This document shows positions 1 to 49,930 of a stretch of DNA of 49,930 nt, in pieces. This stretch comes from Acidimicrobiaceae bacterium (GTDB taxonomy: Bacteria > Actinomycetota > Acidimicrobiia > Acidimicrobiales > Ilumatobacteraceae). The notes under the pieces were generated by a model. The model ran no database searches and was not told where the DNA came from. It saw nothing but the letters and a program-made list of their open reading frames with translations. The first letter of the stretch is position 1. Every line of letters begins with the position of its first letter. The translations under genes and the position numbers were made by a program. The DNA lies in assembly GCA_947447175.1 (NCBI GenBank), contig CANFIM010000006.1, positions 1-49,930 on the forward strand, read 5' to 3'.

Positions 1-113
1 GGTGCAGCATTGGTGTCGTTCGATGCATTGCTTGATGATCCACATGCAGCGAGTGTTGATACGAGAACGGTGCCGAGTGCAAACCGCACGAGTGCGCGAC
101 GCGAGTGAGCCAT
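1..113 (-). CDS. Lipoprotein, N-terminal part (cut by window edge)
   Basis: Reading leftward from an ATG at 113-111, the first 37 codons give a lipoprotein signal peptide: a short basic start (HSRR), a hydrophobic stretch and the lipobox LAAC, followed by a Gly/Ser/Asn-rich linker (GSSSNASN). The mature protein should be anchored on the outer face of the cytoplasmic membrane through the lipobox Cys. A good ribosome site (AAGGAG, 126-121) lies 7 nt before the start, inside the end of the upstream gene, whose stop codon is 1 bp away. It is therefore the third gene of the pimA operon as seen here. The rest lies outside the window, so its function cannot be judged. Confidence 0.8.
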   Translation of the reverse strand, partial: MAHSRRALVRFALGTVLVSTLAACGSSSNASNDTNAA

Positions 114-114
114 G

Positions 115-927
115 TCAGATCTCCTTGAGTACTCCGATGCGATCTGCAAGGGAGGGGTACGAAATATCAAGATTAGAGAGCGGAGTGGCACTGCTGGTGG
201 CACCACTCACATTTGATGGGGTTGCGAACCACAACGGGAATGTGACATGTGGGTGTGTAGGAAGGTCACATTGTTCGATCTTTTCCAATGCTGACGCCAA
301 AGCAGGTGGATAACGAGTTGCTTGGCACGCCGCAATATCGGCCCACAAAATGGCCTGATTATTTTGCGCTCGGGACACTACGAAACGAGCCACAGAGGCC
401 AACTTGAGGCGTGAGAGTGACGCCACAAGGTTCATGAGGTAGGCGGTGAGTTCTACGTCACCTGTGCGAATTCTCCACAACAAGTGCGCGATGACGGCTT
501 CAGTTTCCACTCGGTCCATTAATGCGCAGAATCCGTTAGACACCACGATGGTGGATTCATTGGCGTCACCGAAAGCAAGCGCAACGGGAAACTCTGAATT
601 CAAAACTTCGATTGCTGGTCGATGGTCACCGGACACAACACACAAGCCGTCGACAACATTAAAGATGCGCGCTTGCTCGTTCTCGCTGGCAGGATTCAGC
701 GTGAGTGACGCACGCACTCTCTCTTGCGCTCCGTTGCGAATTGAACGAGCGAAGAGATATCCGCCGATGAAACCCACCATGGCCAACTCAAGTGGAAGTG
801 AAACAACAAGACCAATGACAAGGAAGACCACGGTGACGGCTGCCGTGATTGACCAACCAATACGCGCAATTTTCTGTGCGCTTGTACCGGAGGTGTCGTC
901 CATTTGGATCCACTGACGTTGGTTCAT
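115..927 (-). CDS. HtpX-like M48 family membrane protein lacking all zinc ligands
   Basis: This is a 270-residue protein with two membrane segments near residues 23-43 and 45-61. Its layout follows HtpX/M48 peptidases: VIAHLLWRIRTGDVEL (145-160) sits where HtpX has its HExxH helix, ILWADIAACQATRYPPALAS (193-212) matches the downstream ExxxAD helix, and SYPSLADRIGVLKEI at the C-terminus matches the HPPxEERIxxL end. The HExxH is HLLWR (148-152) and the third ligand Glu is replaced by Ile, so no zinc site remains. It is probably a non-catalytic membrane pseudoprotease. Family membership is my alignment by eye. It lies 25 bp after pimA and 1 bp before a lipoprotein gene, so co-transcription is likely. 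Start at 927 is kept; Met9 (903) is an alternative. Confidence 0.65.
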   Translation of the reverse strand: MNQRQWIQMDDTSGTSAQKIARIGWSITAAVTVVFLVIGLVVSLPLELAMVGFIGGYLFARSIRNGAQERVRASLTLNPASENEQARIFNVVDGLCVVSGDHRPAIEVLNSEFPVALAFGDANESTIVVSNGFCALMDRVETEAVIAHLLWRIRTGDVELTAYLMNLVASLSRLKLASVARFVVSRAQNNQAILWADIAACQATRYPPALASALEKIEQCDLPTHPHVTFPLWFATPSNVSGATSSATPLSNLDISYPSLADRIGVLKEI

Positions 928-952
928 GAGTTGTTCCGTTCTCAGGGTTAGG

Positions 953-2110
953 TCATCCGAGTCGAGAGCGTCGCAGGAAGCGACCTTCGAATCGTCTCAG
1001 CATACGGGGCAGTTCGATAGAGGTGATGTTGTCAGCCTCCATACTCAATGCACGTTCATACAGTTCGATGTATCGGTCAGCCAACGCGTCCATCGTGAAT
1101 TGTTGCGCGTGCTCACGTCCGGCAACCACTAATCGTTCCGCTAACCGAGGATCGGCAATGACCGTGGCAAGTGCAGTGGCCAGTTCCTTTGCATTTGCTG
1201 GCTCCACGAGAAGTGCCGTTTCACCGTGAGTTGCAACATTTCGATAGCCGTCAATATTGCTGGCAACAACGGGCGCACCTGCAGCCATGGCTTCAAGCAA
1301 CACAATTCCGAAAGACTCACCACGTAATGCAGGCGCACAAAACACAGCGGATCGACGCAAGCGATCATATTTCTCGGCATCACTAATTCGCCCAAGCCAC
1401 TCAATACGCGAATCGTTCGCATATTGGGCACGAAGAGTCTCAGTCTCAGGTCCGTCGGATGCAATCCAGAGCTTCACATCGGCGGGCATCAATGACACGG
1501 CCTCAAGCAAAGTGCTGAGACCCTTGCGCGGTTCGTGCCGACCAATAAAGAAGACGGCGTTCTCTTTCGCAACAACGTCGTCTGTGATGTAATCGCCGAG
1601 TTCAATACCGTTAAACAGAACTTCGTATTCTCCGCCGATGTAGCGATGCGCAAGTTCGACGGCATCTTTCGAGACCGCGACTCGAATGTCGATTCTCGAG
1701 GCAATCCATTTCAACTGGCGAGAGAACGCGCGATATGCGCCTGACTCTCCTGCCGAGTGAAACGTGGCCACAACTGGCGCCAACTTCACCAGCAAAGCAG
1801 TAAGCGATGGCCCGGGCACCAATGGTTCATGCACATGGAGGACATCGAAGGCTTCGTCGTTCAACGCACGAATAGTGCGCAAGGCAGCGGAGGCGTCTGG
1901 AGCAAGTGGAGCCACAGAACCATTAACGGAGGTGGGCAAGCTATTCCCAAGCGGAGTAACAAATGGGTCAGGCGGCGGACCGTCACATGGCCCCAGCACT
2001 CGGACTTCATGGCCTTTGGCACGCAAACTACGGGCCAAGCCCAGAACTTGCTGCTGTACACCCCCAGGAATTGTGAGGCTGTAAGGACTCACCATTCCGA
2101 TACGAAGCAT
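953..2110 (-). CDS. pimA: Phosphatidylinositol mannosyltransferase (GT4, PimA type)
   Basis: PimA transfers mannose from GDP-mannose to phosphatidylinositol at the inner face of the membrane, the first step of phosphatidylinositol-mannoside synthesis. The 385-residue protein has the GT-B fold marks: PGGVQ (15-19), HVHEP (92-96), ATFHSA with His118, FNGIE (166-170), the GRHEPRKG loop (190-197) and the GT4 E-x7-E motif GESFGIVLLE (Glu265 and Glu273). The C-terminus (about 370-384) is rich in Arg, which would suit membrane contact. In mycobacteria pimA directly follows the acyltransferase gene; here the ars block separates the two. It is divergent to the luciferase-like gene with 18 bp between the starts, and a TACCGT hexamer lies 7 nt upstream of its ATG. 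Confidence 0.9.
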   Translation of the reverse strand: MLRIGMVSPYSLTIPGGVQQQVLGLARSLRAKGHEVRVLGPCDGPPPDPFVTPLGNSLPTSVNGSVAPLAPDASAALRTIRALNDEAFDVLHVHEPLVPGPSLTALLVKLAPVVATFHSAGESGAYRAFSRQLKWIASRIDIRVAVSKDAVELAHRYIGGEYEVLFNGIELGDYITDDVVAKENAVFFIGRHEPRKGLSTLLEAVSLMPADVKLWIASDGPETETLRAQYANDSRIEWLGRISDAEKYDRLRRSAVFCAPALRGESFGIVLLEAMAAGAPVVASNIDGYRNVATHGETALLVEPANAKELATALATVIADPRLAERLVVAGREHAQQFTMDALADRYIELYERALSMEADNITSIELPRMLRRFEGRFLRRSRLG

Positions 2111-2116
2111 GCCGAC

Positions 2117-2123
2117 TACGGTA
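2117..2123. promoter_or_regulatory. Symmetric overlapping -10 elements for pimA and the LLM oxidoreductase gene
   Basis: The heptamer TACGGTA reads TACGGT on the plus strand, 6 nt before the ATG at 2129, and TACCGT on the minus strand, 7 nt before the pimA ATG at 2110. Both fit the TANNNT form of a -10 element at leaderless spacing. There is no Shine-Dalgarno for either gene in the 18 bp gap, so one short symmetric site probably serves both directions. Confidence 0.55.
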
Positions 2124-2128
2124 CTGGA

Positions 2129-3043
2129 ATGACCAAGGTTGATAGTTCCTTCCGCCCAGCAATATCCGTTGTCGCCTCGCCTACAAAGCGTCAGGCAATT
2201 CTTGATCTCGCCGTTGAGGCAGAGAACAGAGGCTTTGCTGGGCTCGCCTGCCCCAGTTTGGGCGGCACCATGGGTTTATGCGTATCTTTGGCGCACGCTA
2301 CTCACAACATCAATTACTGGACATCAATCCAACCGATCTATTACAGCCACCCGGTAGAGGCTGCAAACACCGCATCTCACATCAACGAAGTATCAAATGG
2401 TCGCTTCCGTTTCGGACTTGGCGTGAGCCACGGTCCGGTCACACAACGACTCGGAGTCTCTACTGGTAAGCCTCTATCCGACATCGCCGACTACGTGGCA
2501 GCCATGCGAGCCAATGAAAAGTTTGGCGGTCAATTGCCCCCTATCTATCTCGCAGCTCTTCGTAACAAGATGTTGCAACTCGCTGCAGATATTTCTGAAG
2601 GCGCCATTTGGGCCAATGCATCACTCAGCCACATGGAAAAGCAACTGTCAGAAGTTCCCGCCGCAGTGCGTCCCGATTTCTTCCTCACCAACATGATTCC
2701 CACAGTGATTGATGAAGACATTGAAGCTGCCCGCGCAGTTAACCGAAAAACTCTCACGGGTTACGTATCACTACCGAACTACCGCAACTATTGGCGTGCG
2801 GCCGGATACACCGAAGAGATGGATGCCATCGAAGCCGCTATCAATGCGGGCGACCGTGACAAGGTCACCACGTTGATGAGCAACGCATGGCTCGATGATT
2901 GCACTATCAGTGGTTCGGCTACTGCAGTGCGTGATCGCTTAGGTGAATGGGCTGCAAAAGGCATCACACCCATTGCAGTGATGTCATCAACAACCGGTGG
3001 TCAGGTAAAGGCCATCAACCAGTTGTTCGACATTTATAACTGA
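2129..3043 (+). CDS. LLM-class (luciferase-like) oxidoreductase, probably F420- or flavin-dependent
   Basis: This 304-residue protein has the layout of the luciferase-like monooxygenase superfamily, a TIM barrel that binds F420 or FMN: an AENRGFAGLACPSL segment near the start, INEVSNGRFRFGLGVSHGP in the middle, PIYLAALRNKMLQLA for the strand after the insertion and a C-terminal GSATAVRDRLGEWAAKGI helix. The substrate is unknown. The open frame runs on upstream, but that part overlaps pimA, so ATG 2129 is chosen; it also has a -10 hexamer 6 nt upstream. F420 use is an inference helped by the F420:NADP oxidoreductase gene at 11613-12287. It converges on arsC with a 10-bp overlap of coding ends. 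Confidence 0.8.
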   Translation: MTKVDSSFRPAISVVASPTKRQAILDLAVEAENRGFAGLACPSLGGTMGLCVSLAHATHNINYWTSIQPIYYSHPVEAANTASHINEVSNGRFRFGLGVSHGPVTQRLGVSTGKPLSDIADYVAAMRANEKFGGQLPPIYLAALRNKMLQLAADISEGAIWANASLSHMEKQLSEVPAAVRPDFFLTNMIPTVIDEDIEAARAVNRKTLTGYVSLPNYRNYWRAAGYTEEMDAIEAAINAGDRDKVTTLMSNAWLDDCTISGSATAVRDRLGEWAAKGITPIAVMSSTTGGQVKAINQLFDIYN

Positions 3044-3420
3044 GCGAGAAGTTCCGCAACGTTTGTGCGAATCTGATCACGGATCACACGAACTTCTTCA
3101 AGAGGTCGACCCTTTGGGTCATCAAGTGGCCAGTCGATGTATTTCTTTCCAGGGATATACGGGCACGTATCACCGCAACCCATAGTGACCACAACATCAA
3201 CCGCATGAAGTAGATCGTCGTTGTATTTCTGAGGCACAAAACCTGCGATATCAATTCCGACTTCATTCATCACTTCAACTGCTACTGGGTTGACCGACTC
3301 TGCAGGTTCAGACCCGCCAGACAAGATGGTGACTTCACCGTTTGACAATTCACGTGCAAATCCAGCAGCCATCTGTGAACGGCCTGCATTGTGAATACAC
3401 AGGAACAAAATTCCGCTCAT
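3034..3420 (-). CDS. arsC: Arsenate reductase, low-molecular-weight phosphatase type
   Basis: ArsC reduces arsenate to arsenite in the cytoplasm. The 128 residues carry the phosphatase loop CIHNAGRS (Cys8, Arg14), the GCGDTCP segment with Cys82 and Cys86, and the late Asp loop DWPLDDPKG. The family is settled, but the Cys82/Cys86 spacing differs from the classical thioredoxin-coupled enzyme, so the reductant could be thioredoxin or, since mshC is in the window, mycothiol/mycoredoxin (inference). The start overlaps the aqpS stop by 4 bp (ATGA), so translation is probably coupled. It is the last gene of the arsI-aqpS-arsC operon. Confidence 0.93.
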   Translation of the reverse strand: MSGILFLCIHNAGRSQMAAGFARELSNGEVTILSGGSEPAESVNPVAVEVMNEVGIDIAGFVPQKYNDDLLHAVDVVVTMGCGDTCPYIPGKKYIDWPLDDPKGRPLEEVRVIRDQIRTNVAELLAQL

Positions 3421-4085
3421 GCGGTTTTCTCATTATCAACGAAGAGTGCTCGGATAATGACGAAGCCCACCACACCGCCAATCACTTGCATCAACGCAAA
3501 CATGGGCCAGGATTCAGGGGCAATACCTGCAAAGGAGTTCGAGAACATTCGACCGAATCCCACTGCTGGGTTTGCGATGCTGGTGGAAGATGTAAACCAA
3601 TAGGCACCTGTAATCCAGGCCGCAACCAACGCCGCCACATTCGCGCCGGCTTTCTTGCCACCCCAAATCACAAGCAATAACCCAACAGTTGCCACCACCT
3701 CGGAAAACCAGGTTGGTCCACCGGTGCGAATCTTTTGTGATGTTTCAAACGTGGCATGACCGAACATGATGTTGGCGACAATTGCTCCTGTGACAGCACC
3801 TGCCACTTGGGCAATGACATCGGCAACCACAGACATTGATGTGACACCTCGATCAAGGATTGCTCCCACCACTGTGACCACTGGGTTGAAGGATGCGCCA
3901 GAGATTGGACCAAAAATGGTGATGAGTCCCAGCAATGCTCCACCTGTTGCGATGGCATTCGCTAAGAGTTGAACACCCACATCTTTCGAGAGGGTTTCTG
4001 CCATGATGCCTGAGCCCACCACGGCCATGACAAGAAGTGCGGTGCCGAGAAATTCAGCCGCAACATGGCGGCGTTCTTTCAGCAT
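3417..4085 (-). CDS. aqpS: Aquaporin of the arsenic-operon type (metalloid channel)
   Basis: This is a 222-residue MIP-family channel with six predicted membrane segments and two half-helices. The first pore motif is SFNPVV (65-70), with NPV in place of NPA; the second is ANPAV (171-175). Val175 stands where water-selective aquaporins have the Arg of the selectivity filter, which widens the pore and fits passage of uncharged arsenite or methylarsenite. In Sinorhizobium meliloti AqpS works with ArsC by letting arsenite leave down its gradient. No Acr3 or ArsB pump is visible here, so the channel is probably the exit route (inference). It overlaps arsC by 4 bp and arsI by 7 bp. Confidence 0.85.
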   Translation of the reverse strand: MLKERRHVAAEFLGTALLVMAVVGSGIMAETLSKDVGVQLLANAIATGGALLGLITIFGPISGASFNPVVTVVGAILDRGVTSMSVVADVIAQVAGAVTGAIVANIMFGHATFETSQKIRTGGPTWFSEVVATVGLLLVIWGGKKAGANVAALVAAWITGAYWFTSSTSIANPAVGFGRMFSNSFAGIAPESWPMFALMQVIGGVVGFVIIRALFVDNEKTA

Positions 4086-4540
4086 CCTTCAGGTCCGCAG
4101 CAGCTGCCGCCGGTAGCGGGGATTGTAATGAGGGGCTTTTGTCCCAAGTTGAGCGGTGCAGACAATGACGTGTCACTAGGTGCATCAGCAAGAACGGTGT
4201 ACCACTCCCATGCGATTTCTCCGCCCTTCACCCACACCTTGTCCTGAACTGCGAAGCAACATGTAGTGCTTTCTTGCACTTCAATGGGCAGCCCCATATT
4301 CACTGCATCTTCGATCTTTGCTGCGACTTCATCAGTGCTGTCCACTTCAACTCCGAGGTGATTCAATGTGCCAGCCTCGCCATGACCCTCAATCAGTACA
4401 AGCTTCAGTGGAGGATTTGCAATTGCAAAGTTTGCGTATCCCTCGCGCACTTTGGCTGGAGCAACGCCAAACATTTTGGTGTAATAAGCAATTGCTTCGT
4501 TGATGTTTTCCACATTCAATGCAAGCTGAACACGCGACAT
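4079..4540 (-). CDS. arsI: ArsI/CadI-family glyoxalase-fold protein (probable C-As lyase)
   Basis: ArsI proteins are Fe(II) dioxygenases that break the carbon-arsenic bond of trivalent organoarsenicals; close relatives named CadI lie in metal-response operons. The 153-residue protein starts MSRVQLALNV and keeps Gln5, His61 (LNHLGVEV) and Glu112 as likely metal ligands and the vicinal pair Cys94-Cys95 (TTCCFAVQDKVW) as the arsenical site. A Cys-rich tail (SCCGPEGC) follows. The ATG at 4540 is preferred over an open frame reaching 4618 because it matches the family start and has GGAGT 5 nt upstream. CadI is the alternative name; C-As lyase activity is an inference. Confidence 0.82.
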   Translation of the reverse strand: MSRVQLALNVENINEAIAYYTKMFGVAPAKVREGYANFAIANPPLKLVLIEGHGEAGTLNHLGVEVDSTDEVAAKIEDAVNMGLPIEVQESTTCCFAVQDKVWVKGGEIAWEWYTVLADAPSDTSLSAPLNLGQKPLITIPATGGSCCGPEGC

Positions 4541-4562
4541 AGTGGACTCCTTTAGAGATGTG

Positions 4563-4620
4563 TCAAAAGTTGATACTTTGACAAACGTCAATATATCCAG
4601 AACATTGATGCATGTCAATG
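4563..4620. promoter_or_regulatory. arsR-arsI intergenic control region with inverted repeats
   Basis: Three inverted repeats lie here: TCAA-3-TTGA (4563-4573), TTGAC-4-GTCAA (4578-4591) and CATTGA-6-TCAATG (4603-4620). TCAA/TTGA half-sites are usual for ArsR-family repressors. The third repeat covers the -35 box of the minus-strand arsI promoter and the second lies over its predicted transcription start, so repression by ArsR is likely. Confidence 0.65.
4590..4618 (-). promoter_or_regulatory. Promoter of arsI-aqpS-arsC
   Basis: On the minus strand, TTGACA (4618-4613) is followed after exactly 17 nt by TATATT (4595-4590), close to the sigma-70 consensus. Transcription should start near 4583, leaving a leader of about 40 nt that contains the arsI ribosome site. 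Confidence 0.75.
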
Positions 4621-4626
4621 TATGCT
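4621..4626 (+). promoter_or_regulatory. Likely -10 element of arsR (leaderless)
   Basis: TATGCT ends 6 nt before the ATG at 4633, the same spacing seen at several other genes in the window. This supports 4633 rather than 4612 or 4618 as the arsR start. Confidence 0.5.
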
Positions 4627-4632
4627 GAAGGC

Positions 4633-4947
4633 ATGGCTCAGTCGCGCAATATTCCCCTCACGAAGCGCCCCATTAGTGATGAACGCGCCACCTCTCTGTC
4701 CACGGCATTCTCCGCACTTTCTGATCCCATTCGTTTGCGCCTTTTCGACCTGGTGCGCCGCGCTGGTGAAACCGGTGTGTGCTCATGTGACTTGGTGGAA
4801 CCACTTGACCGAAGTCAGCCCACTATTAGCCATCACCTCAAAGTGCTTCGCGAAGCGGGGCTAGTGGATTCTCGTCGCGAAGGTACGTGGCTGTGGTACT
4901 TCGCTGTGCCTGATTGCCTCAGTGACATTCAGACATTCCTTCCTTAA
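4633..4947 (+). CDS. arsR: ArsR-family metalloregulator
   Basis: This is a 104-residue winged-helix repressor that should leave DNA on binding arsenite. It has the family core ALSDPIRLRLFDLV (28-41), a recognition helix SQPTISHHLKVLREAGLV (61-78) and a CxC pair (Cys50, Cys52 in VCSCDL) on the DNA-binding side, as in ArsR-type As(III) sites; Cys95 may be a third ligand. It is divergent to the arsI-aqpS-arsC operon and most likely controls it and itself through the repeats at 4563-4620. ATG 4633 is chosen because the two upstream ATGs lie within an operator repeat. Its stop overlaps the stop of the convergent acyltransferase gene. Confidence 0.88.
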   Translation: MAQSRNIPLTKRPISDERATSLSTAFSALSDPIRLRLFDLVRRAGETGVCSCDLVEPLDRSQPTISHHLKVLREAGLVDSRREGTWLWYFAVPDCLSDIQTFLP

Positions 4948-4955
4948 CTAAGGAA
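4940..4955. repeat. Inverted repeat over the arsR / acyltransferase stop codons
   Basis: TTCCTTA-AC-TAAGGAA is a perfect inverted repeat with 7-bp arms; a real hairpin would have 6-bp arms and a 4-nt loop. It contains the overlapping stop codons of the two convergent genes. It could act as a weak bidirectional terminator but lacks U-tracts. Confidence 0.4.
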
Positions 4956-5867
4956 GTGGTCCCCATAGCCAGGGTCACTTGGCCAATTCGGCTGAAAGAG
5001 ATGCCACTGTTCTGGTGCACGACGAATAAGGCCCTCGAGTTCATACGCAATGGCCTGCATACCTGCAGCAACAGATTCGCGTAAACCACCAACACGTTCA
5101 ATTGAGACAGGTGGTCGCACCACCCCGTGATGCCCGTCAATTGATGAGGTGAAATACACGCCAACCGGAATAACTGGTGCACCCGATCGAAGGCTCAACA
5201 TTGCGGGACCTGCAGGAAGAGTTGTCTTTTCTCCGAAGAACTCCACCTCTACCCCACCACCTTGAATGTCGCGGTCAGAAAGTAGGCAGACGATTTCATT
5301 TTTCTTCAACGCAGCAAGGATTGCCGGTGCAGCCTCTGGCCCTAACGGAACGACACGCATTCCAAGATCGCTTCGCAATTTTGCGAACCACTCAAAAAGT
5401 TCGGGTGGGTTCAGTGGTTCCACAATCACCGTCATGTGATGACCGCGGTCGGCCATCCATCGACCAGCCCATTCCCAACCACCGAGATGTGGAAGAGCAA
5501 CTATGACGCCCTTCCCTTTTTCCAATGCGGTTTCAATGTGATGAAATCCATCGACAGAGAGATGGTTGTCAACATACTTTTTCGATAGCGATGGCAAGCG
5601 AAAGCTTTCCGTGTAATAGCGCATGTAGCTATCAAACGCTTGTTGTGATGCACGACGTAGTGCCAAAGACGACAGTGATGGGGTGACTCGGCGAAGGTGT
5701 CGTTCAATCATGTGGCGCTTGTTGCGTAACGACAGCGCAACACCTGGAGCCAATAGCGACACTGCGCCTTGCGACAGTGGTGCTGGAGTTAACCGAGCAA
5801 TAAGAGAGCCAACCTTGTATCCACCAACAGTGAACGCATCTGACAGTTCGTCGAAGGCGCTAGCCAT
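4944..5867 (-). CDS. patA: Lysophospholipid/lauroyl acyltransferase family protein (PatA-like)
   Basis: This 307-residue protein belongs to the LpxL/PatA acyltransferase family; PatA puts a fatty acyl chain on the mannose of phosphatidylinositol mannosides at the inner membrane face. The catalytic HX4E motif is HLGGWE (127-132), and LLSDRDIQGGGVEVEFFGE (196-213) and SGAPVIPVGVY follow as expected. ATG 5867 is chosen: it overlaps the pgsA stop by 8 bp and starts the recognisable domain. The longer frame to 5927 would run 68 bp into pgsA. It sits between pgsA and, beyond the ars block, pimA, as in the mycobacterial order. PatA is inferred from that context; the acyl acceptor is not shown by sequence. 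Confidence 0.82.
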   Translation of the reverse strand: MASAFDELSDAFTVGGYKVGSLIARLTPAPLSQGAVSLLAPGVALSLRNKRHMIERHLRRVTPSLSSLALRRASQQAFDSYMRYYTESFRLPSLSKKYVDNHLSVDGFHHIETALEKGKGVIVALPHLGGWEWAGRWMADRGHHMTVIVEPLNPPELFEWFAKLRSDLGMRVVPLGPEAAPAILAALKKNEIVCLLSDRDIQGGGVEVEFFGEKTTLPAGPAMLSLRSGAPVIPVGVYFTSSIDGHHGVVRPPVSIERVGGLRESVAAGMQAIAYELEGLIRRAPEQWHLFQPNWPSDPGYGDHFLS

Positions 5868-6564
5868 TTCGTTGACGACGGCGCTGACGTGACATGACGG
5901 ACAACTGGCGACGAGAGGCTCGTGCACTTTGACGAGTCACACGGCGAACATTTCGCACCTCGCGCTTCTGCTTCACCGTGTGCGATACCTCTGCTTGCTT
6001 CCAGACCACAACGAAACGTTGGATTGCAGTGATGACTGTGAGAACCAACATGATCCACAACACCGGAACCAGCAAGGAGTCGAATAACAAACCGAAAAGC
6101 AACACAATGATTCGCTCGGCTCGTTCCATGAGGCCACCCTTGGCATACAACCCGAGAGCTTCAGCTTTGGCACGTTCGTACGAAATAAGCGAAGAGAAGC
6201 CCATGATGGCCATTGGCAATAACGCAAGGTGTGGGCTCTTTTCAGAAGCGAAGTACCACGCCACACCTCCAAACAAAACCGAGTCGGTGACACGGTCAAT
6301 GACGGAGTCAAAGAAAGCGCCACGCTGGCTAGCAGTATTGGATGCTTTCGCTAGTGCACCATCGAGCATGTCGGGCAATGCGGCAAGGATGACAAGAGCG
6401 AATCCGCCGCGTAATGCACCCTGGGCAATTGATACTGCCGCGGCAATTGCAAACAGAATTCCAAGAATGGTGAGATGGTCAGGAGACATGCCGGTGCGGC
6501 GCAACATCATGCCTACTGGGCGTACGACCTTTTCGATCGGTGCACGAAAACTGCCGTCTAACAT
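5860..6564 (-). CDS. pgsA: CDP-alcohol phosphatidyltransferase (phosphatidylinositol-type synthase)
   Basis: This integral membrane enzyme of 234 residues joins CDP-diacylglycerol to an inositol-type acceptor. The family motif is at 65-90: DMLDGALAKASNTASQRG then FFDSVID, giving Asp65, Asp68, Gly69, Gly82, Asp86 and Asp90. The usual AR after DGxx reads AK (Ala72-Lys73). About five or six membrane segments are predicted, and the C-terminus is strongly basic (RRQRRRQRNG). Its place between the HIT gene and the acyltransferase matches mycobacterial pgsA1, which makes phosphatidylinositol phosphate, the precursor that PimA needs. The product assignment rests on that context. Confidence 0.85.
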   Translation of the reverse strand: MLDGSFRAPIEKVVRPVGMMLRRTGMSPDHLTILGILFAIAAAVSIAQGALRGGFALVILAALPDMLDGALAKASNTASQRGAFFDSVIDRVTDSVLFGGVAWYFASEKSPHLALLPMAIMGFSSLISYERAKAEALGLYAKGGLMERAERIIVLLFGLLFDSLLVPVLWIMLVLTVITAIQRFVVVWKQAEVSHTVKQKREVRNVRRVTRQSARASRRQLSVMSRQRRRQRNG

Positions 6565-6574
6565 TTAGCGAACG

Positions 6575-7081
6575 CTATCCCTCGGCAGAAGCAGGATCAG
6601 GGTTCACTGATTCTGGATTATCTTCCACCAAGCACTCCACGATTCGACCGTCCACCGCATCAACCAGAATGAGACCTCGGTGAACGGGGGGTTCTTCGGT
6701 GCTGTAGGCAAAAATTCGCCATGTTGGGCGACTGCGCAAACCCCGCCACACCTGTTGAGCAGACGCGTGGCCAACAGGGAAACCCACTTCCTTCGTTGCC
6801 AACACAAGCGCTTCAGATTCATTGACTGACATTCGCCAACCACTGGTGACACTGATGATTCCCATTACGGTCAGCAAAACAGCAGCAACGATGAAGCCAT
6901 TGTTCACCAACACGGAATCATTTGAATTCCCCACTGCCCAGACGCCAACGCAACCAACAGCAGCAAGAAGATAGATGTAACCGGGAATGCGACGACGGCT
7001 GTTGTCGGGAAAGTCGTAAGCGGCGATGTGATCGACAGCATTGAGGTCTTCGGGTAATTGGTCACGGATGTCGTCGGTCAT
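6575..7081 (-). CDS. Two-pass membrane protein of unknown function
   Basis: I do not recognise a family. The 168-residue product starts MTDDIRDQLPEDL at an ATG that overlaps the HIT stop by 4 bp (ATGA), which favours 7081 over the upstream in-frame start at 7099. An acidic N-terminal part (1-27), two membrane segments (about 36-51 and 60-77) and a soluble C-terminal domain of about 85 residues follow. That domain contains GWRMSVNESEALVLATKEVG and WRIFAYSTEEPP. It lies between the HIT gene and pgsA, a position where mycobacteria have no gene, and is surely co-transcribed with both. A role in the same phospholipid pathway is only a guess. Confidence 0.75.
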   Translation of the reverse strand: MTDDIRDQLPEDLNAVDHIAAYDFPDNSRRRIPGYIYLLAAVGCVGVWAVGNSNDSVLVNNGFIVAAVLLTVMGIISVTSGWRMSVNESEALVLATKEVGFPVGHASAQQVWRGLRSRPTWRIFAYSTEEPPVHRGLILVDAVDGRIVECLVEDNPESVNPDPASAEG

Positions 7082-7590
7082 TGGTCCCCCTTGGGCCAAG
7101 CTGCTCGCACTTTTGATGCGGTAAGCGGAAGTGATTCAGGAAGTGTGCGCGTTTCCGCAATTGAAGTCATGAAATTGGAATCACCGTTCCAGCGCGGAAC
7201 GATGTGCACGTGAAGGTGTTGAGAAATACTGCCACCAGCAGCAGGCCCGAGGTTAATTCCCACATTTAACGCATGTGGCGAATGAGAGGACTTCAGCGCC
7301 AGAGTTGCGTCGCGAACAAGGCCCCACAAGTCAATTGATTCTTCAGTGGTCAATTCTTCAAGTTCTGATATTTCGCGATACGGCAAAACAAGAATGTGGC
7401 CCGATGCATACGGGAAAGCATTCAGAATCGCAAAAGTATGAGTTGACCGATGAACGATGTATGTCTCTTCATCAGGCAAACCAGAATTCAAGATGCTGGT
7501 GAACACTGAGACCGATGGGTCGGGAGACTGTCCAAGAACACCTGTGATGTATTCAGCACGCCACCCATTCCACAATCGGTCAAGACTCAC
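7078..7590 (-). CDS. HIT-family nucleotide hydrolase/phosphorylase
   Basis: This 170-residue protein has the histidine-triad signature QHLHVHIVPRW (124-134), in which the middle His acts on the alpha-phosphate of a nucleotide substrate. The upstream NVGINLGPAAGGSISQHLH segment is typical of the actinobacterial members encoded next to thrS and pgsA; the M. tuberculosis homologue is described as a diadenosine tetraphosphate phosphorylase. It overlaps the thrS stop and the next gene start by 4 bp each, so the three are translated in a coupled way. Substrate here is inferred. Confidence 0.88.
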   Translation of the reverse strand: MSLDRLWNGWRAEYITGVLGQSPDPSVSVFTSILNSGLPDEETYIVHRSTHTFAILNAFPYASGHILVLPYREISELEELTTEESIDLWGLVRDATLALKSSHSPHALNVGINLGPAAGGSISQHLHVHIVPRWNGDSNFMTSIAETRTLPESLPLTASKVRAAWPKGDQ

Positions 7591-9563
7591 TGTTCGCTCG
7601 TCTCGCCTTCTGACACTTCAGCACGCAGTTGTGCAATGAACGCCTCAAGCGGAACATCGCGGTCAACATCGCCGCCACGTGGATTCACACCAACGGTGCC
7701 GGCTTCTACATCGGTGTCCCCCACAACAAGCACGTACGGCACTTTGGTGGTTTTCCCATTTCGAATGCGCTTACCCAAAGGCTCATCTGCGTAATCAATA
7801 TCAACACGGAATCCGGCTGACTTCAATTTCTTCACCACAGAATCGGCATAGTCGTTATGCGCAGCCGCAACTGGCAAGACACGAACTTGTTCCGGTGCCA
7901 ACCATGCGGGGAAGGCTCCTGCGTAATGCTCAGTGAGCACTCCGAAGAATCGTTCTATTGATCCGAACAATGCGCGGTGCAACATGATGGGTCGATGGCG
8001 TTGACCATCGGAACCCACATATTCAAGACCGAAACGTTCGGGGTTATTGAAGTCAAGTTGAATAGTGCTGAGTTGCCATTTACGGCCAATGGCATCACGA
8101 ACATCAACATCGATTTTGGGGCCATAGAACGCAGCATCGCCTTCTTTTATGCCGTATGCAAAGCCGTACTTGTCAAGTGCTTGTCGTAATGCATCGGTTG
8201 ACTTCTCCCAAATCTCGTCTGAACCAACAAACTTTTCGGGATCTTTGGTGGACAGGTTGAATTCAAACTCGGTAAACCCGAATCGGCGCAGAACAGACAA
8301 GATGAAATCAAGCAATGATGCAATTTCATCAGCCATTTGATCTTCAGTACAGAAAATATGGCTGTCGTCTTGAGTGAATCCACGAATACGCATGAGACCA
8401 TGCAACGTGCCAGCACGTTCATACCTGTACACATTGCCCAACTCAAAGAGACGTAATGGCAGTTCGCGGTAACTGCGTCCGCGACTGTCAAAGATCAGAC
8501 AGTGCATCGGACAGTTCATGGGCTTCATGTAGTACGTGCCGTTGTCCATTTCCATGGGCGGGTACATGCCATCGGCGTAGTACCCCAGGTGGCCAGACTT
8601 GGCGAACAAATTGGCATTGGCCAAGTGCGGTGTGTACACGAATTGATAATCACCATCGAGGTGACGTTGGCGGCTGTAATCCTCCATCAATTTGCGCACA
8701 ATGGCACCCTTTGGATGCCATACGGCTAGTCCCCCACCAAGTTCCTGCGGGAATGACAAGAGATCTAGTTCATTCACCAGTTTGCGGTGATCACGTTTTG
8801 CTGCCTCTTCTAAGCGATGCAAGTGCTCTTTCAACGCAGTGTCGGATTCCCATGCAGTGCCGTAAATGCGCTGCAACATTGGACCCTTTTCGTTGCCTCG
8901 CCAATAAGCGCCAGCAACCTTCATCAGTGCAAAGTGGCCAAGTCGCGATGTAGTGGGCACATGAGGGCCTCGACATAGGTCTACAAACTCATCAGAGTTT
9001 CGGTACACGCTGATGGTGTCGGAATCGCCCACTTCACCGGCATCGCTACCGTCGGCCGCACCAGACGACACACGTTCAATGATTTCGCACTTGTACTTCT
9101 GTGCGGCGAATAATGACAACGCATCAGCTGCTGAAAGTTCAGAACGTACGAACGGCTGATTGGCCTTCATGATCTCGCGCATGCGAGCTTCAATGGAAGC
9201 AAGTTCATCGTCCGAAAAGGTTTTGCCACCGGGCAACTCAAAGTCGTAATAGAAACCGTCTTCAATTGCAGGCCCAATGGAGAACTGTGCGCCGGGGAAT
9301 AACTGCACTACAGCTTGTGCGAGCACATGCGCGGTGGAGTGACGCAATACGTGGCGACCCGCTTCAGTGTCTTGCGTAATGATGGAGACAGTTGCTCCGT
9401 CTGCAATGACAGAAGAAAGGTCAACTTCAGCACCGTTGATAGTGCCGGCAACCGCCGCTTTGGCCAACCGGGAGCCAATTGACGCAGCGAGGTCAGCGAC
9501 CGACGAGCCCTGAGGCAACGATCGGGCTGAACCGTCGGGAAGGAGAACAGAAATGTCTGACAT
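7587..9563 (-). CDS. thrS: Threonyl-tRNA synthetase
   Basis: ThrS charges tRNA-Thr. The 658 residues have the full layout: an N-terminal TGS domain (about 1-60), the editing domain starting with HSTAHVLAQAVVQLFPGAQF, the class II core with motif 2 (FELGNVYRYERAGTLHGLMR) and motif 3 (MLHRALFGSIERFFGVL), and the anticodon-binding domain (VRVLPVAAAHNDYA onward). It opens the thrS-HIT-pgsA lipid operon. A TAGAAT hexamer (9578-9573) lies 9 nt before the ATG, which would give a leader of only 2-3 nt, and there is no ribosome site. Confidence 0.97.
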   Translation of the reverse strand: MSDISVLLPDGSARSLPQGSSVADLAASIGSRLAKAAVAGTINGAEVDLSSVIADGATVSIITQDTEAGRHVLRHSTAHVLAQAVVQLFPGAQFSIGPAIEDGFYYDFELPGGKTFSDDELASIEARMREIMKANQPFVRSELSAADALSLFAAQKYKCEIIERVSSGAADGSDAGEVGDSDTISVYRNSDEFVDLCRGPHVPTTSRLGHFALMKVAGAYWRGNEKGPMLQRIYGTAWESDTALKEHLHRLEEAAKRDHRKLVNELDLLSFPQELGGGLAVWHPKGAIVRKLMEDYSRQRHLDGDYQFVYTPHLANANLFAKSGHLGYYADGMYPPMEMDNGTYYMKPMNCPMHCLIFDSRGRSYRELPLRLFELGNVYRYERAGTLHGLMRIRGFTQDDSHIFCTEDQMADEIASLLDFILSVLRRFGFTEFEFNLSTKDPEKFVGSDEIWEKSTDALRQALDKYGFAYGIKEGDAAFYGPKIDVDVRDAIGRKWQLSTIQLDFNNPERFGLEYVGSDGQRHRPIMLHRALFGSIERFFGVLTEHYAGAFPAWLAPEQVRVLPVAAAHNDYADSVVKKLKSAGFRVDIDYADEPLGKRIRNGKTTKVPYVLVVGDTDVEAGTVGVNPRGGDVDRDVPLEAFIAQLRAEVSEGETSEQ

Positions 9564-9629
9564 GAAGAGCCCATTCTACGGAGCCATGGCACTGCCCTTC
9601 CGACCCATTTACGGGCGGAGCCAAAGAAA

Positions 9630-10376
9630 TTAGGTGATTGATACCTCTGGCGTTGCAATGGATTCGGCCTTTTTCGTGGCGTAGGCATTGCTGTATTCCT
9701 GGCCTGTGAGATCTCGAATCTCAAACATCAACTCGTCCGTCATTTCTCGAAGGACAAGGTGGTCACCTCCTCGTTCTGAGTAACGATGAGGGAAAATCGG
9801 TTGACCAAACTTCACCGTGCACGGCAAACCCAACTTTGGCATCAACGTATCGGGAGGTTGAATTTCCCGAGTGCCGATAATTCCAACAGGAATAATGGGG
9901 CATCCAAGTTTGATGGAAAGGCGCGCTGCACCAGTATGTCCCTTGTACAAAATGCCATCTCTGCTGCGCGTGCCTTCGGGATAGATACCAAACAATTCAC
10001 CGCGACGGAGAACCTCTTCTGCTGCAAGAAGTGCACCTTCGCTCTTTGAGCCTCCTGCACGATCGATAGGAATCATGCCAAGTGCTGGAAAGAGATGTTT
10101 CGTTTTCCATGAATCCATATATTCGGCTTTTCCCACGAAACTGATTTGCCGACCCGCGTACACCATGGTGAAGACCGAGTCGAAGAAACTGATGTGGTTT
10201 GGACACAAGATGGCTGGGCCTTCCGCGGGAATGTTCTCGTGCCCTTCAATCGTCACATCCCAGAATCGGTCAAGCAGTGGCTTAATAACGCGTCGCGCAC
10301 GAATTTGGGCTTTGCCAGTGCCTGGCAATGCCGACGAAACAACAGGTGTGTTCTGCAAGTTGTCCTCTGATGCCAT
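9630..10376 (-). CDS. plsC: 1-acyl-glycerol-3-phosphate acyltransferase family protein
   Basis: PlsC-type enzymes add the second fatty acid to lysophosphatidic acid at the membrane. The 248-residue protein has the HX4D catalytic motif NHISFFD (60-66), the acceptor-binding YPEGTRSRDG (132-141) and the CPIIPVGIIG block. It has no N-terminal transmembrane anchor, which is common in this family. It stands alone between mshC and thrS. A TAATGT hexamer (10391-10386) 9 nt before the ATG, with a 14-bp palindrome directly upstream, suggests a regulated promoter. The exact acceptor cannot be read from sequence. Confidence 0.87.
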   Translation of the reverse strand: MASEDNLQNTPVVSSALPGTGKAQIRARRVIKPLLDRFWDVTIEGHENIPAEGPAILCPNHISFFDSVFTMVYAGRQISFVGKAEYMDSWKTKHLFPALGMIPIDRAGGSKSEGALLAAEEVLRRGELFGIYPEGTRSRDGILYKGHTGAARLSIKLGCPIIPVGIIGTREIQPPDTLMPKLGLPCTVKFGQPIFPHRYSERGGDHLVLREMTDELMFEIRDLTGQEYSNAYATKKAESIATPEVSIT

Positions 10377-10385
10377 CTTGGTGTG

Positions 10386-10405
10386 ACATTAGTCGCAATT
10401 GCGAC
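10386..10405 (-). promoter_or_regulatory. plsC promoter: -10 element with adjoining 14-bp palindrome
   Basis: GTCGCAATTGCGAC (10392-10405) is a perfect palindrome that directly abuts the likely -10 TAATGT (10391-10386). A protein bound there would cover the -10/-35 spacer, so this is a candidate operator for a lipid-synthesis regulator. Confidence 0.5.
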
Positions 10406-10439
10406 AGCTATGTTCCAATTCGTTCCCGCATGGAGGAAC

Positions 10440-10462
10440 AGGTATTGGCAGAAGCAATACCT
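10440..10462. terminator. Hairpin at the 3' end of mshC
   Basis: AGGTATTG-7-CAATACCT is a perfect 8-bp hairpin with a 7-nt loop that begins in the mshC stop codon. No U-tract follows on the minus strand, so it may stabilise the 3' end or act as a weak terminator. Confidence 0.45.
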
Positions 10463-11607
10463 CAGCGAGGCCCGACAGGGTCGCCAAGCTCAACGCCCAA
10501 CAGAGACGCTGCCGCACTGACATCTTCTCCTGCTGCCGCTGCAGCATCGATGGCGCGGAGAGCGCCAGGAGTATCTAGGTCATCGTCAAGTCGTTCGCGA
10601 ACAGCGTCCAGCACCTGCGATTCAGCACCACCAACACTGCCCGTCCACGCGAGGAGACGCGCGTGATTTCGTGGCATGAGTTCGTCGTCCCATTCCCATT
10701 CGTTTCGATAGTGATGTTCGATCACAGCCAATCGAATTGAACGTGGGTCCCATTCAGTTCGCAATTTGTCCACGAAGACAAGGTTGCCCAGACTCTTCGA
10801 CATTTTCTCGCCATCTTTGAACACCATGGCTACGTGCATCCAATGCTTCACGAATTGCTCACCAGTGGCAGCCTCAGATTGAGCACGTTCACATTCATGG
10901 TGAGGAAAGATCAGATCGCTTCCGCCACCGTGCAAATCAATAGTGGTTCCTAATTCACGCAAAGCAAGCGCAGAACACTCAATGTGCCAGCCAGGCCGAC
11001 CCGGACCCCATGTCGTTTCCCATGATGGTTCATCATCAGCCGATGGGTGCCACAAAACGAAATCAAGAGGATGGCGCTTATTGGGGTCGTCAACTTTGCC
11101 CCCGCGCTGGCGAGCGAACTCGATCATCTGTTCCTGCGAGTAATGAGAGACCTCGCCAAAGGTTGGCGACTTTGACACATCGAAATACACGGAGCCACCA
11201 GCAACATAGGCAAATCCGCGATCAATAACCATGCCGATGAATCCGCGAATGTCCGAGATAGCAGAAGATGCCCGAGGCGTGCTGTACACCGGCAATGTAT
11301 TGAGCGCCACCATGTCTCGATTGAAACGAGCTTCTTCGCCTGCCGCAAGATCAAGGTAATGCACGCCTAATTCACGGGCTTTTGCAAACAAAGGATCATC
11401 AACATCGGTGACGTTCCGAACACACTTCACTGTGTGCCCAAGGTCAATGAGACGTCGTTGCACGATGTCGTACACCAAGAATGTGGCGGCATGGCCTAAG
11501 TGCGTTGCATCGTACGGAGTAATGCCGCACGTATACATCAAGACCGTTTCGCCTGGCGTAAACGGAACGACTTCTTGTCGTGCAGTGTCGTACAAGCGCA
11601 TTGACAT
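10462..11607 (-). CDS. mshC: Cysteine:GlcN-inositol ligase of mycothiol synthesis
   Basis: MshC joins cysteine to glucosaminyl-inositol using ATP, the third step towards mycothiol, the main thiol of actinobacteria. The 381 residues resemble cysteinyl-tRNA synthetase without its tRNA-binding part. Marks specific to MshC are MYTCGITPYDATHLGHAATF (24-43; Cys27 for zinc and the HxGH signature), GPGRPGWHIECSALAL (201-216; Cys211), DLHGGGSDLIFPHHE (224-238) and KMSKS (268-272). The absence of the anticodon-binding extension and the ITPYDATHLGHA string separate it from CysS. It follows the F420 reductase gene by 5 bp. Its presence indicates that the cell uses mycothiol. Confidence 0.93.
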   Translation of the reverse strand: MSMRLYDTARQEVVPFTPGETVLMYTCGITPYDATHLGHAATFLVYDIVQRRLIDLGHTVKCVRNVTDVDDPLFAKARELGVHYLDLAAGEEARFNRDMVALNTLPVYSTPRASSAISDIRGFIGMVIDRGFAYVAGGSVYFDVSKSPTFGEVSHYSQEQMIEFARQRGGKVDDPNKRHPLDFVLWHPSADDEPSWETTWGPGRPGWHIECSALALRELGTTIDLHGGGSDLIFPHHECERAQSEAATGEQFVKHWMHVAMVFKDGEKMSKSLGNLVFVDKLRTEWDPRSIRLAVIEHHYRNEWEWDDELMPRNHARLLAWTGSVGGAESQVLDAVRERLDDDLDTPGALRAIDAAAAAGEDVSAAASLLGVELGDPVGPR

Positions 11608-11612
11608 ATTGA

Positions 11613-12287
11613 CTACGCGGTTGCCCGAGGGTCTTTCTTGATACCTGTGAGTTTTGGTGCCACTCGAGTCTTGTAGCGAACATTCAATTGCAACAACACG
11701 GCCGTGAAGGCTTCAATGGCGGTTGCATTCGAGAGTTCGCCTGCATCAAGCGGGCGACAACCAGGAATATGTGCCGCAATGTCCATAGCAATTTTCTTGG
11801 CATCTTCATCGTCTGAACAAATCAGCACGTCAGAGTCGATGGGGTCACCCAAGTGACCAAGTTCTTTTGCAGGCAAATGGTGGAATGCAGCAACAATGCG
11901 ACACTCTGGGACGGCAGCCTGCACATGTGCTGCCACGCTTCCGCGAGGTGGCATTAGCGGCTGGAATTCATGACCCACGCGTACCAAGGCATTGGCCATA
12001 CTGATGATGACTTTGCCGGCAAGCACATCGATGTTGTCGCGAGCTGTTGTGGCGGCACCATCCCATGGAGTTGCTAGAACCACCACGTCACAAGATGACG
12101 CCATGTGGTTGTCGCCTGCTTCAAGTGCCAAGTTCAGGTCGGGCCACTGTGCCTTCAAAGCATCAATCACCTCAAGTGCTCGGTATTTCGAACGCGAGCC
12201 GATAACGACTTCATAACCAACAGAAGCAAGTCGGGCCCCCAGGGCACTTCCGGCTGGCCCTGTGCCTCCAAGAATTCCAATACGCAT
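11613..12287 (-). CDS. npdG: NADPH:F420 oxidoreductase (F420H2:NADP+ oxidoreductase)
   Basis: This enzyme moves hydride between NADPH and the deazaflavin F420, so it supplies F420H2 for F420-dependent enzymes. The 224-residue protein begins with the dinucleotide fold MRIGILGGTGPAGSALGARL, followed by GSRSKYRA for the NADP phosphate, VVLATPW and the conserved VAAFHHLPAKEL and LDAGELSNATAIEAFTAVLL blocks of the Fno/NpdG family. It is the first gene of a pair with mshC (5-bp gap), linking two actinobacterial redox cofactors in one transcript. It is divergent to inhA with a 47-bp gap. I see neither a good ribosome site nor a clear -10 for it. Confidence 0.9.
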   Translation of the reverse strand: MRIGILGGTGPAGSALGARLASVGYEVVIGSRSKYRALEVIDALKAQWPDLNLALEAGDNHMASSCDVVVLATPWDGAATTARDNIDVLAGKVIISMANALVRVGHEFQPLMPPRGSVAAHVQAAVPECRIVAAFHHLPAKELGHLGDPIDSDVLICSDDEDAKKIAMDIAAHIPGCRPLDAGELSNATAIEAFTAVLLQLNVRYKTRVAPKLTGIKKDPRATA

Positions 12288-12321
12288 CTAGGAGAGCCTT
12301 ACACAAACACCCCTACCGAAC

Positions 12322-12327
12322 TACGGT
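12322..12327 (+). promoter_or_regulatory. Likely -10 element of inhA (leaderless)
   Basis: TACGGT ends 7 nt before the ATG at 12335, with no Shine-Dalgarno in between. The same hexamer precedes the LLM oxidoreductase gene at 2129. Confidence 0.5.
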
Positions 12328-12334
12328 CATATGC

Positions 12335-13102
12335 ATGGGACTTCTCGAAGGTAAGAAAATCGTTGTCACGGGCGTGCTGACCGATGCGTCAATCGCATTC
12401 AAAGTGGCCCAGCTCGCCCAACAAGAAGGGGCCGAGATTGTGCTCACTGGTGCGGGACGTGCCTTGTCCCTCACGCAGCGATTTGCGCGCCGTCTCGAGA
12501 CCGAGCCACAGGTTTTTGAATTCGATGTCACAGTGCCTGAGCACATTGAGTCCGTTCGTGAACAAGTGCGCAACTCACTTGGTCGCGTTGATGGCGTGCT
12601 TCACTCCATCGGATTTGCCCCCGAGGTGTGCTTGGGTGATGACTTTCTCGCTGCGCAATGGAAGGACGTGGCCGTTGCAATGGAGATTTCTGCGTACTCA
12701 TTGAAAACGTTGATTGACGCATTCCTTCCTCTGATGCCTTCTGGTTCTTCCATCGTTGGTCTCGATTTTGACAACACAGTCGCATGGCCCGCGTACAACT
12801 GGATGGGAGTGGCCAAAGCAGCTTTCGAGTCCACCAGTCGCTACCTTGCCAAAGAACTCGGACCTCGAGGCATTCGTTCAAACCTTGTGGCAGCTGGTCC
12901 CATCAAAACGATGGCGGCGAAATCAATTCCTGGCTTCAAATTATTTGAGGACACATGGTCAGATCGCGCGCCACTCGGGTGGGACGTTAATGATGCAACA
13001 CCCGTTGCCAAAACCGTCATCGCTCTGATGTCCGATTGGTTCCCTGCCACTACCGGCGAAGTCATTCACGTTGACGGTGGCTACCACGCCATGGGCGCGT
13101 AA
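12335..13102 (+). CDS. inhA: Enoyl-ACP reductase (NADH), InhA/FabI type
   Basis: This reductase carries out the last step of each fatty acid elongation round. The 255-residue short-chain dehydrogenase fold shows the FabI/InhA marks: VTGVLTDASIAF (11-22) for NADH, HSIGFAP (90-96), and the catalytic pair Tyr154 and Lys161 in PAYNWMGVAKAA, which fits the FabI pattern Y-x6-K. GPRGIRSNLVAAGPIKTMAA and DATPVAKTVIALMSDWFPAT closely match mycobacterial InhA. The downstream DUF255 gene begins 6 bp after its stop, so the two form an operon. Nothing in the window shows mycolic acid synthesis, so ordinary fatty acid synthesis is the safer role. Confidence 0.93.
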   Translation: MGLLEGKKIVVTGVLTDASIAFKVAQLAQQEGAEIVLTGAGRALSLTQRFARRLETEPQVFEFDVTVPEHIESVREQVRNSLGRVDGVLHSIGFAPEVCLGDDFLAAQWKDVAVAMEISAYSLKTLIDAFLPLMPSGSSIVGLDFDNTVAWPAYNWMGVAKAAFESTSRYLAKELGPRGIRSNLVAAGPIKTMAAKSIPGFKLFEDTWSDRAPLGWDVNDATPVAKTVIALMSDWFPATTGEVIHVDGGYHAMGA

Positions 13103-13108
13103 ACATCC

Positions 13109-15094
13109 GTGACGAATCGACTTGCGTCGGCGTCGTCGCCATACCTCCGTCAACATCGAGATAATCCTGTCCACTGGTTTCAGTGGGGTGACGAAGCATT
13201 CGCAGAAGCACAACGCACGGGCAAACCAATTCTTCTCTCCGTGGGATACTCCGCATGCCACTGGTGCCATGTGATGGCTCATGAATCCTTTGAGAATGAC
13301 GACGTTGCCGAAGTAATGAACTCGTTATTCGTCAATATCAAAGTTGATCGAGAAGAACGTCCCGATGTTGATGCTGTCTACATGGACGCCGTGCAAGCAC
13401 TCACCGGGCGTGGCGGTTGGCCAATGACCGTGTTCTGCACACCAACGGGTGAACCGTTTTATGGCGGCACCTATTACCCACAAGAAACCTTCGTGAAGTT
13501 GATGGTTGCAGTTGATGATGCATGGAAGAACCGACGAGACGAGCTTCAGCAAAATGTTGAAGCCTTGATTGAGTCAATTGGTCGCACGGCAAGCATTGCC
13601 CCAGCCGACGACATCGATGTTCCTTCCCTAATGGCCACCACATTGAACGCCATCACTCAATCATTTGATTCACAATGGGGTGGCTTTGGTAACGCGCCAA
13701 AGTTTCCATCAACATTCGCAATCGACCTCCTTCTGCGTGAATACCAGTTAACGAACAACCCACTTCTCTTGCAGATGGCTGAAACGTCGCTTGATGCAAT
13801 GGCGGCTGGCGGAATGTACGACCATCTTGGTGGCGGTTTTTCTCGCTACAGCGTTGACCAGCAGTGGCTGGTGCCGCATTTTGAGAAGATGCTCTACGAC
13901 CAGGCACTTCTGACGCGGGTGTATCTGCACGCATGGCAACTCACAGGCAATCCTCGCCATCTCCAAGTGGTGAGAGAGATTGTTGAATATGTCTTGCGTG
14001 ACTTGTGTGATGACTTAGGTGGCTTGTACAGCGCAGAAGATGCTGACTCGCTTGATGAGCATGGTCATTCCGAGGAAGGTGCGTTTTATACATTCACGCC
14101 TGCAGAAATTCATGCAATCCTTGGCAACGACGCAACGACTGCGTGCGAATGGTGGGACATCACCGACCACGGCAATTTTGAAGGCCGCAACATTCCCAAT
14201 CGAATTCGCCGCCGTGGCGATATTGCACGACCTGCACACATTGAATCGCTGCGACAAACACTCTTCACCGCACGAGCTCTCCGTTCGAGGCCTGGGCTGG
14301 ACAACAAAGTTCTCCTTGAGTGGAACGCAATGATGTTGTCCTCGTTGTGCGAAGTAGCCAGCGCACTCAATGATCAGGAATTCATAGATGCGGCAATTCG
14401 CAACGCTGAGTTCTTGATGGCACATCTGCACGATGATTCACTCGGATGGCGACGCAGTTGGCAACCCAACGCAACTCCCCCAGCACAGCACAATGCTCTC
14501 GCTCACGACCTTGCGCATCTTGTTGATGCAATGACACGCATGTACGAACTCACCGCCGACCACAAATACCTCACTGTGGCTGTTGAAACTGCTCACGAAT
14601 TGCTTGAGAAGTATTGGGATGAAAGCAATGGTGGATTCTTCACTGTCTCCAACACGGCCGAACAACTGGTGGTACGACAAAAAGATCTCATGGATAATGC
14701 AACGCCATCGTCAAACTCAGTGGCAGCGCATGCATTCCTTCGCCTGTCTGCACTGACGGGAGACGCAATACTTCACGAGCGTGCCGTTGACATTTTGCGA
14801 CTACTCGGCCGCGTCAGCGCGTCTGCGCCTTCAGCGTTCTGTTTTGCTATCACCGCAGCACTCCTCCAGCATGAAGGCACCACAGAAATTGTGATCCCAG
14901 GAGACGACAGCAACTTGCTGTCCGTTGCACGTGAATCATGGAGGCCCCACTCCGTGCTTGCCTGGGGCGACCCTCTTGATTCCCCTCTCTGGGCCGACCG
15001 TTCTCCCGGTGCGGCGTACGTGTGCCGCAATTACACATGTCAGTTACCGGCGCGCACACCCGATGAATTACGGGAGCGACTCGCTACCAAGTAA
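13109..15094 (+). CDS. Thioredoxin-domain/DUF255 protein (YyaL/SSP411 family)
   Basis: This 661-residue protein begins with a thioredoxin-like DUF255 domain carrying CHWC (Cys50-Cys53) in [16 protein letters not shown], continues with [20 protein letters not shown], and then has an (alpha/alpha) toroid-type domain with [26 protein letters not shown] and [13 protein letters not shown]. The family is widespread and resembles cellobiose 2-epimerase-like folds in its C-terminal part, but its biochemical role is not settled. The start is GTG 13109, 6 bp after inhA. Its 3' end overlaps the convergent nitroreductase gene by 11 bp. Confidence 0.9.
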
Positions 15095-15680
15095 GGCGGT
15101 GCACCACGTCTTTTGCAGACTTGCTGGTGCGCGAACTGCTGCGACCTTTTCGAGTGTCGTTCTCGGGGTATCCGAAAGCAATGGTGCCAAGAACTTCCAC
15201 ATGATCGGGAATATGAAATGCTCTGCGCAGTTCCGCTTCTTGCGCATGTGCAAAGAACAACGCCCCTATTTCACGTTCTTCTAGCGCCAGCAAAAATGTC
15301 ATCGTGGCAAATGATGCATCGATTGTCCAATAAGGAGCAACCCAGGCATCGGTAGATGCGCCAAGCCCGGTAGCTGCTTTGTCTGATTCGCTGTATCGCT
15401 GAAGATATGCCTGAGTATCTGCGAGTACCAGCGCAATGCACGGAGCATTCAATAAGCCCGGAAACACAAACCCGCTGCGCTTGTCTTCGGGCAATGCAAT
15501 ATTCCAATAGTTAGACGTTGCATCGCCTTCAAACAAGAGAAGATGCCAACCTTGCGATTTACCAGCGCTTGGAGAACGCAATGCAAGCTCAACGCATTCG
15601 TTGGTGATTCTTTCGTCAACCTGTTGCGACGAAAATGAGCGCGTCATCCGACGTGAACGAACGACGTCGGAGAATTGCAC
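15084..15680 (-). CDS. Nitroreductase-family FMN protein
   Basis: This 198-residue nitroreductase-fold protein should bind FMN and reduce a substrate with a nicotinamide cofactor. The N-terminus has [13 protein letters not shown] and [19 protein letters not shown], the usual FMN-phosphate contacts; [20 protein letters not shown] is the core helix and [20 protein letters not shown] the C-terminal strand and loop. The physiological substrate cannot be told. GTG 15680 is chosen because it lies 2 nt after the stop of the upstream gene; an open frame runs further upstream but would overlap that gene. It ends in an overlap with the convergent DUF255 gene. Confidence 0.83.
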
Positions 15681-15682
15681 GA

Positions 15683-16342
15683 TTACTGGCGAGCGCCGAG
15701 TTTGACCAGGCTCTCGGCCATGGTCCAACCGTGCACAATCAGTACACCGCCCTTTTTGGCATTGACACCTTTGAAGAGTGATTGCACATCGGGCGAGATT
15801 TTTTCAGGCTTCAACGATTCGTGATCGAGGAATCCACTTTGTCCATCAACCGAGACGATGAAGGATTGCTCGTCGTAGTTGTCGTCAACATTGAAGCGAC
15901 GAGCCAAACGGCGGCCCCATGCACGCTCTTCGCCCACGGCGCGGTGACCTGAGCGAGGAATGATTTCGGTGAGGGATTTAAACGCGTCAACGCCATCAGC
16001 AGTTGCGAATCGGCTACCAACAACAACGTCTTCGTCAGGGAATGCCATGAGAGCGCGGTGATATGCCTCGCCCATGAGACCTTTGAGAATTGATTCCCGC
16101 TTAGCGGTGCGCTTGATGGTCATAAGACCAATGAGCACACATGGAGTTCCGCCAATGCGCTCAAGAGTGGAGAACGTAACGCCGTGCAATTTGCCATCGA
16201 GGCGGGCAAGGGTGCACAACACCCAATCGGTTTGTGCCTGCGCGAATTGAGCTGCCCCAAAGGCACCCTCAATGGTGAGCATTTCTTCGAGCTGAGCCTC
16301 TGTGAGAGCACTGCAGTCTTGTGTGGTCACTTCCAACGACAT
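15683..16342 (-). CDS. Conserved protein of unknown function
   Basis: I do not recognise a family with confidence. The 219-residue product (from ATG 16342, with AGGGGAG 11 nt upstream) has no membrane segment or signal. Recognisable points are WVLCTLARLDGKLHGVTFST and PCVLIGLMTIKRTAKRESIL in the first half, VVVGSRFATADGVDAFKSL, and HRAVGEERAWGRRLARRFN in the second. The beta-strand pattern of the first half could fit a GNAT-like fold, but no acetyl-CoA loop is clear. It is transcribed into the nitroreductase gene. A 14-bp palindrome lies 28 bp upstream. Confidence 0.7.
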   Translation of the reverse strand: MSLEVTTQDCSALTEAQLEEMLTIEGAFGAAQFAQAQTDWVLCTLARLDGKLHGVTFSTLERIGGTPCVLIGLMTIKRTAKRESILKGLMGEAYHRALMAFPDEDVVVGSRFATADGVDAFKSLTEIIPRSGHRAVGEERAWGRRLARRFNVDDNYDEQSFIVSVDGQSGFLDHESLKPEKISPDVQSLFKGVNAKKGGVLIVHGWTMAESLVKLGARQ

Positions 16343-16369
16343 TGACTGGCTAGCTCCCCTGCACTCGAG

Positions 16370-16383
16370 CGGCGAATTCGCCG
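16370..16383. promoter_or_regulatory. 14-bp palindrome upstream of 15683-16342
   Basis: CGGCGAATTCGCCG is a perfect palindrome in the 99-bp gap between dnaE and the unknown gene. It could be an operator for that gene or a small hairpin after dnaE; no U-tract follows. Confidence 0.4.
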
Positions 16384-16441
16384 ACAACAACTTGTCTATT
16401 CTGCCAGCGATTAGGGCTATTTCCCGATGTGGGGAATGAAA

Positions 16442-19400
16442 TCAAATGATTTTCACCGAATTTGTGCCAAAAGTGAGTCGTAATGGCCCCACTGCCTTCT
16501 CAAAATCAATCAATCCAGTCGGCCCAAGGTCGAACATCTTGCCACCGGTCAACTTCACTTTTACTGGTGATTCACCGGGGAACTCCCGAATAATTTCCTT
16601 CAGTATCTCAAGCTTCTCTCCGTTGAAACCAGACGGAAGGGCCAGCAACACCTCTGGCACTCGCTGACTGAGGTTCTCGGGAACCACAATGCGATTCGCT
16701 GAGAAACTTGGTGGAGCATCATCACGTTTGTTCAATCGACCAGTCACTGTGACCACTAAGTCGTTATCGAGGAGGTGCCCAAACTCGGCCAAGGTTTTGG
16801 CAAACACAGTGACCTCAATAGATGAGGCCATGTCTTCCAACATGAAGGTTGCCATTTGATCTCCACGCTTGGTGAAGCGTCGGTTCAGCGAAGACATCAC
16901 GCCACCAATGGTGACCATTCCGGATTCGCGATCTTCAAGATCTGCAATGGAACTTGTGGTGAGACGACGCAAAGCTAATTCAACACCCTTAAGCGGATGG
17001 TCGGAGATGTACAGACCCAACATGTCCTTTTCATGGCGCAACTGGTCGGGCTTGGAGAATTGCACATCGGGAATAGCGATAGCAGACGACCAATCGGAGT
17101 CGCCAGATTCTTCTAGTTCGCCAAAGAGGGACATGACGCCCTTTTCTTCTTCACGACGTTTCGCGATTGCATCATCCACGATGGACTCATGCACCATGAG
17201 CAAACCACGACGAGGATGACCCAAAGAATCGAATGCTCCACCCTTAATGAGCGATTCAACAGCACGCTTGTTGAGAGCCTGCTCGGGTACTCGACGCGCA
17301 AAGTCATGGAACGACTCAAATGGACCGTGTGCATCACGCTCGTCGGTGATGAGTTGCACCAACGCCTCGCCTACGTTGCGCACCGCTGACAGCGCGAACA
17401 CCACATGGCGTTCTCCGTTTTCATTGACAACAGCAAAGTCAGTGTTTCCCGTATTGATATCAGGGTTCTTTACTGTGATTCCCAGTGACCGGGCATCTGC
17501 AAGGAAGATTGCAGCTTTTTCGTAGTTGCCCTTCACCGAGGTGAGTAAACACGCCGCATATTCAGCGGGGAAATGCGCTTTGAGGTAAGCGGTTTGATAG
17601 GACACCAAGCCGTAACCGAAAGTGTGGCTCTTGTTGAACGCGTAGTCGGCGAACTTCTTAATAACGGCAAACAGAGTTTCACCGAGTTCACGGCCATATC
17701 CCTCTGTTTCGCATCCGTCGATGAATGCGCCTTCTTCTTTTTCCATTGCCTTGAGGTCTTTTTTGCCACAGGCTTTTCGCAAGTTGTCTGCTTGTGCAAG
17801 GTCGTAGCCGGCGAATCGTTGCGCCACGCGCATCATGGATTCTTGGTACACCATGAGGCCGTACGTGTCGTGCAGCAATTCTTTTGCTTCAGGGTGGAAA
17901 TACTCTGGTTCTTTGCGATTGTTTTTGTAGTCGGCGTAGTCGTAGTGCATGTTCACACTCATGGGGCCAGGGCGATACAACGCAAGCACAGCACTGACGT
18001 CTTCGAACGACGTGGGCTTCATGGAACGAAGCAAGGCACGCATAGGCGTGGATTCCAACTGGAACACACCAATGGTTTCTCCACGACTCAATAGGTCGAA
18101 GGTGAGTTGATCGTCGAGTGGCACGGTGTCGATATCAAAAGACGGATCTCGTTGGCGACGAATCATTTCCACTGCATCGGAAATGACGTCGAGGTTGCGC
18201 AGACCCAAGAAGTCCATCTTTAAGAGTCCGAGCGATTCCACTGCATGCATTTCGTATTGCGTGACGGTGGGAGCCTCATTGGCACCTTCGCCGGAGCCCT
18301 TGCGCTGAATGGGCAAATAGTTAGTAAGCGGCTCTGGCGTAATCACCACGGCAGCCGCGTGAATACCATCGGAACGCTTCAAGCCCTCGAGCCCACGGGC
18401 AACGTCCATCACCTTGGCCGCCACCTCGTCAATTTCCACTAGGTCACGGAGTGCTTGTGCCTCGCGGTAACCATCGGCGTACTTTTCGTTGTACTCAAGA
18501 CAGGCGGCAAGTGGCGTGTCACGACCCTGCTGCAATGGCGGCATGAGTTTGGCAATTTTGTCGCCGACGCCATATTCATATCCGAGCACTCGTGCTGCAT
18601 CGCGAACAGCGTTACGAGCTTTGATGGTGGCAAACGTGATGATTTGAGCAACATGGTCGCGGCCGTATTTTTCTGCTGCATAGCGAATCATTTGGTCGCG
18701 ATATCGCGAGTCAAAGTCCATATCAATGTCAGGCATGCTGACGCGAGATGGATTAAGGAATCGTTCAAACAGCAAGTCGTACTTAATGGGATCTAGCTCT
18801 GTGATGCGTAAAACGTACGACAATGCACTGCCAGCAGCAGAACCTCGACCAGGCCCACAACGAATGCCAGTCTCTTTCGCGTAACGAATGAGATCCCACA
18901 CGATGAGGAAGTACGAGTTGAAGCCCATGGTGTCAACAATTTTCAGTTCGTACGCCAGACGCTCTACAACTTCGCTGGGCAGATCTTCACCGTTTGGCGC
19001 CCAGCGCATCTTGGCGCCTTCCCATGCAAGGTGTTCGAGATAGGCCTTATCTGTGTCGAAACCTTTGGGAAGCGGGAACACCGGCAACTGGTACTCGCCC
19101 ATAACGATTTCCACATTGGCTCGCTCAGCAATCAACAATGAGTTATCGCATGCATCAGGCAATTCGCTCCAGGTGGCGCGCATTTCGGCAGCTGTTTTGA
19201 GATAGTGCTCGTGACCATCAAACTTGAATCGATCGGTATCGCGCATGAGAGCACCGGTTTGCACACAGAGTAATGCATCGTGCGCTTCATGGTCGCTCTT
19301 ATTGACATAGTGCGAATCATTGGTAGCCAACAGTGGCGCGCCAATCTTCTTGGCAAGTTCAATCAACTTGGGGTTGGTGCGAATTTGGTCGGCAATACCG

Positions 19401-19975
19401 TGGTCTTGCACCTCAACGAAGAGATTGTCTTTCCCGAAAATATCTTGGAGACGCCCCGCTTTTTGCAAGGCACCTTTCTCGTCACCATTCAGGATGGATT
19501 GCAGCACGTGGCCACCAAGACAACCTGTGGTGGCGATGAGGCCGGATGAATACTTCTCTAGTAATTCCCAGTCGACACGTGGCTTGTAGTGATACCCCTC
19601 TAAGAACGCAAGGCTTGATAACTGAATGAGGTTTCGGTAGCCCTGATTGTTCTCAGCCAACAAAGTGAGGTGGTAGTACTGCTTGCGGCCGCCTTCATCG
19701 ACACCACCGTTGTCGTCCATTTTCCCACGACGCGCAATGCGCTCGGTGCGGTGGTCGTGAGCCATGTACGCCTCTGTACCAATGATGGGTTTGATGCCCT
19801 GCTTACGACATTCGTTGTAGAACTCAATGACGCCATACATGTTGCCGTGGTCAGTAATGCCAAGAGCGGGTTGCCCGTCTTCCACTGCTTTGGCAACAAG
19901 CTCATCTAAACGGGCTGCCCCATCGAGCATGGAGTATTCGGTATGAACGTGGAGGTGTGTAAATGACGAACCCAC
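16442..19975 (-). CDS. dnaE: DNA polymerase III alpha subunit
   Basis: DnaE is the replicative polymerase. The 1177-residue protein starts with a PHP domain that keeps its metal-binding residues (THLHVHTEYSMLDGAARL), as in actinobacterial DnaE1 where this domain proofreads. The polymerase core has GPGRGSAAGSALSYVLRITE and the catalytic PDIDMDF, followed by the fingers, a helix-hairpin-helix and an OB fold near the C-terminus (TIGGVMSSLNRRFTKRGDQM). GTG 19975 is chosen: AAGGAG lies 10 nt upstream and the family motif begins there; the frame is open to 20011. It is downstream of bpa with a 122-bp gap. Confidence 0.96.
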   Translation of the reverse strand: MGSSFTHLHVHTEYSMLDGAARLDELVAKAVEDGQPALGITDHGNMYGVIEFYNECRKQGIKPIIGTEAYMAHDHRTERIARRGKMDDNGGVDEGGRKQYYHLTLLAENNQGYRNLIQLSSLAFLEGYHYKPRVDWELLEKYSSGLIATTGCLGGHVLQSILNGDEKGALQKAGRLQDIFGKDNLFVEVQDHGIADQIRTNPKLIELAKKIGAPLLATNDSHYVNKSDHEAHDALLCVQTGALMRDTDRFKFDGHEHYLKTAAEMRATWSELPDACDNSLLIAERANVEIVMGEYQLPVFPLPKGFDTDKAYLEHLAWEGAKMRWAPNGEDLPSEVVERLAYELKIVDTMGFNSYFLIVWDLIRYAKETGIRCGPGRGSAAGSALSYVLRITELDPIKYDLLFERFLNPSRVSMPDIDMDFDSRYRDQMIRYAAEKYGRDHVAQIITFATIKARNAVRDAARVLGYEYGVGDKIAKLMPPLQQGRDTPLAACLEYNEKYADGYREAQALRDLVEIDEVAAKVMDVARGLEGLKRSDGIHAAAVVITPEPLTNYLPIQRKGSGEGANEAPTVTQYEMHAVESLGLLKMDFLGLRNLDVISDAVEMIRRQRDPSFDIDTVPLDDQLTFDLLSRGETIGVFQLESTPMRALLRSMKPTSFEDVSAVLALYRPGPMSVNMHYDYADYKNNRKEPEYFHPEAKELLHDTYGLMVYQESMMRVAQRFAGYDLAQADNLRKACGKKDLKAMEKEEGAFIDGCETEGYGRELGETLFAVIKKFADYAFNKSHTFGYGLVSYQTAYLKAHFPAEYAACLLTSVKGNYEKAAIFLADARSLGITVKNPDINTGNTDFAVVNENGERHVVFALSAVRNVGEALVQLITDERDAHGPFESFHDFARRVPEQALNKRAVESLIKGGAFDSLGHPRRGLLMVHESIVDDAIAKRREEEKGVMSLFGELEESGDSDWSSAIAIPDVQFSKPDQLRHEKDMLGLYISDHPLKGVELALRRLTTSSIADLEDRESGMVTIGGVMSSLNRRFTKRGDQMATFMLEDMASSIEVTVFAKTLAEFGHLLDNDLVVTVTGRLNKRDDAPPSFSANRIVVPENLSQRVPEVLLALPSGFNGEKLEILKEIIREFPGESPVKVKLTGGKMFDLGPTGLIDFEKAVGPLRLTFGTNSVKII

Positions 19976-20097
19976 GTAACCCCAACTCCTTCTCAGCCGC
20001 CAAGCGGCCAACGTGGACAGTTGCCCACGCAGATAACACCGCTGTGGTTTACAAAAGTAGCAGTCGGGTGTGGCGCGCCATTAGAGGGCGCACAGAC

Positions 20098-20580
20098 CTA
20101 GAGGTACGTGCCTGTGGGTGAGCCCGGATCAAGCATTCCTGGCGGAATTTGTCGCATTTGTTCGATTTGCTGTCGCGCAGCCAACTGCTGAGCAAACAAA
20201 GTGGCCTGAATGCCGTGAAACAGTCCTTCCAGCCAACCCACTAATTGAGCCTTCGCCACGCGCAATTCACCTTCGGACGGCACCTCGCCCTCTTTGAATG
20301 GCAATGCCAGCATGTGCAACTCTTCGGCAAGGTCTGGCGACAGAGCGGTTGAAATTTCCACGATGGAACGTTCGTAAATTTCAGCGAGTCGTTCGCGACT
20401 TGCTTCATCTAGTTGTGTACCGCGTACTTCTTCGAGAAGCTGACGAACCATTGATCCGATACGCATGACCTTTGCGGGCTCGGTGACGCTTTCGGTGGCC
20501 GGCGGCACTTGGTCGACGGTCATGCCATCGACAACTTCTGCTCCAGTAACAACTGCTGGGGTCTCTTGCGAATTTGACAT
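20098..20580 (-). CDS. bpa: Bacterial proteasome activator
   Basis: Bpa forms a ring that opens the actinobacterial 20S proteasome without ATP. The 160-residue protein has a disordered acidic N-terminus (1-35), the four-helix core beginning PAKVMRIGSMVRQLLEEVRG, the signature QLVGWLEGLFHGIQATLFAQ, and the C-terminal motif GTYL, which corresponds to the GQYL tail that docks into the proteasome. ATG 20580 is chosen over the GTG one codon before it because CAGAAT (20592-20587) lies exactly 6 nt upstream, as in other leaderless genes here. Its presence implies a 20S proteasome elsewhere in the genome. Confidence 0.94.
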   Translation of the reverse strand: MSNSQETPAVVTGAEVVDGMTVDQVPPATESVTEPAKVMRIGSMVRQLLEEVRGTQLDEASRERLAEIYERSIVEISTALSPDLAEELHMLALPFKEGEVPSEGELRVAKAQLVGWLEGLFHGIQATLFAQQLAARQQIEQMRQIPPGMLDPGSPTGTYL

Positions 20581-20638
20581 CACTTCATTCTGCCAATTAC
20601 CGCACTGAAAACTCTTTCACCTGTGAATGAGAGTGCGA

Positions 20639-21733
20639 TTACACCACTTTTGCCAACAACGGGACAAGCATTTCGTCAGCAGTGAGAGATCCGTGACGAC
20701 ATATGAGTTGATACGGGCCACTATCAAGGGGCTCATCAAAACTCACGGGGGCGTGGGCCGCTAACGCAATATCGCCCATTCGTCGCGCCACTGCATCGGT
20801 CACCCGAGGGCCAAACCACTGTTCATCAAGCACTTGTGCCTTGTCCACCACCCAGGCGACATTGCTGTATTGCTGGCATGCATCACGCAATGCGTCAACC
20901 CGTCCGCGCCGCGCATGCAACCAGCGAAACCGTCCCTCACCAGATTGATGATGCACATGTTCTGACACGTCGGTAGACGGCAGGATGGTGTTCTCCCCTA
21001 CATGCACCTGACCGTGATCTGCAGTGACCACTAACACCGTGTCGCTTGGCAACACTGACAAGATGTCAGCAACAAGAGCATCTGCCGCACGAAGTTCTGC
21101 TTCATAGAACTCACCAAAGCCACGTTCATGAGCAATCTTGTCAACGCCGTCGTAATACACGTACACAAATTCTTCACCCGATGCGAGAGCATTATTCACG
21201 ATCACGGGAATGCTGCTCACGGCGCGCCAACCCATTTCTTTCACTCCGGCTAAGTGTGCAAGCGTGAATCCGCTTCCTTGCAATTCACCTTTGCTGAGAA
21301 CTGGAACACTCAAACCAAGAAATGGCGGACACGGTTGCACTTGTTGTGGCGGATAGCGACGACGAAGATCGCCGTTTTCATCAGCCCATCGCAACACGTT
21401 CATCACGGTGTCACCCATATCCATGCGATAACCAATGATGCCGTGTTCCCCGGGCGCTAACCCTGTGGCAAGAGAGGTGAGTGCAGCTGCAGTTGTTGTT
21501 GGCGCAATCGTTGTGATGTGCGACCCAACGAAGGATGACAGCGTGGGCATGTGCTCGCGATGTGCTTCAAACTGGTTCCAACCCAACCCATCGAGCAGGA
21601 GAAGCACGACGCGCGGAGCACCAGCCACCACCGAAGGCATCCATGACGGAACAGTGCGTGGACCCCCGGGGGCGCACAGAACGGGCACAACATCGGAAAG
21701 AGCCCCACGGCCATATTTGGGAAGAACGGGCAT
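20639..21733 (-). CDS. Alkaline-phosphatase-superfamily phosphodiesterase (NPP type)
   Basis: This 364-residue protein belongs to the nucleotide pyrophosphatase/phosphodiesterase branch. Metal and nucleophile motifs are present: LLLLDGLGWNQ near the start, TTTAAALTSLATGLAPGEHG with the nucleophile Thr, YYDGVDKIAHERG, VVTADHGQVHV and RHGSLTADEM. There is no signal peptide, so it probably acts in the cytoplasm; its substrate is unknown. ATG 21733 is chosen with GGTGAG 7 nt upstream; GTG 21745 is also possible. It is divergent to the Rrf2 gene with 41 bp between starts. Confidence 0.85.
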   Translation of the reverse strand: MPVLPKYGRGALSDVVPVLCAPGGPRTVPSWMPSVVAGAPRVVLLLLDGLGWNQFEAHREHMPTLSSFVGSHITTIAPTTTAAALTSLATGLAPGEHGIIGYRMDMGDTVMNVLRWADENGDLRRRYPPQQVQPCPPFLGLSVPVLSKGELQGSGFTLAHLAGVKEMGWRAVSSIPVIVNNALASGEEFVYVYYDGVDKIAHERGFGEFYEAELRAADALVADILSVLPSDTVLVVTADHGQVHVGENTILPSTDVSEHVHHQSGEGRFRWLHARRGRVDALRDACQQYSNVAWVVDKAQVLDEQWFGPRVTDAVARRMGDIALAAHAPVSFDEPLDSGPYQLICRHGSLTADEMLVPLLAKVV

Positions 21734-21762
21734 TGAAGTACTCACCCCCCTAGTCCACCACC

Positions 21763-21768
21763 TACGAT
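21763..21768 (+). promoter_or_regulatory. Likely -10 element of the Rrf2 gene (leaderless)
   Basis: TACGAT ends exactly 6 nt before the GTG at 21775 and no ribosome site is present. The same TACGAT-N6-GTG arrangement occurs at 48596-48610. Confidence 0.55.
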
Positions 21769-21774
21769 GGCTCT

Positions 21775-22233
21775 GTGCGAGTTTCTACGCGAGGTGATTA
21801 TGCCTGTCGAGCATTGCTCTCCCTTGCCCTGCATTCAGGGGATAATTCGCCGACCTCTGTGAGAGACATTGCCGAGCGCACTGGCTTGCCCCAGCCATAC
21901 CTTGAACAAATCCTCCTTGCCCTCAAGGGCGCCGGCCTTGTTCGCTCCAAGCGTGGTGTTGGTGGCGGCTACCTGCTTGCGAAGTCACCCAGTGATATTC
22001 GCTTGTCAGAAATTATTTCTGCCGTTGACGGGCCCATCACGTTGGGCGATTTTGGTCAGCCACACCAAGACGGCTCGTGCGACCATGAGGGCCAATGCGT
22101 CCTGCTCGCAATTTGGGATGTGGCTGGGCAACACATGCGTGAGCACCTTGATGCCTACACCCTGGAAAACATTGCCTCAGCGGCTGGCGGAACTGGTCCG
22201 TGGCCCAAGGTGGATACTCACCACCACCACTGA
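21775..22233 (+). CDS. Rrf2-family transcriptional regulator
   Basis: This 152-residue Rrf2 regulator has the N-terminal winged helix VRDIAERTGLPQPYLEQILL (29-48) and the wing SKRGVGGGYLLAKSP (58-72). IscR and NsrR bind an iron-sulfur cluster through three Cys spaced C-x5-C-x5-C; here Cys102 and Cys108 are present but the third place is Trp114. It may still bind a cluster with another ligand, or sense thiols or metals. The protein ends in four His (149-152), a possible extra metal site. Target genes are unknown; its own short gap with the phosphodiesterase gene suggests that gene as a candidate. Confidence 0.88.
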   Translation: MRVSTRGDYACRALLSLALHSGDNSPTSVRDIAERTGLPQPYLEQILLALKGAGLVRSKRGVGGGYLLAKSPSDIRLSEIISAVDGPITLGDFGQPHQDGSCDHEGQCVLLAIWDVAGQHMREHLDAYTLENIASAAGGTGPWPKVDTHHHH

Positions 22234-22234
22234 T

Positions 22235-23167
22235 TTATTCGGGTGTTGCAAATTCGCAAGTGGCAAGAATTGCCACAAAATCTGCGGGCAGTGGCGCAGA
22301 CCACGTCATCTCTTCACCAGTTCCCGGGTGAATCAACGTCAGCCGTGCTGCGTGAAGCATGGGGCGTGGGGCCTTCAAAGCGGAACGCGCTCCGCCATAC
22401 AACGAGTCACCGACCACAGCGTGATTGACAGACGCAAGGTGCACGCGAATTTGATGTGTGCGTCCGGTTTCTAGAGTGCATTGCACCAACGAAAGATCGG
22501 CAGGCACATTAAAAGTGTCAACAACTTCTAGATGAGTGCGGGCCCACTTGCCACTATGCACCACTGTCATCTTCATGGGGTCTTTCGGATGACGACCAAG
22601 CGCCGCATCTACAACCGCCGTGGGCGAATCAAAGTGTCCCCATGCCAACGCGAGATATTCACGTCCCACTTCGTGATCAGACAATGCTGCAACAAGAGAG
22701 TCATAGGCGCGTTGTGAGCGAGCCACAACCATTAAGCCGGTTGTTCCCGAGTCGAGACGGTGCACAATGCCAGGACGAGCAGGTTGCCCCACCGATTGCA
22801 CTTCGGGATACAACGCAAGAATGCCATTGACCACAGTGCCTGTGCCATGGCTTGATGCCGGATGCACCACAAGGCCGGCGCTCTTGTTGATGACAATGAT
22901 GTCTTCATCGTCATACAACACTTCAAGTTTTACTGACGGATCACCAGCAGGTGGTTCGTCAACAGGGATCTTGTCGAGGTCAACAACAACTACTTGGCCT
23001 TCGCGCAAACGCGACTTTCCAGACTGTGTCACTACCCCATCAATTTCAGCGCCACCCGATGCAATCAGCTTCGAAGCGTCAGAACGAGAGATATCGGCAA
23101 TCAACGAAACGATGCGGTCAATGCGCTCACCATCAAGAGCTGCGGGAAGTGTCTCTTCAACTTTCAT
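22235..23167 (-). CDS. rluD: RluD-family 23S rRNA pseudouridine synthase
   Basis: RluD-type enzymes convert uridines of 23S rRNA helix 69 to pseudouridine. The 310-residue protein has an N-terminal S4 domain (RIDRIVSLIADISRSDASKL), the strand VVHPASSHGTGTVVNGIL, the catalytic HRLDSGTTGLMVVARS with its Asp, and the C-terminal GRTHQIRVHLASVNHAVVGD. It overlaps lspA by 4 bp (ATGA), the order lspA-rluD being common in actinobacteria. Its stop lies 1 bp from that of the convergent Rrf2 gene. Another RluA-type target cannot be excluded. Confidence 0.93.
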   Translation of the reverse strand: MKVEETLPAALDGERIDRIVSLIADISRSDASKLIASGGAEIDGVVTQSGKSRLREGQVVVVDLDKIPVDEPPAGDPSVKLEVLYDDEDIIVINKSAGLVVHPASSHGTGTVVNGILALYPEVQSVGQPARPGIVHRLDSGTTGLMVVARSQRAYDSLVAALSDHEVGREYLALAWGHFDSPTAVVDAALGRHPKDPMKMTVVHSGKWARTHLEVVDTFNVPADLSLVQCTLETGRTHQIRVHLASVNHAVVGDSLYGGARSALKAPRPMLHAARLTLIHPGTGEEMTWSAPLPADFVAILATCEFATPE

Positions 23168-23643
23168 GACACCTCATTTGCACCAGACGAACGGTACTCG
23201 GCAACCATGCCAATAATGAGGAGCCCTGCACCAATAGTGATTGCAGCATCTGCCACATTGAACGCGGGGAACCATTGCAGGTCAATGAAGTCGACAACTC
23301 GACCGTGCAACCAGCCTTTTCCACGGAAGACACGGTCACATACGTTGCCGACCGCGCCAGAAGTAATGAGACAGAGACCAAGTGCAGATAATGAAGTAGT
23401 TGCCCGCACCATTGCTCGAAAGAGCAAAGCGATAGCAACAATGGCAACAACACCAACAATCGGACCTAGTCCTTGGCCTTGTGAAAACGCAACGCCACTG
23501 TTGTAGCCAAGCGACAACTGCAATGTCCACACAATATGAACAACATGGCCGTCTGATAGTGACGACACAATCATTGATTTCGTCACTTGGTCAGCAAGCA
23601 CCACCAAAGCGGCGATCAGCATCAAGCGGCGCGGAGATGGCAC
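23164..23643 (-). CDS. lspA: Lipoprotein signal peptidase (signal peptidase II)
   Basis: LspA is a membrane aspartyl protease that removes signal peptides from prolipoproteins, such as the one encoded at 1-113. The 159 residues form four membrane segments; LADQVTKSMI, TSGAVGNVCDRVFRG and FNVADAAITIG hold the two catalytic Asp (in NVCDR and NVADA). The start is GTG 23643, 15 bp after the TraR/DksA-like gene, with which it is probably co-transcribed, and its stop overlaps the rluD start. Confidence 0.95.
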   Translation of the reverse strand: MPSPRRLMLIAALVVLADQVTKSMIVSSLSDGHVVHIVWTLQLSLGYNSGVAFSQGQGLGPIVGVVAIVAIALLFRAMVRATTSLSALGLCLITSGAVGNVCDRVFRGKGWLHGRVVDFIDLQWFPAFNVADAAITIGAGLLIIGMVAEYRSSGANEVS

Positions 23644-23658
23644 AGAGATACGAGGTGT

Positions 23659-24855
23659 TTAGCGACGGCCAAGTCCGCCGGCGCGTTCAGTAACAAGCTC
23701 GGTGGCCCAAGGAATAGCACGCAAACGCTCTTTTGGAATGGGAAGACCAGAGAGTGATGAATAGCCGTACTCACCGTTCTTCACGCGAAGAAGCGCTGCG
23801 TCGATTTCCTCAATGGTTTGACGTGCAGCTGCGGACAACGTGAGGTCTTGATCACGCTCAACAACCATGGTGTCACCTTCGCCACCATCTTCATCGAATT
23901 GCACGTCGCCCATTTCAGCGTCGGCAATCAGCGCATTCGCTTCATTCTCCAAGCGGTTTGCCTGGCCCAACAACTTGGCACGCTCTTCGTTCAATGAGTC
24001 ACGAATTTCAACAAGGAACTCATGTTTGAATTCCTTTGTTGATGTAATGCCATCCTTTGTCTCAATCTTGATGATTGGTGGACGCTTTGGTGGTTCTGGC
24101 TTGCGCTTTGCTGCTGCAGCAGCAGCCGCGGCAGCAGCCTTTGCCTCATCAGCAGCCTTCTTAGCGGCAGCCTTCTCAGCATCTGCGGCGGCCTTCGCAG
24201 CGGCCTTGGCCTCATCAGCAGCCTTCTTAGCGGCAGCTTTCTCAGCATCAGCAATCTTCTTCAGGCGTGCCTTCTCTGCGTCGGCAGCTTTCTTGGTCTT
24301 TGCTTTCTCAGCAGCAGCAGCTTTTGCAGCCTTTGCTTTCTCAGCAGCCACCTTTGCAGCAGCAGCTTTCTTTGCGGCAAGTTCCTTTGCCTTGGCAACT
24401 GCTGCAGCTTTCTGAGCTTTCGCTTTCTCGGCAGCGGCTTTGGCGGCAGCAGCCTTTTTCGCAGCAGCTTCCTTTTCTTTTGCCTTCTTTGCAGCAGCGG
24501 CAGCAGCAGCCTTTTGAGCCTTTGCTTTTTCGGCAGCGGCCTTGGCGGCAGCAGCGTTCTTCGCAGGAGCAACTTTCTTTGACGGCGCGGCCTTCTTGAC
24601 AACCTTCTTCGCAGGAGCGGCCTTCTTCACCACTTTCTTAGCGGGTGCTGCCTTCTTCACAACCTTCTTCGCGGGCGCGGCTTTCTTGACAACCTTCTTG
24701 GCGGGTGCTGCCTTCTTTGCTGGCGCAGCCTTCTTGGCGGGAGCGGACTTCTTCACAACCTTCTTGGCGGGTGCTGCCTTCTTTGCTGGCGCAGCCTTCT
24801 TCACGGCCTTCTTTGCTGGCGTGGACTTCTTAGCGGGCGACTTCTTGGTAGCCAT
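23659..24855 (-). CDS. TraR/DksA-type protein with long histone H1-like Lys/Ala tail, zinc finger cysteines lost
   Basis: The 398-residue product has three parts: residues 1-100 are PAKK/KKVVKKAAPA repeats like histone H1 tails, 101-262 an Ala/Lys/Glu-rich stretch likely to form a long helix, and about 275-398 a DksA/TraR-like domain with a coiled-coil (SLNEERAKLLGQANRLENEA) and finger region. In the finger the four Cys of the C4 family are replaced by Ser366, Ser369, Leu387 and Glu390, while flanking GxPIPxxRLxAxPWAT is kept. It may bind DNA through the tail and RNA polymerase through the DksA-like part (inference). ATG 24855 has AAGGAG 10 nt upstream. A similar gene next to lspA is known in other actinobacteria. 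Confidence 0.85.
   Translation of the reverse strand: MATKKSPAKKSTPAKKAVKKAAPAKKAAPAKKVVKKSAPAKKAAPAKKAAPAKKVVKKAAPAKKVVKKAAPAKKVVKKAAPAKKVVKKAAPSKKVAPAKNAAAAKAAAEKAKAQKAAAAAAAKKAKEKEAAAKKAAAAKAAAEKAKAQKAAAVAKAKELAAKKAAAAKVAAEKAKAAKAAAAEKAKTKKAADAEKARLKKIADAEKAAAKKAADEAKAAAKAAADAEKAAAKKAADEAKAAAAAAAAAAKRKPEPPKRPPIIKIETKDGITSTKEFKHEFLVEIRDSLNEERAKLLGQANRLENEANALIADAEMGDVQFDEDGGEGDTMVVERDQDLTLSAAARQTIEEIDAALLRVKNGEYGYSSLSGLPIPKERLRAIPWATELVTERAGGLGRR
24591..24852 (-). repeat. Tandem repeats coding PAKK / KKVVKKAAPA units
   Basis: The 5' end of the TraR/DksA-like gene is built of roughly 30-bp units that encode AKKVVKKAAP, four of them perfect at protein level (residues 52-91), plus shorter AAPAKK units. 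Codons vary between copies (gcgggc, gcaggagc, gcgggtgct), so the repeats are kept by selection at protein level or are not recent. Confidence 0.75.
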
Positions 24856-24875
24856 GGTGAGCATTCTCCTTGTGC

Positions 24876-24923
24876 CGGGCATCCGCCCGTGTTGCCCCGA
24901 GAGGTTACGGCTTAAATTGCCGT
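24876..24923. terminator. Two hairpins between ileS and the TraR/DksA-like gene
   Basis: ACGGC-7-GCCGT (24907-24923) and CGGGC-4-GCCCG (24876-24889) lie between the ileS stop and the next ribosome site. The first is followed by TTTTC only on the plus strand, so for ileS transcripts they are at most weak terminators or leader structures. Confidence 0.35.
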
Positions 24924-24927
24924 TTTC

Positions 24928-27900
24928 TCAACGACTGCGTGCAACCGAGACACCAATACTGGCGCCTTCAATGGCAACGGGGCGCTCCATAGTGGTGTCC
25001 CACACCACTTCTGTTGCCAATGTTTCACCAGCGATCAAGGCCTCATGCACGGAAATTTGTGACTTCAGAACCTCGTCGACACCCAAGGTGAGCACGATTC
25101 GGTCTGAAACCTGCAGGTCAGCATCGCGACGGGCTTGCTGCACCGCACGCACCACATCGCGAGCGAGGCCCTCGGCTTCAAGCTCTGGGGTCACGGTGAT
25201 ATCAAGAAGCACCACGCCTGCGCCACCGGCAAGTGGCGCACTCGCTGAATCGGAGTTTGTAACAAGACGCAAACTGTATTCACCTGGTTGCAATGACTCT
25301 CCGGCAACGTGGATGATGTCGCCATCTTGGGTCCACTCGCCCTTTTTCACCGCAACAATGACGGCTTGTGTGTTCTTGCCGAGGCGTGGTCCTACAACGG
25401 CGGGTACCACTTGAAGTTCGTGCGATGCAACAGCATCAACATCGGTAGTGAGGACTACTTCACGTACATTGACCTCATCACGCACAATGTCGAGATAGTT
25501 GGCAAGTGATTCTGCTGAGCCTGATGCAACCGTGAGCGATGCCAAAGGCAAGCGCACTCGACGACTATGCGTTTTGCGCACCGACAATGCAGATGAACAC
25601 ACATCGCGAATCATGTCCATGGCGGTAACGAGGGAGGCGTCGCGCGGCAAGGCTGCCGAGGTGGGCCAATCACTGAGATGAACACTCGGAGCACCAACAT
25701 TGAGCCCGGCGTAGATTTCGTCAGCCACCATTGGCAACAAGGGTGCAGCAATCTGAGTCAACAGATGCAACACCGTGTGCAATGTGTCAATGGCATCTTG
25801 GTCACCCGCCCAGAAGCGATCGCGGCTACGACGGATGTACCAATTAGTGAGCACGTCGAGGAACGAACGAATGGTTTGACACGCAGCAAACAGGTCGTAT
25901 GAATCCATTGAGGTTGTCACCAAATCAATGGTGTCGCCCAACTTGCCCAACACGTATCGGTCGAGAACATTGGATGAGTCGGTACGGAATGTTCCACTCT
26001 TATTCTCTGCGTTTGCGTACAACGACAAGAAGTAATAGGAGTTCCAGAGAGGTAACAAAACCTGTCGAACCGTATCGCGCATACCAACATCGGTGACTGA
26101 GAAGTCTCCTCCGCGCAAGATAGGTGAAGACAAGAGATACCAGCGCATTGCATCAGCACCGTGAGAGTCAAACACTTTCATTGGATCTGGATAGTTGCGC
26201 AGACTCTTTGACATTTTTGCGCCATCATCACCCAGCACAATTCCGTGGCTGACGCACGACGAGAATGACGGACGATCAAACAAAGCTGTGGCTAACACAT
26301 GCAGTGTGTAGAACCATCCGCGAGTTTGTCCGATGTATTCCACAATGAAGTCGCCGGGGTAATGGCTCTCAAACCAATCACGGTTCTCAAATGGATAATG
26401 CACCTGGGCGAATGGCATAGAGCCGCTTTCAAACCAGCAGTCAAGCACTTCGGGGACGCGACGCATCATTGACTTCCCTGTGGGGTCATCGGGGTTCGGA
26501 CGAACGAGATTGTCGATGCCAGGGCGATGCAGGTCTGTTACTTCAACACCAAAATCGCGGCTGAGGTCTTCCAAGGATCCGTAGACATCAATGCGCGGAT
26601 ACGTAGGGTCATCGCTCTTCCACACAGGAATAGGTGATCCCCAGAATCGGTTACGGCTGATGGCCCAGTCACGTGCATTGGCAATCCACTTACCAAATGA
26701 TCCGTCCTTCAAATGCTCGGGAGTCCACGAGATTTGCTGGTTCAACTCCACCATGCGGTCACGGAATTTTGTGACCTGAACAAACCATGAAGAGACAGCG
26801 CGGTACACCAAAGGCTCAGCACAACGCCAACAGTGCGGGTACGAGTGGTTGTAAGTGTCGTGACGAAGTACAACACCCATTTCTTTCAATGTCTTGATGA
26901 CATCAGGGTTTGCATCAAATACGTGACGACCCCCCCATGGAGTGATTTCAGCGGTGTATTGACCATGCTCGTCCATTGGACAAATGGTGGGAATTCCAGC
27001 GGCGTTGCATTCGTTTTGGTCGTCTTCACCGAAACCAGGAGCCATATGCACAACGCCGGTGCCGTCTTCCGTAGTGACAAACTCTGCGCCCAGCACCTTG
27101 AATGCATTCGCTGTTCCTGCAAGGAATGGAAAGAGAGGGGTGTATGAACGACCAACAAGTTCTGAGCCCTTGAGGGTTGCTACCTGTTCTGCGCCGTCTA
27201 ATTCTTTTTCGTATGCGCCCAATCGGGCAGCAGCCATGACATAGGTGTTTCCATCAGGGTGCTTCATTACCGCGTAATCAACATCAAGGCCAACAGCCAG
27301 TGCCAAGTTGCTCGGCAATGTCCATGGTGTTGTTGTCCACGCGAGAATCTTCTCCCCTGTTTCCAACTGGAAGGCAACGGTGAGTGCGGGGTCTTGACGA
27401 TCGCGATACACATCATCCATACGTGTTTCTGTGTTGGACAACGGTGTCTCGCAGCGCCAGCAGTACGCAAGCACACGGAATCCCTCGTAAATGAGACCCT
27501 TGTCCCACAATGTGCGAAACGCCCACATGACACTTTCCATGTATGGCGTATCAAGAGTTTTGTAATCGTTGTCGAAGTCAACCCATCGTGCTTGACGCGT
27601 GACATACCGCTGCCATTCGTCGGTGTATCGAAGAACACTGGTGCGACATGCATCGTTGAACTTGTCAATACCGAATTCAGTAATTGCGGGGTGACCAGCA
27701 ATGCCTAATTCTTTTTCTGCTTCCACTTCCGCGGGCAAACCGTGGCAGTCCCAGCCAAAACGGCGTTCAACATGATGGCCTCGCATTGTTTGGTAGCGAG
27801 GCACAGCATCTTTTACAAAGCCGGTGAGAAGGTGTCCGTAGTGCGGAAGACCATTGGCAAATGGTGGGCCATCATAAAAAACGAATTCGTTCTTCCCTGC

Positions 27901-28020
27901 GTCTCCCACTGGTCGCGCTTGCACGCTGGCCTGGAATGTGGCGTCGCGCTCCCAGCGAGCCAACACGCCTTCTTCCATGCGTGGGAAGTTTGGCTGGGGG
28001 TCAACTGCGGGATAGGTCAC
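24928..28020 (-). CDS. ileS: Isoleucyl-tRNA synthetase
   Basis: IleS charges tRNA-Ile. The 1030-residue class I synthetase has the HIGH motif as HYGH in [16 protein letters not shown], the KMSKS motif in [16 protein letters not shown], an editing domain with [14 protein letters not shown], and a long C-terminal tRNA-binding part. Length and motifs ([16 protein letters not shown]) fit the eukaryote-like type found in many actinobacteria, a type often insensitive to mupirocin (family knowledge). The start is GTG 28020 with TAGCCT (28032-28027) exactly 6 nt upstream, so the mRNA is probably leaderless and no T-box leader is present. Confidence 0.97.
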
Positions 28021-28026
28021 GCAACA

Positions 28027-28032
28027 AGGCTA
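28027..28032 (-). promoter_or_regulatory. Likely -10 element of ileS (leaderless)
   Basis: TAGCCT on the minus strand ends 6 nt before the GTG start of ileS. Only 24 bp separate ileS from the yggT stop, so no long regulated leader fits here. Confidence 0.5.
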
Positions 28033-28044
28033 GAGGCGAGGGCC

Positions 28045-28287
28045 TCAGCACCCAAGAATGCTCATCAAGATGTTGATGGCGATAATCACAACCAACGGTG
28101 TGAAATCAAAGCCGCCAGCGGTGGGCAGCACTCGACGAATCGGAGCAAATACTGGCTCGGTGATCTTGTAGAGGAAACCAACAATGGGAGCAAAAGGGCT
28201 TCCCGACGTGATGGGGAAGAACGTTGAAATTGCACGAAGGATGACAACCAACTGATAGAAACTGGCAAGTTGACAGAGGATTCTCAT
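28045..28287 (-). CDS. yggT: YggT-family membrane protein
   Basis: This 80-residue protein has two membrane segments joined by the family signature VGFLYKITEPVFAPIRRVLP. YggT proteins are found beside sepF and division genes in actinobacteria and cyanobacteria; a role in division or membrane organisation is suspected but not settled. It follows sepF by 9 bp, so the two are co-transcribed. The start is ATG 28287. Confidence 0.88.
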   Translation of the reverse strand: MRILCQLASFYQLVVILRAISTFFPITSGSPFAPIVGFLYKITEPVFAPIRRVLPTAGGFDFTPLVVIIAINILMSILGC

Positions 28288-28296
28288 GGCGAACTT

Positions 28297-28836
28297 CTAG
28301 TAACGATTGGAATCGAAGCTGACAGCTGGCTTCAGCAAGTACACACCGGCACCAACTTTTTCCATGTTGCCCCCGAGCGCGAAAACGACGCCGCATGCGA
28401 AGTCAACAAGACGACGCGACGTATCGCGATCAACACCTTCAAGATTCACAATGACAGGAGTTCCCGCTTTGAAGTGGTCGCCAATTTCTGGAGCGTCAGC
28501 AAAGTGACGAGGGCGAACTGTCACTGTGTCGCCAGCAGCAGGAACGGCGCGCACTGTTGATGTTGTTCGAGGAGCACCCACTGGACGCACATGTAATCCC
28601 GAATCATCGGGACGACGTGTTGCACCCGTGTCATCTACTCGCATTGGGCGAGGTGCGGGGCGAGAAATTTCTGAAGAATATTCGGGCTCGTAATCGCGAC
28701 GAGAGAGTGGCTCAGTACCAGGACCGGGGCGAGATGCGCGCGCGGGACGCTCGTACTCAGCCGACATGTCGTAATCGTCGTACGCCTCTTCACCACTAAG
28801 ACCCAAATAATCCATTGCACGGCGGAAAAACGACAT
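28297..28836 (-). CDS. sepF: Cell division protein SepF
   Basis: SepF binds membranes and FtsZ and replaces FtsA as the Z-ring anchor in actinobacteria. The 179-residue protein starts with the amphipathic membrane helix MSFFRRAMDYLGL, has a disordered Arg/Pro/Ser-rich linker (about 30-95), and ends with the SepF fold: TVTVRPRHFADAPEIGDHF, VIVNLEGVDRDTSRRLVDF and CGVVFALGGNMEKVGAGVYL. No ftsA gene is in the cluster, in line with this role. TAACCT lies 6 nt before its ATG, so it has its own leaderless promoter even though it follows yggS. Confidence 0.95.
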   Translation of the reverse strand: MSFFRRAMDYLGLSGEEAYDDYDMSAEYERPARASRPGPGTEPLSRRDYEPEYSSEISRPAPRPMRVDDTGATRRPDDSGLHVRPVGAPRTTSTVRAVPAAGDTVTVRPRHFADAPEIGDHFKAGTPVIVNLEGVDRDTSRRLVDFACGVVFALGGNMEKVGAGVYLLKPAVSFDSNRY

Positions 28837-28842
28837 GCCGAC

Positions 28843-28872
28843 AGGTTAATACGCCACAGCCGCGCGGTGTGG
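28843..28872 (-). promoter_or_regulatory. sepF -10 element and upstream hairpin
   Basis: TAACCT (28848-28843) ends 6 nt before the sepF ATG. Just upstream, CCACA...TGTGG around a CCGCGCGG core (28854-28872) can fold into a GC-rich hairpin after the yggS stop. The site may both end the upstream transcript weakly and restart transcription for sepF-yggT. Confidence 0.45.
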
Positions 28873-28899
28873 GAGTTTCGTAACAAGAGTACGGACTCG

Positions 28900-29547
28900 C
28901 TATTTCGCTGCTCGCGCTCCAAACAGCCGACTACCAATTCGCACCATGGTGGACCCACACGCCACCGCCACAGGAAAATCATCTGACATGCCCATCGAGC
29001 ACTCTGGCAACTGCTGTTCATCGGCCAGGCGACGCAACAATTGGAACGCTGATTCCTGTTCACGAACAGAACCGTGTGTTGGCCCAATTGTCATGAGCCC
29101 GCGCACTGAGAGCCCCGCCTCAGTTGCCCGTACCCGTAGTGCATCCACCTCGGCAGGCGCTACTCCCCCCTTGGTGGGTTCGGCGGTGGTGTTCACCTGC
29201 AACAAGACGGCAGCGCCGGGCGACCGCTTCGCGATTTCGACAATGACAGATTCGCGGTCAACTGTGTGCCACATCGACACAGAAGATGCAATGAGTTTCA
29301 CCTTGTTTGACTGAACGGCTCCAATGAAGTGCACAGGGATATCAGCCAGGCCGTGTTCAATCTTTGCGTGTAACTCTTGGGCGTAGTTCTCACCTATCGC
29401 GTCACAGCCAGATGAGAACGCAGCATCAACTGCGTCAATACCAAAAGTTTTGGTGACAGCAATGAGTTGTACGTGTATGCCTCCGGCAGATGCAATCTCA
29501 TTGCGCACAATCTGTACGCGCGAGGCGACCTCTGCTGGGTCAATCAC
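28900..29547 (-). CDS. yggS: YggS-family pyridoxal-phosphate homeostasis protein
   Basis: YggS/PLPBP proteins bind PLP and buffer its level; they have an alanine-racemase-like barrel. The 215 residues carry the PLP lysine in LIAVTKTFG, GENYAQELHAKIE, PVHFIGAVQSNKVKLI and VRGLMTIGP, and the C-terminal SMGMSDDFPVAVACGSTMVRIGSRLFG block. The start is GTG 29547, 10 bp after the ftsZ stop. The yggS-sepF-yggT order after ftsZ is common in Gram-positive bacteria; the yfiH gene often found between ftsZ and yggS is missing. Confidence 0.94.
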   Translation of the reverse strand: MIDPAEVASRVQIVRNEIASAGGIHVQLIAVTKTFGIDAVDAAFSSGCDAIGENYAQELHAKIEHGLADIPVHFIGAVQSNKVKLIASSVSMWHTVDRESVIVEIAKRSPGAAVLLQVNTTAEPTKGGVAPAEVDALRVRATEAGLSVRGLMTIGPTHGSVREQESAFQLLRRLADEQQLPECSMGMSDDFPVAVACGSTMVRIGSRLFGARAAK

Positions 29548-29557
29548 ATGGTGTCGC

Positions 29558-30673
29558 TTACTTTAAGAACGATGGAACGTCGAAATCGTCGTCATCGTCT
29601 GGATCCGAGAACGGATCGTCATCAGAGAAGATGTCTCGCACATTTGTAGTTGGACGAGCTTCTGCTGCTCGGCTCGAGCTTGATGCACGAGTACCGAACG
29701 AAGAAGGCGACTTGTCCGAAGAATCCCAGCGCTCGAAACCGGCAGCGATAACGGTGACTGAAATTTCATCACCCATTTCATCATCGATAACGGTGCCGAA
29801 GATGATGTTGGCGTCTTGGTGAGCAACTGCATGCACCACTTCTGCTGCTGCGTTGACCTCGAAAAGACCCATGCTGGACGGGCCGGTGACATTGAGGAGG
29901 ATTCCTCGGGCGCCATCGATGGCAGCTTCGAGCATTGGGTTCGAAATAGCTGTTTTTGCAGCCACAACCGCCCGATTATCGCCACTTGCGACACCAACAC
30001 CCATTTGGGCGCTGCCGGCAGAAGTAAGGATCATCTTGACGTCTGCAAAGTCGGTGTTGATGAGACCAGGCGTGGTGATGAGGTTGGTAATACCTGAAAC
30101 ACCTTGCAACAAGATTTCATCTGCCATGCGGAACGCATTGATGAGCGATGTCTTGTCGTTTGCAACGGTGAGCAATCTGTCGTTTGGAATCGTGATGAGC
30201 GTGTCAACCTTTTCCTTCAAACGAGTAACGCCATTTTCTGCCTGAACAGCACGACGACGACCTTCAAATGCAAACGGCTTTGTGACAACACCAATGGTGA
30301 GTGCACCAAGTCCGCGAGCGATCTCTGCAATGACAGGAGCTGCACCAGTGCCGGTACCGCCACCTTCACCTGCGGTGATGAACACCATGTCAGACCCTTG
30401 CAACAACTCTTCAATCTCATCGCGATGAGCCTCAGCTGCTGCCCGACCAACTTCGGGGTCAGAACCTGCACCTAGTCCGCGTGTGAGCTCGCGGCCAATA
30501 TCAAGCTTGACGTCTGCGTCGCTCATAAGAAGCGCCTGTGCATCAGTGTTGACTGCGACAAATTCGACGCCGCGCAAGCCAGCGTCAATCATGCGGTTCA
30601 CGGCGTTAACGCCGCCGCCACCAACGCCGATGACTTTGATTACTGCGAGATAGTTCTGTGGTGCTCCGGCCAT
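29558..30673 (-). CDS. ftsZ: Cell division GTPase FtsZ
   Basis: FtsZ is the tubulin-like protein that forms the division ring. The 371 residues show [14 protein letters not shown] (16-29), the GTP-binding GGGTGTG (104-110), the T7 loop [14 protein letters not shown] with catalytic Asp, a short acidic linker and the C-terminal tail DVPSFLK that binds SepF and other partners. ATG 30673 is chosen: GGAGGAA lies 7 nt upstream and the frame before it has no family match. It follows ftsQ by a 108-bp gap, the right place for its own promoter. No ftsA precedes it. Confidence 0.97.
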
Positions 30674-30781
30674 GGGCCTGTTCCTCCAAAAAGTGTCCGT
30701 GCGGACTGAATGCGTCAATGTTTCCACAATGTGAGCGGAATTTGTGGCAATTACTGACCTGACGGGCCGATTCCGCGGGAA

Positions 30782-31966
30782 TTATCGGGTCTGCACTGTG
30801 GGTTCGCCCGTTGAAACATCAACGACCGCCAAAGTGGCTGGATCTTGTCGGCGCAAAAGCACAACAACGGCAACCAGCTTGTTTTGCAGGTCTGTTGGAG
30901 GGCCGAACCGCACCACCGTGTTGCCCTTCAGAATCATGGACAATTCACCGCCTGCGCTGAGATCAAGCGATTTCACTTTGGGTCGAATCTCATCGGGCAA
31001 GGCAAGGACCAATTGAGCAGCTGCGCGATATGCATCATCGGCGATTGCACCCGCATCGAGCGAAGGCCCCACCCCCTGCACTTGCAGATACTTCGTGGGC
31101 CACCCTGTGAGCACATCGATCACATGACCGCGAGCATCCACCATGCGCACCTTTTCGTCATCTCCCACGTACCACACCACAGGCACGCGTTCGGAAACTT
31201 CCACGAGCGCATGACCAGGAAAGCTGGTGGTGATACGCACATCAGCCACCCACGGATCCTGAAGAATTCGAGAACGTGCCTTTGCAGTATCCACCGTAAA
31301 TACCGAGGCCCCCTTCAACGACTTTTTCACTGCCGTGATGGTCTTCGTCGAGGTGTACACAGTGCCTTCAAAATCAACATGACGAATGGCAAACAGTGAT
31401 GACGAAAGAACGGCCATGACTAGAACGAAGAACCCCATAACAACGCCAGCAAGTTTGAGCCACTTCACGCGCTTTAAGCGTTCGCGACGTTCCCTCCGTC
31501 GACGTCGCTCCTCAAATGTTGGGTCTGGACGATCATCGTCAACAATCACCACGCGGTCCATGAGGTCTGCGTCAATAACTACTGCCCCATCATTGTCATC
31601 AAAAATATTGATGACGTCGGCAACTCCTGAGAGAGGGCGCAACAGTGGATCCACTGGAATTCCGACGGAACTGTCGGCAAAAATGATTTCGCCACTATCG
31701 AAGCCATTCAGTGCTTCACCACTCTGAATCTCCGACGAATCGTGGGAAATCTCATCGGGAATGACCACCATTTCAGTGGGCGTGGCATCATCGGTTGGCA
31801 GAGCGCGCGTGGTGGCATCGTCAACAGGTGTGGGAGTTTCAGCCTGAATTGCGTCTGGCTTACCAGTACCAAAAATGTCTGAGAGTTCAGCAAGCACTGA
31901 GTCAGATACCTCAGTAACCGAGACTTCCTCGGTGGGTTTCTTTGAATCGTCACCGGGGAGATTCAT
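30782..31966 (-). CDS. ftsQ: Cell division protein FtsQ/DivIB with long acidic N-terminus
   Basis: FtsQ links the cytoplasmic ring with FtsB/FtsL outside the membrane. The 394 residues contain an unusually long acidic cytoplasmic part (1-152), an Arg-rich patch (153-168, ERRRRRERRERLKR), one membrane segment (171-193), the POTRA domain starting RHVDFEGTVYTSTKTI and the FtsQ beta domain with VADVRITTSFPGHALVEVSE. The start overlaps the murB stop by 4 bp. Bacterial FtsQ proteins are often 250-300 residues, so the extra length is nearly all in the cytoplasmic tail. Confidence 0.92.
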   Translation of the reverse strand: MNLPGDDSKKPTEEVSVTEVSDSVLAELSDIFGTGKPDAIQAETPTPVDDATTRALPTDDATPTEMVVIPDEISHDSSEIQSGEALNGFDSGEIIFADSSVGIPVDPLLRPLSGVADVINIFDDNDGAVVIDADLMDRVVIVDDDRPDPTFEERRRRRERRERLKRVKWLKLAGVVMGFFVLVMAVLSSSLFAIRHVDFEGTVYTSTKTITAVKKSLKGASVFTVDTAKARSRILQDPWVADVRITTSFPGHALVEVSERVPVVWYVGDDEKVRMVDARGHVIDVLTGWPTKYLQVQGVGPSLDAGAIADDAYRAAAQLVLALPDEIRPKVKSLDLSAGGELSMILKGNTVVRFGPPTDLQNKLVAVVVLLRRQDPATLAVVDVSTGEPTVQTR

Positions 31967-32982
31967 TGGGTCTCCCCCATCAATTCGCAGACTCGTTGTG
32001 CTTGCGCGATTCGATCTCCATCGCTGTGTCGTGGGTCTGCGAACGCCTGCATTACCTCATCATTGAAACCAAGCATGCACACTTCGCTTCGCAAACGAAT
32101 TCCCGTTTGTTGCTCCACTACAGACTGAACATGGCTCATGACAGCAACAATGTCGGCCGCCGTAGCGCCGTCTGATGCCTGAATGAAATTGGCGTGCTTC
32201 TCCGACACCCGTGCACCACCAATTGCAAACTCTCGAAGTCCGCATGAATCAATTAATGCACCTGCACTTCCTTCGCCTTGCGCTGGGTTCACAAAAACTG
32301 ACCCAGCATTTCGTCCGCCTGGTTGGTGTTGGCGACGCCACGTGACCACCTCGTCGATATCAACGCTTTCGTCTGTGCGCACGGTGGTGTTCAGGCACGC
32401 AGATATCACCACGTGATGCGGCGACAACGCTGACCCACGGAAATGCAAACCCATATCGCTGGCTGCAATCGTGGCCCACCGACCCGATTTCATTGACACG
32501 ATCTCAGCGCTCACCAATGCATCAACAATTTCGGCGCCGTGACCACCTGCATTCATACGCACTGCGCCACCCACTGAACCAGGGATACCGACGCACCATT
32601 CAAGACCCGCTCTCCCAAGGGCAATACTGCGCCTCGCAAGGATGGGCATTGGCATAGCTCCGGCCGCCACGATGTCATCACCCACTGCTTCGATTGCATG
32701 CTCGTTGGCCGCGTACGACATGAGAACAACAACGCCGTCAAACCCTTCGTCTGCGACAAGAAGGTTGCTTCCCCGGCCCACAACGGCCACAGGTATCTGT
32801 GGATGTGCAGCGAGAAGACCAGCGACTTCTTGCAATTCATGACGAGAAGTAACCGCAAGCGCACACGCCGCAACTCCACCCACGCCGTATGTGGTGTTGT
32901 TCGCCATCGGGCGGTTTCGTTCAACACGAACACCAAGTGATTCAGCGTGACGGAAGAAGGCGGTCCACTTTTCTTCACTCAT
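31963..32982 (-). CDS. murB: UDP-N-acetylenolpyruvoylglucosamine reductase
   Basis: MurB reduces UDP-GlcNAc-enolpyruvate to UDP-MurNAc with NADPH and FAD. The 339 residues show the FAD-binding VAVVGRGSNLLVADEGFDGV, GAGLEWCVGIPGSVGGAVRMN-type segment with GIPGSVGGAVRMNAG, and NAGSVFVNP with the catalytic Ser, followed by LRSEVCMLG at the C-terminal end. It overlaps murC (upstream) and ftsQ (downstream) by 4 bp each. Confidence 0.95.
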   Translation of the reverse strand: MSEEKWTAFFRHAESLGVRVERNRPMANNTTYGVGGVAACALAVTSRHELQEVAGLLAAHPQIPVAVVGRGSNLLVADEGFDGVVVLMSYAANEHAIEAVGDDIVAAGAMPMPILARRSIALGRAGLEWCVGIPGSVGGAVRMNAGGHGAEIVDALVSAEIVSMKSGRWATIAASDMGLHFRGSALSPHHVVISACLNTTVRTDESVDIDEVVTWRRQHQPGGRNAGSVFVNPAQGEGSAGALIDSCGLREFAIGGARVSEKHANFIQASDGATAADIVAVMSHVQSVVEQQTGIRLRSEVCMLGFNDEVMQAFADPRHSDGDRIAQAQRVCELMGETQ

Positions 32983-34394
32983 GACAGCGCACCCCGAAGA
33001 TCATCGGGCAGTGTTTCAATGTCACCGCACCCCATCGAAATACACACATCGCCCGGCTGCAAATAACTCTGAAGTTCACGCACGATGTCATCACGCGTTT
33101 GCGCCCACACCACTGACAGATTCGGATGCGCCGAAACAATGGCATCAGACACCAATTTGCCGGTGACCCCTTCAATTCGCGCCGTACCCGATGCATATAC
33201 ATCTGTAATCACTACAGAATCTGCTGCGCCGAAACAGTGGGAATACGAATCGGCCATTGCGGCAATTCGGTGAAAACGGTTGGGTTGGAAAACCGCAACT
33301 ACGCGGCCCGACAATGACGGGTGTGTGCGAGCAGCAGCTATGGCCGCTTCTATCTCTGCTGGCAAGTGTGCATAGTCATCAATCAAGACGGCGCCATTGA
33401 ATTCTCCGCGTTCGGTGAAGCGACGAGCAACGCCAGTGAAGTTTCTCACCGACGCACATGCGACATCAATGGGAACTCCCCATGCAAGCGCCATAGCTAC
33501 TGCCCCAGCAAAATTCATTGCGTTGTGATCTCCGCGCAACGGGAGCGAACATGCATATTCCTGCTGGTCCACCACGAGATGGACAAGCAAACCATCAGAT
33601 GTGGTGTCAATGCTGTGAATACGGACCGTTGCTGATTCGTCTACACCGAATGTGCTCAACGTTTTGTTGCCCGACAATGCGGCACGAATTGGAGCAGAAC
33701 CAGGGTCGTCACTGCATACAACGACTGAACCAAGAACTCGTTGCGCAGCATCGACAAAGCAATGTTGAACATTTTCAAAAGTACCGAAGTAATCAAGATG
33801 ATCTACATCAACATTCGTTACCAAGAGCGAATGCAATGGCAACACATCAAGCGTTCCGTCGCTCTCATCTGCCTCCAGCAACAACACATCAGTTGCACCA
33901 GCGCGAGCGCCAACCCCATAGCCAGAAACCTCTGCGCCAATGATGACGGACGGGTCGATGCCCCCGGCTTCGAGCATGAGCGCAAGAAGAGCAGTTGATG
34001 TGGTTTTGCCGTGCGTGCCTGCCACACCAATGGCTCGGCTTGAGGCACACAGAGAAGCGAGCATGCCGGAGCGATGTCGCACAGGTACACCCAACTGACC
34101 TGCTGCTTCACGTTCGATGTTTGAAGAAGGGATTGCAGTGGAATACGTGACAACATCAACATCACGAACGAGGGCCGCATTGTGTCCTATAGAAACGTCA
34201 ACGCCCAAGGTTCGCAATTGTTCGGTGACGCTCGAGTCACGCATATCGGAGCCAGACACAATGTGACCACGTGCTTGCAGCAACTTGGCGATGGGACTCA
34301 TACCAGGACCACCGATGCCAATGAAATGACAACGCTGAGACACTGACAGGTCAATCAGTGGTTCGGGAACGCGGCGCTCAGGAGTAGTGGACAT
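32979..34394 (-). CDS. murC: UDP-N-acetylmuramate--L-alanine ligase
   Basis: MurC adds L-Ala to UDP-MurNAc with ATP. The 471 residues have the N-terminal UDP-binding HFIGIGGPGMSPIAKLLQAR, the P-loop GVAGTHGKTTSTALLALML, the VLLLEADESDGTLDVL block and the C-terminal DDYAHLPAEIEAAIAAAR, typical of the Mur ligase fold. It follows murG by 29 bp and overlaps murB by 4 bp, within the cell-wall cluster. Confidence 0.96.
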   Translation of the reverse strand: MSTTPERRVPEPLIDLSVSQRCHFIGIGGPGMSPIAKLLQARGHIVSGSDMRDSSVTEQLRTLGVDVSIGHNAALVRDVDVVTYSTAIPSSNIEREAAGQLGVPVRHRSGMLASLCASSRAIGVAGTHGKTTSTALLALMLEAGGIDPSVIIGAEVSGYGVGARAGATDVLLLEADESDGTLDVLPLHSLLVTNVDVDHLDYFGTFENVQHCFVDAAQRVLGSVVVCSDDPGSAPIRAALSGNKTLSTFGVDESATVRIHSIDTTSDGLLVHLVVDQQEYACSLPLRGDHNAMNFAGAVAMALAWGVPIDVACASVRNFTGVARRFTERGEFNGAVLIDDYAHLPAEIEAAIAAARTHPSLSGRVVAVFQPNRFHRIAAMADSYSHCFGAADSVVITDVYASGTARIEGVTGKLVSDAIVSAHPNLSVVWAQTRDDIVRELQSYLQPGDVCISMGCGDIETLPDDLRGALS

Positions 34395-34423
34395 GGATAG
34401 TCCATTGTTTCACGCGAGATGGG

Positions 34424-35530
34424 TTACAACGCGGCGTTCTGGATTTCTCGATACAACGCGTTACTGCGGTGAAGCGAGCCCAAAGCACGAGATTTCTCTT
34501 GCAAATTGCTCCGCTCAACGGAGTTCTCTAACAATCGCATGACATGGGACACCACAGCACCATCAGCGCAATCAGCCTCGCTACACATCACTGCTGCACC
34601 TTCATCGGCGAGCCATGAGGCATTCTTTGCTTGGTGATCATCGGACGCCCCTGACCACGGAACAATGACCGACGCCATTCCGATTGTTGCAATTTCAGCA
34701 ATGGTGCTGGCACCTGCTCGCGCAATCAACACATCTGTGGCCGCATAGACCTCGGCCATTCGTGACTCGTACCCAACACGGATGTATTGCACGTTTGGAA
34801 CGAACGGCATATGCGAGCCCTCATCTCGTGGACCAGCGACATGAAAAAGTACAAGCGGCGTGAGCGAGCTAGATCCCATTGTCATTAACAATTCCGGCGC
34901 CAAGCCATTCAATACTCCGGAACCTAATGAACCGCCCACAATTGTGACCATCAAAGCATCATCAGGAACGCTCAATATGTGTCGCGCTGTTGATCGATAG
35001 TTGTGAGTGTTTAAATGTCGAAGTTCAGCGCGCACTGGTGCGCCCGTCACTACTGCATGAGGCAAGTCTGACCCTTCGAATGCAACGGCGCTTATTGCGG
35101 CATGCTGAGCTTGTCGACGTGTTGCTAATCCGGGTGTTCGGTCGTAACTCACGCACACAAGCGGAACACCCGCTGCAATAGCTGCACGAGACATTGGTTC
35201 ACTTGCATAGCCACCCACGGATACAACAACTTTGGGTTGCCATTTCTTCATGAGCACGCGTGCAAGAGCACGGCTACGGAGCAACCGGTACGGCAACGCC
35301 AGATTTCGAGATATCCCCTGGATGGAGAGAGACCGCTGCAACCCCGATATGGGCAGATACTCAGCAGCAATTGGACTCTTTGCCATGAGAGATTTCTCAA
35401 CGCCACGACGTGAACCCACGTACCGCAATTCATCGGCTGAATATCCCGCTTCAAGCAAGCCCTCGAGAATTGCCATTGCCGGGATGACATGACCGCTTGT
35501 GCCTCCACCTGTGACAACGGCGTACACCAT
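34424..35530 (-). CDS. murG: Lipid II-forming GlcNAc transferase MurG
   Basis: MurG adds GlcNAc to lipid I on the inner membrane face, giving lipid II. The 368 residues begin MVYAVVTGGGTSGHVIPAMA, the donor-site glycine loop, and contain VGSRRGVEKSLM, VSVGGYASEPMSRAAIAAGV, VGGSLGSGVLNGL and the C-domain IARAGASTIAEIATIGMASV. ATG 35530 is chosen because it overlaps the ftsW stop as TAATG and starts the family sequence; the frame upstream runs into ftsW. Confidence 0.95.
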   Translation of the reverse strand: MVYAVVTGGGTSGHVIPAMAILEGLLEAGYSADELRYVGSRRGVEKSLMAKSPIAAEYLPISGLQRSLSIQGISRNLALPYRLLRSRALARVLMKKWQPKVVVSVGGYASEPMSRAAIAAGVPLVCVSYDRTPGLATRRQAQHAAISAVAFEGSDLPHAVVTGAPVRAELRHLNTHNYRSTARHILSVPDDALMVTIVGGSLGSGVLNGLAPELLMTMGSSSLTPLVLFHVAGPRDEGSHMPFVPNVQYIRVGYESRMAEVYAATDVLIARAGASTIAEIATIGMASVIVPWSGASDDHQAKNASWLADEGAAVMCSEADCADGAVVSHVMRLLENSVERSNLQEKSRALGSLHRSNALYREIQNAAL

Positions 35531-36729
35531 TACGACGCCTTCGTCACACGAGCAACGTTCAGAAGAAGTCCCGTTGCCGCCATTGACGCAATCAATGATG
35601 ACCCGCCGTATGAAATGAACGGCAATGTGAGTCCGGTCATTGGCATCACACCGACTACTCCGCCAATATGCACGATTGCCTGCACGCTGAACCATGCAGT
35701 GATGCCAGCGGCAATGAATCCGCCGTGCATGTCTCGAGCACGAATTGCCACGCGGATTCCAAAGAACGCGAGGGCGATGAAACCCGAGATCAAAAGAATG
35801 ACGCCGCCAGCTCCCATCTCTTCTGCAACAACAGCGAAAATGAAGTCTGAATACGCCAAGGGCACATAGCCCCATTTGCTGGTACCCGAGCCAATACCCG
35901 TACCAAAGAATCCACCATTAGAGATACTGAGCAACGATTGCCAGACCTGAAAGCCGCTGTGATCTTTATTCGCCTCAACGTCCAAAAAGGCTGTGAGGCG
36001 ATCTGATGCACGACCGGCGTACTTCAGAACGAATGCACCAACAACAACGCCGATACCAAACGTTCCACCTAACTGCAATCCTGGAACTCCTGCAACAAAC
36101 AGCAACACCAGTCCGATGCCAGCGAACACCAAGGCGCCACCAAAGTCTTTTTGCAAGAAACACAATGCAATAGGAATACCGATCACCGCGTACATGGGAT
36201 ACAACACCACTTGACGAATTTGCACAGAACGATGGCGCGAAGACAGAACACTTGCAGCAAACAAAATCATTGCAAGTTTCATAAATTCAGATGGCTGAAT
36301 ACGAACAGGGCCAAGGTCAAGCCATGCGTTGGCGCCGTTCACCAAGACGCCCTTCAAAATCACAATCACATTCATAGACAAAACGAATCCAACGCCAAGC
36401 CATAGCCACAGTGGCTTATTCCAGGTTTCATATGGCATGCGGTAGGCAAAGATGCCCACAACTAGCCCCACAACTACCCATGTCAACTGACGAATCAGAA
36501 TTGTCCACGGTGAATCGCCGGTATGGAGATTTGTAACAGCAGAAGACGAGAACACCATGATGAGTCCCCACATCACAAAGCCTGTGGCGATGAGGAAAAT
36601 GGCCCACCACGTACCGGAAACCTTGCCTAGCGTTGCGCGTGATTTTGACTCGCGACCAAGTCCTCGCACTACGGCATTACGACGATCTTTCAGTGACGGA
36701 GTCGGCTTCAATTCTTTTGTGTCACTCAT
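35530..36729 (-). CDS. ftsW: SEDS peptidoglycan glycosyltransferase FtsW
   Basis: FtsW polymerises septal peptidoglycan with its partner FtsI. The 399-residue protein has about ten membrane segments, a basic cytoplasmic N-terminus (1-40) and the SEDS marks VNGANAWLDLGPVRIQPSEF (including the PSE region), LCFLQKDFGGALVFAGIG with the catalytic Asp, and TGLTLPFISYGGSSLIASMA. It overlaps murD by 4 bp (ATGA) and murG by 1 bp. Its place among division genes favours FtsW over RodA. Confidence 0.95.
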   Translation of the reverse strand: MSDTKELKPTPSLKDRRNAVVRGLGRESKSRATLGKVSGTWWAIFLIATGFVMWGLIMVFSSSAVTNLHTGDSPWTILIRQLTWVVVGLVVGIFAYRMPYETWNKPLWLWLGVGFVLSMNVIVILKGVLVNGANAWLDLGPVRIQPSEFMKLAMILFAASVLSSRHRSVQIRQVVLYPMYAVIGIPIALCFLQKDFGGALVFAGIGLVLLFVAGVPGLQLGGTFGIGVVVGAFVLKYAGRASDRLTAFLDVEANKDHSGFQVWQSLLSISNGGFFGTGIGSGTSKWGYVPLAYSDFIFAVVAEEMGAGGVILLISGFIALAFFGIRVAIRARDMHGGFIAAGITAWFSVQAIVHIGGVVGVMPMTGLTLPFISYGGSSLIASMAATGLLLNVARVTKAS

Positions 36730-38072
36730 GATGCACTCTCCTTGTCAGTTAGTAGTTCGTGCACTAAGCGTGTGAAGTCTTCGCCGCGCTCGTTGTAGTT
36801 TCGATACCAGTCGTAACTAGTGCAACCAGGCGACAACACCACATGAGTTCCGGGACTTGCCAAATTATTGGCAGCGTCTACGGCCTCAGACATGGACGAG
36901 GCGGTCACCACTGGGCACACACCGTTGAATGCTTGAGCAATGAGTGCAGCATCATCACCTATGGCAACAACGCCAGCCATCCGGTGTGGTTCTGTGGCCA
37001 TTTGCCCCAAGTCCAAACCTTTATTGCGTCCACCGGCAATGAGCACCAAACGATCAAACGCACGAATCGCAGTCAACGCCGCGTGTGGACTTGTTGCTTT
37101 GGAGTCGTTGTACCACGATGTTCCATTGCGCTCGGCGATGAATTCGATGCGGTGATGCGCAGAAGTAAACGTTGCAAGCGACTCACCCACTGATGCCACA
37201 TCAACAAGACCAGCTTCCAGCACCATGGCGGCTGCAGCCAACGAATTTGTAATGTCATGAGGCATGGAGCGCCAGAGTTTCGATACTTCTATCAATGCGC
37301 CATGTGGACTCACCAACCAGCCGTCACGCACGCAATAGTCGGCGTCGGAAATTCCGAAAGTGATGGCACGAGCACCTGATTGCAATGCGTACGGCGTAAT
37401 CGTTTCATTGCCTGCAGGCATGACAGCGATGTCGGTAGAGCGAGCATGGGCCCACAAACGGGCTTTTGCATTCGTGTAGTGCGTGATATTCGGATGCCAG
37501 TCCAAATGGTCTGGTGCAATGTTGAGCCAAACAGACGACTCACATCGGAACACAGTGGTGTATTGCAATCGAAAGCTTGAACACTCAACAACAAAGATGT
37601 CATGTGGCGCATCAATCTCGCCCATAAATGGCAAATCCGTGTTTCCTACTTCGCCCACTGCAAGACCCGTTGAACGTAAAAGGTGCGCGACAATCATGGT
37701 GGTGGTGGTTTTGCCATCGGTGCCTGTCACCCCCAGAATTGGCCGAGGTCCCCCAACCCGCGCTTGCTCCCACTCATACGCCACATCTATCTCAGTGCGG
37801 ATTTCAATAGATAGATCTTCAGCTGCGCGAATCACCGGATGATGTGGCGGTACTCCAGGCGCAGGGAGCAACGTGTCAACGCCTTCGAGAAAACTGTTAA
37901 TGGCTTCGGCTGTATCCACTTCACGAATTGGTGATGACAATTCACGAGCAAGCGAGCGATGGTCATCGTTGATGCGGTCGTCAGACAAAACAACGGTGAT
38001 GCCTCGTGCAACTAAGGCGCGCGCAACTGCGGTACCTGTCAGTGCAAGGCCGAAGACCGCCACCTTTTTCAT
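36726..38072 (-). CDS. murD: UDP-MurNAc-L-Ala--D-Glu ligase
   Basis: MurD adds D-Glu to the growing muropeptide. The 448 residues start MKKVAVFGLALTGTAVARAL, have the P-loop LGVTGTDGKTTTTMIVAHLL, the SSFRLQYT segment, NIAPDHLDWH and the C-terminal AGGRNKGLDL and VLLSPGCTSYDWY-type end (here VVLSPGCTSYDWYRN). ATG 38072 is chosen as the start, 2 nt after the mraY stop; the open frame reaches further into mraY without family match. Confidence 0.95.
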   Translation of the reverse strand: MKKVAVFGLALTGTAVARALVARGITVVLSDDRINDDHRSLARELSSPIREVDTAEAINSFLEGVDTLLPAPGVPPHHPVIRAAEDLSIEIRTEIDVAYEWEQARVGGPRPILGVTGTDGKTTTTMIVAHLLRSTGLAVGEVGNTDLPFMGEIDAPHDIFVVECSSFRLQYTTVFRCESSVWLNIAPDHLDWHPNITHYTNAKARLWAHARSTDIAVMPAGNETITPYALQSGARAITFGISDADYCVRDGWLVSPHGALIEVSKLWRSMPHDITNSLAAAAMVLEAGLVDVASVGESLATFTSAHHRIEFIAERNGTSWYNDSKATSPHAALTAIRAFDRLVLIAGGRNKGLDLGQMATEPHRMAGVVAIGDDAALIAQAFNGVCPVVTASSMSEAVDAANNLASPGTHVVLSPGCTSYDWYRNYNERGEDFTRLVHELLTDKESAS

Positions 38073-38074
38073 TG

Positions 38075-39133
38075 CTAGCGACCTGCGAATGAATCGGCGA
38101 TATGGGTGAAGTCGGCGATGAAGATTCCTACTGCTGCTGCAACACAGATTCCAGAGAGAATCCAGAAACGAATGATGACCGTTGTTTCTGGCCATCCCAG
38201 CAATTCAAAGTGATGATGAATTGGCGACATACGGAACAGTCGCTTTTTGCGCCCCGACGCTTTGAACACTGTCATTTGCAATGCCACCGAACCAGCCTCC
38301 ATAACATTCAGTGCACAGATGAGCGGCAACAACAACTGCGTATTCGTTGTGACTGCCAGTAATCCGAGAGATGCACCAATGCCAAGTGCCCCAACGTCTC
38401 CCATAAAGATGCGAGCGGGCGCTGCATTCCACCACAGGAAACCTCCGCATGCACCGGCCATTGCAGCAGAGAACACCGCAAGGTCAAGTGGATTCACCAG
38501 GTGATACACATCGGGGTTTCGAAACGCCCAATACGCGATCACGGTGAATGCGAGAAAGCCAAAGAGTGCCGAGCCAGCGGCCAAGCCATCAAGACCGTCA
38601 GTGACATTGACAGCGTTTGTTGTGGCCCACACCATGATCGCGGTCCAAATCACCCAGAGGGCCGGAGCAAGATGCCATCCCGGTAAATCGAATCGAGTGA
38701 ATGACAGCGCATGACTCACACCAGTACCAACTGATAGCCACGTCATCACTGCCAGCACGAGACCAAAAGTGATGAAGCCCTTCTTCTTCCAGAAGATGCC
38801 TCGGTTATGAGACTTTCGAACCTTGAGATAGTCATCAAGGAAGCCCATGAGGGCCATGATTGCTATTCCGGCCCACATGATCATTGCTTGGTCGGAGAAC
38901 GCAATGCCACCACGAAGGTGCGCTGCACACCACCCGATAAAAGCTGACCCAAGGATGGCAATTCCACCCATGGTTGCTGTTCCCTGTTTCTTCATGTGAT
39001 GAACAGGACCATGATCTTCTGAACCAAGAATTGGTTGGCCCTTGCCCAAGTTGTCAAAGAAATGAATCAGCCAACGTGTTCCGAAGAGGGACAGAATCAT
39101 GGCGAGTGCGCCTGCAATGAGTACAGCAATCAT
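38075..39133 (-). CDS. mraY: Phospho-MurNAc-pentapeptide transferase MraY
   Basis: MraY is the ten-helix membrane enzyme that loads UDP-MurNAc-pentapeptide onto undecaprenyl phosphate to give lipid I. The 352 residues carry HHMKKQGTATMGGIAIL, FLDDYLKVRKSHNRGI with the catalytic Asp pair, TNAVNVTDGLDGLAAGSALF, NAAPARIFMGDVGALGIGAS and the HHHFELLGWPETTVIIRFWI end. It overlaps murE by 4 bp (ATGA), exactly where murF would be expected. Confidence 0.96.
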   Translation of the reverse strand: MIAVLIAGALAMILSLFGTRWLIHFFDNLGKGQPILGSEDHGPVHHMKKQGTATMGGIAILGSAFIGWCAAHLRGGIAFSDQAMIMWAGIAIMALMGFLDDYLKVRKSHNRGIFWKKKGFITFGLVLAVMTWLSVGTGVSHALSFTRFDLPGWHLAPALWVIWTAIMVWATTNAVNVTDGLDGLAAGSALFGFLAFTVIAYWAFRNPDVYHLVNPLDLAVFSAAMAGACGGFLWWNAAPARIFMGDVGALGIGASLGLLAVTTNTQLLLPLICALNVMEAGSVALQMTVFKASGRKKRLFRMSPIHHHFELLGWPETTVIIRFWILSGICVAAAVGIFIADFTHIADSFAGR

Positions 39134-40569
39134 GAAGCAATCCCCTTTCTTGTTTGCAAAGCCTGTGTGGCAACGTCAACATCACTAAATGGCGACAGAA
39201 CGCCGTTGATCTCCTGGGTGGTCTCGTGACCCTTTCCAGCAATCACCACTATGTCACCACGCTCAGCGGCAGAAATGGCGGATGTAATGGCTGCGGACCT
39301 GTCAATGTCCACGTGAACTGCATTTCGTTGAGGCTCATTCAGCCCAGAAAGAATCTCGTTCACAATCATTTGAGGATCCTCATTCCGCGGATTATCAGAA
39401 GTCACGAATACCTTGTTGGCCATTCGTGCTGCTATCTCACCCATGAGGGGTCTTTTTCCGTGATCACGATTGCCCCCGCAACCGAAAACAACAAGGACAT
39501 CGCCCGTTGTCAATTCACGGGCCGTTGAGAGAACTTCCGAAAGGCCTTCTGGCGTATGTGCGTAGTCCACAATCACGCCGATATCGAGATCATTTTTCAC
39601 CGATTCAAATCGTCCGGGCACGGGCGCCAACGAGTTACATCCCTTTGCAATTGCCGCGTGCGAAACGTGCAGCACATCTGCGGCTGTCACTGCGGCTAAT
39701 GCGTTCATCAATGTGAACTTCCCGCCCATTGGTACAACCAGTTGCTTCTCGCGCCAGAAGAAACTCACGTAGTCAACACCTAGTTCCACTGCGGCGGCAT
39801 CTGCACGACCAAATGGAACCGATTGCACATTGCCCACGTCAACCAAGAGCTGACCGCGAGGGTCGTCAATGTTGATGACTCCAACAGTGCACAACTCAGG
39901 AGTGAATAGCAGAGCCTTGGCTGCAAAGTAATTCTCTTCAGTTCCGTGATAATCAAGATGATCACGAGCAATGTTGGTAAATACGCTGACGGCAAATTGA
40001 ATTCCGTTTACTCGACCTTGGTGCAGAGCATGTGAGGACACTTCCATCACCACATGGGTCACGCCAGACGTCACAGCATCACGAAGAATTGACTGCAGAG
40101 CAATTGCCTCAGGTGTTGTGCGTTCTCCCGTCAATGTTCCCAGCACGCGCACCGTATGTCCATCAGCTTGCAAGATTGACGCCAAGATTGCCGCGGTTGA
40201 CGTTTTGCCGTTAGTTCCGGTAATTCCCACCATTGTGAGAACTCGCGATGGGTGACCAAATCCTTGAGAAGCGATTACACCAAGCACGGCGCGCACATCG
40301 TTCACCTGAACCACTGCGATGCCAGACGGAATATCAGTCACCGGAGTGTCAACAAGTAAAGCAGTTGCGCCCGCAGCGATTGCATCGTTCACAAATTGAT
40401 GACCATCAAATTTTTCGCCTCGAACACAGCAGTACAAATCACCTGGCTGAACATCTCGAGAATCCTGCGTCATTCCAACTATGGAAATGCCTTCTGCACT
40501 TTGCAGAACGGCATCTATTTCAGCGCAGAGAGTGACTAAAGAAATAGGGGTGGGAAATACGAACGACAT
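39130..40569 (-). CDS. murE: UDP-MurNAc-tripeptide synthetase (meso-diaminopimelate type)
   Basis: MurE adds the third residue of the muropeptide. The 479-residue protein has the N-terminal DSRDVQPGDLYCCVRGEKFD block, the P-loop GITGTNGKTSTAAILASIL, EVSSHALHQGRV, and DYAHTPEGL. The selectivity motif DNPRNEDP indicates meso-diaminopimelate rather than lysine (family knowledge), fitting an actinobacterial wall. ATG 40569 is preferred to TTG 40581. It follows ftsI by 18 bp and overlaps mraY by 4 bp. Confidence 0.94.
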   Translation of the reverse strand: MSFVFPTPISLVTLCAEIDAVLQSAEGISIVGMTQDSRDVQPGDLYCCVRGEKFDGHQFVNDAIAAGATALLVDTPVTDIPSGIAVVQVNDVRAVLGVIASQGFGHPSRVLTMVGITGTNGKTSTAAILASILQADGHTVRVLGTLTGERTTPEAIALQSILRDAVTSGVTHVVMEVSSHALHQGRVNGIQFAVSVFTNIARDHLDYHGTEENYFAAKALLFTPELCTVGVINIDDPRGQLLVDVGNVQSVPFGRADAAAVELGVDYVSFFWREKQLVVPMGGKFTLMNALAAVTAADVLHVSHAAIAKGCNSLAPVPGRFESVKNDLDIGVIVDYAHTPEGLSEVLSTARELTTGDVLVVFGCGGNRDHGKRPLMGEIAARMANKVFVTSDNPRNEDPQMIVNEILSGLNEPQRNAVHVDIDRSAAITSAISAAERGDIVVIAGKGHETTQEINGVLSPFSDVDVATQALQTRKGIAS

Positions 40570-40587
40570 AGCGAGACCCAAGCACCG

Positions 40588-42675
40588 TTAATGCTCTACA
40601 GGCTTGTCGGTGGCTTTGCATCCGGTGCCAACGCCTGTTGCCTCAATGCCCAATTCGTGCATCACGTTTGGCACTAAGCGGGCAAACACTGGTGCTGCAG
40701 CAGTACCGCCGAAGCGGTCTCGCGTGGATGCGTCGGGCTCATCGATGCTCACAAGAATTGTGACCTTCGGAGCCGATGCTGGGAAAAAACCTACGAACGA
40801 AGCAAAGTATTTACGGCCACCTGTATTCGTGGTGTACGTACCGTTTGACTGCACTTTGTAACCAGTGCCCGTTTTACCGGCCACTTCCATGCCCTTGACC
40901 TGGGCCTTTGTGCCCGTACCTGCGCACACAACTCCGCGCATGATGTCAGTCATTTGCGCTGCAGTCTCTGGCTTCAACACTGGACGCGTGATGGACGCTG
41001 GGTATGCATGTTGCTTCCCTGCCTTATCAATTGTTGCACTTACCAGACGAGGCGCAACATACGTGCCGCCGTTCGCAACGGTGTTGACGCCTGCGATCAA
41101 CTGCAAGGGGGTTGCCGACATTCCGTAACCGTAGGACACTGTGACCTTCTCCGTACCTCGCCACTTATCGGCATTGCGCAGCACGCCACGGCTCTCTCCG
41201 GGATATTGAAGGCCAGTTTTCTGACCGAATCCGAAGGCAGCCAAATAATTGTGCAAGGTATTGGATTTCATCCTTTGCGAAAGCAAAAGGGTTCCAATGT
41301 TTGAACTCTCCACCATGATGTTGCGCACACTCATGTCGATAACGCCATGCGGCCATGCATCTCGAATGGGGAAATTGTCAATCATGGTGATGCCAGGAAC
41401 CTTGAGGGTGGTTTCTGGTGTGGCAACACCTTCATTCAGTGCGGCACTAACGCTGAATACTTTTGCAACAGAGCCAGGTTCATACGATTCAACAGCTGCG
41501 AAATTTCCTGATGCAATAATGGTTGCTCCTGCAGCATCACGGCGCACGTTTGACATGGCGTACACCTCGCCAGTTTGCGTATTCATCACGATGGCCGTGC
41601 CACCCTTTGCATTCAATTGACCGACGCGATCAAGCAATGCGGCATCGGTGTTGTATTGAATGGTCTTATCCACCGTGAGCACAAGGTCATCACCCGGTGA
41701 CGCCTTGGTCTTTGTTGATTCTTTTCCAGGAATGGTGCGACCATTCACATCTACTTCACGAACTGTCTTGCCATCGGTGCCGGCGAGAACCTTGTCGAAC
41801 TGCATTTCTAGTCCTGACACTCCGACGCCATCTGGATCTGTTTTCCCGATAATCGCAGCGGCAACACTGCCTTCAACTGTGCGTGCAGGTTCAATGTATG
41901 AAGCAATTCCTTTGAGGCCCAGGTTTAAGATGATGTTTGCATTCTCTTGTGTCAGTTCGCGCGCCAAGTATCGGAACTGCGAGCCAGGCACTGCCAAATC
42001 AGTAGCAAGGGCCGCTTCTTTCTCTGGAGAAAGCGCGAGGACTGGGGCAAGTGCATGTGCAGTTCCCACGGGATCAGTGATTTCACGAGGATCTGCATAC
42101 ACAGTCACGCTCGGAACAGACAACGCAAGTTCATGTCCGTTTCTGTCAAAAATGACACCCCGTTCGGCACGAATTGTTTTGACGCGGGTTCGTTGATCGA
42201 GGCTGGCCGCTAGGTATTTGTCGCGCTGGACAGTTTGAAGTGCAATGACGCGCGCACCAATGAGCAACATTGCAATCACCAGGAAGATGAAAGCGATCTG
42301 CAATCGACTACGGAGCAATCCTTCTGCCTTCTTTGATGTGATGCGTTGAGATTTGTATTGCTCAGGGACTTCACCCAACATCGTGGTGGTCAGCCAGGTC
42401 CAAATCTCCTTCAACAGAAGAACGACAGGAGACGTATCAACGGGTAATGCTTTTTGCGACTGGCGTGTCGACGATGATGAACGCGTACTCGCTGGTCGTT
42501 TAGCGGATGGACTGCTCCCTCGTTTGGCCGACGCGGCGCGAGACGATGACTTCACTCCACCTGGACGTCCGGGGGCAGTCCCGTGAGATGTGCGGCGTGT
42601 CGACGATGAGGTGGACCGTGAAGTTGTTGTTCCATGTGAACGCGTTCCTCGACGAGATCCCTCACTTGTGGTCAT
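40588..42675 (-). CDS. ftsI: Division-specific transpeptidase (class B penicillin-binding protein, FtsI/PBP3)
   Basis: FtsI cross-links septal peptidoglycan. The 695 residues begin with a cytoplasmic tail of about 120 residues rich in Ser, Thr, Arg and Lys, followed by one membrane segment (125-147), the pedestal domain (RAERGVIFDRNGHELALSVP) and the transpeptidase with SVAK (402-405), SSN (457-459) and KTG (601-603). No PASTA domains follow. It overlaps ftsL by 4 bp. The long low-complexity tail is longer than in E. coli and may be a contact or phosphorylation site (inference). Confidence 0.95.
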   Translation of the reverse strand: MTTSEGSRRGTRSHGTTTSRSTSSSTRRTSHGTAPGRPGGVKSSSRAASAKRGSSPSAKRPASTRSSSSTRQSQKALPVDTSPVVLLLKEIWTWLTTTMLGEVPEQYKSQRITSKKAEGLLRSRLQIAFIFLVIAMLLIGARVIALQTVQRDKYLAASLDQRTRVKTIRAERGVIFDRNGHELALSVPSVTVYADPREITDPVGTAHALAPVLALSPEKEAALATDLAVPGSQFRYLARELTQENANIILNLGLKGIASYIEPARTVEGSVAAAIIGKTDPDGVGVSGLEMQFDKVLAGTDGKTVREVDVNGRTIPGKESTKTKASPGDDLVLTVDKTIQYNTDAALLDRVGQLNAKGGTAIVMNTQTGEVYAMSNVRRDAAGATIIASGNFAAVESYEPGSVAKVFSVSAALNEGVATPETTLKVPGITMIDNFPIRDAWPHGVIDMSVRNIMVESSNIGTLLLSQRMKSNTLHNYLAAFGFGQKTGLQYPGESRGVLRNADKWRGTEKVTVSYGYGMSATPLQLIAGVNTVANGGTYVAPRLVSATIDKAGKQHAYPASITRPVLKPETAAQMTDIMRGVVCAGTGTKAQVKGMEVAGKTGTGYKVQSNGTYTTNTGGRKYFASFVGFFPASAPKVTILVSIDEPDASTRDRFGGTAAAPVFARLVPNVMHELGIEATGVGTGCKATDKPVEH

Positions 42676-43136
42676 GGCGTGCCCACCACCGAAGCTTTCA
42701 GGCGGCCAAATTCATCAAGAGGCGATTCAGTTTCGCTCACCACATCTGCGTCAACCTTGCCCACTGTTGCTGCTACTTCAGCAGCGATAGACGCTGGAAT
42801 GTTCACAATGGTTGTTGTACGACCAGGCATGAGACCCATCTGACGTGACGCTTCCATGAGGTGTTCAGGCGACTGAAGTGAAGCGCGTTCTGCACGCAAC
42901 TGGTCAAAGTGTTGACGCGCACGCGAGATGTCATAGTTCAGCTTGTCGAGGCGCATCTGTTGTTGAGCCATATGCATTTGCAAAGTCGCAACAAAGAACA
43001 GAGCCACGAACACCGAGAACGCAACAAGCGCTGTTTTCACATAGCGACGCTCGGTTTGTGGCACCACCGTGAGCGGAGCACGGACCTGCCCACGTTCGCG
43101 CGGCGCAAGAGCTGGTAAACGGAATGCGACAGCCAT
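42672..43136 (-). CDS. ftsL: FtsL-like division protein
   Basis: This 154-residue bitopic protein has a 33-residue cytoplasmic start, one membrane segment (34-54), then a coiled coil (about 57-90, QQQMRLDKLNYDISRARQHF) and an extracellular tail. That layout, together with its place between rsmH and ftsI, identifies FtsL, a scaffold that activates FtsWI; sequence is poorly conserved in the family. The proximal GLMPG block is also usual. It starts 2 bp after the rsmH stop and overlaps ftsI by 4 bp. Confidence 0.82.
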   Translation of the reverse strand: MAVAFRLPALAPRERGQVRAPLTVVPQTERRYVKTALVAFSVFVALFFVATLQMHMAQQQMRLDKLNYDISRARQHFDQLRAERASLQSPEHLMEASRQMGLMPGRTTTIVNIPASIAAEVAATVGKVDADVVSETESPLDEFGRLKASVVGTP

Positions 43137-43138
43137 GA

Positions 43139-44089
43139 CTAGATGGCCTCCGTACGGGGCAACTTTTCAACAACACGTAGACGCGCCGATGAAGCGCGAG
43201 GGTTACGCGCAAGTTCTTCTTTTCCGGCTTCACGAGAAACGCGAACCCGCGACACTGTGCGCTGAGCACCGCACGCACAGGGCAGGCCCACAGGGCATGT
43301 GCAGTCCCCAGTTTCTGCCGATCGCATTACTGACTTCACAATGCGGTCTTCGCCTGAGTGATACGTGAGAACAGCAAGTCGTGCGCCTGGTGCCAACAAG
43401 GAAATGGCATCTCGAATTGCACCAGGCAAAATTGCAAGCTCAGAGTTCACCTCAATACGAATGGCCTGGAATGTGCGCTTAGCGGGGTGTCCACCTCGAC
43501 GGCGAGCAGGGGCAGGAATTGCGCTGCTCACAACTTCCGATAATTCAGAAGTGGTGCGGATAGGTCGCGCGGCAACAATGGCACGAGCGATGCGAACTGC
43601 ATGACGCTCGTCTGCATTTGTGCGCAGCATGTCGATCAACGCTTCAACGTCGTATTCGTTGACCACATTGTGTGCACTGAAATCGCGGGAACGATCCATA
43701 CGCATATCAAGTGGCGCATCGAATCGATAGGAGAATCCGCGTTCAGCAACGTCAAACTGCGGCGAAGAAACACCGAGGTCAAAGAGAACGCCAGCCACTG
43801 ACTGCACGCCCTCTTCAGCCACGATGCGTGACACTTCGTCGAAGCGGGCGCGCCGGAGGGTTGCGCGTCCACCAAGACCAGCATCATCAAGAACACTGCG
43901 AGCCGACGACAATGCAATGTCGTCTTGATCAATTCCCAGAACTTTCATGTCGGCGTGCGCCGAAAGAATTGCCGACGTGTGTCCGGCTCCACCCAAGGTG
44001 CAGTCGATAAAAACGCCTGTATTCATTGCCGAAAAGACACCAAGAATCTCGGCCAACATCACGGGGTCATGGACAAACGATTCACTCAT
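43139..44089 (-). CDS. rsmH: 16S rRNA m4C1402 methyltransferase
   Basis: RsmH methylates N4 of C1402 in 16S rRNA using SAM. The 316 residues start MSESFVHDPVMLAEIL and have FIDCTLGGAGHTSAILSAH for SAM, GVLFDLGVSSPQFD, ERGFSYRFDAPLDMRMD, the GGHPAKRTFQAIRIEVNSEL block and VLTYHSGEDRIVK. ATG 44089 matches the usual family start. The same frame stays open upstream to GTG 44287, which overlaps the mraZ stop by 4 bp; a 66-residue N-terminal extension is therefore possible (see findings). Confidence 0.92.
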   Translation of the reverse strand: MSESFVHDPVMLAEILGVFSAMNTGVFIDCTLGGAGHTSAILSAHADMKVLGIDQDDIALSSARSVLDDAGLGGRATLRRARFDEVSRIVAEEGVQSVAGVLFDLGVSSPQFDVAERGFSYRFDAPLDMRMDRSRDFSAHNVVNEYDVEALIDMLRTNADERHAVRIARAIVAARPIRTTSELSEVVSSAIPAPARRRGGHPAKRTFQAIRIEVNSELAILPGAIRDAISLLAPGARLAVLTYHSGEDRIVKSVMRSAETGDCTCPVGLPCACGAQRTVSRVRVSREAGKEELARNPRASSARLRVVEKLPRTEAI

Positions 44090-44230
44090 CCGATTGCCCC
44101 CAACACACAACACGGAACCCACGGTCCCTGGCAGCCCCTCGAATGGCGATTGCCGTCCGGATGTATCCCCGGTACGCGCGCGATGGCAGCGGGCGGAGTT
44201 GGAGCTAACCACCGTGCCATTCGGGAGACT

Positions 44231-44253
44231 GCCAGAGACCGTCGGACTCTGGC
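44231..44253. other. Hairpin in the mraZ-rsmH interval
   Basis: GCCAGAG-9-CTCTGGC forms a 7-bp hairpin 31 bp downstream of the mraZ stop. The 194-bp interval is the largest gap in the cluster; no U-tract follows, so attenuation or a processing site is more likely than simple termination. Confidence 0.4.
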
Positions 44254-44283
44254 GATATGAAGAAAATGTGGAGCCATTGAGAA

Positions 44284-44700
44284 TCACGCGCCTGCTCCAG
44301 CAATGAGTGCGGTGCCCTCTTCCATGCTGCGCTCGTAGCGCGAGGGCTCCCAGATTTCGACGCGATCGAAAGAACCTGAAACGACAACCTTTTCGCCGAG
44401 AACAACTCCGGCGTAGTCACGCAATGTCTGCTCAAGGTTGATACGACCCTGAGCATCAATGGTGGCCTCATAGCTGCGCGATGAAATTGCACGAGCTTCA
44501 TTACGGCTGATCTCGTTGCGACGGACCTTTTCAAGAAGGTCTTTAGCCATGTCTTCCATGGCCTCTTCGGTCAGTACGTCAATGCAGTTGTCGCGACCGA
44601 TGGTCAAGAAACAACGGGGCTCGAACCGTGGGCGAAATGCAGCAGGCAACGCGAGACGACCCTTTGGGTCGAGCTGTCGCTCGTGCACTCCAACAAACAC
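44284..44700 (-). CDS. mraZ: Transcriptional regulator MraZ
   Basis: MraZ is an AbrB-fold DNA-binding protein that forms rings and controls its own cell-wall cluster. The 138 residues hold the two half-domains, each with the DxxxR signature: LDPKGRLALPAAFR and IDAQGRINLEQTLRDYAG. The start is GTG 44700 with a strong ribosome site AAGGAGG (44715-44709) 8 nt upstream. It is the first gene of the cluster, read from the promoter at 44745-44773, which carries its predicted binding repeats. Confidence 0.96.
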   Translation of the reverse strand: MFVGVHERQLDPKGRLALPAAFRPRFEPRCFLTIGRDNCIDVLTEEAMEDMAKDLLEKVRRNEISRNEARAISSRSYEATIDAQGRINLEQTLRDYAGVVLGEKVVVSGSFDRVEIWEPSRYERSMEEGTALIAGAGA

Positions 44701-44744
44701 AGGTTCCGCCTCCTTGGGAGAGATTCCGCCTCAACCCAGGTGTG

Positions 44745-44796
44745 ACATTATCCCCACTACCCCCCACTGTCAACCACCATGCCCCATTTTTCTCCA
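44745..44796 (-). promoter_or_regulatory. mraZ (dcw cluster) promoter with five MraZ-type repeats
   Basis: On the minus strand TTGACA (44773-44768), 17 nt, TAATGT (44750-44745) form a near-consensus promoter, with transcription starting near 44738. Five TGG repeats begin at 44796, 44786, 44776, 44766 and 44756, exactly 10 bp apart (TGGAG, TGGGG, TGGTT, TGGGG, TGGGG). This matches the known MraZ operator of direct TGGGN repeats with 5-nt spacers and covers the promoter, so self-repression is expected. Confidence 0.82.
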
Positions 44797-44847
44797 CTTG
44801 ACTCCCCCTATCACCCCTCAATCCCCCACTGGCATACTGAATGCTCT

Positions 44848-45336
44848 ATGACTGACCACCTCGCTCTCGATCCGCTGAATCACTGGGAACTGGATCGCGA
44901 AATCGTGCTCATGCGGGTGTTTGGCGCCCCACGAGAGGACGTATTTGCCGCCTGGACATCTGCCGAGGCGTTTGCGCAGTGGTTCGGCCCTGATGGTTTT
45001 GTCACCACTGTTCACCACATGGACACAAGAGTGGGCGGCGAGGCACGATTCGACATGGTGGCTGCCGACGGAACCGTGTTCACCAATCGGTACCACTATT
45101 TCAAAGTGGTACAGAATCAGAACTTGGTGATGGACCACGGATCAGACATTGACAATGACCCCAACAGGTTTCGCGTAACTGTCTCGTTTGACCAGCAAGA
45201 CGACGGCAAGACCATCGTCACCATGCGCCAGTTGCAACCCACCGTGGAAGCTCGCAACGCCGTCGTTGCATTTGGAGCCGTGGAGATGGGTCTTCAGACT
45301 CTGAATAAATTGGCGCGGTACTTGGGCGTGGCCTAA
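44848..45336 (+). CDS. SRPBCC/AHSA1-family protein
   Basis: This 162-residue protein has the START-like fold of the AHSA1 group: REIVLMRVFGAPREDVFAAW, then AQWFGPDGFVTTVHHMDTRV, GGEARFDMVAADGTVFTNRY and the C-terminal helix MGLQTLNKLARYLGVA. These proteins bind hydrophobic ligands or act as Hsp90 cochaperone-like factors; the role here is unknown. ATG 44848 is chosen because the frame before it is in the mraZ promoter. It is divergent to mraZ and its stop overlaps that of the lipoate ligase-like gene by 4 bp. Confidence 0.85.
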   Translation: MTDHLALDPLNHWELDREIVLMRVFGAPREDVFAAWTSAEAFAQWFGPDGFVTTVHHMDTRVGGEARFDMVAADGTVFTNRYHYFKVVQNQNLVMDHGSDIDNDPNRFRVTVSFDQQDDGKTIVTMRQLQPTVEARNAVVAFGAVEMGLQTLNKLARYLGVA

Positions 45337-45995
45337 GCCAGGGTCGCAAGTTCCGCCATCAACGCAGCAATAACTTCATTGGCCGACACGTTGATAGTTG
45401 CCACGCTCATGTCGCTTGTTCGCTGACGCACGTCTGCATCAACGAGGGCCGGAACCCAAAGTTGCGGATTCCACTGGCGATACAACACGCACTGCAACCT
45501 GGCACCGTTGCGGCCACGTCGTTGACTAATGCCCACCAGTTTGTGGCCGTCAACAAATACTTCGCCCGGCGATGTGCTGGCAAAACACACGGTGCGGCCA
45601 TCGTGACCACTTTCGAATGCACCCGTGTACACCGAACCATTCACCCAAGGAGATAATGCGCGCACAAATGCTTCGCCAGCCCACAGCATTGATGCACTCA
45701 CGTCGTCTACCCACAGCGGATCATCGCGGCCAATAGTGATGTCAATCCAAATGGAATCAGTGGGATGCACAAACACTGCACCACCACCGCTATGGCGTTT
45801 CGCTACAGAAAGCCCCAATGATTGAGCGATGGATTCGTCTACATCGCTTGCCAATTGAGTGGACCCCAAAATGATGCTGGGAGATTCAACGACACAACTC
45901 CACACACCACGCCCCACGGGCAAGTCGAGTTCATGAAACTCTTGCGCGCTCCCCACCCATTCGTGGCGAGTCCATGAAGTGCCTTCTGCCGACAT
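45333..45995 (-). CDS. Lipoate-protein ligase-like protein (BPL/LPL family)
   Basis: This 220-residue protein has the biotin/lipoate ligase catalytic fold. KRHSGGGAVFVHPTDSIWID matches the lipoate-binding RRxSGGGxVxxxxG loop of LplA, and VDGHKLVGISQRRGRNGARL contains the conserved Lys that contacts lipoyl-adenylate. The small C-terminal LplA domain is missing, as in LplA-like and LipM-type proteins, so ligase, amidotransferase or another acyl carrier role are all possible. AAGGTG lies 6 nt before the ATG. It follows the HNH gene by 19 bp. Confidence 0.82.
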   Translation of the reverse strand: MSAEGTSWTRHEWVGSAQEFHELDLPVGRGVWSCVVESPSIILGSTQLASDVDESIAQSLGLSVAKRHSGGGAVFVHPTDSIWIDITIGRDDPLWVDDVSASMLWAGEAFVRALSPWVNGSVYTGAFESGHDGRTVCFASTSPGEVFVDGHKLVGISQRRGRNGARLQCVLYRQWNPQLWVPALVDADVRQRTSDMSVATINVSANEVIAALMAELATLA

Positions 45996-46014
45996 GGACT
46001 ACACCTTTGCCGAC

Positions 46015-46512
46015 TTAGCTAGCTTCAGCCAAGTACGGCTTCCATTGTTCGGGAACTCGAGGAACCGAATAGGCAATCCAACTCATTTCTCGCGGCATAC
46101 GAGGAACCGTGCTGAGCTTCATTCCGGCTTCTTCTGGTGTGCGATCTCGTTTACGCAAATTGCAACCACGGCATGCTGCAATCACGTTTTCCCACACGTT
46201 GAGCCCACCGCGCGAACGAGGCATGACATGGTCGATGCTGTCGGCGTGGCTACCGCAGTAGCCGCAGCGGTGGTTGTCACGTGCGAATACTGCGCGCCGA
46301 GACATTGCTGTGTGACGGTGATAGGGAACTTTCACCACATAACGCAACCGAATCACAATGGGTGATGCAAGCGACAGTTTTTCTGAATGAATCACTGAAC
46401 CATCTTCAGCGACAACTTCTGCTTTATCGCACAACACCAAACAAATTGCCCGCCGAGCGGACACAACACTGAGCGGTTCGTACGTTGCATTGAGTACGAG
46501 CGCGCTCCGCAT
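46015..46512 (-). CDS. HNH endonuclease-family protein
   Basis: This 165-residue protein has an HNH nuclease domain: CGYCG (Cys83, Cys86), the catalytic DSIDHVMPRSRGG (His95), ENV with Asn109 and CRGC (Cys114, Cys117), the four Cys binding a structural zinc. The N-terminal 70 residues (VLNATYEPLSVVSARRAICL) are typical of a stand-alone HNH family common in actinobacteria and cyanobacteria, whose role is unknown. GGAG lies 8 nt before the ATG. It is not linked to any phage or restriction gene here. Confidence 0.9.
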   Translation of the reverse strand: MRSALVLNATYEPLSVVSARRAICLVLCDKAEVVAEDGSVIHSEKLSLASPIVIRLRYVVKVPYHRHTAMSRRAVFARDNHRCGYCGSHADSIDHVMPRSRGGLNVWENVIAACRGCNLRKRDRTPEEAGMKLSTVPRMPREMSWIAYSVPRVPEQWKPYLAEAS

Positions 46513-46559
46513 GGGTTATCTCCGGGTACTTCCGGGCACGACCAAGCGACTCCGCCGGT

Positions 46560-46835
46560 TCATCGCGCTTGATTCCATTGCTTGCACCATTGGAGATAGT
46601 CCACCACATCTTTGCTGCGGATGCCTGCTTGAGGCGCACCATGACCGCCTCCGTATTGGGTGACGAGACGAAATTCCAAGTAATCAGCTGGCGGGACTGG
46701 CAGGAACGGAGCGCGACGCCACCAACCGTTGGGAGCCAAGCGAGCCACTTGGCGAATTGCCGTGAGCCACAGGGATGGCCGACGCACCACAGCAACCACT
46801 GCAGAGAGACTCACGAAAGCGGGCCGAGCGGACAT
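46560..46835 (-). CDS. Small conserved protein of unknown function
   Basis: This 91-residue protein from ATG 46835 has the string WWRRAPFLPVPPADYLEFRL, then a glycine-rich YGGGHG and an ending DVVDYLQWCKQWNQ. I recall similar short actinobacterial proteins but no function. TACTGT (46847-46842) lies exactly 6 nt before the start, which supports this start over the frame reaching 46859. It is soluble and basic in its middle part. It may be co-transcribed with the HNH gene, 47 bp further on. Confidence 0.72.
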   Translation of the reverse strand: MSARPAFVSLSAVVAVVRRPSLWLTAIRQVARLAPNGWWRRAPFLPVPPADYLEFRLVTQYGGGHGAPQAGIRSKDVVDYLQWCKQWNQAR

Positions 46836-46841
46836 GTGCAC

Positions 46842-46847
46842 ACAGTA
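46842..46847 (-). promoter_or_regulatory. Likely -10 element of the 91-residue protein gene (leaderless)
   Basis: TACTGT on the minus strand ends 6 nt before the ATG at 46835; no ribosome site is visible. Confidence 0.45.
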
Positions 46848-46904
46848 GTGGCAATTCAAACAACTTGTGTTTGAACACTCGTCACTTCGTTGATGGCGAG
46901 GAAA

Positions 46905-47234
46905 TTAATCGCGAGGAAACTTGACGCGTTGGCGCGGCATCTTTTGTGCCAAGTCTTGTACGCCGGCTCGGCCGATGAGGCGAAGCTGGCGTTCAATAGT
47001 GAGGGCGCATCCGAGCATGGCAATGAAAGATGCGAAAGCCAGCAGGTAATGAACCTGCAGAGCAATGACTACGCCAACAAGCGAGACAACCATGCCCACC
47101 AATAGCCACCACACTTTGCGTGCGGAATGTCGGTAGAGGCCCGAAGAAGAAACTGCGCTGGCAAATTTTTCGTCAGACTTCAGTTGATCTTCAATTTCAC
47201 GCAGAATGCGTTGTTCGTCGTCGGAAAGTGCCAC
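46905..47234 (-). CDS. DUF3040 membrane protein
   Basis: This 109-residue protein begins MALSDDEQRILREIEDQL, the DUF3040 signature, followed by two membrane segments (about 41-59 and 62-80) and a basic end. DUF3040 proteins are typical of actinobacteria and often lie near mraZ and dinB; function unknown. The start is GTG 47234 with GACAAT (47246-47241) 6 nt upstream. dinB ends 61 bp upstream of it, in the same direction. Confidence 0.88.
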   Translation of the reverse strand: MALSDDEQRILREIEDQLKSDEKFASAVSSSGLYRHSARKVWWLLVGMVVSLVGVVIALQVHYLLAFASFIAMLGCALTIERQLRLIGRAGVQDLAQKMPRQRVKFPRD

Positions 47235-47295
47235 GAGATGATTGTCTCACTGTTCACGGCTGAACACAATGCGCCACCGAACCTTTTTGTCCTTG

Positions 47296-48558
47296 TTACC
47301 CATCATTTTCAGTATTCGGCCCAAAGGGGCTCTCCCCTGGTCGCCGCGTATTCATGGCGCTTGCGGGGCCAATGACTCCTGCTCCAAATTTGTCGACAAT
47401 GGAATCCACTGCCCGACTAGCAGGCACCCACTGCTCTTCGATGTCTTCAACGGATTCTTCTCCATCATCAAACAATCGAGGAGTTCTCCCCGTTTCCTCA
47501 GACAGTTTTTGAGCATGAACCCCCAAGAGTCGGACACCTTGCGAATAATCCAAAGAAGCCAGAAGTGGTTCAAGGGCCGCCACCATTGACGGACCTGTGG
47601 TGAGCGGCATCGATGGCGATGTTGATCGTGTGACCGATTCGAAACTGGAGAACTTCACCTTGAGCATCAGGGTTCCAGCAGCAACCCCTGAGGCTCGGGT
47701 ACGCCGTGCAACAGCGTCACACAAGCGCACCAACTGAACGCGCAACTCCTCGTGGGTAGTGATATCTGCGGCAAACGTTTCTTCGTGTCCAATTGACTTG
47801 GCGTGCCGTTCAGGCTCAACGTCGCGGTCATCTAATGCACGCGACAACGCATGTAAGTGACGTCCGTGAGATTCACCGACAGCAGCGCAGATAATGGCCA
47901 CATCAAGGGCAGCTACATCACCAACAGTACGAATGCTGAGCGCTTCAAGTTTCGCCAAAGTTGCCGGGCCAACACCCCACAGCGCCTGCACGTTTAACGG
48001 GTGCAGAAACTCAATTTCATGACCGGGCAGCACTTCATACACCTGATATCCAGGCGCCACTCCATCAGCAGATGCACGGGGCTTTGCGTGCTCGCTTGCA
48101 AGTTTCGCTAGGAATTTGTTGGGGGCTATGCCAACACTGCAGGTGAGCGACGTTTCAGCCAACACGCGCTCACGGAGAGCCCACGCAATTTCCTGGGCTG
48201 ACCCGAGAAGACTGCGCGCACCTGTGACATCCATGAATGCCTCGTCAACAGATATCTGCTCCACCAGAGGTGTGAATGTTTCAAAAATCTCATGCAACTG
48301 TCGGGACACTTCGAGATATTTCGACATATCAGGCGGAATAAAGATTGCATCGGGACACATGCGCCGGGCGATGGCAGACGACATTGCCGAATGCACTCCG
48401 TACCGACGGGCTTCGTACGAGGCAGCGGACACAACACCACGTCCTGCTGTTCCGCCCACCACAACGGGAAGCCCACGTAGCTCAGGGCGACGCGCGAGCT
48501 CGACAGACACATAGAACGCGTCCATATCGACATGCAATATTGAACGATGCTCAGCCAC
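47296..48558 (-). CDS. dinB: DNA polymerase IV (Y-family translesion polymerase)
   Basis: DinB copies past damaged bases with low fidelity. The 420 residues hold the Y-family catalytic motifs HVDMDAFYVSVE (9-20) and QISVDEAFMDVTGA, the helix-hairpin-helix segment LWGVGPATLAKLEALSIRTV and a little-finger domain. SIGHEETFAADI marks the start of that domain. The start is GTG 48558. No LexA-type operator is visible in the 49-bp gap to the divergent gene at 48608. TAGCGT lies 8 nt upstream of the start as a weak -10 candidate. Confidence 0.94.
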   Translation of the reverse strand: MAEHRSILHVDMDAFYVSVELARRPELRGLPVVVGGTAGRGVVSAASYEARRYGVHSAMSSAIARRMCPDAIFIPPDMSKYLEVSRQLHEIFETFTPLVEQISVDEAFMDVTGARSLLGSAQEIAWALRERVLAETSLTCSVGIAPNKFLAKLASEHAKPRASADGVAPGYQVYEVLPGHEIEFLHPLNVQALWGVGPATLAKLEALSIRTVGDVAALDVAIICAAVGESHGRHLHALSRALDDRDVEPERHAKSIGHEETFAADITTHEELRVQLVRLCDAVARRTRASGVAAGTLMLKVKFSSFESVTRSTSPSMPLTTGPSMVAALEPLLASLDYSQGVRLLGVHAQKLSEETGRTPRLFDDGEESVEDIEEQWVPASRAVDSIVDKFGAGVIGPASAMNTRRPGESPFGPNTENDG

Positions 48559-48595
48559 TGCTTCGGACGCTATCGCACTGATTCACAGTGGCGCC

Positions 48596-48601
48596 TACGA
48601 T
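48596..48601 (+). promoter_or_regulatory. Likely -10 element of the membrane protein-IMPase-glpK operon (leaderless)
   Basis: TACGAT ends exactly 6 nt before GTG 48608, the same arrangement as at 21763-21775. Confidence 0.5.
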
Positions 48602-48607
48602 GGTGAC

Positions 48608-48871
48608 GTGCCCGATTCTTCACGCTCTCTGTCTGCCCTGCCCTCTCGTACCGCTCGAGCCATGGCATTTGTTGCCATCCTCATCGGAGGTTTCGCCGGA
48701 GCCCTCATTGGATACGCACTCGCAGACATCCAAACCCACGATGCATCAGCCATGGCACATGGCATTGGCATTTTGGTGGGTGCAGTGGCCAGCGCGGGCG
48801 GTACAGCAATTGTTGCTGTACTTGTCTTACGCGCAATCGGTGAGTGGCGAGAGATTTCAGATCGACAATGA
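48608..48871 (+). CDS. Small two-pass membrane protein
   Basis: I do not recognise a family. The 87-residue product from GTG 48608 has a short Ser/Arg-rich start, two membrane segments (about 18-39 and 50-76) rich in Gly and Ala, and a charged end (EWREISDRQ). The hairpin shape resembles AtpI-like small proteins but I see no diagnostic motif. Its stop overlaps the start of the next gene by 4 bp, so it is translated together with the inositol monophosphatase-like enzyme and glycerol kinase. Confidence 0.72.
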   Translation: MPDSSRSLSALPSRTARAMAFVAILIGGFAGALIGYALADIQTHDASAMAHGIGILVGAVASAGGTAIVAVLVLRAIGEWREISDRQ

Positions 48872-49662
48872 GCCTTGCAATTGAGCTTCGCGATATCGCC
48901 ACCCAGTTGGCGCGTCAAGCTGGCGACATGGCGCTGCATGGTCGCAAAACAGGCACGCTGAAACTTGAAACAAAATCATCGCCCGTCGACATGGTGACTC
49001 AATACGACAAAGCAAGTGAAGAGCTCATCACCGCAGGTCTTGCTCAACTGCGCCCACACGATGCAATTGTCGGCGAAGAAGGTGCAAACACCCGTGGCAC
49101 CTCAGGCATCACTTGGCACATCGACCCCATCGACGGCACCACAAATTTTATGTACGACCTTCCTACATGGGCGGTTTCTATCGGCGCTGTTGACGAACAC
49201 GGACCAATCGCTGGCGCGGTGTACGCACCAGCACTCAATGAAATGTTCAGTGCAGCACGCGGGCACGGTGCACATGTCAACCAAACTCTTCTCACAGTGC
49301 GGAGCATTCCTTCTCTTCAACATGCACTAGTGGCCACCGGATTCAGCTACAACGTTGCTGGCCGTGCACCACACACTCAACGTGTTGCACGCATGTTGAT
49401 GACTGTGCGCGATATTCGACGCATGGGTGCTGCCGCAATTGACCTCTGCTTCGTGGCCGCGGGTAGATACGACGCGTATTTCGAAGAAGGCTTGAACTCA
49501 TGGGATCTTGTGGCGGGCCAACTCATTGCCACCGAAGCAGGAGCTGTTGTCACAAATTTCAATGGTGATTCCGTTACCCCAGCACAGGTGCTTGCAACCT
49601 CTCCCGAGTTGCAACAAAACATGATCAACCTGATTCGCGAATGCAGTGTGGAGAAGCCATGA
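48868..49662 (+). CDS. Inositol monophosphatase-family phosphatase
   Basis: This 264-residue metal-dependent phosphatase has the family signatures GEEGANTRG, WHIDPIDGTTNFMYDLP with the metal-binding Asp residues, and WDLVAGQLIATEAGAVV. Substrates in the family include inositol-1-phosphate, histidinol phosphate and fructose bisphosphate. In a cell making phosphatidylinositol and mycothiol, inositol-1-phosphate is an attractive substrate, but the neighbour glpK hints at sugar or glycerol metabolism instead. ATG 48868 is chosen for its 4-bp overlap with the preceding stop; it also overlaps the glpK start by 4 bp. Confidence 0.88.
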   Translation: MSLAIELRDIATQLARQAGDMALHGRKTGTLKLETKSSPVDMVTQYDKASEELITAGLAQLRPHDAIVGEEGANTRGTSGITWHIDPIDGTTNFMYDLPTWAVSIGAVDEHGPIAGAVYAPALNEMFSAARGHGAHVNQTLLTVRSIPSLQHALVATGFSYNVAGRAPHTQRVARMLMTVRDIRRMGAAAIDLCFVAAGRYDAYFEEGLNSWDLVAGQLIATEAGAVVTNFNGDSVTPAQVLATSPELQQNMINLIRECSVEKP

Positions 49663-49930
49663 GTGTTGTTCTTGCAATCGATGCCGGCACCACCGGCGTG
49701 CGTACGCGCGCCGTGTTCAGCGATGGCCAACCGTCGTTTTCTTCTTATCGCGAGTTCACTCAGCACTTTCCACAACCAGGTTGGGTGGAGCACGATGCGT
49801 CGGAGATATGGACAGCGGTGGTAGCCACCCTTTCTGACGTTGTGAATCAACTGCAAGAACCAGTTGCCGCAATTGGCATTACTAACCAACGCGAAACAGT
49901 GGTGGCGTGGAACAAGCGCACTGGTCAACC
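49659..49930 (+). CDS. glpK: Glycerol kinase, N-terminal part (cut by window edge)
   Basis: The first 90 codons are present. They encode the FGGY-kinase start VLAIDAGTTGVRTRAVF, the phosphate-1 motif of the sugar-kinase fold, then FPQPGWVEHDASEIW and AIGITNQRETVVAWNKRTG, which is typical of glycerol kinase (phosphorylation of glycerol with ATP). The start ATG 49659 overlaps the stop of the phosphatase gene by 4 bp. The rest is outside the window; another FGGY kinase is possible but less likely. Confidence 0.87.
   Translation, partial: MSVVLAIDAGTTGVRTRAVFSDGQPSFSSYREFTQHFPQPGWVEHDASEIWTAVVATLSDVVNQLQEPVAAIGITNQRETVVAWNKRTGQ

Follow-up and report, generated by a model that had tools for sequence, protein, structure and literature searches.

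The window, i.e. the whole stretch of 49,930 nucleotides that was analysed, belongs to an Acidimicrobiaceae bacterium (Ilumatobacteraceae) whose genome of 1.6 Mb is incomplete (82% complete). On its reverse strand, positions 23659-24855 encode a DdbA-type protein of 398 amino acids plus stop, which starts with the ATG at 24855 and ends at the stop codon 23659-23661. Ten bases ahead of this ATG lies an AAGGAG (24866-24871, same strand), the likely ribosome binding site, and because of its position a longer frame of 407 amino acids from 24882 appears less likely. Upstream, the gene is flanked by ileS (24928-28020; TIGR00392, 826 bits, over cut-off), whose product keeps two CxxC pairs (at 187 and 397), and downstream by lspA (23164-23643; TIGR00077, 83.9 bits, over cut-off) together with a gene for an RluA-family pseudouridine synthase, all of them on the same strand. 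This flanking by both ileS and lspA, one of the features that assign the gene to the DdbA type, corresponds to the position of ddbA in Streptomyces coelicolor. In the same region, the IleRS encoded by 24928-28020 also matches the MupA model (655 bits) and the MupB model (641 bits), each with a cut-off of 1900 that is missed by far, and may represent an IleRS type related to mupirocin-resistant enzymes. A separate observation concerns the Rrf2-family regulator at 21775-22233 (TIGR00738, over cut-off), the C-terminal end of which is a natural run of four His.

A sequence-only reading of this DNA had described a Lys/Ala/Pro-rich tail ahead of a DksA-like domain, and translation and composition of the reverse-strand frame bear this out. 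Residues 1-260 comprise 78 Lys, 116 Ala and 17 Pro, carry a net charge of +63 and include neither aromatic residues nor Cys; residues 274-398 are of ordinary composition with a net charge of -10. A 100-residue stretch with at least 60 Lys, Ala and Pro is unique to this frame among the 64 frames of the window (stop to stop, at least 150 codons). The histone H1-like tail itself (residues 1-100; 24556-24855) consists of PAKK and KKVVKKAA repeats with 37 Lys, zero acidic residues and a net charge of +37, and is predicted to be disordered (pLDDT of the blocks 42-58, no secondary structure in the model). It is followed by one predicted uninterrupted helix of 148 residues (101-248; 24112-24555; pLDDT of the blocks 71-95, most of them 92-95 in the full-protein model), which, at a rise of 0.15 nm for each residue, would be about 22 nm long; residues 101-250 are chiefly Ala, Lys and Glu, without Pro. 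A Pro/Lys linker and a short N-terminal part of the domain, assigned by composition and model, occupy residues 249-277 (24025-24111). The Burkholderia H1-like model scores 16.3 bits against the tail, under its cut-off of 80, and a P0002 match with 12.6 bits (cut-off 25; E 0.089) to a domain of anthrax toxin was rejected as a chance match in a helix.

The DksA-like domain and its former zinc finger

The C-terminal part of the protein is composed of a predicted DksA-like helical hairpin, or coiled coil (residues 278-360; 23776-24024), and of the former zinc finger (residues 361-398; 23662-23775), which contains neither Cys nor His. In the alignment with relatives that retain four cysteines (C4) and with E. 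coli DksA, the places of the first to fourth finger Cys are taken by S366 (23758-23760), S369 (23749-23751), L387 (23695-23697) and E390 (23686-23688), exactly the Ser, Ser, Leu and Glu that the sequence-only reading had named. The CxxC-17-CxxC finger of the TraR/DksA family is thus absent, PF01258 reaching 15.6 bits against a cut-off of 24.9, and the holding of a metal by other finger residues is ruled out by the lack of Cys and His throughout residues 361-398.

In spite of this, the relationship to DksA is recognizable at several levels. The NCBIfam models yteA (3e-16) and dksA (2.4e-08) match the end of the protein, both far under their curated cut-offs (34.3 against 115.5 bits for the DksA equivalog TIGR02420), and sequence profiles match the structures 6ptg, 4ijj, 2kq9 and 1tjl. 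An AlphaFold (AF2) model of the domain (138 amino acids), built from an alignment of the window domain with 47 relatives, all of them zinc-free, has a mean pLDDT of 82.8 and values of 85-89 in the finger blocks; metal lies outside what AF2 models. Superposition by VIA-align gave Z 12.3 to E. coli DksA (1tjl; 118 residues, 2.8 A), Z 12.2 to the zinc-free DksA2 of Pseudomonas aeruginosa (4ijj; 117 residues, 2.4 A) and Z 10.0 to Chlamydia Dks (6ptg), compared with Z 7 to 8, and none above 8, for unrelated hairpins alone. In Foldseek, P. aeruginosa DksA2 ranked first and E. coli DksA second, and all eight chains with E below 0.05 are named DksA, Dks or DnaK suppressor. Structure prediction of the C-terminal domain, proposed as a check by the sequence-only reading, hence returned a DksA fold, and the model supports retention of the coiled-coil hairpin and globular DksA fold without zinc ligands. 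That much of the earlier interpretation stands, by sequence profiles and predicted model; its further proposal of simultaneous DNA binding and polymerase contact is taken up below in conditional form. The reading had missed that the architecture has a precedent, that the Cys disappeared long ago in two steps and throughout a family, that the predicted helix ahead of the domain is very long, and that most ppGpp-site residues of DksA are lacking. With respect to the hairpin tip, the DxxDxA motif, a name given in the context of TraR (PMC9239242), has no literal match within residues 274-398, and two alignments disagree on the acidic residue equivalent to D74.

Conservation and history of the cysteine-free finger

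Relatives were drawn from genomes that share with the window's organism its genus, family, order, class or phylum, and from named records, which are metagenome-assembled genomes with titles such as Actinomycetota, Acidimicrobiaceae, Ilumatobacteraceae and acIV; lakes or estuaries appear in several of the titles, and unrelated cultured species in a few. The four Cys are missing in all 39 family loci read (42 less 3 duplicates; G031 and the partial G006 excluded) and in all 80 loci of the named scan, these being the best 80 of at least 515 relatives. Four of 37 family genomes, one of them 96% complete, yielded no match. When identical domains from the survey genomes and the named scan (best 80 of at least 515) are counted once, 96 of the 152 distinct rows among the matches listed lack the four Cys (C0): 77 read SSLE at the four sites, 12 SSSE, 3 STSE and one each SSRE, SSME and STRE, while one breaks off ahead of the third and fourth sites; there is no Cys anywhere in the 125 columns of these 96 domains. 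The remaining 56 rows comprise 38 CCCC, 8 CSRY, 3 CCCD, 2 CSCC and one each of CSRH, CSRF, CSTA, CCHC and CCCH. In addition to this main series, partial loss was seen in L071 and L072 (same class), which read CSCC, and in L241 (order), which reads CGCH. The apparent stop codons within the matches of family f92 (L201, L206, L251) were discarded, since the true end of these proteins, at GGF, comes earlier and the profile match overran the stop.

A survey of lspA-linked homologues for loss of Cys had likewise been proposed. Among the 96 distinct C0 domains, none of which has a finger Cys, 95 are followed by lspA on the same strand within 1 kb, and for 89 the distance is no more than 200 bases; the one domain without an lspA call (L160) is cut by the end of its locus. 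The sequence-only reading had named, as evidence against itself, intact C4 fingers in all homologues beside lspA together with a frameshift here; what was found are C0 relatives linked to lspA and a frame free of frameshifts. The ileS gene is on the same strand in 80 of the 96 C0 domains and was not found in 16. Its orientation tracks the state of the finger, with the same strand in 80 of 80 C0 domains among the matches listed where ileS was found, and the opposite strand in 11 of 12 C4 and 5 of 6 one-Cys (C1) domains of the order that have an ileS call; a local inversion may be a hallmark of the window's family.

The pattern of substitutions indicates constraint on the cysteine-free domain. 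Pooled dN/dS is 0.154 in the finger and 0.161 in the coiled coil (53 non-independent pairs formed from 37 unique C0 codon rows), ratios that are rough given the high pooled synonymous difference of 0.48-0.53. Among the matches listed, Ser at the first site and Glu at the fourth are invariant in all 94 full C0 rows; the tip stretch EMGD..F....GEGD..V.ER..D likewise shows no variation across the 48 aligned rows. At the second site both TCN and AGY serine codons occur along with a few Thr, a pattern that points to selection for a small residue with a hydroxyl group. Because the finger ratio is close to that of the coiled coil and the Ser and Glu sites do not vary, the zinc-free finger is, on this comparative evidence, being maintained and the gene is not decaying. 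An assembly error, frameshift or pseudogene would be conceivable in view of the repetitive and hence error-prone DNA of the tail, yet the frame is open and preceded by a ribosome binding site, the domain is under purifying selection, and like substitutions recur in the loci of 119 relatives (including the best 80 of at least 515). Since relatives from the family and from the named scan also lack the Cys, sequencing error does not account for their absence; frameshift or error is refuted by these relatives, and the probability left to such an origin is negligible.

Matches were obtained in 147 of 148 genomes of the order, seven of them weaker than E 1e-20 and possibly paralogues. In further families two large sets emerged, CCCC on the one hand and CSR with mainly Y, H or F at the last site on the other, which among the tree rows occupy 32 and 24 families, respectively, with no family in both. 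A first tree of 117 rows was built on an alignment stripped of the four Cys columns. In it, all C1 and C0 rows and two mixed rows form one clade (99/94), in which C0 is nested as a single clade (100/99), and 6 state changes are needed versus 56.4 in shuffles. This tree omits duplicates as well as any row that scored less than 110 bits or had over 12 gaps (including L071, CSCC), and C0 was thinned to 31 rows; its bootstrap was not settled, and both trees rest on 120 columns with many unresolved forks. The second, outgroup-rooted tree of 61 rows (half of the C4 and C1 rows and a quarter of C0, mixed-state and long rows left out; the eleven outgroup rows belong to other classes, 9 being CCCC and 2 CCCD) places C1 and C0 as one clade (99/96) inside C4, with the C0 clade within it (100/99), so that three changes, the minimum, suffice. 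Because C1 plus C0 and C0 each form one clade, the trees indicate two losses: a single change from CCCC to mostly CSR[YHF], and a later single change to SSLE at the base of the window's family. Three Cys accordingly disappeared in an ancestor shared with many sister families, and the window's family lost the last one in its own ancestor. Not all rows match this simple series, the exceptions being four mixed ones (CSCC, CCDC, CGCH, CCGC). The natural progression from C4 via one Cys to none, in what is apparently one orthologous gene, offers proteins with which to test whether the finger is needed for zinc or for its shape only, and what the Cys sense.

One may ask whether zinc itself drove these losses, as an adaptation to zinc-poor water comparable to DksA2 of Pseudomonas, a zinc-free paralogue associated with zinc starvation according to PMC9213440. 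In keeping with such sparing, a C4 paralogue over the cut-off occurs in 23 of 101 family genomes, all of at least 2.8 Mb, and thus in no family genome below that size, the window's own genus included. The own genome (82% complete) has one match to a DksA-like gene and no PF01258 match over the cut-off, so that the DdbA-type gene is the only one of DksA/TraR type found in this incomplete 1.6 Mb genome; in the part that is assembled, neither L31 nor L33 had a match. Against zinc sparing, it is the copy linked to lspA, rather than an additional paralogue, that lacks Cys. Moreover, the loss of three Cys is older than 24 sampled families and that of the last Cys older than the whole sampled family, in which genome sizes of 3 to 5 Mb also occur; small genomes are therefore no condition for the loss. 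Furthermore, beta-prime and IleRS of the own genome keep their CxxC pairs, and the loss of zinc hence appears specific to the DksA-like domain. Zinc sparing is thereby weakened as the main cause and seems improbable.

Tail variation, ppGpp site and proposed action

Tails were compared among those uncut by the end of a locus, with starts picked by a rule that can be wrong, as it surely is for L173 (1016 amino acids), and with a run free of Pro and Gly as proxy for the helix. Of the intact C0 tails, 77 of 83 reach a net charge of at least +15, as do 27 of 33 C1, 25 of 42 C4, all 5 mixed and 4 of the 7 Streptomyces-like tails. Since 6 of 83 C0 tails (for one of which the start is wrong) and 17 of 42 C4 relatives stay below +15, the tail may not be essential. 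Pro/Gly-free runs of at least 60 residues occur in 43 of 83 C0 tails, in none of the 33 C1, 42 C4 and 7 Streptomyces-like tails, and in one of five mixed rows, namely L071 (CSCC, another order), with 67 residues and KKVVAKK repeats; long runs are therefore not strictly limited to the C0 clade. From these counts across C0, C1 and C4, the Lys-rich tail is to be regarded as old; in roughly half of the zinc-free clade the long helix appears to have been added. The coding DNA of the tail (24134-24806) consists of tandem arrays with units near 30, 33 and 66 bases, tail length varies within one genus from 52 (L028) to 314 residues (L018), and evolution by repeat slippage is likely.

Site 2 for ppGpp on E. 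coli DksA is formed by K98, R129 and K139 together with N680 and K681 of beta-prime. According to the alignment, K98 is replaced by Glu and R129 by Ile here, and the position of K139 stays basic as Arg or Lys; K98 and R129 are missing in the C4 rows of the order, too. In the own beta-prime, N680 and K681 are both Gln, and the rim-helix stretch is present with 20 of 58 positions identical to E. coli. As Rel is present, the own genome should be able to make ppGpp, but because most residues of the site are missing on both partners, we infer that ppGpp does not act through site 2 in this lineage.

The absence of the zinc ligands, of DxxDxA and of most ppGpp-site residues, along with the longer tail of the C0 clade (median 208 amino acids versus 92 in C1 and 113 in C4), could also mean that the domain has come off RNA polymerase and persists as a folded cap or dimerization piece of a plain histone-like nucleoid protein. 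For a mere cap, though, the invariant tip stretch in 48 rows would be superfluous, the strong constraint on hairpin and finger (dN/dS about 0.16) argues against it, and DksA is still the best match of the predicted fold, which leaves this alternative rather unlikely.

Taken together, the observations are best accounted for, with a probability of roughly 60%, by a DdbA-type protein of this lineage in which a zinc-free DksA-like hairpin acts on polymerase and the tail binds DNA. By analogy with DdbA, the disordered +37 tail would bind DNA without sequence preference, and the predicted helical rod of 148 residues would separate it from the hairpin, which, to judge from its fold, may enter the secondary channel of RNA polymerase. 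According to the predicted model, the globular part holds its fold without zinc ligands, packing presumably replacing zinc, so that activity would be independent of zinc and of thiol oxidation. Since most residues of the DksA-ppGpp site are lost on both partners, the action on polymerase would be expected to proceed largely without ppGpp at the site used by E. coli DksA. A more ambitious form of this proposal, which we put forward tentatively and consider less probable, is a rebuilt DdbA, blind to zinc and redox state and independent of ppGpp site 2, whose rigid rod of about 22 nm would tether the nucleoid to RNA polymerase and which arose via a one-Cys intermediate that survives in 24 sampled families.

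Comparison with known systems

The closest parallel is DdbA (SCO2075) of S. coelicolor, described in reviews as an N-terminal histone H1-like tail joined to a C-terminal DksA-like domain (PMC9043899; PMC11942623), with a tail that is reported to bind DNA (PMC9043899). Like DdbA, the window protein fuses a Lys-rich, H1-like N-terminal region in one frame to a DksA-like domain, and with it the DdbA architecture reaches past Streptomyces into other actinobacteria. Eight genomes that are Streptomyces-like by their size and gene neighbours (L086, L088, L090-L095) carry a tail-plus-DksA gene near lspA and ileS. In contrast to these loci (CCCC in 7 of 8, CCCD in 1 of 8), the finger of the window protein is devoid of Cys, and unlike their 7 distinct rows, 0 of 7 of which have a Pro/Gly-free run of at least 60 residues, it is preceded by the predicted 148-residue helix.

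P. aeruginosa DksA2 is described as zinc-free and as working like DksA (PMC9213440, PMC9239242), and as a paralogue with two Cys that is made under zinc starvation (PMC9213440). The predicted structure of the window domain resembles DksA2 (4ijj) in having a DksA fold without zinc; the 4ijj chain of 136 residues has no such tail, whereas the window protein combines a Lys-rich tail with zero Cys and is the lspA-linked copy. The Dks of Chlamydia trachomatis (6ptg), from a distant lineage and with a chain of 132 residues without a tail, has a finger of the form YGICDVSG...PYATMTVKSQ with one Cys, like the C1 relatives. With E. coli DksA (1tjl) the window protein shares the fold and equivalents of R125 and P130; it differs in the lack of C4, K98, R129 and a literal DxxDxA, and in a C-terminal helix that is short in the model (388-392). 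The literature searched, a limited set mostly judged by titles, yielded no report of a Cys-free DdbA or DksA of Acidimicrobiia. Hence, the fusion of tail and DksA-like domain is already known as the DdbA architecture, and it is the fixed loss of zinc together with the predicted 148-residue helix that is new.
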